Origin: Ignavibacteriales bacterium
GTDB taxonomy: Bacteria; Bacteroidota; Ignavibacteria; UBA10030
Assembly: GCA_016207415.1 (NCBI GenBank)
Contig: JACQPT010000145.1
Span: 1-39,663, forward strand
Direction: 5' to 3'
DNA length: 39,663 bases
Shown: piece by piece, positions 1 through 39,663 of the stretch
Numbering within the stretch: the stretch's first letter is position 1
Layout: every line of letters begins with the position of its first letter
Translations under genes and position numbers: made by a program
Notes under the pieces: generated by a model
Database searches by the model: none
Seen by the model: the letters and a program-made list of their open reading frames with translations, nothing else
What the model was told of the DNA's origin: nothing

Positions 1-2
1 AG

Positions 3-563
3 GTCACACAGTGGTATAACGCGGCCTTTATGAGCGAGGATCAAAGGTTTGCTGCAAGGCGGCCCGATGTCCTGGTGTACGAAACCACGGATCTGACGGA
101 AGACTTCACGATTGCCGGGCCGATAGACGTGCATCTCAACGCTTCCACTTCAGGGACGGACTGCGATTGGATAGTCAAGGTCATCGACGTCTTTCCGGAC
201 TCCACTCGAACGCCTCGTCCCACGGCGATGCGCGGAAGAGTGTTGGCAGGTTACCAGATGCTTGTGCGAGGGGATGTGTTGCGAGGCAAATTCCGGAACA
301 GTCTCTCCAAGCCAGAACCATTCCTGCCGAACAGGGTCACGCCCGTTCATTTCGTTTTGCAGGATGCATTTCATACTTTTAAACGTGGACACCGGATTAT
401 GGTTCAGATTCAGAGTACCTGGTTCCCGATGATCGACAGAAATCCCGGCAAGATTATGGACATCTACAAAGCAAAAGATTCCGACTTCCAGAAAACGACG
501 CAGCGAGTATACCATTCGTCAAAGTTTTCTTCCCGTGTCACGTTTGGTGCGCTCAACAAATAA
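3..563 (+). CDS. CocE/NonD-family hydrolase, X-Pro dipeptidyl-peptidase C-terminal domain (5' truncated)
   Basis: The reading frame is open from the first bases of the window (frame of position 3), so this is the 3' end of a larger gene. The ATG at 30 is internal: the residues before it (VTQWYNAAF) read on smoothly into a conserved stretch containing DQRFAARRPDVLVY. The visible 186 residues match the beta-sandwich PepX C-terminal domain of the CocE / glutaryl-7-ACA acylase family of serine hydrolases, including GHRIMVQIQSTWFP and the closing KAKDSDFQKTTQRVY segment. The catalytic alpha/beta-hydrolase domain must lie upstream of the window, so the catalytic residues cannot be checked. Family members hydrolyse acyl-amide or ester bonds and are often secreted; the substrate here is unknown. 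The downstream acetyltransferase gene starts 19 bases after the stop. Confidence 0.88.
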   Translation, partial: VTQWYNAAFMSEDQRFAARRPDVLVYETTDLTEDFTIAGPIDVHLNASTSGTDCDWIVKVIDVFPDSTRTPRPTAMRGRVLAGYQMLVRGDVLRGKFRNSLSKPEPFLPNRVTPVHFVLQDAFHTFKRGHRIMVQIQSTWFPMIDRNPGKIMDIYKAKDSDFQKTTQRVYHSSKFSSRVTFGALNK

Positions 564-582
564 AACTGGACCCACAGGAACA

Positions 583-1659
583 ATGCACAAAGTCATGCAC
601 ACGATCGATTGTCTCCTGAGGTCAACGACGCTCTCGATGAACGTCGATCATGAGACGCATGTCCGTGTGCTGCAGATGAGCGACGCAGACCAGTTGTTCG
701 CCGTCACGGACAGAAACCGCGAGCATCTTCGTGCGTGGCTTCCCTGGGTCGACAGCAACCAAAACCTGCTGGACACGAGGCGGTTTATCCAGTCGGTGGT
801 CGACCAATTCAAGGCCAACGAGGGATTCCAGTGCGGCATTTGGCACAAGGGGTCCTTTGCCGGTGTCGTCGGCTTCCACAGAATTGACTGGATGAACAAA
901 AACGTCGAAATCGGCTACTGGCTGGCAAAGGAATTTGAGGGTAAAGGCCTCATGACGAAATCGTGTAGGGTCCTTGTCGACTATGCGTTTCACGAATCAA
1001 AGCTCAAACGCGTGCAGATTCGGTGCGCAACAAGAAACACGAAAAGCTGCAGGATACCCGAACGACTTGGATTTCGCAAGGAGGGAATCGCTTTGCAAGC
1101 CGAATATCTTTATGGATGCTTCGTGGATCTCGTTGTGTATGCCATTACCGACACCGAATGGGCCAAGATTGGCGGGTTGCAAAACGGTACGAGCGAAGTC
1201 GTTCTCTCCGGTGCGAGACCCAGCGACGTCGAAAGTATCGACGCCATTGTAAAAGCGCTTTATGAGTGCGTGACCTTCGAGCCGCTGAAGAAGCCCGATT
1301 ACGAAAGGCTTCGATCACTTTGTCACTTTCGAGCAAAATTCATTCCTGCGAAAACGACCCAAGATGAGCCTGTGTCGGTTCTACACATAGAGGAATTCAT
1401 ATCCCGGTCGGACAACTCTGCCAGGGAAACAAGGCTTGATGAGAAGGGTTCTTGCGAACAGGAGGTTGGCCGAAAAACCGACTTGTTTGGAAACATCGCA
1501 CACGTCTTTAGTGTATACGAGTCAAGGTTCTCGAAAAGCGACGCTCTTGTGAGAGCTCGCGGCATCAACAGCATTCAGCTCGTGAAAGATCGGGGCCGGT
1601 GGTGGATCCTGAGTATTGCGTGTGACACGGAACGACCGGAGAATCCGATACCGAAATAA
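583..1659 (+). CDS. GNAT (RimJ/RimL-type) acetyltransferase fused to an NTF2/SnoaL-like domain
   Basis: This 358-residue protein has two parts. Residues about 20-192 resemble the RimJ/RimL/YdaF type of GNAT acetyltransferase, which moves an acetyl group from acetyl-CoA to an amine. Visible marks are NREHLRAWLPWVD, the acetyl-CoA loop EGKGLM (about 119-124) and the terminal RIPERLGF motif. Residues about 206-358 resemble a stand-alone NTF2/SnoaL-like fold (DVESIDAIVKALYECV at its start, a closing WWILSIACDTE strand). The join lies near KIGGLQNG. The chosen ATG at 583 has AGGAA three bases upstream. ATG 637 would start just before the GNAT domain but lacks a well-spaced ribosome site, and an upstream start at 535 would overlap the previous gene. 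The substrate is unknown. The GNAT assignment is firm; the C-terminal fold is a pattern-based guess. Confidence 0.85.
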   Translation: MHKVMHTIDCLLRSTTLSMNVDHETHVRVLQMSDADQLFAVTDRNREHLRAWLPWVDSNQNLLDTRRFIQSVVDQFKANEGFQCGIWHKGSFAGVVGFHRIDWMNKNVEIGYWLAKEFEGKGLMTKSCRVLVDYAFHESKLKRVQIRCATRNTKSCRIPERLGFRKEGIALQAEYLYGCFVDLVVYAITDTEWAKIGGLQNGTSEVVLSGARPSDVESIDAIVKALYECVTFEPLKKPDYERLRSLCHFRAKFIPAKTTQDEPVSVLHIEEFISRSDNSARETRLDEKGSCEQEVGRKTDLFGNIAHVFSVYESRFSKSDALVRARGINSIQLVKDRGRWWILSIACDTERPENPIPK

Positions 1660-1742
1660 CCACGCCTCGTTGCCCTTAAATTGCTCTTTGACCTTCCAGC
1701 GGAAATTACGTACCATCATTGCACCCATCGAGGGAGTCTGCC

Positions 1743-3074
1743 ATGAAAGATTATTTTGTTCCCGAGAGCGACATTGACCGCCGCTCATTTCTTTCTCTTG
1801 CCGGAAAAGGCCTTGGCCTCGCCACTCTTGCCTATCCGGCGGTCGGCGCTTTGTTCAACGAATTGAAAGCGGCAACCAGGCGTGTCGAACATCTTTCCCC
1901 CGCCAGCGCGGCGGCGGATGAGGATTTTTGGTTTGATATCCAGCAGTCTTTCAGTATTACCCGTGGAATTACGAATCTGAACAATGGTGGCGTTTCCCCT
2001 TCGCCGCGAATCGTAACGGAAGCGCTCGTGCGCTACATCTGGCAACAGGAGGACGTGACTGCCTACACCATGTGGCAGATCCTGGAACCTCAGATTGAGA
2101 CAGTGCGGACGGGTTTGGCTGAAGCCTTTGGCTGCGACCGGGAGGAAATTGCCGTTACACGCAACGCCTCCGAAGGACTCGAGATTTGCCTCTTCGGCCT
2201 TGACTTGAAACCCGGCGACGAAATCCTCACAACAACTCAGGATTACCCGCGCATGCTGACGACACTCCGGCAGCGCGAGCTGCGTGAAGGGTTAGTGCTG
2301 AAACAAATCAAAATACCCATCCCGCCAAAGAATCTCAGTGAGATTACCGAAGCATTCGAGAAAGCAATCACGCCGAAGACCCGCGTGATCCTCATTTCGC
2401 ATATGATCAACATAACGGGCCAGATCGTTCCGGTGAAAGAGATTTACGAATTAGGCCGGGGAAAAGGAATAGAGGTCATCGTGGACGGAGCTCACTCGTT
2501 CGCGCATTTCGACTTCAAGCAAAAAAACCTGGGATGCGACTATTTCGGAACCAGTCTGCACAAATGGTTATTCGCTCCCAAGGGAACGGGAATGCTCTAT
2601 GTCAAGCGCGAGAAAATCGAAAGACTATGGCCTCTCATGGCAGCAGACAAGAAACAGGTAAACGACATCCGAAAGTTTGAAGAGATCGGCACGCATCCCG
2701 CGGCAAATCACCTTGCCATCGGCGAGGCGCTGATGTATCACAATGGACTTGGCTCCAGGAGAAAGGAAGAACGCCTGCGGTACCTGAGAAATTACTGGGC
2801 CGACAGGCTAAAGGGTCTGCCGAATGTGCGCTTCCATACATCATTCGAGAAAAATCAATCCTGCGGGATTGCCACGGTTGAAATCGTCGACGTCGACCCG
2901 GTTGCCGTCGGCGGATATCTCATGAGCGCACACAAGATTTTCACGACTCCGATCGTTCATGACGAATTCAAAGGGATCCGTATCACGCCCAGCGTGTACA
3001 CCACCTTGGGCGAGCTTGACCGTTTCTGCGAGGTCGTGACCGATATTGCGAAAAAGGGACTGCCCAAGACGTAA
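1743..3074 (+). CDS. Tat-signal class V aminotransferase (isopenicillin-N epimerase/CefD-like)
   Basis: A fold-type I PLP enzyme of 443 residues. The PLP-binding set is visible: VDGAHSFAHFD with Asp248 and His251, and TSLHKWLFAPKGTG with Lys274 as the expected Schiff-base lysine. The overall pattern (LNNGGVSPSP near the start of the domain, ITVTRNASEGLE-like NASEGLE near 141) is that of the CefD/EgtE/cysteine-desulfurase-like group. The N-terminus carries DRRSFLSLAGKGLG at 12-25 followed by a small hydrophobic run, which is a twin-arginine signal, so the folded holoenzyme is probably exported. The start at ATG 1743 has GAGGGAG at a good distance (1730-1736); an in-frame TTG at 1719 would only add eight residues. 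The reaction cannot be read from sequence: epimerase, desulfurase and lyase are all possible. Confidence 0.9.
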   Translation: MKDYFVPESDIDRRSFLSLAGKGLGLATLAYPAVGALFNELKAATRRVEHLSPASAAADEDFWFDIQQSFSITRGITNLNNGGVSPSPRIVTEALVRYIWQQEDVTAYTMWQILEPQIETVRTGLAEAFGCDREEIAVTRNASEGLEICLFGLDLKPGDEILTTTQDYPRMLTTLRQRELREGLVLKQIKIPIPPKNLSEITEAFEKAITPKTRVILISHMINITGQIVPVKEIYELGRGKGIEVIVDGAHSFAHFDFKQKNLGCDYFGTSLHKWLFAPKGTGMLYVKREKIERLWPLMAADKKQVNDIRKFEEIGTHPAANHLAIGEALMYHNGLGSRRKEERLRYLRNYWADRLKGLPNVRFHTSFEKNQSCGIATVEIVDVDPVAVGGYLMSAHKIFTTPIVHDEFKGIRITPSVYTTLGELDRFCEVVTDIAKKGLPKT

Positions 3075-3158
3075 TGACGAGAGCCGAACTCTTAAGGGTC
3101 TGGCTACAGATTCTTCACATCCATTTCCTCATCACAAATACATAACAAGGAGGGTTCC

Positions 3159-4067
3159 ATGGGAAGGAGCATTGTCCGCACAGTAGCCTGTTTGTTTTTT
3201 GCAACATTGTTTTTCGGCCTTGACGCACTTGCCCAACCGGCTCAGTCGCCAAATTTCCCTCGTTTACGTGTGCCACGCATTAGTCAGGGACAGAAAATCA
3301 CACAAGTGATCGGGCTGAGCGAAGTGACGATTTACTACCACCGCCCCGGTGTGAAAGGGCGCACAATATTCGGCCCGAAGAGCGCAAACCCGCTCCAGGC
3401 ATACGGTGAAGTCTGGCGTGGTGGTGCAAACGAGCCTACCCTTTTTACGTTTAGCGACGAAGTAACCATAGCCGGGAAAAAACTTGGCGCAGGGACATAC
3501 CGCTTCGTGACAATCCCCGACGAGAAAGAATGGATGGTCGTGTTCAATTCAGAAGTGAAAAACTGGGGAACAGTCTATGAAGAAAAATACGATACCCTCA
3601 GGTTCAACGTGATGCCGCAGTCAGGACTACACGAAGAATGGATGTCCTTCAGTTTCACAGACATCACTCCCGCCTCTGCAACGGTCGTGCTTGCGTGGGA
3701 TAAAGTCCGGCTTCCGTTCAAGGTCGAATTCAACACGGTCGGAAAGCTCCAAGCCTCCGTCGGTACCTGGCAGATTCTGAATGCTGCAGCAAGGTCCGCG
3801 ATCGACCATAAGATGTACACCACGGAAGCGATGGATTGGGCGGATCGTTCCATCGCCATGAACAAAAACTTCAACAACCTCCGGACAAAAGCCGAACTTC
3901 AGTCAATGGCCGGAAAAACCAAAGAAGCCATCGCCACGGCTGATGAATGCCTGAAGCTGTACAAGGCGGCGGATCCGAAAACGGTCGGCTCGTTTACAAA
4001 AACTGCATTCGAGGGGTTTGAGAAAATCGTGGCGAACTGGAAGGCGGGAAAAACCGGAACGAACTGA
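3159..4067 (+). CDS. Secreted DUF2911 domain protein
   Basis: A 302-residue protein with a clear Sec signal peptide (hydrophobic run about 8-25, ending near ALAQ). The DUF2911 core follows, recognised from VTIYYHRPGVKGRTIFG, a VWRGGANEPT segment and KLGAGTYRFVTIPDEKEW. The C-terminal third (about 205-295) is helical and resembles a short TPR-like tail (DWADRSIAMNKNFNNL, TKEAIATADECLKLY). No enzymatic role is established for the family. The start at 3159 follows an AAGGAGGG ribosome site, so translation initiation should be strong. A terminator follows at once and the next gene is convergent, so this is probably the end of a transcript or a single-gene unit. Confidence 0.87.
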   Translation: MGRSIVRTVACLFFATLFFGLDALAQPAQSPNFPRLRVPRISQGQKITQVIGLSEVTIYYHRPGVKGRTIFGPKSANPLQAYGEVWRGGANEPTLFTFSDEVTIAGKKLGAGTYRFVTIPDEKEWMVVFNSEVKNWGTVYEEKYDTLRFNVMPQSGLHEEWMSFSFTDITPASATVVLAWDKVRLPFKVEFNTVGKLQASVGTWQILNAAARSAIDHKMYTTEAMDWADRSIAMNKNFNNLRTKAELQSMAGKTKEAIATADECLKLYKAADPKTVGSFTKTAFEGFEKIVANWKAGKTGTN

Positions 4068-4116
4068 ATTATACGATTCGCAGGTCGTCCTTAAGGCCGA
4101 CCTCCCGGATTAATGA

Positions 4117-4147
4117 AGCCTCATCACGTCAGCGATGAGGCTTTTTT
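4117..4147 (+). terminator. Intrinsic terminator after the DUF2911 gene
   Basis: The arms GCCTCATC (4118-4125) and GATGAGGC (4134-4141) form a perfect 8-bp stem around an 8-base loop, followed by six T residues at 4142-4147. The hairpin lies between two convergent genes and its left arm overlaps the stop codon region of the symporter on the other strand, so it may also slow transcription coming from the right, though the T tract favours the plus strand. A second small inverted repeat (AGGTCG / CGACCT, 4082-4103) lies just upstream. Confidence 0.85.
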
Positions 4148-5845
4148 ATTCGCTATCAAGCGGTGAAAAACCAACGCCACTCCAGCAACGACCAGGCATC
4201 CAACTACCGGATACCAGAGCCACGAAAGCTGTACAATTCCTAGGAAATACTCCGACGCGAACAGGGTAAGTACGACCGCTTGACTCACCACAGCTCCCCA
4301 AAACACCGCAGTCCCTTTGATGCTTTTCAAATAAAACGCCGTCAGAAACACGCCTAGCATCGTCCCGTAAAACAACGAGCCGATAATATTAACGGCCTCT
4401 ACCAGAGAGCCAAGCCCGCTGGCAAACTGCGCAAAGCCGATTCCATAGACTCCCCACAGCGCCATCAGGATTCGTGATATCACAAGATAATGTCTTTCAT
4501 CGGCGTTCTTCCTCACATGCCGTTTGTACACATCGACGATGGAGCACGTAGCCAGGGCGCTCAACTCCCCGGAGCTTGACGACATTGTCGCCGCAAAAAT
4601 ACACGCAAACACCAGTCCGACAAGCCCGACGGGCAAGTATTTGGAGACGAAAGAAAGGAAAATGTAATTTGTGTCGTTTGTAACGACAGGGCCGCTGGTG
4701 GCCTCAACGATGCGCGCTGCCTCCTTCCTCAGCAGCTGTTCTCTCTCCTGAGCGCTTCGCACAGCCTCTATGGATTGTTGTGCTCCTGGCTCATCAGCCG
4801 CTCGTAAAGCCTGGAGATAATCTCTCAGTTTCTCCGATTTGTCACGAAAAATTCCCTCGTGCTGTTGTTCCAATTGTTCAAAGACTCCTCGTTCGCTGCT
4901 TTCCCGGATTTTCTGTGTTTCAACCGGGTTAAAAAACAACGGAGGACGTTCAAATTGATAAAACACAAACACCATTGCGCCAAGCAAAAGGATGAAAAAT
5001 TGCATGGGCACTTTCGCCATTCCATTGAAGAGCAGCCCCAGGCGACTCTGCGTCACTGACTGTCCCGTGAGATACCGTTGCACTTGAGATTGGTCCGTAC
5101 CAAAATACGCCAGTGCCACAAACATGCCTCCAATGATCCCCGACCAAAAATTGTAGCGGTTGCTCAGGTCAAACGAGAAGTCGATGAGGTTTAGTTTTCC
5201 CATTCCCCCTGCGACGTGAAGCGCCTCCGCGAAGCCTACATCCGCAGGCAAAAGATGAATTGTCATGAAAAAGGCTACGAACATGCCGAACATGATGATC
5301 AGGAGTTGCTGGAAATCCGTCCAGTTCACTGCTTTCACTCCACCGGAGGTCGTGTAGATAATCACAGCGCCACCGATCAGCGTCGAGGTAAGTCTGATGT
5401 CCCATCCCAGCATGACGGAAAGCACGACCGACGGGGCGTAGATCGTCATCCCTGCACCGAGCCCACGTGAAACAAGAAAAATGATGCTTGTGAGTGTTCT
5501 CGTCTTCGAGTCAAAACGGTGTTCCAGGTATTCATACGCCGTAAACACGCCCAGCTTGTGAAAGATCGGCACGGCAGTGATGCTCAGAATCACCATCGCA
5601 ATCGGCAAACCCAGGTAATACTGAACGAACCTCATTCCATCAACAAACGCCTGCCCCGGTGTCGACGTAAACGTGATGGCGCTTGCCTGCGTCGCCATGA
5701 TGGAGAGAGCGACCGTGTACCATCGCATTTGGCGGTCGGCAAGGAGATAACCTTTGATATTGCGGCTCCCCCTGCCTTTGTAAATACCGTAGGAAACGAT
5801 AGAAGCGAGCGTGAGGGCGAGAACAACCCAGTCGAGAGTCCTCAT
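4124..5845 (-). CDS. Sodium:solute symporter (SSS family)
   Basis: A 573-residue polytopic membrane protein of the solute:sodium symporter family, which couples Na+ entry to uptake of sugars, amino acids or organic acids. The N-terminus (DWVVLALTLASIVSYGIYKGR), the segment MATQASAITFTSTPG, the TSGGVKAVNWTDFQQ segment and a later TMSSSSGELSALATCSIVDVYK stretch are typical. There are about 13 hydrophobic segments. Residues about 299-395 form a long charged insert rich in Glu, Gln, Arg and Lys between two transmembrane segments, likely helical. The ATG overlaps the stop of a small membrane-peptide gene by four bases (ATGA), and a secreted PIG-L enzyme lies upstream, so the imported compound may be a product of that enzyme. 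The substrate itself cannot be told. Confidence 0.92.
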   Translation of the reverse strand: MRTLDWVVLALTLASIVSYGIYKGRGSRNIKGYLLADRQMRWYTVALSIMATQASAITFTSTPGQAFVDGMRFVQYYLGLPIAMVILSITAVPIFHKLGVFTAYEYLEHRFDSKTRTLTSIIFLVSRGLGAGMTIYAPSVVLSVMLGWDIRLTSTLIGGAVIIYTTSGGVKAVNWTDFQQLLIIMFGMFVAFFMTIHLLPADVGFAEALHVAGGMGKLNLIDFSFDLSNRYNFWSGIIGGMFVALAYFGTDQSQVQRYLTGQSVTQSRLGLLFNGMAKVPMQFFILLLGAMVFVFYQFERPPLFFNPVETQKIRESSERGVFEQLEQQHEGIFRDKSEKLRDYLQALRAADEPGAQQSIEAVRSAQEREQLLRKEAARIVEATSGPVVTNDTNYIFLSFVSKYLPVGLVGLVFACIFAATMSSSSGELSALATCSIVDVYKRHVRKNADERHYLVISRILMALWGVYGIGFAQFASGLGSLVEAVNIIGSLFYGTMLGVFLTAFYLKSIKGTAVFWGAVVSQAVVLTLFASEYFLGIVQLSWLWYPVVGCLVVAGVALVFHRLIANKKASSLT

Positions 5846-5970
5846 TGAAACGACCGGGAGAAAAAATAGAACAAAAGAATAAGGAGAGCTAGCTCACAGA
5901 GAACGGCGGCGTAAGCACGATTCCATGTCTTGAAGAAAGGAGGAGAATCGGGCGCTTGGTCGGGCTTCAA
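5842..5970 (-). CDS. Small single-pass membrane peptide coupled to the SSS symporter
   Basis: A 42-codon frame lies between the PIG-L gene (stop at 5987) and the symporter. It begins at TTG 5970, 16 bases after the PIG-L stop codon, and its TGA overlaps the symporter ATG by four bases (ATGA). The peptide has a polar, proline-rich start (KPDQAPDSPPFFKTW), then a strongly hydrophobic helix at about residues 19-37 (AAVLCELALLILLFYFF) and a short basic tail (SRSFQ). That layout suits a small accessory subunit of a transporter. No good ribosome site is visible for the TTG, so the start is uncertain and translation may depend on the upstream gene. The frame stays open upstream inside the PIG-L gene but that part reads as an antisense-like shadow frame. 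Function is inferred only from position. Confidence 0.6.
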   Translation of the reverse strand: MKPDQAPDSPPFFKTWNRAYAAVLCELALLILLFYFFSRSFQ

Positions 5971-5986
5971 CGTGCGGAAAATTGTA

Positions 5987-8527
5987 TTACTTCGATGCTT
6001 CGTCAGGCCTGGAGATATTCTTCGCAGACACGAGATTGACAAAAAGTCGGTATGCCCCTGGAACACCCGCAGGTAATTGACGGAAAAATGCGAAACCGGT
6101 GTAAATGTAGATGCCCTTTCCGTACGACGCCACCAACAGCCCTCCCGCTTTGGGGCTCTCTCCGGGATCATTGGTGGCCATCACGGAATCATATTTCACA
6201 TCCCATGCGTTCGCAAAATACAACCCCCGTTCCTGCGTCCATCCTTTGAAATCGTCGGCAGTGATGTTATTCGGTGAACTCAGGATTGCGTTCTTGCGGT
6301 TGAAAAATGTCACCGGGGCATGTTCAACGGTAACTCTGTCGCGGGAGATGGTCAGAGGATAGGGCCCGATGTTTTCCGATTCACCCCGCTGAAACGTCAC
6401 GTACTGAACGATGTACGTTCCACCTTTGGCGACGTACTCCATCAGTTTCTTCTGATGAGTTCGGAGTTTCGGCCGGGTATTGTAGGCGCGCACTCCGGCT
6501 ACAATCGCATCGTACTTCGAAAAGTCTCCCTCGGCAATCTCATCGTCAGAGACAAGCGAAACGCTGTAGCCGACTTGTCGCAACGCCGCAGGAATTTCAT
6601 CTCCCGCTCCCATGATATAACCAATGTTCTGTCCGCGTTTTTTCACGTCAAGGCGCAAGAGTTTCCCTTCGGCGATTGGAAAGACCGTTTGAGGCGGAAT
6701 GTGGCTGTACCGGATGGTACGCCTCCCGTGTCCTATTCTCTTCCCCCCCACTTCAACCTCAACAGAAAACGGACCGCTCATCGCTCCGTTCGAAGGTTTG
6801 ACGGAAAAAGCCACAAACTGTTCTTCATCTTTCGTTTTGAATTCGAACGATACCGCTTCGGGCTTCACGATCCATCCCTGAGGCATCTGCAATCGAACCT
6901 TCCCTCCCACTCCAGCGACTCCACTTTTCAGATTCACTTCAATCTTCTTCTCACTGAGGCTCGGGAAAACATGCACTGCTTCAAGAAGGTTCACAGCTAC
7001 CGAGGGAACAACTTCAAAAGGCCGATACATTTCTCCCTCGACGGGGTCGACAGAGCGAAAGCGGACCGGCGTTGTGACATCTATTTTGCCGTCAGGGGAA
7101 GCCAAGGTGATTGTGACAGTAAGTGGGGCTTCACTCTCGGGTCTCCCGACGAGCCGCTCGTCTGTCACAATGTAAGAGCCGGCTTCAGCTTCTTTCTTGA
7201 GCCAATACGGCTGAGTGTATTCCTTGTCAGAAGGAAGCTTTGCAACAAACGTAGCACGGTGAGGAGCATTGTATTGAAGGCGTGAGTTCAGAAGTGTGTC
7301 GTTCACTCCATGTTTGACGGAAATACGTTCCAGGATGAATGAATATGGTGAGCGATTGATGACGACAGTTGTCAGCTTCACTTCGCCCCCGGGAATCCCG
7401 GAGTATTCGGCTGCAAGCGCGTCCGTCCAGATTCCCGCGCAGGATTTTATCACGGCCTCAATTTCCTTTTTTTTCACTTCGACCCATGGGTCGGAGACAC
7501 GTTGCATTGCCTGAAATGCCTTGAAAAGCAACGGAATCACTTTCGATGGTTCCTCAGGATCGAATGTGCTGTATGCCTGGGCGAGAATCTCTCCGATCAC
7601 CTTACCGTCTCCGACGCGAGACCAGTCGGTGTTTACGTCATCAAACAAATCGTCCTTTGCAGGGTCGCCCGCAACGTGCTGGAAATAGTTCATGAACTCG
7701 CCGCGATTCTGTCCGGCGCCAAACCCCTGGCTCTTATGCATGCTGCGACTCTCCCCGGAGATTTCAGTGTACGATTTGCCGAGAAGGTTATTGTAGCTCC
7801 CCAAGTCAAGACCGACAGTGTTTGCGGGCGGAGAAGGATTCTCACTCTGTTGGAAGCGGAACACGTTCCACACAAGCCGCTTTGCCTTCCAGGGCTGAAC
7901 GTATTTCAACTGTTCGGGAAAACGTGTTGGATCCGCTGCGGCTTCAAAAGCTTCAATCGAGAAGGCTGCCGATGCAGTGTGGTTGCCGTGGCCCCCCTGC
8001 TGCAGCATAAAACGGTTCACAAGAACGTCCGGCCTGAAACTCCGAATGACCCAAACCACATCGGAGAGCGTTTTTTCCTTTCCCCAAAACTGAATCGTCT
8101 CTTCTTTCGTCTTCGAAAACCCAAAATCGATGGCCCGGGTAAAGTACTGTTCCGCTCCGTCGATGTTCCTTGCGGCAAGAAGTTCCTGTGTTCTTATGAC
8201 GCCCATCAGGTCGCCCTGCTCCGGGCCGATCAGATTTTGGCCTCCTTCGCCACGCGTCATCGCCAGATACGCAGCCCGATAGAGTCTTCCTTGTGTCATT
8301 GTGGCTAAGAAAGCGGTGTTTTCGTCGTCTGGATGTGCCGCCACAAAGAGAGCAGACCCAAGGACTGTTAGCTTCTTTATGGCAAGCTTGAGCTCGGCGC
8401 CGTTCATCACCTTCGGGGGTTGGCCATGAAGCAACGACCCAAAAAAAGTCAGCACTATGACGAAACGGGGAAAACGACCCGGCGTGACCATGTGCGCTTT
8501 GTGAAGACTCCTCCGGTTTTCCAACAT
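5987..8527 (-). CDS. Secreted PIG-L (LmbE-like) deacetylase with long C-terminal extension
   Basis: An 846-residue protein. The PIG-L/LmbE domain (about 45-290) carries the zinc and catalytic motif AHPDDE (His65, Asp67, Asp68) and the third zinc ligand in GGHGNH (His180/His183). This family removes acetyl groups from N-acetylated sugars and related amides. The middle (about 370-630) looks like beta-sandwich domains, and residues about 640-840 resemble a class I glutamine-amidotransferase-like or ThuA-like flavodoxin fold (NIGYIMGAGDEIPAAL, KYDAIVAGVRAYN). A signal peptide follows either Met1 or Met13 (VIVLTFFGSLLHG), so the enzyme should act in the periplasm or outside. Start choice between 8527 and 8491 is open, as neither has a clear ribosome site. 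It heads a probable operon with a small membrane peptide and an SSS symporter, suggesting deacetylation followed by uptake. Confidence 0.9.
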   Translation of the reverse strand: MLENRRSLHKAHMVTPGRFPRFVIVLTFFGSLLHGQPPKVMNGAELKLAIKKLTVLGSALFVAAHPDDENTAFLATMTQGRLYRAAYLAMTRGEGGQNLIGPEQGDLMGVIRTQELLAARNIDGAEQYFTRAIDFGFSKTKEETIQFWGKEKTLSDVVWVIRSFRPDVLVNRFMLQQGGHGNHTASAAFSIEAFEAAADPTRFPEQLKYVQPWKAKRLVWNVFRFQQSENPSPPANTVGLDLGSYNNLLGKSYTEISGESRSMHKSQGFGAGQNRGEFMNYFQHVAGDPAKDDLFDDVNTDWSRVGDGKVIGEILAQAYSTFDPEEPSKVIPLLFKAFQAMQRVSDPWVEVKKKEIEAVIKSCAGIWTDALAAEYSGIPGGEVKLTTVVINRSPYSFILERISVKHGVNDTLLNSRLQYNAPHRATFVAKLPSDKEYTQPYWLKKEAEAGSYIVTDERLVGRPESEAPLTVTITLASPDGKIDVTTPVRFRSVDPVEGEMYRPFEVVPSVAVNLLEAVHVFPSLSEKKIEVNLKSGVAGVGGKVRLQMPQGWIVKPEAVSFEFKTKDEEQFVAFSVKPSNGAMSGPFSVEVEVGGKRIGHGRRTIRYSHIPPQTVFPIAEGKLLRLDVKKRGQNIGYIMGAGDEIPAALRQVGYSVSLVSDDEIAEGDFSKYDAIVAGVRAYNTRPKLRTHQKKLMEYVAKGGTYIVQYVTFQRGESENIGPYPLTISRDRVTVEHAPVTFFNRKNAILSSPNNITADDFKGWTQERGLYFANAWDVKYDSVMATNDPGESPKAGGLLVASYGKGIYIYTGFAFFRQLPAGVPGAYRLFVNLVSAKNISRPDEASK

Positions 8528-8722
8528 TTGTTCGATTGACGACCAATATACAATGCACCCTGGGAAGCTGCAAGACCATTTTGAATCAATGAAGGTCGGC
8601 GAATACGAGCCAATTAGCCGGGGCGATGGACCACGAGGTTGTTTGTTCCGAGCCTTATTTTGTATTATGTTGTTGTTATCGTATTCCCACTATGCCATCA
8701 CACAGGTAAGGAGGTGCTAAAA
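8528..8722. promoter_or_regulatory. Divergent intergenic region between the PIG-L and CsgG-like genes
   Basis: These 195 bases separate two divergent genes and must hold at least one promoter for each side. For the plus strand a weak candidate is TTGTTT (8639-8644), an 18-base spacer and TATTAT (8663-8668), about 55 bases before the ribosome site AAGGAGGTG at 8708-8716. No convincing minus-strand pair was picked out. No long inverted repeat or riboswitch-like structure was seen. Confidence 0.3.
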
Positions 8723-9619
8723 ATGTCCAGCAAACGTGCTTTGATATGTGTCGTAGTTTCGCTGGTTCTTTCGTCTTTGAGCCTCGAGGCCCAGCTAAAA
8801 AAACGAGTTGCCATTGCAACCTTCCATGACAAAACCGGCAGCGGCTACCATTCACTCGGAGAGGGCGTGGCTGACATGCTGGTTACAGCTCTGGTAAAAT
8901 CGGGGAACTTCAACGTCCTCGAACGGCAGGAAATTGAAAAGGTTATCCAGGAACAACAGTTCGGCCAATCATTCATGGTCACACCTGAGTCGGCTCCGAA
9001 AGTCGGCCAGATCCTCGGTGTCGAGCTGTTCGTCGTCGGTAGCGTGACTGAATTCGGCACAAAGGAAAGCAGCCTCGGAGGCAATGTGCCACTTTTCGGC
9101 GGAGCTGTCACGACAAAAAAAGCCCGCGCGGTTGTTGATATTCGACTTGTGAATGTGAACACGGGAGAAATCATCGCGGCGGAATCCGAGGAAGGTGAAG
9201 AATCAACGACCGGTCTGAGCGTTCGCTACGAAAGCATTGACTTCAGCAACCCCAGCCATTGGAACGACACCGATATCGGCAAAGCGACGCGGGAAGCCGT
9301 CAACGGCTGTGTCGAGCTGATTACCGAAAACATGGCAAAGGTACCGTGGTCCGGAAAAGTTCTCAGAGTGAATGCCGACGGCACGATTTTAGTCAAGCCG
9401 GGGTCCGAGGGCAATGTAAAACCGGGAATGGAATTCGAAATCTGGCGGAAAGGCGAAGAAATCAAAGATCCCGATACGGGCCTTTCTCTCGGGGCCGAAG
9501 AGGAAAAAATCGGAAGTGTGAAAGTGAAAGAGGATATGTTGCAGGGCAAGGCTTGCAAAGCAACGGTCCTTCAGGGAAAAGATTTCAAGATCGGCGATAT
9601 CGTTCGAGAAAAGAAGTAA
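8723..9619 (+). CDS. CsgG-family secreted protein (not a lipoprotein)
   Basis: A 298-residue protein with a Sec signal peptide (about 1-22). Residues about 26-220 match the CsgG/curli-assembly type domain: KKRVAIATFHDKTG, then GVADMLVTALVKSGNFNVLERQEIEKVIQEQ, then LGVELFVVGSVTEF. The C-terminal part (about 238-298) is a small beta domain (GKVLRVNADGTILVKPGSEGNVKPG), like the C-terminal domain seen with FlgT and other CsgG-like proteins. Unlike CsgG, there is no cysteine at the signal cleavage site, so it is probably a free periplasmic protein or is inserted without a lipid anchor. The start at 8723 has a perfect AAGGAGGTG ribosome site; the frame stays open to a TTG at 8639, which is not needed. 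No curli genes lie nearby, and a terminator follows directly, so it is likely a single-gene unit. Confidence 0.88.
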   Translation: MSSKRALICVVVSLVLSSLSLEAQLKKRVAIATFHDKTGSGYHSLGEGVADMLVTALVKSGNFNVLERQEIEKVIQEQQFGQSFMVTPESAPKVGQILGVELFVVGSVTEFGTKESSLGGNVPLFGGAVTTKKARAVVDIRLVNVNTGEIIAAESEEGEESTTGLSVRYESIDFSNPSHWNDTDIGKATREAVNGCVELITENMAKVPWSGKVLRVNADGTILVKPGSEGNVKPGMEFEIWRKGEEIKDPDTGLSLGAEEEKIGSVKVKEDMLQGKACKATVLQGKDFKIGDIVREKK

Positions 9620-9644
9620 ACTCTCGTTGCATCGCGCAGCCAAG

Positions 9645-9672
9645 AAGCCGTCTTTGGAGGGACGGCTTTTTT
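9645..9672 (+). terminator. Intrinsic terminator after the CsgG-like gene
   Basis: The arms AAGCCGTC (9645-9652) and GACGGCTT (9661-9668) form an 8-bp stem with an 8-base loop, followed by a T-rich tract (TTTT then GTTTT). It ends 40 bases before the start of the next gene on the same strand. Confidence 0.88.
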
Positions 9673-9711
9673 GTTTTCCATTTTCCCAATCATTCCCTAT
9701 CTTTCGTCCTG

Positions 9712-10566
9712 ATGATGAACATTCTGCTTCAATCCTTCCTCCTTCTATCTCTGACGACGGCTCAAGCACCGACCGATTCAACTTCTTTGGCACACGAGGA
9801 AGAGGTGCGCGCATGGCACGAGCGCCGGACTCGAAACCTCCATCGCGATTATGGCTGGTTGACACTTATTGCCCTTGAGTGGCTTCGGCAAGGACCCAAC
9901 CACCTGAGCGGTGTTGGCACCCTGACTCTCACGAATGATTCTCTTTTTTTTCGTACAGAAAAGAACGTCAACGCGACACTCAACGATGAACCGTTCTCAG
10001 AAGGTCCCTTGATTCCAGAAGGACAAAACGTCCGGCCAGACACCGTAAGGATTGCCTCGAGAACGTTTGTCGTTATCGAGCGTGCCGGCCGTTTTGCGGT
10101 CCGCATGTGGGATAAGAACGCGAAAACACGAAAAGAATTCGGCGGCATTGAACGATTCCCTATCGACCTGAAGTGGCGTTTCGAAGCGCGCTGGGAAGCT
10201 TATAACCCGCCCAAACAGATCAAAGTGCCGACGGTCATTCCCGATTACGAACAAGACTATCCTGTGCCCGGAGTTGCGATTTTCACGTTCGCAGGGAAAC
10301 GGTACCGTCTTGAGCCAGTGCTCGAGGAACCGGACGGAGATTACTTTTTTATCTTCGGCGACAAAACTAATGGCAGAGAGACCTACGGCGCTGGCCGATT
10401 CCTGTACGCCAAACCGGCCAAGGACGGTAAAGTCATCATCGATTTTAACAAAGCCTACAACCCTCCGTGCGCATTCACGGAATATGCGACTTGCCCTCTT
10501 CCGCCTCCAGGCAACAAACTCCCGATTTCTGTCGAGGCGGGAGAAAAAAACTACGCAAGCCACTAG
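9712..10566 (+). CDS. Secreted DUF1684 protein
   Basis: A 284-residue protein with a short signal peptide (about 1-18, ending TTAQA). DUF1684 is recognised from the opening EEVRAWHERRTRNLHRDYGWLTL, the middle DLKWRFEARWEAYNPPK and the C-terminal signature YNPPCAFTEYATCPLPPPGNKL followed by GEKNY. The family is widespread in Bacteroidota and some other phyla and has no established reaction. ATG codons at 9712 and 9715 are both possible and neither has a ribosome site. The frame stays open upstream inside the CsgG-like gene, but that part is a shadow of that gene and lies beyond a terminator. The alpha/beta hydrolase gene starts 13 bases after the stop, so the two are probably co-transcribed. 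Confidence 0.87.
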   Translation: MMNILLQSFLLLSLTTAQAPTDSTSLAHEEEVRAWHERRTRNLHRDYGWLTLIALEWLRQGPNHLSGVGTLTLTNDSLFFRTEKNVNATLNDEPFSEGPLIPEGQNVRPDTVRIASRTFVVIERAGRFAVRMWDKNAKTRKEFGGIERFPIDLKWRFEARWEAYNPPKQIKVPTVIPDYEQDYPVPGVAIFTFAGKRYRLEPVLEEPDGDYFFIFGDKTNGRETYGAGRFLYAKPAKDGKVIIDFNKAYNPPCAFTEYATCPLPPPGNKLPISVEAGEKNYASH

Positions 10567-10579
10567 CGTAACGCCCGCA

Positions 10580-11512
10580 ATGCTCAGGATCATGCGGCGA
10601 CCGCTCAGTTTACTCTGCTTCCTGATCTCATTCTGTGGTATCCTTCATCACAAGGAAGTCTTTGCTCAAGAAGGGTTGAAAGACATCAACGGCGTGCAAC
10701 TCTACACGAAAGTCGTCGGAGAAGGACTACCCCTCGTGATCGTTCACGGCGGCCCGGGGCTTGATCACTCCTATCTTTTGCCACAAATAGCACAGCTTGG
10801 CAAGTACTATAAACTGATCTTCTTCGACATGCGCGCAAGCGGGAGGTCGAGTGTCAACATCGACACCAACTCGATGACTCTCGATACTCTTCTCGAGGAC
10901 ATCGACGGAATTCGAAAATCCTTCGGGATTGATAAAATGAACCTCATGGGCCATTCGTGGGGCGGATTTCTAGCGATGCAGTATGCGGTCAAATACCCCG
11001 ATCGCCTGAGTTCACTCCTGCTTATCAACACAAGCCCGGCAAGTTCAAAACTCAAAGACGAGACTGAGCGCGTGGCGCAGTCCCGCATGACAAAAGAAGA
11101 CAGCGAGGCGCGGTTAACACTCTTGCGAAGCGAGGCGTTTCGAAGAAGAGACCCTGCTGCGATGGCGAGCCTGTTCCGGATTTCCTTTCGAGGCTCCTTC
11201 TTTGAGCCACATTACGCCGATAGCCTCTCCCTTGTTTTCCAACCCAATTATTCCGCCAGCAGTGCCATGCTTCAGCACCTTTTCAAAGATCGGGCGTTGT
11301 TGAACTACGACCTCAGTCGACGGCTCAGTGCGGTCCGATGCCCCACGCTTATCCTCGGTGGCGAATATGACCAGGTCTCGCCGCAAATATTGCTGGATCT
11401 TCAAAAATCGATCCTATCTTCTACACTTGTTATACTGAAACATTGCGGCCATTTTCCGTACATTGAGCGGCAGAACGATTTCATCGCAGCCGTCAGAGAT
11501 TTTCTTCAGTAA
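10580..11512 (+). CDS. Secreted alpha/beta hydrolase (proline iminopeptidase-like)
   Basis: A 310-residue alpha/beta hydrolase with an N-terminal signal sequence (hydrophobic run about 8-24, cut near VFAQ). The oxyanion-hole motif HGGPG (56-60) and nucleophile elbow GHSWGG (Ser126) are those of the proline iminopeptidase / prolyl aminopeptidase group. The acid is expected in GGEYDQVSP and the base in KHCGHFPY near the C-terminus, so the triad is complete. The substrate could be an N-terminal proline peptide or a small ester. The ATG at 10580 is 13 bases after the previous stop; a second ATG at 10592 is equally possible. Upstream in-frame codons lie inside the DUF1684 gene and are ignored. Confidence 0.88.
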   Translation: MLRIMRRPLSLLCFLISFCGILHHKEVFAQEGLKDINGVQLYTKVVGEGLPLVIVHGGPGLDHSYLLPQIAQLGKYYKLIFFDMRASGRSSVNIDTNSMTLDTLLEDIDGIRKSFGIDKMNLMGHSWGGFLAMQYAVKYPDRLSSLLLINTSPASSKLKDETERVAQSRMTKEDSEARLTLLRSEAFRRRDPAAMASLFRISFRGSFFEPHYADSLSLVFQPNYSASSAMLQHLFKDRALLNYDLSRRLSAVRCPTLILGGEYDQVSPQILLDLQKSILSSTLVILKHCGHFPYIERQNDFIAAVRDFLQ

Positions 11513-11545
11513 CGCCACAAAAATTAGACATAAACCTCCACTCCT

Positions 11546-13045
11546 ATGCGGCACTATCAACTCTTCATCGACGGCGAGTTCGTCGACTCCGTTTCCCGGC
11601 AAACTTTTGACTCCATCAACCCGTTCAACCAGGAAGTTGTCGCGAAAGTGGCTCGTGGCAATACAGAGGACGCACAACGCGGCGTGGCTGCCGCCCGCAA
11701 AGCGTTCGACGAAGGGCCCTGGCCCCGAATGCCACGAGAGGAACGAGCTTCATTCCTCAAAGCGATCTCGGATAAGATAAACGAAAAACAAAAGGATCTC
11801 GTCGCTCTCGAAGTCCTCGATTCCGGCTCAACCGTCCGAAAAGCGAAGGAAGATATCTACCTTTCTGCGCGGAATATGCATTCTTTCTCCAAGATGGCAG
11901 CACTGGATCTCACCGAGAACATCGAAGGTCTTTCGAAGCCTGGCTTTAGTCAGAATTTTCTTGTGAGAGAACCGGTGGGCGTTGTTGGCGCCATCATTCC
12001 GTGGAACTTTCCGTTGAAAATGGCGATCTGGAAAATTGGGCCAGCCCTCGCCGCCGGCAATACTGTCGTGCTGAAACCCTCGGAACTGACACCTTGCACG
12101 GCCATGGAGCTCGCCACCATTATCCGGGAAGCAGGAATTCCAAAGGGTGTTGTCAACATTGTTCCGGGATTTGGCGAAGATGCGGGAGAAGAAATTGTGA
12201 AGAGCCCTTTGGTCGACAAAGTCTCCTTCACGGGCTCGACTGCGGTAGGGAGGAAAGTCATGGCCCTCGCCTCTCAGCACTTGAAAAAAGTGACGCTCGA
12301 ATGCGGCGGTAAATCTGCCAACATCGTGCTGGATGACGCCGACCTCAACCTTGCCGTCGACGGGGCAATGTATGCCATCTTCTATCATCAGGGACAATGC
12401 TGTGAAGCCGGAACGCGTCTCTTCCTCCCTAAAACGACCTATGATGAGTTTATGGACAAATTGATTGCGAAAACCAAAAAACTCAAATTGGGCGACCCCA
12501 ACGACGTTGCGACGGACCTGGGCCCTCTCATTTCAAAAAGGCAGCAAGATCGTGTCCTCGGATACATTGCCGAGGGCAAGGAGCAGGGTGCTCACGTTAC
12601 CGTAGGCGGCAGCGTCCCGACTGAGCCGTCACTTTCAAAAGGATTCTTTGTGGAGCCAACTGTTTTTACAAACGTCGACAATGCAATGAAGATTGCGCAG
12701 GAAGAAATCTTCGGCCCCGTCCTCGCCGTCATCCAATACTCGTCGGTGGATGAAGCTGTTGCCTTGGCCAACCGCTCCATTTATGGCCTTGGAGGCGGTG
12801 TATGGTCAAAAGACAAAGTACGCGCAATGGATGTCGCCAGGCGCCTTCGCGCCGGAACGGTGTGGGTCAACGAATGGCATTTGATCAGCGAGAAAGCTCC
12901 CTTTGGAGGGTACAAGCAAAGCGGCATCGGCCGCGAGTTCGGGCTTGACGGCCTCAAGGAGTACACCGAGGCAAAACATGTGCACGTCGACGAACTAGGA
13001 AGCCGTGAAAAGAAGTTTTGGTACGACACAGTCGTCCCAAAGTAG
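11546..13045 (+). CDS. NAD(P)-dependent aldehyde dehydrogenase
   Basis: A 499-residue enzyme of the usual ALDH length that oxidises an aldehyde to the acid with NAD(P)+. All catalytic marks are present: Asn154 in PWNFP, Lys177 in KPSE, the general base Glu252 in LECGGK and the catalytic Cys286 in GQCCEAGTR. The closing FGGYKQSGIGREFG and EYTEAKHVH segments match the betaine-aldehyde / retinal dehydrogenase-like branch. No signal peptide is present, so it is cytoplasmic, unlike its two upstream neighbours. The start at 11546 has no ribosome site and lies 33 bases after the previous stop. It is followed after 38 bases by a Rossmann-fold protein of unknown role, which could supply or use the same aldehyde. 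The substrate is unknown. Confidence 0.95.
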   Translation: MRHYQLFIDGEFVDSVSRQTFDSINPFNQEVVAKVARGNTEDAQRGVAAARKAFDEGPWPRMPREERASFLKAISDKINEKQKDLVALEVLDSGSTVRKAKEDIYLSARNMHSFSKMAALDLTENIEGLSKPGFSQNFLVREPVGVVGAIIPWNFPLKMAIWKIGPALAAGNTVVLKPSELTPCTAMELATIIREAGIPKGVVNIVPGFGEDAGEEIVKSPLVDKVSFTGSTAVGRKVMALASQHLKKVTLECGGKSANIVLDDADLNLAVDGAMYAIFYHQGQCCEAGTRLFLPKTTYDEFMDKLIAKTKKLKLGDPNDVATDLGPLISKRQQDRVLGYIAEGKEQGAHVTVGGSVPTEPSLSKGFFVEPTVFTNVDNAMKIAQEEIFGPVLAVIQYSSVDEAVALANRSIYGLGGGVWSKDKVRAMDVARRLRAGTVWVNEWHLISEKAPFGGYKQSGIGREFGLDGLKEYTEAKHVHVDELGSREKKFWYDTVVPK

Positions 13046-13083
13046 TCCATTGACAGCGTTGACCACCAACCAACAAATCTCCC

Positions 13084-14784
13084 ATGGATATTCAGAAAAA
13101 AACCGTTCTCGTCTTAGGTGGCTGGGGGCTCGTCGGGTCGGCAATATGCCGAAAACTTGTTGAGCTGCGCCCGAAACGAATTATCGTAACCTCCCTGCTG
13201 GAATCCGAGGCAAGGGAAGCAGTCCAAACTTTACAACATGAGTTTCCACATGCCGGCCGAAGTTTCTTTCAGCCCTGGTGGGGGAATATTTTCGTCCGAC
13301 ATTCCCTCAAAGAAACGCCGCGGGAAGAAATTCTTCGTGCCGCTGCCACGCGCGCCATGCTGATCGACGACCTTCTGGATGAGTTTTCCACAGAGGTGTT
13401 GGAACGATCGGCAGTGTATCGACTGCTAAAAAAATACAGGCCTGAGATCGTTATCGATTGCATTAATTCCGCAACGGCAATCGCCTATCAGGATCTTTTC
13501 AACATTGCACGTGAGGTACGCAAGGAATTGAAAACCGGAAAGAGCGCATCGATTCAGGAAGCAACCGAGCGCCTCCTCGCCACGCAGTACACTCCGCAGC
13601 TCATCCGTCACGTCCAGCTCTTGTATCGCTCGATGCAGAAAGTCGGCACGAGAATCTACGTTAAAATCGGCACCAGCGGAACGGGAGGCATGGGGCTGAA
13701 TATTCCTTATACGCACAGCGAAGAACGTCCCTCATCGGTGCTTCTTGGAAAATCATCTGTGGCCGGCGCCCACACGATGCTGCTGTTTCTCATGGGCCGC
13801 ACCCCCGACGCTCCAATTACAAAAGAAATCAAGCCCACGGCCGCTATCGCATGGAAACGAATCGGATTCGGCGAGATCAAGAAACGCGGAAAACCTATCG
13901 AGCTCTACGATTGCCTGCCGGAAAACGCCGTCCCCCTGAAGAACACACTGAAACTCACGGATGATTCGCAGAAATGGACTTCGCTCAATCAGCCGCTTCG
14001 GTCCGTTTTTATCGATACGGGTGAAAACGGCACTTTTTCCCGGGCGGAATTCGAAGCCATCTCCACTCCGGGCCAGATGGAATATGTGACGCCGGAAGAA
14101 ATTGCCGAATCGGTGGTGTACGAGATCAAAGGCGGAAACACCGGCCACGATATCATTAACGCGCTCGACAATGCGACGTTGAACCCGACATATCGAGCTG
14201 GATTCATGTTCGAGCAGGCATTAAAACAGCTGCGAATTCTCGAGGAGAAACACAACACGAAAAGCATTGCGTTTGAGATTCTGGGCCCGCCCCGTCTCTC
14301 GAAACTCCTGTACGAAGCCCACCTTTTGCAGTTGACGTTTGAAAAAATGAAAGGAATCCCTCGCGCGACGCCGAAAGAAATGTCCGCAAAACTCGATGCA
14401 TGCGTTCGGTCAAACGCGGAACTGCGTTCCCGGATAATCTCCATCGGCATTCCCATTCTGTTATCCAATGGAAAGACCCTCCTGCGGGCAAAAGAGATCA
14501 AGATTCCTCCTTACCGCGGGGAAAACGAGTTAAGCATCACCGGCAAATCGCTCGACGCATGGGCACACGATGGATGGGTAGATTTGCGGACGAAAAACAT
14601 GGAACTCTGGAAACATCGCTTCACAAGAATCATGAACGACACGGAGCTTATCCCAAAAGGCGAGACCTCATCGCGCCACTTCCGCTCAAAAGGCTACTGG
14701 AACAACTTTGAGGATATTGATCCGGGCAAACTCGCTGGGTGGGTGTTCTCTGAAGAAGAGAAGGGAAAGAGGATGAAGGCGTAA
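13084..14784 (+). CDS. Large Rossmann-fold (SDR-like) protein of unknown function
   Basis: A 566-residue cytoplasmic protein with an N-terminal nucleotide-binding motif LVLGGWGLVGSAICRKL (about 9-26), the GGxGxxG of extended short-chain dehydrogenases. A strand and Asp (EIVIDCINSATAIAYQD, near 120-135) and YVKIGTSGTGGMGLNIPY (about 192-209) fit a Rossmann domain, but no plain YxxxK catalytic pair is evident. The second half (about 290-566) has no recognised domain and contains ISTPGQMEYVTPEEIAESVVYEIKGGN, where an SDR would regain its fold. It is about twice the length of a typical SDR. It follows the aldehyde dehydrogenase by 38 bases and is probably co-transcribed. A redox role on a shared pathway is a guess. 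Its stop codon touches the left arm of an inverted repeat. Confidence 0.75.
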   Translation: MDIQKKTVLVLGGWGLVGSAICRKLVELRPKRIIVTSLLESEAREAVQTLQHEFPHAGRSFFQPWWGNIFVRHSLKETPREEILRAAATRAMLIDDLLDEFSTEVLERSAVYRLLKKYRPEIVIDCINSATAIAYQDLFNIAREVRKELKTGKSASIQEATERLLATQYTPQLIRHVQLLYRSMQKVGTRIYVKIGTSGTGGMGLNIPYTHSEERPSSVLLGKSSVAGAHTMLLFLMGRTPDAPITKEIKPTAAIAWKRIGFGEIKKRGKPIELYDCLPENAVPLKNTLKLTDDSQKWTSLNQPLRSVFIDTGENGTFSRAEFEAISTPGQMEYVTPEEIAESVVYEIKGGNTGHDIINALDNATLNPTYRAGFMFEQALKQLRILEEKHNTKSIAFEILGPPRLSKLLYEAHLLQLTFEKMKGIPRATPKEMSAKLDACVRSNAELRSRIISIGIPILLSNGKTLLRAKEIKIPPYRGENELSITGKSLDAWAHDGWVDLRTKNMELWKHRFTRIMNDTELIPKGETSSRHFRSKGYWNNFEDIDPGKLAGWVFSEEEKGKRMKA

Positions 14785-14786
14785 CG

Positions 14787-14818
14787 ATTGCGGATTTTCG
14801 ATTGCGGATTGCGAATTT
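14787..14818 (+). repeat. Left arm of the inverted repeat
   Basis: The arm consists of repeated GATTGCGGATT words: ATTGCGGATT, a short TTCG link, then ATTGCGGATTGCGAAT. It begins two bases after the stop codon of the Rossmann gene. Read against the reverse complement of 15213-15243, it matches closely, with a few mismatches and small shifts around the central link. Confidence 0.85.
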
Positions 14819-14842
14819 GATACTCACCTGAAGGAGGATTGA

Positions 14843-15199
14843 ATGGATTCCGAAGAGTTGAAGTCCCGGTCACAGGACTTTGCTGTTGAGGTCATACGGT
14901 TTGTAATGAGTCTCCCCAATAGCAGAATCAATCACATTTTGGGTGATCAAGTTCTTCGATCGGTGACTTCGGTGGGAGCAAACTACCGGTCCGCATGCAG
15001 GGCCAGATCAAAGGCTGATTTCATTTCGAAAATAACAATCGTGGAAGAAGAATGCGATGAAACTCAATACTGGTTGGAACTTTTTCTGCGAGTCGGCGTG
15101 CCAAACAAACAACTTGTCGAGCGACTACTGAAGGAAGCTGCAGAACTGACAGCCATATTTACTGCTTCGGGAAGAACTGCCAAACGAAACAAATATTAG
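14843..15199 (+). CDS. Four-helix-bundle protein (23S rRNA intervening-sequence protein family, TIGR02436)
   Basis: A 118-residue, mainly helical, charged protein. It shows the family marks RFVMSLPNSR near 20-30, LRSVTSVGANYRSACRARSKADFISKI (about 39-65) and IVEEECDETQYWLELF (about 68-83), ending in a basic tail (RTAKRNKY). Homologues are encoded in intervening sequences of 23S rRNA genes and at many other chromosomal places, and the family is related to the Avd accessory protein of diversity-generating retroelements. Its biochemical role is not settled; nucleic-acid binding is suspected. The start at 14843 has AAGGAGGA at an ideal distance. The gene has its own inverted-repeat flanks and no functional tie to its neighbours, which suggests a later insertion. 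No reverse transcriptase or template repeat is seen in the window, so this is not a retroelement locus. Confidence 0.92.
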   Translation: MDSEELKSRSQDFAVEVIRFVMSLPNSRINHILGDQVLRSVTSVGANYRSACRARSKADFISKITIVEEECDETQYWLELFLRVGVPNKQLVERLLKEAAELTAIFTASGRTAKRNKY

Positions 15200-15212
15200 A
15201 CCCTAACTTCTA

Positions 15213-15243
15213 TTTCGCAATCCGCGATTCGCAATCCGCAATT
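15213..15243 (-). repeat. Right arm of the inverted repeat
   Basis: Read on the minus strand, the arm is AATTGCGGATT, then GCGAAT, then CGCGGATTGCGAAA. It pairs with 14787-14818 and overlaps the stop codon of the ABC permease gene (15242-15244). The word GATTGCGGATT and its relatives were not seen elsewhere in the window. Confidence 0.85.
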
Positions 15244-16468
15244 ATTCGTACCGCAATGCTTCAATTGGATCCAGGTTTGCCGCCTTCCACGCAGGATACA
15301 CGCCGAAGATTACTCCCACGATCGAACAAATCACGAACCCCAGAATTGCCCAGTCAAGCGGAAAGACGGGCGGTACTTCAAACATGAGCGCTACGAGGTT
15401 TCCCATCAGAATTCCAACCAGGATGCCGATGATCCCGCCTATCTGACAGAGCACAATCGCCTCTGTTAGGAACTGACCGAGAATGTTCTTTTTTCTGGCG
15501 CCGATCGCCTTTCGAATGCCGATTTCCTTTATTCGCTCCGAAACGGAAACGAGCATGATGTTCATAATTCCGACGCCGGCAGCAAGCAAAGACACAAAAC
15601 TGATGAACCCAACTCCAAGTTTGACATACTGAGTAAAATTGTTGAACTGCTCGATCATGGAATCGTTCGAGAACACGGAAAAATCATCCTCGGCGCCCGG
15701 AGCTACTTTTCTCACCGTTCTGAGGATCGTACGGGCCTCCTCCAGGCAATCTTCGTAGAGCTCAGGAGACTTGGCTTTGATCATGATATTGAGAGACCTG
15801 CGCGTTCCAAATTGGTCCTGGTACACGCTCAACGGGATGGCGACATAGTTCTCGTTCGGTCCACCGAGAGAAGCTCCTTTTGGCTCGAACGTCCCGATCA
15901 CGGAGTAGCGAACACCGTTGATTTTCACCTCCGAACCGACCGCATCTCCACGGGGAAAGACTTTCGAAACAATATCGCGGGCGAGAACAACGACTTTGCG
16001 CGCGTTTCTGAAATCATCGTTCGAGATGGATCTACCTTCCCGGATGACCCAGTTATTCGTAGGGATGCCGTTCGGCGTCTCTCCAAAAACCATAACATTT
16101 GGATTCGTTTTTTCGCCAGTCAGCGCCTGCACCACATTCCCCTGGTCAAAGGCTTCAATCCCGACATACATCGCCGTCGTGATCCGATCCTCTACTTTTG
16201 ACGCCTGTTCATAGGTGATGTCTTTTCGATTTCGGGCCTTTAACCATTGTTGCCGGCTTGCCATCACAGGGAATTTCTGAATCTGGAACGTGTGAGCGCC
16301 CAGGTTGCTCATCCCGCTTTCAATGCTGTTCTGCAGGACATCCACCGCCGTCATCACGCCGATAATCGAGAACACACCGACAACAATGCCAAGCAGAGTC
16401 AACACCGAACGCAGTTTGTTGGCCCGAATGGCGTTAAGAGATATTTTGACTATTTCGCCGAAATCCAT
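15242..16468 (-). CDS. MacB/FtsX-type ABC transporter permease (permease 1)
   Basis: A 408-residue permease without a fused ATPase. It has one N-terminal transmembrane helix (about 20-42, SVLTLLGIVVGVFSIIGV), a large periplasmic MacB-PCD domain (about 45-275), and three C-terminal helices. The FtsX signature [27 protein letters not shown] is present, as is the family's final DPIEALRYE. It is the last gene of the TolC-adaptor-ATPase-permease operon and starts 11 bases after permease 2, its close relative. The two may form a heterodimer with the separate ATPase. The substrate is unknown; macrolide, peptide or lipoprotein export are all known for the family. Confidence 0.93.
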   Translation of the reverse strand: MDFGEIVKISLNAIRANKLRSVLTLLGIVVGVFSIIGVMTAVDVLQNSIESGMSNLGAHTFQIQKFPVMASRQQWLKARNRKDITYEQASKVEDRITTAMYVGIEAFDQGNVVQALTGEKTNPNVMVFGETPNGIPTNNWVIREGRSISNDDFRNARKVVVLARDIVSKVFPRGDAVGSEVKINGVRYSVIGTFEPKGASLGGPNENYVAIPLSVYQDQFGTRRSLNIMIKAKSPELYEDCLEEARTILRTVRKVAPGAEDDFSVFSNDSMIEQFNNFTQYVKLGVGFISFVSLLAAGVGIMNIMLVSVSERIKEIGIRKAIGARKKNILGQFLTEAIVLCQIGGIIGILVGILMGNLVALMFEVPPVFPLDWAILGFVICSIVGVIFGVYPAWKAANLDPIEALRYE

Positions 16469-16479
16469 TTTACGGCTTT

Positions 16480-17712
16480 CTACTCATACCGCAACGCATC
16501 AACAGGATCCATTCGGGAGGCACGATAGGCAGGCAAGAAACCCGAAATAACCCCCACGAGAATTGAAACAAGCAGTGCAATTACCACAATGCTGACGGGC
16601 ATGGCCGTCGGCAGCACTTGATCGATAATGAGACTCAGCGGAAACGCAATGATAATGCCGATGATCCCGCCCATAAGACAGAGGGAAGCTGCCTCCATAA
16701 GAAACTGGAAGAGGATGCTTCGACGTGGAGCACCGATGGCCTTTCGTATGCCGATCTCCTTCGTCCGCTCGGTCACCGAGACAAACATGATATTCATGAT
16801 TCCGATTCCGCCGACAAACAGGGAGAGGCCAGTGATGAACAATCCCACCGCAGCAATGACTCCGCCAATCTGGTTGAAAAAGTTGACAAAGATTTCCTGC
16901 TGATTGATGGCGAAGTCGTCCTGCTGCTTTGGGCTCAATTTGCGCGCCTTGCGCAAGATCCCCCTCACCTCTTCCTTCGTTTCTTCCAACTCCGAAAGGT
17001 TGGCCGCTTTTACCATGATGGACAAGCCACCACCATGCATTGACCTGAACTCTTTGAAGAACCTTGAGATAGGCACATACACACGGTTATCGAGCGATGC
17101 CATGCCGAGAAAGGAACCCTGACGTTCCAGGACACCCAGAACGCGGTATGGATAGCCTCCCAGTTTAATCACTTTTCCAAGCGGGCTTTCGCTTGGAAAC
17201 AAATTCTCAGAAATCTCTGACCCTATCACGCACACCGGGCGACCGCCGTTTGCTTCGAGCGAGGTCATGAATCTCCCCAAGGCCACGTTGACATTACTGG
17301 TCTCAAGAAAATCTTCGTCCGTGCCCAGGACAATTGCATTCTCTATCAATTTTCGGCCGAACTGGACGTTTCTCGCGGTTGAGTTGAGAGGCGAAACGCT
17401 CTTTGCCGTTTCTGCGTTTTTTTCGATCGCGCGGGCCTGTTGCATGTTGATATCCCTGCGATTGCGAATTTCCCACCAGTTCTGTCCGCCGCCCCATGGC
17501 CACTTTTGCACGTACAGGACATCTGCGCCGATGGCAGCTATGCTTTTATTGAAGGCGCGGTTCAACCCCTCGATGGCAGTGCCCATCAGGGTTACAGAAA
17601 CAATGCCAATCACAATGCCCAACGTCGTCAGGACCGACCGCATTTTATTCGCGCGGATGGCCCCAAAAGCGATCGACAGGCCTTCTTTCAACTCATCAAG
17701 AAAATGGCGCAT
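16480..17712 (-). CDS. MacB/FtsX-type ABC transporter permease (permease 2)
   Basis: A 410-residue permease of the same build as its downstream neighbour: an N-terminal helix (about 22-44), a periplasmic domain, and three C-terminal helices with [28 protein letters not shown] and the final DPVDALRYE. The ATG shares one base with the stop of the ATPase gene (TAATG), so translation is coupled. It is clearly a paralogue of permease 1, which argues for an old tandem duplication followed by divergence of the periplasmic parts. The export substrate is unknown. Confidence 0.93.
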
Positions 17713-18434
17713 TATGCTGAAACCGCTGCCGAATGTTGAACAACACGTCGATTCGCGACTTTTTCGTCTCTTTCCACTTTGCCGTCACGAATATGAACAA
17801 TGCGGTGCGCGTGCGCGGCGATGTCTGCCTCATGGGTCACGAGAATAATCGTGTTCCCTTCACGATGCAGAATATCAAACAGGCCCATGATTTCATCGCC
17901 CGTCTTGCTGTCGAGATTTCCCGTTGGTTCGTCGGCGAGGAGGATCGAGGGCCTCGTAACAAGTGCCCGCGCAATGGCAACCCGCTGACGTTGGCCGCCG
18001 GAAAGCTCATTGGGTTTGTGGAGCGAGCGATCGCCCAGGCCAACACGGTCAATGGCTTCCTTTGCTAGTTTTTTTCTCTCGCTGGAGTTTACGCCGCCAT
18101 AAATGAGCGGTAGTTCCACATTGTGAAGTACATTTGAGCGCGCCAGAAGGTTAAACGTCTGAAAGACAAATCCGATTTCCTTATTCCGAATTTTCGCGAG
18201 CTGGTTGTCGTTCATCTCGCTGACGTTGACGCTGTTGAGTTCATACAACCCCGACGTCGGCGTATCCAGGCATCCGATGATGTTCATCAACGTCGATTTT
18301 CCGGAACCCGAAGGCCCCATAATCGCAACATATTCGTTCTTGTTGATCTCCACGTTGAGGCCCTGCAGCGCGTGTACTTCTTCGGCTCCCATTTGATACA
18401 TCTTTGTGATGTTGACAAATTTGATGATGGCCAT
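17712..18434 (-). CDS. ABC transporter ATP-binding protein (LolD/MacB-type)
   Basis: A 240-residue ATPase of the LolD/FtsE/MacB group that powers the two neighbouring permeases. The Walker [10 protein letters not shown] (40-48), signature LSGGQ (144-148), Walker B ILLADEP (164-170), D-loop NLDS and H-loop His201 are all present. I chose ATG 18434, which gives the normal family start [13 protein letters not shown] and lies one base after the adaptor gene stop, with AAAGGAG upstream. An in-frame upstream ATG at 18524 lies inside the adaptor gene and would add an atypical basic extension. The stop overlaps the permease start by one base. Confidence 0.95.
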
Positions 18435-18435
18435 G

Positions 18436-19716
18436 CTATTTGCTTTCTCCTTTATCCGCAATGGTTCCCGTTTTCCCGGTCTTCTTGTTTTCGACTCGAA
18501 CTTTTGAATCATTTTCGAGGTCACGGTTGATGGCCTTAAAGGGTCCCGACACGACCTCCATGTTCTCGGCTCCCCCCTGCGTCAGCTCGACATACGCATC
18601 ATCACTGATCCCTCTCTTCACCTTCACGGTTTTTGCTTTTCCTTCCTCGACGACAAAAATAACTTCATCAAGCTTGTCCTCTTCCTTTACCTTCGACTTT
18701 TTTATGGCGAGTTGAGCCTCACCCTCCTTCGGCTCTTCGGGTTTTGGTCCTTCCACCTTCGGCACGCGCACCGTCACAGATTGGATAGGTATGGCAAAAA
18801 CATTCGCACGCGTTTCGGTTTCGATATCGGCTGCCATGGACATGCCGGGACGAAATTGGATGCCTTTCGGTGCCTCCAGCAAAATTCGCACTTCAAAATT
18901 TGTTACTTGGTCCTGCGTTTGTAAACCGGTTGTTTTTGCCGTGTTGGCGATGCGGGATACCGTGCCAACAAACCTTCGATCAGGATAAGCATCGACTTCA
19001 ACGCGCGCTGTGTCTCCGATGGAAACTGTCACGACGTCGTTTTCGCCCACGTCAACCCTCGCTTCCATGCGTGAGAGGTCGGCGACGGTCATGATTTCCG
19101 TGCCTTGTGTGAACGTGCTTCCACTGACCCGTTCCGCGAGTTCGGACTTCAGCTGGCTTACCACTCCATCCATGGGCGAGTAGATCGAAGTTTTGGCAAG
19201 AGTTTCGCGAGCTTCCTTCAGTGAGGCTTTCGATTGGTCGTAGGTTGCTTTAGACACCTGGTAAGTCGTTCGGGCCGCGTCCATGTCGGCATCCGAAACA
19301 AGCTTTTTTTCGTAGAGTTCAGAGACCCGCTTGTGGTCCGCGTCGGCCTTCTGGAGATTCGCTTCTGCCACGCTCATTGATGCCTGCCACCGCTCAAATT
19401 GGGCCTGGTACGCGTCCGGCTTGATTCGGACGAGAAGCTGCCCTTTTTGAACTCTCTGACCTTCGCGTACCGGTAGCTCAATGATTTCTCCGCTTACTTC
19501 GGCATTGATCTTGACCTGCACCTCGGGCTGTATCTTTCCGGTCGCCGTAACAATTTGTGTTATCGTTCTCTTCTCTATTTTTTCAGTTTGCACCGTGACA
19601 ATTGTTTCCTTGTTGCTGCCAAGGAAAACAAGCGCGACGAGACCCAGGAGGACGACTCCAATGATGGAGAGAATAATGACTTTCTTTTTCGATTTCTTGT
19701 CGTTTCCGTTTGCCAT
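18436..19716 (-). CDS. Periplasmic adaptor (HlyD/MacA-like membrane fusion protein)
   Basis: A 426-residue adaptor with an N-terminal membrane anchor (about 13-32) after a lysine-rich start. The barrel-sandwich (lipoyl) halves are visible: [33 protein letters not shown] at the first half and [13 protein letters not shown] at the second, separated by a coiled-coil hairpin of about 75 residues. A beta-barrel domain follows, then a C-terminal domain interrupted by a charged linker rich in Glu, Lys and Pro (about 320-345). It should bridge the inner-membrane permeases and the TolC-like channel. It begins 45 bases after the TolC stop, and its stop is one base from the ATPase start. Confidence 0.94.
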
Positions 19717-19761
19717 AGTTATACTTTCTTCATGTAGTGGAGTTGACCCATCTGATCTGAA

Positions 19762-21120
19762 TTAATACGCCTTGTCACCCATAACATACTCAAGGTTCTT
19801 TCGGGCGATGATATAATTGTAAGTAGCGTTGACCCTGCTTGCCTGTGAATTCACGAAGTTCGCATTTGCCGTCAGCAAATCGAGGAGTGTTCCCGATCCG
19901 AGATTGTACCGCTCCTCAGCGACGCGCCGATCTTGTGTGGCGGAGAGAACGCTTTTCTCACTCGCCTCGAACTGCTTCCGCGCTGCTTCAAGGTCTAGAA
20001 GAGCTTTCTTGACATCCACGCTAATATTACGCTCCGTCTGAAGCAGCGTAAGCTCGGCGTTACGTCTCGTTGCCTGAGCTGCCTGAATATTCTGGTTTGT
20101 GAGAAAGCCGTCGAACAAGGACCATCGAAGGCTGACGCCCCAGTTGATACCGCGGTTATCTTTGATTGACTCGAATTCCGAACTCGACAAATTGTAGCCC
20201 GCAAATGCGCTGACACTCGGCCAGTACCTGCTCGAAGCCGATGTGACGCCTGACTCTGCCGCGCTGTAGCTTTCGACCGCGCTCTGATAGTCCGGTCTGG
20301 TGGCGGTCGCTCTCTTCCGAAGTGATACAAAATCTTTCGTTATTCCTTCAGCCGTGCCGAGTTCAGCAGCATCAATATCAGTGCGAATAGTCGGATCCTC
20401 GATCTTGTAGTCTTGACCAATGTCGGCACCAATAAGCGATAAGAGGTCAGCGACTGCCTTATCGTAATTGTTCTGCGCGCTAATCAGGCTCAACTCGTCA
20501 TTGGCGACGATAGACTGCTGTCTGTAAACATCTGCGAGAGAAAGAGCGCCGACGCGATTCGACTCCGTAATCCTGTCGAGCTGACGCAAGTCACGTTTGA
20601 GGTTCTCTTCGCTCACTTTGACAAGTTGCTCGTTTCGCAGGACATTAAGATAACTGCTCTGCACAGAAAAAACGATAAGCTGTCTTGTTCGTGCGGCGGT
20701 CTGTTCGGATGAAATTGCGGTTGATACCGCCCGATTGAAGTTTGCTTCACGGCTGAAACCGTCAAACACCGTGTACCCGACCGACAGTCCCGTGGAAAAG
20801 TTATTCACCGTCGAACTCAGTGCACCGACCGAGAACGGAATACCGCCGATGATTTGCGTTGAGGCCGGGCGTTCTGATTGCGTACGTGTCCATCCCCCGC
20901 TCGCAGACAACGTGGGCAAATAAGAGCCGTACGCCGTCAAAACCCCGCTTTGCGCCGACTCCATGTTGTTCTGCGCCTGCCGCACACTCACGTTTTGCTC
21001 AAGGGCAATCTTGATCGCATCGTCCAAGGACAATTTCTTGCCCTCTTTGTTTGGCATCTGTGCGCCTAAGATCTGGAACATGCAAAGTCCGATAACCAGT
21101 GACAACTCTATCTTTCTCAT
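19762..21120 (-). CDS. TolC-family outer-membrane efflux channel
   Basis: A 452-residue outer-membrane factor with a signal peptide (about 1-20, ending ILGAQ). The internal duplication of the TolC fold is visible: SLDDAIKIALEQNVSVRQAQNNMESAQSGV begins the first half, and the second half opens near SLRKRATATRPDYQSAVESYSAAESGV. The closing segment (AEERYNLGSGTLLDLLTANANFVNSQAS) is typical. I chose ATG 21120 because AGGAG lies at 21132-21136; an ATG at 21138 would destroy that site. It is the first gene of the five-gene export operon, which is unusual only in that the channel precedes the adaptor. Confidence 0.94.
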   Translation of the reverse strand: MRKIELSLVIGLCMFQILGAQMPNKEGKKLSLDDAIKIALEQNVSVRQAQNNMESAQSGVLTAYGSYLPTLSASGGWTRTQSERPASTQIIGGIPFSVGALSSTVNNFSTGLSVGYTVFDGFSREANFNRAVSTAISSEQTAARTRQLIVFSVQSSYLNVLRNEQLVKVSEENLKRDLRQLDRITESNRVGALSLADVYRQQSIVANDELSLISAQNNYDKAVADLLSLIGADIGQDYKIEDPTIRTDIDAAELGTAEGITKDFVSLRKRATATRPDYQSAVESYSAAESGVTSASSRYWPSVSAFAGYNLSSSEFESIKDNRGINWGVSLRWSLFDGFLTNQNIQAAQATRRNAELTLLQTERNISVDVKKALLDLEAARKQFEASEKSVLSATQDRRVAEERYNLGSGTLLDLLTANANFVNSQASRVNATYNYIIARKNLEYVMGDKAY

Positions 21121-21304
21121 AGAAACTTCACTCCTCATGACGAAAATAAGAACTGCTGACGTGGATTATGAATATTGAGAGGTCAACGAAAATGCTCAAA
21201 TTCCTTAGATATAGACGTGAAAATCCTCCTAAAGTTGCACAAAATCACATCAAGGTACCACTATTTCTCGTCAGATGTTAGACTGCGGTTCGCGAAGCAT
21301 AGTT
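21121..21304 (-). promoter_or_regulatory. Intergenic region before the TolC operon
   Basis: This 184-base gap separates the DUF4249 gene from the TolC operon and is the likeliest place for the operon promoter. On the minus strand a weak candidate pair is TTGAGC, 17 bases, then AATATT. A strong ribosome-site-like AGGAGGA lies near 21224-21230 (minus strand) with no ATG, GTG or TTG at a useful distance, so it is an orphan. No clear terminator for the upstream genes was found. Confidence 0.3.
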
Positions 21305-22228
21305 TCATGGCAAGGGGACAAGAAATGTCTGTTCAAGGAATGCTCCAAAAACACCATGCCCACCGGGGATGTTCGTGAAATCCGGTTCGTCGAGCCTCAC
21401 TATGAATTGGTCCTGAAATGCGTTTGCGATGTTATAATAATTGTAGAGATTGTCCTCCACCTGGGTGAAAACAATCACTCCCCGACGAAATGCCGGGTTC
21501 ACATAAGAGGCGCGAATGCCGGCAAGCACGGTACTGTACGCAAACGAATCAAACCATGCGGTATCCGTGGCTACCTTGTTCGAAGTTCTGAACACTGTGT
21601 TAAACCGTCTCTCGACCCTTGGATAGAAACCGCCAAATGTTTTTTCGTTTATATAATATGTCAAATATTGTGGGACTTCCACTCTCAGCATCTGACCCGC
21701 ATTCTCAAACTCAACGAAGAATCTCAATCGATAACCTTTACTCTGGGGCGACAGATTGAGAACAAACCCCATGAAGTCGTTCAGCGTCGTCATCCCAAGG
21801 TACTCTCCCGAGTCGGGAACCGAAACTTTTGATGCCGTCATGCCAAACTGCTGTGAACTTATCTTTAGATTGTACGTTTCTCCTGGAGCCAGTGTCAAGG
21901 GCCTGAGGACGTACGCCTCGATATCGGATGTGTAACGCGATTTATCCTTCCTCACGATTGTTGTGTCACGAAACGCAAAAACGGAATCTCCGTCCGAGAC
22001 CGATACACTGGCGCCCACAATTGGAACGTCAGCCGTATTCTCGAGCGGGTTAATCCCGGTTGGGTTGTATGTCCTGTACACTCTCGCGATCGTAAAATCC
22101 CACTTGTTGGAGAGAACACAATACGCAACAATTTTTTCTTCATAGGGTCCTCTGGGCTCAAAAAGTGCATCACAGCCGACGAAGGACAAAACCAAACAAT
22201 ACAACGTAAAAGTGCGTTCCCTTATCAC
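21305..22228 (-). CDS. DUF4249 family outer-membrane lipoprotein
   Basis: A 307-residue protein that I start at GTG 22228, whose codon overlaps the TGA of the TonB receptor by four bases (GTGA). This start gives a lipoprotein signal: basic MIRER, a hydrophobic stretch, then LSFVGCDALFE with the cysteine at about position 20. The longer open frame upstream of it runs antisense-like through the receptor gene and has no signal. The rest matches DUF4249: EKIVAYCVLSNKWDFTIARVYRTY, a VPIVGASVSVSDGD segment, and LAPGETYNLKIS. DUF4249 proteins are habitually encoded directly after a TonB receptor in Bacteroidota and probably form a substrate-binding or lid partner for it. The ligand is unknown. Confidence 0.88.
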   Translation of the reverse strand: MIRERTFTLYCLVLSFVGCDALFEPRGPYEEKIVAYCVLSNKWDFTIARVYRTYNPTGINPLENTADVPIVGASVSVSDGDSVFAFRDTTIVRKDKSRYTSDIEAYVLRPLTLAPGETYNLKISSQQFGMTASKVSVPDSGEYLGMTTLNDFMGFVLNLSPQSKGYRLRFFVEFENAGQMLRVEVPQYLTYYINEKTFGGFYPRVERRFNTVFRTSNKVATDTAWFDSFAYSTVLAGIRASYVNPAFRRGVIVFTQVEDNLYNYYNIANAFQDQFIVRLDEPDFTNIPGGHGVFGAFLEQTFLVPLP

Positions 22229-24447
22229 AGGTCGATACTCACTGTAGCGGAGGTTATGAATGGCAGCGAGTAAATCGTCTGGCCCGTTTTTCTGTCGAAA
22301 TAAAAAACGTTTCTTCTGTCGTAGAGATTGATGAGGCTTATGCCAACCGTGCCTTTGACGGGCTCCCGAAGGAGGACGTACGAAACACTTGCATCGAGTC
22401 TGTGAAACCACGGCATCCGGGCAGCGTTCTTTTCGCCGAGGACAATATACGGTGCGCCCGTCTCATTCCCTTGCGGCTCCTCGAAGACATCGCTCAGGGT
22501 AAGCCTGTCGAAATAGCCGACCGTCTGAGTAAACGGCAATCCCGATCCAAGTTCCCACCTAAAACCGATATCGAGGCGTTCGATGGGATGAAAAACGGCA
22601 AGTGCGTTAAGCGTATGACGCCGGTCGTATCGAGGATAGTACGAATACCCGCCCAGATCTACCCTGGTAGAGGCGAGTGTGTAAGCCGCATAGATATCGA
22701 GGAGTCTCAGCGAAGAACGAACGAGAAATTCCAGGCCATACGATTTTCCAATCCCGTTCATGTACTGGGGGTCCCTGATATCGATCTGATCCTTGTTGTA
22801 TGCGAAGAGTTTGTCATAGTATTTAAAGTACGTTTGAACATTCACGGACAAGCCGGCGGAGAGAAATCCCTCCACCCCGGCGACAGAATGTGTCGCGCTT
22901 TCGTACTGAAGATATTCAGGGATTCTCGTCCAGCCCTGGAATATGGACAGGACATCGTCTTCATTCGTCAACGCGACAAATGTCTGATTAAACCAGCCCT
23001 GGGCGATTTTCATCCGCCAGAGCTCGTTCAGCTTGTAGCTAACGGTAAGTCGGGGTTGAAAGGTGGACAGCGAAAAGCCGTAATTGAAAAAAGAAAAGAA
23101 GTCCGAGTGAATCCCTCCGTCAAAAGTGAAGTCGCCTGCTTTCTTTTGATACCGGAACCAGCTGGCTACCTCGGGCCGTTGTTCATGGATTCTCAAACGA
23201 ATGCCGTTACGGTTGATAAAATCATACTCGGCTGTCGGGAGGATCGACTCAAACCCATACTGATACAATTCCCCCTCATCTCCGTAGACCGTGGCATTTG
23301 CTCTGACACCGATCTCGCGAACTTGTGTGTACGCAGAAGGGTTGACCCTTGAACTTTTCCCGTCGCGCTCGGATCTGTATCGTGTACCAAAGATAACAAT
23401 CTCTCCGTACATTCGATTTGCCACGAGCCCGCTGACTGAGAGCGCACCGCCGTTGCTCAGCCATGCATAGTCCGGGTTTGAGGTGTTTGCTGAAATGACG
23501 TCGTCTCTGCTCACGAGGCCGCGGAAACTTACTCTCCCACCTCCCCAACTTTCCAACGTGGCTTTGTAAAACGCGTCGTAAAAACTCAACGGCACATCTT
23601 GACGCAGAAATGGGCGAAAGGGTTTAGAGGTATGCGATCTTCTTCCACTCACCAAGAAACTCGAATTTTCAGAAATCCAGGTCGATCCTTCCAGGCTGAC
23701 GCTGGAGGAAAGGAAATTCATACTTGCACGACCACCCAAACGGTCGGACCGTCCGTCTTTGGAATTGAGATTCACGACGGATGAAAGCCGGCTGCCGAAT
23801 CCTGGAGGAAATGCTCCAAGGTACACCTCCGTCGAACGAATGAGATTCGGGTCAAAGATACTCAGAATTCCAAACGCATGGTACGGATTATAGACACGCA
23901 TGCCATCGAAAAGAATAAGGTTCTGATCGCTGGCACCGCCGCGAACGAAAAAGTGCGAAGTCACATCACTCGTTGAAATCACTCCGGGAAGCACGAGGAT
24001 CGAACGGAAAACGTCTTCCTGAAGAGTAACGGGAACCATCTTGAGCTGCGTCTGCTCAAGCACATGCACACTTGAGAGCGTTTCCGTTATCGGCGTACTC
24101 CTTCGCCCGATAACCTCTATTTCAGGCTTTTCAACGGGAGACGGCTTGAGTTTGATGTGGAGAGTGATGGGATCCGGACCCGACACAGAGATGAAACGAA
24201 CCTCCGTGTCATACCCGACGTAACTGATATGAATCTCATAGTAGCCCGTATCGACATTCGGAATGAGAAAGAATCCTTGAGTGTTCGTCGTCGCCCCTTT
24301 GTGGATATCCTTCAACAAGACGTTCGCGTAGACCAGACGTTCTCCGGTAACGCTGTCCGAGACGATACCACGAATATCGACGTTTTGGGCGAAGAGGGAA
24401 AGCGGTGAGGCGAGGAGAAAGAAAAGAAGTATTCGAGAAGACATCAT
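22225..24447 (-). CDS. TonB-dependent receptor with carboxypeptidase-regulatory-like domain
   Basis: A 740-residue outer-membrane receptor. A signal peptide (about 1-20, ending LFAQ) is followed by a CarboxypepD_reg-like domain (about 22-105, RGIVSDSVTGERLVYANVLL), a plug domain (about 115-220, with FFVRGGASDQNLILFDGMRVYNPYH) and a 22-strand barrel that ends in an aromatic-rich C-terminus (TSATVSIDL). TonB energy lets it import a ligand too large for porins. It is coupled by a four-base overlap to a DUF4249 lipoprotein, the usual pairing. No clear TonB box was identified. It starts 22 bases after the stop of the nucleotidyltransferase gene, so it shares a transcript with housekeeping genes. 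Confidence 0.93.
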   Translation of the reverse strand: MMSSRILLFFLLASPLSLFAQNVDIRGIVSDSVTGERLVYANVLLKDIHKGATTNTQGFFLIPNVDTGYYEIHISYVGYDTEVRFISVSGPDPITLHIKLKPSPVEKPEIEVIGRRSTPITETLSSVHVLEQTQLKMVPVTLQEDVFRSILVLPGVISTSDVTSHFFVRGGASDQNLILFDGMRVYNPYHAFGILSIFDPNLIRSTEVYLGAFPPGFGSRLSSVVNLNSKDGRSDRLGGRASMNFLSSSVSLEGSTWISENSSFLVSGRRSHTSKPFRPFLRQDVPLSFYDAFYKATLESWGGGRVSFRGLVSRDDVISANTSNPDYAWLSNGGALSVSGLVANRMYGEIVIFGTRYRSERDGKSSRVNPSAYTQVREIGVRANATVYGDEGELYQYGFESILPTAEYDFINRNGIRLRIHEQRPEVASWFRYQKKAGDFTFDGGIHSDFFSFFNYGFSLSTFQPRLTVSYKLNELWRMKIAQGWFNQTFVALTNEDDVLSIFQGWTRIPEYLQYESATHSVAGVEGFLSAGLSVNVQTYFKYYDKLFAYNKDQIDIRDPQYMNGIGKSYGLEFLVRSSLRLLDIYAAYTLASTRVDLGGYSYYPRYDRRHTLNALAVFHPIERLDIGFRWELGSGLPFTQTVGYFDRLTLSDVFEEPQGNETGAPYIVLGEKNAARMPWFHRLDASVSYVLLREPVKGTVGISLINLYDRRNVFYFDRKTGQTIYSLPFITSATVSIDL

Positions 24448-24469
24448 GCCGGCGCGTTGAACCAGGCTG

Positions 24470-25903
24470 TCACTCGGCGTGTTTTTCGCGGATTTCCGAC
24501 ATCGTGCTCAGGATTTCGTCTTTGATTTCGAGCAAGTATTTCAGCGCCGCGTCATGGTCGTTGGGAATGACCCCGTCCAACACGGCATCGGTGATTCTTT
24601 GCTTGAGGCGGCCCACCGCTCGCCCTGGCTCAATTCCGCAGACTTTCATGATTTCCTCTCCCTTGACGGGAGGCTGCCAATGACGAAGATGATCCTTCTC
24701 CTCCACTTCCTTCATTTTTCTGGCAACATTCTCGTAGTTTCGCCTGACCTGCTCCACCATTTTGGGGTTTTTTGACGTAATGTCCGCGCGACAGAGGATC
24801 ATCAAATCGTCGATCTCGTCTCCCGCCTCAAACATCAGTCTGCGGACGGCGGAATCTGTTACGAGGTCATCGACAAGCGCCATCGGACGAAGGTGAAGCC
24901 GTACAAGTTTCTCTACAAACGGCACGTGTTCCATCGGAAATTTCATGCGACGGAAAATAGGCTTCACCATCCTTGCTCCGGCCTCTTCGTGGCCATGAAA
25001 TGTCCAGCCAACGTCTTCCTTGAAAGCTTTTGTTTTGGGCTTGGCAATATCGTGCAGCAAGGCAGCGAACCTCAACCAGAGACTTTCGGATTTCTCGGCA
25101 ACATTATCGACAACCTTCATCGTATGAAGAAACACATCCTTGTGGTGATATTCTTTTCGCTGCTCCACGCCCGCAAGGGCGAACACGTCCGGAAATACAA
25201 TCTTCATCACCCCGGCGTCAAACATGAGCTGTAGTCCGACAGATGGTTTCGTGCTTCCCATGATTTTCAGAAACTCATCCGAGATTCTTTCCTGGGAAAC
25301 AATCTCCAGCCGCGGTGCCATTTTCCTTGCGGCTTTCAGGACGGACGGCTCCACGTCAAAACTGAGCTGGCTTGCGAAACGCATTGCACGGATAATGCGG
25401 AGAGGATCGTCGTCAAATGTCTTCTCCGGCTCAAGCGGTGTCCTGATGACTCCTTTGCGAAGGTCTTTACGGCCATCGAACGGGTCGACGATATTGCCGA
25501 AGTCCTTGCCGCGAAGGGAAGCTGCAATCGAGTTGATGGTAAAATCCCTGCGGGAGAGGTCTTCTTCAAGGCTTGCCTCCTTTACGGCGGGCTTGCGGGA
25601 TTTTCTACTGTAACTTTCAGCTCTCGCACCGACGAATTCAATTTTGTGGTCGTCGAGTAGCAGCATCGCCGTCCCGAACTTCTCATAGACCACAAGGTTT
25701 GCTTTCCCCCATGCCCTGGCGACTGTCTTTGCAAATTCAACACCATTCCCGACAACAACAATGTCAATGTCCTTCACCGCTTTTCCCAAAAGTTCATCGC
25801 GGACATACCCCCCAACCACATAGACACGAAGCCCCGCGCGATCCGCAAGGTCGCCGATTTCTTTAAGAAGTCGATTATGCAGGCCTACCTTCAGTACGTT
25901 CAT
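24470..25903 (-). CDS. cca: CCA tRNA nucleotidyltransferase / poly(A) polymerase family with HD domain
   Basis: A 477-residue class II nucleotidyltransferase. The head domain has GGYVRD (31-36) and the metal-binding pair in KDIDIVVVG (Asp45, Asp47), followed by RRDFTINSIA (119-128) and DDDPLRIIRAMRFASQL (164-180), which recognise ATP/CTP and the primer. An HD phosphohydrolase domain is fused behind it (His260, HD at 284-285, then FHGHEE). This combination is seen in bacterial CCA-adding and related enzymes; I cannot tell a CCA-adding enzyme from an A-adding or poly(A) polymerase by eye. The ATG lies one base after the TAG of the oxidoreductase gene, which indicates co-transcription. Confidence 0.9.
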   Translation of the reverse strand: MNVLKVGLHNRLLKEIGDLADRAGLRVYVVGGYVRDELLGKAVKDIDIVVVGNGVEFAKTVARAWGKANLVVYEKFGTAMLLLDDHKIEFVGARAESYSRKSRKPAVKEASLEEDLSRRDFTINSIAASLRGKDFGNIVDPFDGRKDLRKGVIRTPLEPEKTFDDDPLRIIRAMRFASQLSFDVEPSVLKAARKMAPRLEIVSQERISDEFLKIMGSTKPSVGLQLMFDAGVMKIVFPDVFALAGVEQRKEYHHKDVFLHTMKVVDNVAEKSESLWLRFAALLHDIAKPKTKAFKEDVGWTFHGHEEAGARMVKPIFRRMKFPMEHVPFVEKLVRLHLRPMALVDDLVTDSAVRRLMFEAGDEIDDLMILCRADITSKNPKMVEQVRRNYENVARKMKEVEEKDHLRHWQPPVKGEEIMKVCGIEPGRAVGRLKQRITDAVLDGVIPNDHDAALKYLLEIKDEILSTMSEIREKHAE

Positions 25904-25904
25904 G

Positions 25905-26900
25905 CTAGCCTAATGTTATCTTCTGTGAGGCGATTTTCTTGAGAATCTCCTCGGCCACCTCAAGAGCCTGCAGCCCGTCTTTCGCGGTGACAGGAGGGTC
26001 AACGTTTTTCTGAATTGACTGAATGAACAGCTCCAGCTCGTACTTCAAAGAGTTCACCTCCTTCACCTCAGGCTGCTCGTACACGATGAGGCGTTTCCTT
26101 TTCCCCTGCTCGATTTTTCCGAGCATCATCGTCGGTTTTGCGCTCTTGTCGTCCGCATCCAGCAGGCGAAACACTTCAGCAAGTCCCTGGGCAAAATCCA
26201 GCGAGATGTACGCGTCCTGTTGAAACATTCTCATCTTGCGCATCTTGTTCTGGGAAATGCGGCTCGCCGTCACGTTGGCCACGCAGCCGTTTTGAAACTG
26301 GAGGCGCGCATTGGCAATATCGAGGCTGTCCGAGACCACGGCGACACCGTTCGCATCGATTCTCTCCACCGGAGAGTGCACCAGGCTCAGAATCAGGTCG
26401 ATGTCGTGGATCATGAGGTCAAGCACCACGGCGACATCAGACCCGCGAGGGTTGAACTGAGCCAGACGATGCGACTCAATAAAGAGAGGCCGTAAATTGT
26501 ACGGCTCGATCGCCAGCACGGCAGGGTTAAAACGCTCGATATGCCCAACCTGAACCTTCAACCCGTTCGACGACGATTGACGAACAAGAAGCTTCGCCTG
26601 CTGAATTGTCTCGGTAATCGGTTTTTCGATAAACACATGCAAGCCCGCCTTCAACGCCTCTGTCGCCACATCAAAGTGATTTGACGTTGTCGTGACGATG
26701 CTGACGGCTTCCACGTTCTTCAGCATTTCGTCAAGACTATCGAACGCGCGCGTTCCAACCTCGGAAGCCACGTTACGGGCCTTTGACCTGTCGATGTCGT
26801 AGACGCCGACGAGGAAAGCCGTCGGGGCCTCCGCCAGCATCTTAGCATGAAGCGCCCCCAGGTGGCCGACCCCCACGACGCCTATTGTTGTTTTCGCCAT
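25905..26900 (-). CDS. Gfo/Idh/MocA-family NAD(P)-dependent oxidoreductase
   Basis: A 331-residue oxidoreductase. The N-terminal Rossmann motif VGVGHLGALHAK (9-20), the AVSIVTTTSNHFD segment and the catalytic EKPIT (92-96) define the family, which oxidises or reduces sugars and related alcohols. The C-terminal domain carries VLDLMIHDIDLILSL, with the usual histidine. I chose ATG 26900, giving the normal start MAKTTIGVVGVG; the frame continues upstream to 26999 but overlaps the plug gene and adds residues without family resemblance. It begins 13 bases after the plug-like gene stop. Nearby lipopolysaccharide genes are absent, so a UDP-sugar role is only a guess. Confidence 0.92.
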   Translation of the reverse strand: MAKTTIGVVGVGHLGALHAKMLAEAPTAFLVGVYDIDRSKARNVASEVGTRAFDSLDEMLKNVEAVSIVTTTSNHFDVATEALKAGLHVFIEKPITETIQQAKLLVRQSSSNGLKVQVGHIERFNPAVLAIEPYNLRPLFIESHRLAQFNPRGSDVAVVLDLMIHDIDLILSLVHSPVERIDANGVAVVSDSLDIANARLQFQNGCVANVTASRISQNKMRKMRMFQQDAYISLDFAQGLAEVFRLLDADDKSAKPTMMLGKIEQGKRKRLIVYEQPEVKEVNSLKYELELFIQSIQKNVDPPVTAKDGLQALEVAEEILKKIASQKITLG

Positions 26901-26913
26901 ACGAGAACTTGTC

Positions 26914-28155
26914 TTAATTGACAGTCGCTTCGACGCCGCCCGGGCTGGATCCCTGAACATGCCCGACGATGCGGTCAAACCCGCCGTATCGCGGGTCACG
27001 ATAATAGATGAATGCTGAATACAGGTTCACGGTTTTCCAGTTGTTTCCTTCCACTGATATCCAGTCATTCCTCCCGACGACATATTGATAATCATAAACG
27101 CCGCGGCGCAGCCATTGAGAAAGCTTGTATCGTTTCGTTTCAGCATCATAGGTCATTCGCCAGTCGTCCGTCAGGTTCCAGCCGTTGAAATCGCCAACCG
27201 CGTGCACCGAATCCAGATCCTCCGAGTCGCGCAACAGTTCAAATTGAAACCTTATGTAGTCTGCATACCGGTCGCCCGACGTTATGATCGACCCGCCATT
27301 ACTATCCCTCGCTCCCTGGTGAAGAAACCTGCTCACATCAGCCCCTTCGCGCGGGCGTGCCTCTTTTCCGGGAGGATAATGGTCAATGTTGCGTATATCC
27401 ACCCGACGATACTCGTTCCCCGGCATCACGTTATCGATGACAAACTTCACTTTCCGCAAACCGAAGCCATCGACAAAAGTATTAGGACTGTCATCATCGG
27501 CTGCGATGCGGAGAGATGAATACAGTGCCCGATTGCGATAGACGTCCACAGTTTTCAGCAAGAGAGGATAGAACTGTTCGTCTTGGTTCCCCCCGTTGTC
27601 CGGGATGCCGAAGCCGACCTCCACCTTGTTTACCTGGTTCCATGGCGACACGACGGAAGGCAAATACCTGTTTCGAATCTGCATCGTCGGCAACAGAAGA
27701 TCCTCCACGACAAAGAATCGTCCCGCGGCAAAAAGTTGTTTCTCCTTCGCATCCCATACCTGAAAGATGTAATTCCCCGATTGAGGAAAGCGCTCCAGAA
27801 CCGAAAAGCCCGGAATTCTGACGGTGTAATGAAACGCATAGTGCTGGACAAACTCCGGTGCAGGGTCAAAAGGCATGGGGAATTTGGTCGTATTTCGCAA
27901 TTCATCGTTGATGAAAGAGTTCTCCGTGATGCGCCAGTCCTTGTCACAGTGAAAAACCTTCAACCGAAAATCCAGCGGCTCTTTCGCCTGAAGGTCAAAC
28001 TCAATCGTCACCGGCCGGTTTGCCAGCCCTGCGATCGGTAGCTGCCCCCGCCCCTCACCGGAAACACGCAGCCCTTTGATGTGAGGTGAAAAAACCTCCT
28101 GACTGAACGACCAGATGGACAGGAACATGTTGATACCAACGAAAAATGTTTTCAT
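26914..28155 (-). CDS. Type IX secretion system plug-like protein (DUF5103)
   Basis: A 413-residue secreted protein with a signal peptide (about 1-18, ending SFSQ). It matches the DUF5103 / T9SS plug family: VFSPHIKGLRVSGEGRGQLPIAGL at the start of the mature chain, then FRLKVFHCDKDWRITE and a C-terminal beta-rich part with DFNGWN and YQYVVGRNDWISVEGN. In Flavobacterium johnsoniae the Plug protein closes the periplasmic side of the SprA translocon. The last third, with a FNGWNLTDDWRM segment, resembles a carbohydrate-binding early-set domain. Its ATG overlaps the stop of the glycosyltransferase gene by four bases (ATGA). The family assignment supports a T9SS-bearing host; SprA, PorV and other T9SS genes are not in the window. 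Confidence 0.85.
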   Translation of the reverse strand: MKTFFVGINMFLSIWSFSQEVFSPHIKGLRVSGEGRGQLPIAGLANRPVTIEFDLQAKEPLDFRLKVFHCDKDWRITENSFINDELRNTTKFPMPFDPAPEFVQHYAFHYTVRIPGFSVLERFPQSGNYIFQVWDAKEKQLFAAGRFFVVEDLLLPTMQIRNRYLPSVVSPWNQVNKVEVGFGIPDNGGNQDEQFYPLLLKTVDVYRNRALYSSLRIAADDDSPNTFVDGFGLRKVKFVIDNVMPGNEYRRVDIRNIDHYPPGKEARPREGADVSRFLHQGARDSNGGSIITSGDRYADYIRFQFELLRDSEDLDSVHAVGDFNGWNLTDDWRMTYDAETKRYKLSQWLRRGVYDYQYVVGRNDWISVEGNNWKTVNLYSAFIYYRDPRYGGFDRIVGHVQGSSPGGVEATVN

Positions 28156-29663
28156 TTCGACAACTTATAAAGAGTGTAATAGACGGTGTCAGGGTTTCTG
28201 ATTGCCAGTCCGGGAAAATCTACTGTCATCACCGGCCGCAAAGAGCCCGATTTCAAACGCTCTTTCTCTGTCGAACGGTCTACTATGTAATCGGGATGCA
28301 GAACGGCTTCGTAGGCCTTTTGCACCATTCCCGCATCGTACGAGGCTCCATGAAACGACCGGCGAACTTCAGGAGTAATCAGGCCTTCAACATCGTACAG
28401 ATGTTTTTCAGAGATATAACCCAGCAGACCGACGTCCTCCGCAGACAGGACTGTAGAGTTTGACGCGGCGTTCGACCGAAGCCAGTATGCGATGGGTTTC
28501 ATGGCATCATTCATGCCCGCAGCGAAATTCTTCATGTGGGGTACCATTTGCTGTTGGTACACGATTTGGTTCTGAGCCATCGCCAGCAGCGCAACAAACG
28601 CGGTCAATTGATAAGCCCTGCGTAACGGCAGGTTCCAGGATTGCGCTATCTGTTTTATCCCCCACAATCCGTACAGAATAATGAACGGAATCGTTGGCAA
28701 CAAATAGCGCGAAATGATCTGAACTCCCTGCACAGCGTAACCGAGGAACAGGCCGACAATCCAAATCAACGGGAACACTTCCACCTTCCGCAAGTACCAC
28801 TGATGGCTTCGCAACGCCTCGACAAAACCCACAACCAGCATGAGCGCCGGGAGAAGCTGCGTTACCGCCACCACTTGAAAGCAATGCAGGACCGTCTCCC
28901 ATGCATTTCCCCACGAAAACGGAAACGCAGCTTTTGCCGCGACTGTATTGGAAATTACAGTTCCAAAGTAAAGGTACGAAAAAATCAGCCACGGCGTAAG
29001 AACTGCTGCATAGATCCCGAGTGCAGTAAGAAAAGTCCTGACGACCGGTTTTCTTTCTGTCGTATTCAGGAAATTATCGGCCTGGATCACAATGAAAAGA
29101 AGGACCGCTTCGGGCCTCACCAGCGTCAGCACTCCTGTGACAAACGCAGCAACCAGGTACTCATTGCGATAGGCATAGGAAACGGCAAGAATTGTCAGGA
29201 GTACGGCGAGAGATGTTTCCATCCCGCTCCCCGACCATCGCAGGAACCAGGCATCGAACGAAAACAACAGCGCGCCAATTACTGCAAAGACCTTGTCGCG
29301 AAGGATGACGAAGGCAAGGATAAATACCTGTACGATCGAAAGGCTTGCGAACACGAGGTCGAAGGTCTTTGCCACGACCCACGGGTCCAGTTTGACGAGA
29401 GCTCCAACGCTAATGAGGAATGTCCAGAGCGGGCTGGTGACGCCGAGAGTGCGTACGCCGGAATTGAATGCAAAGCCTTCCCCTTCAGAAATGTTCTTTG
29501 CGTATCGAAGGTAGATGTAGGTATCATCCGGCGTGTAAGAAAAATGAAGAATCGTCGTGATATAAAAGAATACAACGGCAGCAGCCAATCCGTACTTTAC
29601 CATCCTGCCCCAGAAAACCGACAGGACCTGTTCTCCGCTACCCAGTAGTCTCTGACTACTCAA
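28152..29663 (-). CDS. GT-C type membrane glycosyltransferase (AftB/ArnT-like)
   Basis: A 503-residue polytopic membrane protein with about ten hydrophobic segments. The first periplasmic loop has YTPDDTYIYLRYAKNISEGEGFAFN, with the acidic pair Asp46-Asp47 typical of GT-C enzymes that use polyprenyl-phosphate sugars, and VRTLGVTSPLW follows. The C-terminal soluble part (about 395-503) contains VLSAEDVGLLGYISEKHLYDVEGL, as in actinobacterial arabinofuranosyltransferases and related proteins. The start is a TTG at 29663 with GAGGGG five bases before it; ATG 29603 is the alternative. The TTG lies inside the natural stop region of the broken HAD gene. Its stop overlaps the plug-like gene start by four bases, so the two are translationally coupled. 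Confidence 0.86.
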   Translation of the reverse strand: MSSQRLLGSGEQVLSVFWGRMVKYGLAAAVVFFYITTILHFSYTPDDTYIYLRYAKNISEGEGFAFNSGVRTLGVTSPLWTFLISVGALVKLDPWVVAKTFDLVFASLSIVQVFILAFVILRDKVFAVIGALLFSFDAWFLRWSGSGMETSLAVLLTILAVSYAYRNEYLVAAFVTGVLTLVRPEAVLLFIVIQADNFLNTTERKPVVRTFLTALGIYAAVLTPWLIFSYLYFGTVISNTVAAKAAFPFSWGNAWETVLHCFQVVAVTQLLPALMLVVGFVEALRSHQWYLRKVEVFPLIWIVGLFLGYAVQGVQIISRYLLPTIPFIILYGLWGIKQIAQSWNLPLRRAYQLTAFVALLAMAQNQIVYQQQMVPHMKNFAAGMNDAMKPIAYWLRSNAASNSTVLSAEDVGLLGYISEKHLYDVEGLITPEVRRSFHGASYDAGMVQKAYEAVLHPDYIVDRSTEKERLKSGSLRPVMTVDFPGLAIRNPDTVYYTLYKLSK

Positions 29664-29781
29664 ATTCGCCCCTCAGCCACTCATGGAATTCAGCGACATT
29701 ATGAAAGACCACGTCGGTCGGCATTTCAAGAACTTTTTCCTTTGAGTAGGAATCCCACACGACGGCCGCAATTTTCACCCG
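29656..29781 (-). pseudogene. In-frame 3' remainder of the HAD phosphatase gene
   Basis: After the TAG at 29782-29784 the same frame stays open for 41 more codons (beginning RVKIAAVVWDSYSKEKVL and ending LRGEFE) to a second TAG at 29656-29658. This stretch has the look of the final beta-strand and helices of a HAD phosphatase and follows the conserved SDIKAAHE without a length change: family members have about two residues, usually Ala-Gly, where this gene has TAG-Arg. The natural stop overlaps the TTG start of the glycosyltransferase, as expected of the original gene border. Confidence 0.7.
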
Positions 29782-30318
29782 CTATTCATGCGCTGCTTTG
29801 ATATCGGAGAGAGCATCTCCCACCATCAGGACCTCATCCGGTTGTAGGGCAAAATGCGACATGATTCTGTGAATTCCTTCCGCCGACGGTTTGTGTTTTT
29901 CGACATCATTGCCCGTGACAATATAATCAAAGTATTGCCTGAGGCCGAATTCATCCAGCGTAATGGACGTGGTGTGAGTACCTTTGCCGGTGAACAGTGC
30001 AAGAAGTTTTCCATGATCCTTGATGAAGCAGAGGACGTCCTGGATGCCGGGATACAACATTGCGAGGCGCGAATGATTGTCCTTATAAAAGCTGAGATAT
30101 TCGGTCATCGCCTCGTTCAGTTGGGCCCGGCTGACAACATTCAGGAGGGCCCCTTCCTCCGGCGGTCCGAACATGGCAGTGATCTCAGATTGCGAAAACG
30201 TTTTGCCTCGGTATTTTTGCGCAATGTGATTGAACGAATCGAAAATCAGCTGATTCGTCTGTGTCAACGTCCCGTCCATATCAAAAATGATGCATCTGAG
30301 TTTGCTCATTCGGTTCAT
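29782..30318 (-). CDS. HAD-family phosphatase, truncated by an in-frame TAG
   Basis: The frame encodes 178 residues with HAD motif I DMDGTLTQT (nucleophile Asp13, acid Asp15), motif II LFTGKG (Thr110), motif III Lys143 in KHKPSAEG and motif IV VGDALSD (Asp168, Asp172). It is a phosphoglycolate phosphatase-like or beta-phosphoglucomutase-like member with a helical cap at about 22-85. The TAG at 29782-29784 cuts off the last strand and helices, about 41 residues that remain readable in frame. All four catalytic motifs survive, so a partly active product cannot be excluded. Start choice: ATG 30318 (GAGAGA just upstream) or ATG 30309. Other genes here stop at TAG, so amber recoding is unlikely; a mutation or an assembly error is more probable. 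Confidence 0.75.
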   Translation of the reverse strand: MNRMSKLRCIIFDMDGTLTQTNQLIFDSFNHIAQKYRGKTFSQSEITAMFGPPEEGALLNVVSRAQLNEAMTEYLSFYKDNHSRLAMLYPGIQDVLCFIKDHGKLLALFTGKGTHTTSITLDEFGLRQYFDYIVTGNDVEKHKPSAEGIHRIMSHFALQPDEVLMVGDALSDIKAAHE

Positions 30319-30335
30319 TTCTCTCTGAAACAAGA

Positions 30336-30364
30336 AAGGCGTCAAGGTGCACGCCTGACGCCTT
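30336..30364 (-). terminator. Inverted repeat downstream of fbaB, likely terminator
   Basis: AAGGCGTCA (30336-30344) and TGACGCCTT (30356-30364) form a perfect 9-bp stem with an 11-base loop. On the minus strand it is followed by TTTCTTGTTTC, a weak T tract. It sits 34 bases after the aldolase stop and before the HAD gene, so it probably ends or attenuates the aldolase transcript. Confidence 0.6.
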
Positions 30365-30397
30365 ACAAAAATTCACCCGCTGCCACTATGTGAGACG

Positions 30398-31519
30398 CTA
30401 CGCGATGGTGACTTCCTTTGAGAGGTAGACATCCTGGATTGCGTTGAGAATCTGCACTCCTTCTTTCATCGGTCGTTGAAACGCTTTCCGGCCGGAGATG
30501 AGTCCCGTACCCCCCGCCCGTTTGTTGATGACGGCGGTTTTGACGGCTTCCGCAACATCGTTTTGACCGGAAGGACCGCCGGAATTGATGAGGCCCGCGC
30601 GTCCCATGTAACAATTGGCAACCTGGTACCGTGTCAGGTCGATGGGGTGGTCGCTCGTGAGTTCCGAGTACACACGCTTGTCGGTTTTTCCATAACTGGA
30701 ACCACCCATGTTCAGAGCGTTGTAGCCGCCGTTGTTCTCAGGGAGTTTTTGTTTGATGATATCCGCTTCGATGGTAACGCCAAGATGGTTCGCCTGTCCG
30801 GTTAAATCCGCTGAAACATGGTAGTCTTTTTCTTTCGTCTTGAATGCCGAATTCCTCGTGTAACACCAGAGAATCGTCGCCATTCCCAGCTCGTGCGCGT
30901 GCTGGAACGCCTGGCTGACTTCCCACAATTGGCGCCTCGATTCCGCCGAGCCGAAATAAATCGTTGCCCCGACAGCCGTTGCACCCATATCGTAAGCTTG
31001 CTTGACGCTTGCGAACAATGTCTGGTCGTGTGTATTAGGGTAGGAAAGAAATTCATTATGATTGATCTTGAGGACAAAAGGAATCCTATGTGCGTATTTT
31101 CTCGCAACTGCTCCCAGGACGCCAAGCGTGGAAGCCACTGCATTACAGCCGCCCTCGATTGCGAGTTTTACGATATTTTCGGGGTCAAAATAAATCGGGT
31201 TCTTAGCAAACGAGGCACCGGCAGAGTGTTCTATCCCTTGATCGACTGGAAGGATTGACAGATAGCCCGTCGATGCCAGCCGCCCTGTATTGAACAATGC
31301 TTGCAAGCTTTTCAGTACCGGAGCAGGCCTGTCCGATAAGGCATAGACCCGGTCGACAAAATCAGGCCCAGGGAGATGAATGGATTCTTTCGATATGGTT
31401 TTACATTGATGTTCGAGATAATACTTTGTTTCGCCGCCAAGAAGAGCTGCAATATCCGTCCCGTTTGTCGAGACCGCTTTCTTTCCCGCGATTTCGCTTA
31501 TTCCTTCCATCGTTGCCAT
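30398..31519 (-). CDS. fbaB: Class I fructose-bisphosphate aldolase (FbaB/DhnA type)
   Basis: A 373-residue aldolase of the archaeal-type class I family, which cleaves fructose 1,6-bisphosphate by a Schiff-base mechanism in glycolysis and gluconeogenesis. The family is recognised from [53 protein letters not shown], the phosphate-binding stretch [11 protein letters not shown] and [13 protein letters not shown]. The catalytic lysine was not assigned by alignment. The length is slightly above that of E. coli FbaB because of a short N-terminal extension. The start at ATG 31519 has AAAGGAA seven bases upstream. It is followed by a likely terminator and then the HAD gene. Confidence 0.95.
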
Positions 31520-31692
31520 CGGATTATTCCTTTCACAATGAGGTTCATTTCGTGCGCGAAGAACAGCGAGAACTCATCGTTCAGTCTATGGATGAGTCTT
31601 ACAACAGAAAAGATACCAATCCTTTGTGTGTGTTGCAACTGGAAGAAGGGCACGACATTGCTTCTCGCGGCTTTTGTTTCTACTTTGATGCG
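31520..31692. promoter_or_regulatory. Divergent intergenic region between fbaB and the methyltransferase gene
   Basis: These 173 bases must hold the promoters of both divergent genes. The fbaB ribosome site (minus-strand AAAGGAA) is at its left edge. I could not pick a convincing promoter pair on either strand. The plus frame of the methyltransferase is open across this region and beyond, so a longer N-terminus for that protein cannot be ruled out, though it would not resemble the family. Confidence 0.25.
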
Positions 31693-32862
31693 ATGGAAAA
31701 ACACGTCGTGCTCCGAAAAAACGAGGAACACAGAATCCTCGCCGGCCATCAATGGGTTTTCAGCAATGAGATCGCTTCCGTCAAAGGCGAACCAGAGTCA
31801 GGCGATATTGTCGAAGTATTAAGCCACCAGAGCAAGTTTCTGGGTAAGGGTTTTTTCAACCCCCATTCACTGATCGCCGTCCGCATATTGACTCTTCTGA
31901 GGGAAGAGATTTCTTTCGATTTTTTCGAGAGACGCATTTCCCAGGCATTGCAGCTGAGAAAGAAGTTGTTTCCCCAATCAGACGTTTACCGCCTCGCCCA
32001 CAGCGAAAGCGATTTTCTCCCCGGGCTGATTGTGGACAAGTACAATGAATACCTTTCCATACAAACCCTGTCCTTCGGAATGGACAAAAGGCTGCAGCTC
32101 CTTTGTGATGTTTTGGAGTCGATCTTTCACCCCAGGGCCATCGTAGAATGCAATGATTCTGCCTTGCGGGCTTTGGAACACCTCCCCCAACATCGGCGCG
32201 TCATTCGTGGCACACTTGATGAAACCATTATTGTTGAGCACGGCATAAAGTTCAAAGTGGACTTGCTCAATGGCCAAAAAACGGGGTTTTTCCTCGACCA
32301 AAGGGAAAACCGAAGCAGGATTCGGCATTATGTGAGAAATGGCTCCGTGCTTGACTGTTTTTGCTATGAAGGAGGGTTTTCATTGAATGCGGGGGCTGGA
32401 AAGGCCACATCAGTGGCAGGCATAGATCAGTCCTCCGCCGTCGTTGCAAAAGCACGCCTGAATGCGCATATCAACGACACCAACGCCGTGACGTTCGAAG
32501 TTGCCGATGTCTTTGACCGACTCAAAGAACTGGCTCACGAACATGCGAGGTTCGATGTCGTCATTCTCGACCCTCCTTCATTCACGAAGAGCAAGAAAAA
32601 CGTGTCCACTGCGTTGCGTGGCTACAAAGAAATCAATCAGTTTGCGCTGAAGATTATCAACGCGGGAGGCTTTCTTGTTTCTGCATCTTGTTCGCATCAT
32701 TTAACACAGGAGGCGTTCTTGACGGCCATCGAGCACGCGGCGCAAAAAGCAGGAAGGAGAATTCAACTCCTTGAATTCTCCGGGGCGAGTCCCGACCATC
32801 CCGTGCTGCCGGCGATGCCGGAAACGAGCTATCTCAAGTGTGGAGTATTTTCGGTTCAGTGA
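31693..32862 (+). CDS. Class I rRNA (cytosine-C5)-methyltransferase of the RlmI type
   Basis: A 389-residue SAM-dependent methyltransferase close in length to RlmI, which methylates a cytosine of 23S rRNA. Residues 1-70 form a PUA domain (ILAGHQWVFSNEI), then GQKTGFFLDQR (194-204), a SAM-binding stretch VLDCFCYEGGFSLNAG (219-234), and the catalytic ILDPPSF (291-297) with a later VSASCSHH (329-336) holding the second conserved cysteine. The chosen ATG at 31693 matches the normal family start; there is no good ribosome site and the frame is open upstream to before 31300. Other members of the family modify different cytosines, so the exact target is not certain. Confidence 0.9.
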   Translation: MEKHVVLRKNEEHRILAGHQWVFSNEIASVKGEPESGDIVEVLSHQSKFLGKGFFNPHSLIAVRILTLLREEISFDFFERRISQALQLRKKLFPQSDVYRLAHSESDFLPGLIVDKYNEYLSIQTLSFGMDKRLQLLCDVLESIFHPRAIVECNDSALRALEHLPQHRRVIRGTLDETIIVEHGIKFKVDLLNGQKTGFFLDQRENRSRIRHYVRNGSVLDCFCYEGGFSLNAGAGKATSVAGIDQSSAVVAKARLNAHINDTNAVTFEVADVFDRLKELAHEHARFDVVILDPPSFTKSKKNVSTALRGYKEINQFALKIINAGGFLVSASCSHHLTQEAFLTAIEHAAQKAGRRIQLLEFSGASPDHPVLPAMPETSYLKCGVFSVQ

Positions 32863-32929
32863 AAATGACATTTGCCTTTCTCTCGGACGAAATCTATATT
32901 ACTTCAACAGATCAACGGGGGACGCACAC

Positions 32930-33667
32930 ATGAAATCAGCCAGGATCGCCTTCACCCTTCTTCTTGTATTCCTGTGCTCCATGCACGGATTGAGCCAGGT
33001 TCCGCAAACCGATACGACGATTATTTTCCAGCCTGCAAACCCGGAAATCGTCCAAAAATCTCTTTACACACCTCTCTTGAATGCATGGGGGTTTGACCTC
33101 TTGATCTCCAATAACGGATTTGGAGCGGGAGTTTTCTTCCGACGGGAGTTTTCAGATGATTTTGCGGGCTTTATTAGCTTCGCCATTTCCGACGTGAAGG
33201 ATGATGCCGAGTTTGACCGTATTGTCGACATCTACGGATCCACATTCGTCCCTTACAAAAAGAATCGTCTGCTCCTTTTTCCGCTTGTGGCGGGTGTTCA
33301 GTACAGAATTTTCAGAGATGATATTGTCGACAACTTCAGGCCGTATTTGACAGCCGGCCTCGGGCCTTCCATGGTTTTTGTATCTCCGTATTCAAGGAAG
33401 GAAGTATTCCCCGGACCATTCGGTACTGTCACAACGTACGAGCAAGTGGAGTTCTTTTCCAGCCTCAAATACGGTCAGGCCCGCTATACACTCGGCGGGT
33501 TTATTGGACTGGGGGCGTATTTCGGAATGGAAAAAGGTTCGCTCTCAGGAATCAATATTCGTTATTATGTGGTGCCTTTCTCGCAGGGTATCGAGGTTAT
33601 GGAGGGTGGGTACATCAAAACATTCGGCGGCTTTTACATCACGCTGAACTTCGGGTCGCTGTCCTAA
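32930..33667 (+). CDS. Secreted outer-membrane beta-barrel protein
   Basis: A 245-residue protein with a clear signal peptide (about 1-23, ending GLSQ). The mature part alternates hydrophobic and polar residues, with repeated strand-like segments such as FRREFSDDFAGFISFAIS, PYLTAGLGPSMVFVS and YTLGGFIGLGAYFGME, and ends in an aromatic strand GGFYITLNFGSLS, the usual form of a barrel C-terminus. It is probably a small eight- to ten-stranded outer-membrane barrel with no known function. The start at ATG 32930 has GGGGGA nearby. The frame upstream of it overlaps the methyltransferase gene and is a shadow. Confidence 0.8.
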   Translation: MKSARIAFTLLLVFLCSMHGLSQVPQTDTTIIFQPANPEIVQKSLYTPLLNAWGFDLLISNNGFGAGVFFRREFSDDFAGFISFAISDVKDDAEFDRIVDIYGSTFVPYKKNRLLLFPLVAGVQYRIFRDDIVDNFRPYLTAGLGPSMVFVSPYSRKEVFPGPFGTVTTYEQVEFFSSLKYGQARYTLGGFIGLGAYFGMEKGSLSGINIRYYVVPFSQGIEVMEGGYIKTFGGFYITLNFGSLS

Positions 33668-33708
33668 CAGCCTCGGCTCTCCACTTTCTGAGTGCCCTAT
33701 AAACATAG

Positions 33709-33770
33709 AAAGGACTTCGCTCACTCATAAGGCCTCCCCTCAGCCCTACAAGCAAAACGAAGCCCTTTTT
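33709..33770 (+). terminator. Possible long-loop terminator after the barrel gene
   Basis: AAAGGACTTCG (33709-33719) and CGAAGCCCTTT (33758-33768) pair with one mismatch, and a run of five T residues closes the right arm (33766-33770). The loop of 38 bases is longer than usual, so the structure may be a weak terminator or part of the leader of the sigma-factor operon. Confidence 0.4.
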
Positions 33771-33913
33771 ACTGCATTCGCAATATAAAAATGGGCGCCG
33801 GGCTGTACAGTGACTTTCATCACAACGCCTGAACATCCTTCCCCACAGTCCCTCAGTTTGCAACACCGACCACTTTGTAGCATTTCCGGGTTCTGCCACA
33901 TCTAATCACTCGA

Positions 33914-34465
33914 ATGGCCAATCAACAAGCATCCAGCGACGAAACGTCGTGGATCGAGCAGAGTAAGAACGGCGACCAGAAGGCATTCAGACGGCTCTAT
34001 GACGCAAACGTCGATCGTTTGTACCGGTTTATGAAGCAGTTTTCGAGAAACGATGCCGAGGTTGAAGATTGGGTTCAACGGGCCTTTATCAAGGCTTTCA
34101 ACGGACTGCAACAGTTTCGCGGCAACGCCAGGTTCACCTCATGGCTATTCCGCATTGCTTTAAACGAAATGCAGTCAGATAGACGGAGGATGAATTTGGT
34201 CTCGTCCGTTCATTCCTTCGACGACAACATGAGGGACACGACGAACGTTCATGACGAGTTTGAGTGGGATGCGACGATGAAAACGTTTCTTCACCGGTTG
34301 GATGAGACAAAAAGAATGGTTTTTGTCTTGTATGAGGTCGAGGGATATTCTCACTACGAAATCGCGTCCCTGCTGGGCTTCGGCGAAAGCACATCCAGGA
34401 CGATCCTGAGCAGGACAAAGCAATGGCTCAAGAAACAATGGGAATCTGAACGGAGGGCATCATGA
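33914..34465 (+). CDS. ECF-type RNA polymerase sigma factor
   Basis: A 183-residue sigma-70 family protein of the extracytoplasmic-function group. Region 2 spans about 22-92 (DQKAFRRLYDANVDRLYRFMKQF, then AEVEDWVQRAFIKAFNGLQQF, with TSWLFRIALNE for promoter melting), and region 4 about 122-176 (LDETKRMVFVLYEVEGYSHYEIASLLGFGESTSRTILSRTKQWL, a helix-turn-helix). It directs transcription of an envelope-linked regulon, probably including its own operon. The gene starts 246 bases after the barrel gene. It overlaps the membrane-protein gene by four bases (ATGA), a common arrangement for a sigma and its anti-sigma. Confidence 0.94.
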   Translation: MANQQASSDETSWIEQSKNGDQKAFRRLYDANVDRLYRFMKQFSRNDAEVEDWVQRAFIKAFNGLQQFRGNARFTSWLFRIALNEMQSDRRRMNLVSSVHSFDDNMRDTTNVHDEFEWDATMKTFLHRLDETKRMVFVLYEVEGYSHYEIASLLGFGESTSRTILSRTKQWLKKQWESERRAS

Positions 34466-34965
34466 TTCATCCCGATCAATTCTATTCAGCAGATGACTAC
34501 CCGGCCGACCGCCAAAGGGCGTCGATGTGGGCTCGTATCAGGCGCGAAATGGGCGGACCGTCAAGATTCCTTTTTCTGGCAGACCGGAGGAGTTTCTTTC
34601 ACGGAATGGCGGCTTCGTTTCTTGTCATGTTTGCCGCCGTCGGTGTGTACACCACCGCGAGAGGAGCGATCGAGTATTCCCAGCCCCAGGCGGTGAAACT
34701 GGATCGGGCATACCAGTCGGCTATCCGGGAATTTGAAAGAATTGCGATCCAGACTATGGACGGCAGCCAGAGTGAGCTCAGCAAAGAACTGAGCCTCACG
34801 AGAAAAGAACACCTTGAGCTGCTGGACAAGGCCATCAATGAGCTGAAGCTGGAGACAAATTCCAACGACTTCTCAAGCCTCAAGCGCGTGCGGCTGCGTC
34901 AGCTGTACAGCCTCAAGCTGAAACTTTTACAGGAAATGGTTGAACAGGGAGAAATAGAATTATGA
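34462..34965 (+). CDS. Single-pass membrane protein, putative anti-sigma factor
   Basis: A 167-residue protein with an N-terminal cytoplasmic stretch of about 45 residues, one transmembrane helix at about 47-64 (MAASFLVMFAAVGVYTT), and a long, charged, probably helical C-terminal part (about 75-165) outside the membrane. Its place directly behind the ECF sigma factor, coupled by ATGA, suggests a membrane-bound anti-sigma factor. There is no zinc-binding HxxxCxxC motif or other recognised anti-sigma domain, so this rests on context alone. Its stop overlaps the next start by four bases in the same way. Confidence 0.7.
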   Translation: MIHPDQFYSADDYPADRQRASMWARIRREMGGPSRFLFLADRRSFFHGMAASFLVMFAAVGVYTTARGAIEYSQPQAVKLDRAYQSAIREFERIAIQTMDGSQSELSKELSLTRKEHLELLDKAINELKLETNSNDFSSLKRVRLRQLYSLKLKLLQEMVEQGEIEL

Positions 34966-36362
34966 AGACTGTATCGTTCATCCTCTTCGCGGCAGCCGCT
35001 TCGTTTTTTCCACTCAACGAAAAGAGCCGTGAAATTGAACGGAGGATAGCCACCGAACCTTCCCAAAAGATTGAGCTTAAGGGTTTTAACGGATCGAGAA
35101 TCGAATTCAAATCCTGGGATAAGAACGAGGTCTACATCAAGCTCAACGTCAGTATTTCCTCTTCTAGCGACGAATTCGAGGACGAGTACATCAAAACCGT
35201 GGCGATCTCCGATAAATCTTCGCCAACGACGGTGGCGATTTTCTTCGACGAACTTGATTCGCGTCATGGAGAGGGATTCTCTCTCAGAAAGCTCTTTAAC
35301 CTGGAATTCCGCTCATACGTGCGAAAAGACATACGGGGCGAGATCTTTGTTCCGCAGTCAAATGCCTTGTATACGGACATGCGGTATGGCTCCCTCTCCC
35401 TCGAGGACATGAAAGGCGTGCTCGAGCTGGACGGCCAGAGCAACACACTCCGGCTGAAAAACTGCACCGCTCTCAAAACCATTCGAAATAACTACGGCAA
35501 GTCGACGCTCGACGACTGCGGAGGTGCGCTTCGCCTGGAGTCCCAAAGTGGCACGGTCAAAGTCGACGATTTCAAGGGGTCGCTGGATATCGAAGCCAAA
35601 TATTCAAACATCACCGTTAGCCGCGTCAGTGAATCCACCACCATACATTCGCAAAGCGGGACGCTGACCATCGAGGACATTGGGGAAGACCTCTCGGTGG
35701 AATCTGATTACTCCACGCTGACGATTAATCGTGTGAAGGGCTTGGTTGGCGTCTCGAACAAAAGCGGCAAGATCAAAATCAAAACGGTGGATGGCGTCCA
35801 GGTGGACGGGCTGTACAGCAACATCGACATCACGTCCGTGAGCGGAAAATCCAATAAACCCATTAAAGTGCGCGGACAATCCGGAAGACTCGACCTTACC
35901 GATGCCGTTGGAGACCTGGTGATTGACAACCCGTATTCGACGATGAACCTTAAAAACGTCAAGGGAAATGTTGAATTGTCCAGTCAGAGCGCGAGAATCA
36001 CTGCCGAGAACATATCGGGGGATTGGAATTCAAAAACGATGTACAGTTCAATTTCAATTTATGGCCTGACCGCTCAGACCGTAAGCATTGCAAACAAAAG
36101 CAACCCCGTCGACGTGGAGCTCGTCTCGAAACCGACTAAGCTGAACATCAACAATGAGTATGGCAGTGTGACGGTATCCCTGCCAAGCGGCTTCTCGGGC
36201 GATGTTCGACTGAAGGCGACGTACGGAAGAATCCGGTCAGATCTGCCTGTCGAAGTGGAGGATGTCGGAAGCGGAGCGATTGCGATTGGAAAGATAGGAA
36301 CGGGGAGCGGCTCGATGAGAATTGAAACGACGTCGGGGAATATCAAGGTGACGCAGAGGTGA
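34962..36362 (+). CDS. Secreted DUF4097-like beta-solenoid protein with alternating rungs
   Basis: A 466-residue protein with a signal peptide (about 1-17). From about residue 140 to 440 the sequence is a train of rungs of about 18 residues, in two alternating types: rungs opening with an aromatic and Ser or Gly (MRYGSLSL, KYSNITV, DYSTLTI, PYSTMNL, MYSSISI) and rungs opening with QSG or a close variant (QSNTLRL, QSGTVKV, QSGTLTI, QSGRLDL, QSARITA). This gives a two-rung period of about 36 residues. The fold should be a right-handed beta-solenoid like other DUF4097 proteins. It is translated by ATGA coupling behind the membrane protein. The role is unknown; a regulon-linked envelope protein or a sensor partner is possible. 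Confidence 0.85.
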   Translation: MKTVSFILFAAAASFFPLNEKSREIERRIATEPSQKIELKGFNGSRIEFKSWDKNEVYIKLNVSISSSSDEFEDEYIKTVAISDKSSPTTVAIFFDELDSRHGEGFSLRKLFNLEFRSYVRKDIRGEIFVPQSNALYTDMRYGSLSLEDMKGVLELDGQSNTLRLKNCTALKTIRNNYGKSTLDDCGGALRLESQSGTVKVDDFKGSLDIEAKYSNITVSRVSESTTIHSQSGTLTIEDIGEDLSVESDYSTLTINRVKGLVGVSNKSGKIKIKTVDGVQVDGLYSNIDITSVSGKSNKPIKVRGQSGRLDLTDAVGDLVIDNPYSTMNLKNVKGNVELSSQSARITAENISGDWNSKTMYSSISIYGLTAQTVSIANKSNPVDVELVSKPTKLNINNEYGSVTVSLPSGFSGDVRLKATYGRIRSDLPVEVEDVGSGAIAIGKIGTGSGSMRIETTSGNIKVTQR

Positions 36363-36470
36363 GTTTCGTTGTTCGGGGAGCAAAGCTCCCTCACAACTTT
36401 GATATCGGAAAGATAGGCACGGGAGCGGCTCGATGAGAATTGAAACGACGTCGGGGAATATCAAGGTGAC
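36288..36470 (+). repeat. Duplicated 3' end of the beta-solenoid gene
   Basis: Bases 36288-36352 (the last coding bases before the TGA) recur at 36407-36470 with one substitution and one missing G. Both copies contain GCGGCTCGATGAGAATTGAA and end in TCAAGGTGAC. The spacer (36353-36406) holds the stop codon and a small hairpin, GGGAGC / GCTCCC (36376-36390). The second copy is not in a sensible frame after the stop. In the second copy the sequence continues as CTTTAAAG instead of GCAGAGG. Confidence 0.9.
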
Positions 36471-36505
36471 TTTAAAGTCGTGTCACAATCTCAATAAGCT
36501 TCTTG

Positions 36506-39355
36506 TCACAAATACTGCCTGAGGAATTTCCCTGTGTGTGATTTTGGTGAGCGCGCAATCTCCTCGGGTGTTCCCGTCGCCACAATCTCTCCCCCCTCGT
36601 TTCCGGCCTCAGGCCCCAGGTCGACAATAAAGTCGGCGCATTTGATCACGTTCATGTTGTGTTCGATGACCAGTATCGAGTGTCCTGCTTTAACGAGCGC
36701 GTCGAAACATTTCAGAAGCTTCGCAATGTCGTCGAAATGAAGACCCGTCGTGGGTTCATCGAACAAGAACAGCGTTTTGCCCTCAGCTTCCGTTGCCGCC
36801 AAGTGATGAGCAAGTTTGATGCGTTGTGCCTCGCCGCCCGACAGCGTGGTCGCCGGCTGGCCAAGCCGTAAATAACCCAGGCCGACGTCGTCAAGCACTT
36901 TCAAGCGACGAGCGACCCTCTTGCCTTCTGCTGATTGTGCGAAAAACGAAATTGCCTCTGTGACCGTCATCTTGAGGATGTCGTCCACGTTTTTCCCCCG
37001 ATACCGGATATCCAGGACTTCTTTCTTGAATCGTTTGCCCTTGCAGGTTTCGCACGTGAGATACAAGTCGGCCAGGAACTGCATTTCGATTTTCTGAACG
37101 CCGTCTCCTTCGCACGTCTCGCATCGTCCACCCGGTACATTAAACGAAAAGTGGCCTGGTTTGAACCCGCGGATCTTTGCGGCCTGTGTTCCCGACAGAA
37201 GGTCCCGAATCAAATCAAACGCCTTGATGTACGTAATAGGATTGGATCGCGGCGTTCTCCCGATGGGTGATTGGTCAACCATTTCCACGTGTTGAATATT
37301 GTCCGCCCCCTCGATGGCAAGACATTTCCCCACGCTGCTGTCGTATATGCCTTTCAATTTTTGAAGTCCTGCATACAGAATATCGTGAACGAGAGTGCTT
37401 TTTCCCGATCCGCTGACACCCGTGACACATGTAAAAAGGTTTAAAGGGATGCGCACGTCAATATTCTTGAGGTTGTTTTCGGCCGCACCCCGAATGAACA
37501 CGGATTGCTCCGAGTCTTTCCTGCGGTCCTTCGGCGTCGGGATTGAAAGCCTTCCGTCGAGGTAGGACGCCGTGAGCGATGCGGGTTCCTGTTTGAGGCC
37601 TTCCAGATTTCCGCAGAACACAACCTCTCCGCCGGACTCCCCCGCCCTGGGCCCCATATCTACGACGACGTCGGCTGAACGAATCATATCCTCGTCGTGC
37701 TCGACGACAACGACGGTGTTTCCAAGGTCACGCAGGGACTTCAGGATATTGATAAGCTTGGAATTATCCCGCGGATGCAGTCCGATGCTGGGTTCGTCAA
37801 GAACATAGACCGAATCTCGCAAGGACGAGCCGAGCGATGTTGCCAGGTTGATCCGTTGAGATTCTCCGCCCGAAAGCGTCATCGTGAGTCGGTCCAAGGT
37901 AATGTACCCGATGCCCACTTCATGCAGGAAGCGAAGCCGTTTCTTGATTTCTTCCAGAATGCGTTTTCCCACTTCGGTGTCGTATTTCGACAGCTTCAGT
38001 CCTTGGAAGAACTCGTTGGCCTCGGAAATCGTCATTTTCACAACATCATGAATTGTCTTGTCACCAACCTTGATATGGAGCGCGTTCTTGCGTAACCTTG
38101 AGCCGCCGCATTCGTCGCAGGTTGTGTAACCTCTGTAACGACTCAAGAACACCCGGTAATGTATTTTATAAGACTTCCGCTCGATGAACTTGAAGAACTT
38201 GTTGATTCCGTCGAAGCCGTCATAACCATTCATGATGACGGCGAGCTGCTTTTCATTCAGCTTTGCGAAGGGGATGTCGACAGAAATTCCTGATTGCTTC
38301 GAGACGCGCAGCAGATCTGAGAGATTCTCTCGCCACCGTGGAAACGTCCACGGTTGAATGGCACCCTGGCGTATCGTTTTGTTCGGATTTGGAACGACAA
38401 GGTTCATGTCGATGCCGATTGAACGGCCAAATCCCTGGCATTTGGGGCACGCCCCTACCGGGTTGTTGAATGAGAATAGTCGCGGCTCAGGGTCTTCGTA
38501 GCGAATTCCGTCGTTGGAGCATTCATAGTGTTGCGTGAACTTCAGCAGTCGTTTCTCTTCAAGTAGATAGATGAAAGTATACCCATCGCCTTCGACAAAC
38601 GCAGTTTCGACGGAATCGGTAACACGGGTTTGGTTTTCCTGGTCGTTTTTACGAACCACGAGCCGGTCAACCAGAACGCTCACCCCTTTTTTCTCTTTCC
38701 CTTTGAAATCTTTTTCATTGAGGTCAATGAGTTCGCCGTCCACGACGATGCGATAGAATCCGCGTTTCTTCAGGGCCTGGAATTCCTCTTTCATGGACCT
38801 TCCTGGATGGTCATGCAAAGGGAACATGACAAAGAGTTTTGTGCCGTCGGCCTCCTGGAACAATCGTTCGACGACGATCGTGACAGTATCCCGCTGAACG
38901 AGATTTCCGCATGCTCTGCAATAGGTTTTGCCGACCCTGCCAAAGAGAAGTCGAAGGTAATCATAGACTTCCGTTGTCGTAGCGACGGTGGAACGCGGGT
39001 TGCGCGTTGTGGTTTTCTGCTCGATGGCAATTGCCGGACTGATTCCCTGGATCAGGTCGACATCGGGTTTTTCCATTCTCTCGAGGAATTGCCGTGCGTA
39101 GGAGGAGAGGCTTTCGACGTAACGTCGCTGTCCTTCTGCGTAAATCGTATCGAACGCGAGGCTGGATTTTCCCGATCCGCTGACGCCGGTCATAACAATA
39201 AGCCTATCGCGCGGGATTTCGAGGTTGATGTTCTTGAGGTTGTGAACCCTCGCTCCGCGGATAGTTATGTGGGTGATTCTGCTTGGATTGCGGACAGCCT
39301 TTTGGGCTTTGGGTTCCTTTGTTCGAGGTCTCGTTTTTGCCGGGATTTCGGACAT
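36506..39355 (-). CDS. uvrA: Excinuclease ABC subunit A
   Basis: A 949-residue UvrA, the damage-recognition ATPase of nucleotide excision repair. Both ABC modules are present: Walker [10 protein letters not shown] near 56-64 and GVSGSGKST near 640; signature LSGGESQR near 490 and LSGGEAQR near 830; Walker B motifs [14 protein letters not shown] and [14 protein letters not shown]. The C-terminal zinc module (CETCEGDG ... CETCKGKRF) is intact. In the N-terminal zinc module, the usual first pair is reduced to a single cysteine (YECSNDG), followed by CPKCQGFG, as also happens in other Bacteroidota-like UvrA proteins. The start at ATG 39355 gives a lysine- and proline-rich tail of about 28 residues before the conserved part. 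It is convergent with the solenoid operon. Confidence 0.97.
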
Positions 39356-39534
39356 TTTGTGACTTCGGATTAGGCGGAATATGAAATGTAATCAAAAATT
39401 CTTGCGAATACACGAGTTCTTGTCAGAGTAAACCGACAGCCCCCCTTTGAAAACCCGTGGAGACTTTCGGGTTTACCGAAAAACAAAAAAACCCCACTTG
39501 AGGTGGGGTTTCGCAATTACTTTCGAAAGAGATT
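39356..39534. promoter_or_regulatory. Intergenic region between fusA and uvrA
   Basis: These 179 bases hold the fusA terminator at the right and must hold the uvrA promoter at the left. A second stem, AAACCCG / CGGGTTT (39451-39474), and a wider pair, GTAAACC / GGTTTAC (39428-39434 with 39470-39476), lie between and could form alternative structures. No SOS-box-like palindrome was recognised in front of uvrA. Confidence 0.35.
39479..39511 (-). terminator. Intrinsic terminator after the elongation factor G gene
   Basis: On the minus strand AAACCCCAC and GTGGGGTTT form a perfect 9-bp stem (39489-39497 with 39503-39511) around a five-base loop. A long T-rich tract follows (A-rich on the plus strand at 39479-39491). 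This is the strongest terminator in the window and lies 23 bases after the fusA-type stop codon. Confidence 0.92.
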
Positions 39535-39663
39535 TTATTCAGCTTCCACCTTTGCTTTGTCGTGTGCGGCGATGACTTTCTCCGCCTGCTCGCGCGGTAA
39601 CTCGTCGTAGTGGGAAAATTTTGTGCGGTAAATTCCCCTTCCTTGAGTCATAGAACGAAGAAT
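39535..39663 (-). CDS. fusA: Elongation factor G, C-terminal 42 codons (5' truncated by the window edge)
   Basis: The minus strand is open from the window edge to a TAA at 39535-39537. The peptide begins ILRSMTQGRGIYRTKFSHY and continues DELPREQAEKVI before a charged tail ending KVEAE. The segment LRSMTQGRG followed by FSHY and a Glu-Leu-Pro is the closing part of domain V of elongation factor G, the GTPase that moves tRNA and mRNA during translation. Only the end is visible, so a paralogue (a second EF-G or a ribosome-protection-type relative) cannot be excluded. A strong terminator follows at once. Confidence 0.85.
   Translation of the reverse strand: MLRSMTQGRGIYRTKFSHYDELPREQAEKVIAAHDKAKVEAE

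Follow-up and report, generated by a model that had tools for sequence, protein, structure and literature searches.

A four-helix-bundle gene between inverted arms of seven-base words: a candidate REP-like mobile element without a recognised transposase

S23/IVP proteins and rRNA intervening sequences are already known, as are REP-RAYT pairs and bacterial heptad repeats, each in its own right. The S23/IVP proteins and the 23S rRNA intervening sequences resemble the cassette studied here in protein family and fold, in the form of a short, inverted-ended element with one ORF, and in patchy distribution. However, those intervening sequences lie in rRNA, whereas the cassette lies between protein genes, has heptad arms that are specific to each copy, and has gene-less relatives. 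REP-RAYT pairs are similar in that one gene is flanked by inverted repeats and further copies of the repeat, without the gene, are scattered through intergenic spacers, but they have a Y1 transposase and palindromes tagged with GTAG/CGTC. The cassette has neither; its arms consist of GATTGCG heptads, a word that differs from copy to copy, and its protein, unlike RAYT, is a four-helix bundle for which no catalytic activity is known. Avd, from diversity-generating retroelements, has the same fold, but the genome that hosts the cassette has no reverse transcriptase match.

The heptanucleotide repeats of Nostoc/Calothrix and Xanthomonas (PMC4692102, PMC4476775) and the TAACTGA repeats of Beggiatoaceae (PMC4679880) have the same unit length as the arms and, like them, are G-rich arrays of tandem 7-nt units in intergenic DNA, often as inverted pairs in spacers. 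No link between these repeats and a four-helix-bundle gene was found in the three papers, two of which were searched for mention of the fold, and no paper joining an S23/IVP protein to heptad arms was found in an open-access library.

The cassette lies in the window, by which we mean the whole 39,663-nucleotide stretch of DNA that was analysed, where it and its neighbours occupy the following positions.

13084..14784, + strand: left neighbour, 566 aa, with a Polysacc_synt_2-like N-terminus; reads in the same direction as the cassette gene, and the left arm follows directly on its TAA
14785..14820, + strand: left inverted arm, made of the imperfect heptads GATTGCG, GATTTTC, GATTGCG, GATTGCG and AATTTG; G-rich when read inward
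14831..14837, + strand: ribosome-binding site AAGGAGG, 5 nt ahead of the ATG
14843..15199, + strand: four-helix-bundle gene (TIGR02436 / PF05635, S23/IVP family), 118 aa, ATG start
15209..15242, - strand: right inverted arm, the heptad word of the left arm on the opposite strand; overlaps the stop codon of the right neighbour
15242..16468, - strand: right neighbour, an FtsX/MacB-type permease, convergent

The TAA of the left neighbour (14782-14784) is followed directly by the left arm at 14785, the right arm has a perfect core (16/16) at 15227-15242 that runs into the stop codon of the right neighbour (15242-15244), and the cassette fills the gap between two convergent genes. An earlier note on this DNA had described these borders, the TIGR02436-like gene of 118 residues, its own ribosome site and the lack of a transposase or reverse transcriptase, all of which hold. 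The flanking inverted arms that it reported are also present, but they are not repeats of an 11-base word (GATTGCGGATT); they are tandem heptads with a period of 7 and the main word GATTGCG, both arms carrying one word. Their pairing score is 34, and swapped flanks of other loci reach 30 in 0.7% of trials. In the computed fold of the sense RNA, a check that the note had proposed, the arms are paired (-147.4 kcal/mol, z = -4.3). The four-helix-bundle gene is the sole gene inside the cassette, with no Y1 (IS200-like) transposase gene in the unit, and RVT_1 gave 0 reverse transcriptase matches at E<=1e-10 in the host genome (G000, 89% complete). No rRNA family match occurs in 14500-15500, where the cassette sits between two protein genes, and the synteny of the left and right neighbours is kept among relatives in the taxonomic family of the window.

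The window protein scores 89.4 bits to TIGR02436 (cut-off 24) and 67.1 bits to PF05635 (cut-off 33.8). Its AlphaFold2 model has four helices (pLDDT 97), and the closest PDB matches of this model are the S23-family proteins 2RLD (TM 0.86) and 2GSC (TM 0.83), followed by Avd of diversity-generating retroelements (4DWL/8UB7, TM 0.74-0.79). Both 2RLD and 2GSC have five chains, and a Xanthomonas protein has been described as a pentameric toroid (PMC4990558), from which we infer that the window protein would form a ring-like pentamer. Genes of the family are under purifying selection (dN/dS 0.02-0.16). The proteins carry a net charge of only about +2, and nucleic-acid binding is therefore not evident from charge. 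Of 198 genomes sampled from the window's phylum, 148 have the family gene, which is also present in archaea, Firmicutes, Proteobacteria, cyanobacteria and others.

Inverted arms are not a peculiarity of the window. Family genes were gathered from 32 genomes, giving 91 full-length loci for a test of inverted repeats and 94 gene flanks for autocorrelation. When flanking inverted repeats were counted at a score of at least 24, they were present in 58% of the 91 loci, compared with 1.5% when flanks were swapped between loci. Autocorrelation of the 94 flanks peaks at lag 7 (0.38/0.39), lag 14 (0.37/0.36) and lag 21 (0.34/0.33), with small shoulders one base past each peak, while distant and other intergenic stretches give 0.24-0.29 (about 0.25-0.28 for the controls at lag 7). 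The same pattern recurs in other samples: 82 genes taken from named bacterial genomes of many phyla and from named archaeal genomes show a lag 7 identity of 0.41/0.42 and inverted arms in 80% (4% swapped), 33 genes from IMG/VR contigs have such arms in 75% (versus 5%), and 29 genes from the wider phylum have them in 48% (versus 2%). An independent set from Spirochaetota, found by PF05635, gives 0.38/0.41 at lag 7. Among 234 bacterial and archaeal genes, period-7 arrays are present in the upstream flank of 75% and the downstream flank of 71%, against a shuffle null of 5%, and the other periods from 4 to 12 rise above the null in 6-18% of upstream flanks. Period-7 arms are thus a signature of the whole four-helix family, across phyla. 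Searched phage records gave no match.

Each copy has its own word, which is common to both its arms: word similarity is 0.647 between the two arms of one copy and 0.438 between copies. The idea of one word for all copies was rejected; what the words share is just that they are poor in C and usually contain AG. In the inward direction, 143 of 164 upstream arms are rich in G and poor in C. The commonest arm length is four to five heptads, a mode partly set by the detection threshold. Even within the host genome, which has seven TIGR02436 matches or fragments above the cut-off, some of them decayed, the copies differ in arm word. One lies between two tRNA genes (L062, G000:C38:6102-6428) and has the arm word ATTGCAGATTGTAG, another (L061, G000:C3) has GTCGTTGGTTCGTC arms, and a third (L008, G000:C44) is decayed and contains stops, with old and dead copies coexisting in this genome. 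The nearest relatives of the window protein, which are at other loci in other genera, have words of the GATTGNN type (GATTGTC, GATTGCC, AGATTGT). Arms therefore tend to descend with the protein, although the statistics are modest (p = 0.014), and co-variation of word and protein is weak when orthologous sites are taken into account (same genome, rho 0.26, p 0.013).

Heptad arrays also exist apart from the gene. In 525 kb of loci there are 43 period-7 arrays away from any family gene, compared with 0-14 for other periods, and single arrays without a partner arm occur. The doubled window word has about 250 matches in 30 of the 32 family genomes, part of them coding matches, versus 4 for a reversed control. 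The earlier note had named several copies of the arm sequence, with or without the gene, as support for mobility, and such copies are what we find; the arms are not unique, and the cassette is absent from the window site in most relatives. Two gene-less heptad hairpins in G012 (L352, L353) adjoin tRNA-like sequence. In G018, which is 55% complete, there are 60 matches of GATTGCGGATTGCG, far above other relatives, and only one family gene was found; one of its array sites looks orthologous to a site in G002 (L355/L369). Xanthomonas cucurbitae has a single family gene with GGGAATC arms (L236 / L374), located in an operon between accB and accC (names assigned from sequence), and its genome contains 486 matches of the doubled GGGAATC word versus 0 in the control. 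This arm word is exactly the published Xanthomonas repeat word. GGGAATC repeats have been described as quadruplex-forming, with 70 present as inverted pairs in X. campestris, in a paper that makes no mention of a four-helix gene (PMC4692102).

The placement of the cassettes relative to neighbouring genes is biased in orientation. With neighbours called as long ORFs, which makes the counts approximate, 170 sites comprise 110 tandem pairs in the direction of the gene, 17 tandem pairs against it, 27 convergent and 16 divergent sites, and the bias in tandem pairs is thus 110:17. In the 27 convergent sites the gene is co-directional with the left gene. Overall, the family gene follows the stop codon of a co-directional gene in 81% of cases, and convergent gaps account for 16%. 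The preference for convergent gaps that had been proposed from the window was accordingly rejected. Where the left gene is co-directional, the median distance from its stop to the left arm is 0 nt; where the right gene is co-directional, a median of 6 nt separates the end of the right arm from it. Exact filling of the gap is therefore a general property.

Evidence for movement comes from cassettes that are shared between unrelated sites and from sites that are empty in relatives. One cassette is found in an ANME-1 and a Methanomicrobiales genome (L241/L250) with 92% nucleotide identity in the gene, arms included, and unrelated flanks, and two cassettes of the host genome (L063/L064) are 71% identical over 528 nt including the arms, again in unrelated flanks. 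Nostocales plasmids have both filled and empty sites. On a Calothrix plasmid, a cassette with GGGTGTA arms lies between an integrase stop and the next ATG (L302), where four relatives (L317-L320) have a 3-nt gap. On a Nostoc plasmid, a GGGAACA cassette follows the TraM stop (L304/L305), and the site is empty in three relatives (L312, L313, L316). None of these seven empty sites has heptads. At the same TraM site, L314 shares the left junction but lacks the gene, and L315 carries another heptad hairpin, likewise gene-less. Judging from these comparisons, whole cassettes, gene and arms together, have moved between genomes without a recognisable transposase, in keeping with the earlier suggestion of a REP-like, transposase-free mobile unit. 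Movement is rare, since the gene often stays in place among close relatives. No target-site duplication is visible by eye at plasmid sites A and C (two sites only, with flanks 90-95% identical). MITEs resemble the cassette in being short, with terminal inverted repeats and gene-less copies, but no parent transposase was found for the cassette, and its ends are tandem words.

At the window site itself, the readable gaps of other genera are 42-241 bp without the family gene or, in six cases, hold a response regulator, in agreement with the empty sites predicted for this locus. The small response-regulator gene is found in this convergent gap in L012, L013, L015, L016, L019 and L021. Only G012, a relative in the same genus, also has a cassette there, and it is a different one: the two proteins are 50% identical, whereas the neighbouring genes are 86-96% identical, and the window protein is equally close (51-53%) to copies that lie elsewhere in the genomes of other genera. 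This suggests that one cassette has been replaced by another. Alternatively, the cassette may simply change faster, given the high dS of the neighbours (0.9-3.4).

Another plasmid, pANA02 of Anabaena sp. 90, carries a cassette between cas6 and cas4 of a type I-D CRISPR locus (L306, record 41280-47603). Its gene is preceded by about 350 bp of GGTGACA/GGGAACA heptads; two relatives are without the cassette there, and one has a different spacer. The cassette-free cas6-cas4 spacer of Dolichospermum UHCC 0315A (L310) contains a different inverted-repeat insert, GTAGGTTGGGTTG...CAACCTAC, which is perhaps another mobile repeat.

Other explanations of the arms must be weighed against a mobile element. 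The heptad arrays and hairpins might be an independent, host-made repeat of the REP or MITE kind, with the gene inserting into ready hairpins and the arms belonging to the target. Such a view would account for the abundance of gene-less arrays, which in places outnumber gene copies, and for the gene-less hairpins L314 and L315 at a site where others have the gene; it also finds a parallel in rRNA intervening sequences, which replace tetraloops (PMC4990558). However, the arms of L241/L250 travel with the gene between unrelated sites, the empty plasmid sites hold no heptads, and near relatives of the window protein have similar words at other loci, which makes this origin of the arms unlikely. 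The suspicion that the arms are chance inverted repeats or a terminator can be given practically no weight: although convergent gaps often hold terminator hairpins, and several relatives have one at the window site, it is already refuted by the matched controls for the family-wide period-7 signal.

Two further possibilities place the function of the arms in RNA. The protein could be a post-transcriptional regulator rather than part of a selfish element, its ring binding mRNA heptads in the manner of TRAP while cassettes spread by ordinary gene transfer. The strong sense orientation after a stop codon, the purifying selection and the stable sense-strand fold would all suit a regulator, and a translational role has been suggested for the TAACTGA heptads of Beggiatoaceae (PMC4679880). 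Yet mismatches in the arms comprise 204 G-U versus 232 A-C (p = 0.20), and with no G-U excess they show no mark of selection for pairing in the sense RNA; conservation of the arms as a sense-RNA helix was rejected on these counts. Moreover, precise empty sites exist, and no shared function of the insertion sites was apparent in an unsystematic look, so we regard regulation as quite unlikely. Still less probable, to the point of being very improbable, is the idea that a 23S rRNA intervening sequence has settled outside rRNA, where it would act only as an RNA stem-loop cut by RNase III. The protein family is the same and the inverted ends pair in the computed RNA fold, but the missing wobble signal, the gene-less arrays and the partnerless single arrays speak against it. 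A location in rRNA was itself rejected: 20 Spirochaetota loci gave no match to any Rfam family, those of rRNA among them, and the loci tested contain no conserved rRNA motif. As for a partner acting in trans, five near-complete genomes (G017, G051, G059, G072, G091) have 8-12 copies and neither reverse transcriptase nor Y1 transposase at E<=1e-10, and their match lists led us to reject either enzyme as an obligatory partner.

On balance, we lean toward a compact, REP-like mobile element whose pentameric protein recognises heptads and which is moved by host machinery. This reading draws together the build of the cassette, its occurrence in many phyla, copies at unrelated sites and in other organisms, empty sites, arrays that have the same word but no gene, and purifying selection; what we infer beyond these observations is that the ring recognises heptads and that host enzymes bring about the movement. 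The element would consist of the four-helix-bundle gene between inverted arms of about 4-6 tandem seven-base words. A ring-like pentamer would contact many heptads at once, each subunit taking about one word; arms usually have four to five heptads, which would suit a pentamer, although the detection threshold favors that range too. The bound protein might mark or protect the ends of the element, and host replication or repair enzymes, rather than a transposase encoded by the element, would copy the element, and derivatives of it that lack the gene, into new spacers. Insertions would persist mostly right after a stop codon and in the direction of transcription, where the gene could be expressed by read-through and little host DNA would be harmed. 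The logic would be like that of a REP-RAYT pair, with a non-catalytic binding protein replacing the transposase.

Defining features of each of the known mobile classes appear to be lacking in the cassette, and we therefore rate the element class as new and its protein as a member of a known family. A more far-reaching version, which is possible but which we put forward with some doubt, is that S23/IVP genes are the autonomous partners of prokaryote-wide heptad-arm elements, and these elements a main source of the heptad repeats of cyanobacteria and xanthomonads, the ring protein reading the word of its own copy and driving spread without a transposase. If true, this would join rRNA intervening sequences, the heptad repeats of cyanobacteria and Xanthomonas, and free-standing S23 genes, and would point to movement without a recognised recombinase. 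A very common family of 'hypothetical' proteins would also gain a partner in cis, the heptad arms, and with it a handle on the function of S23/IVP proteins.
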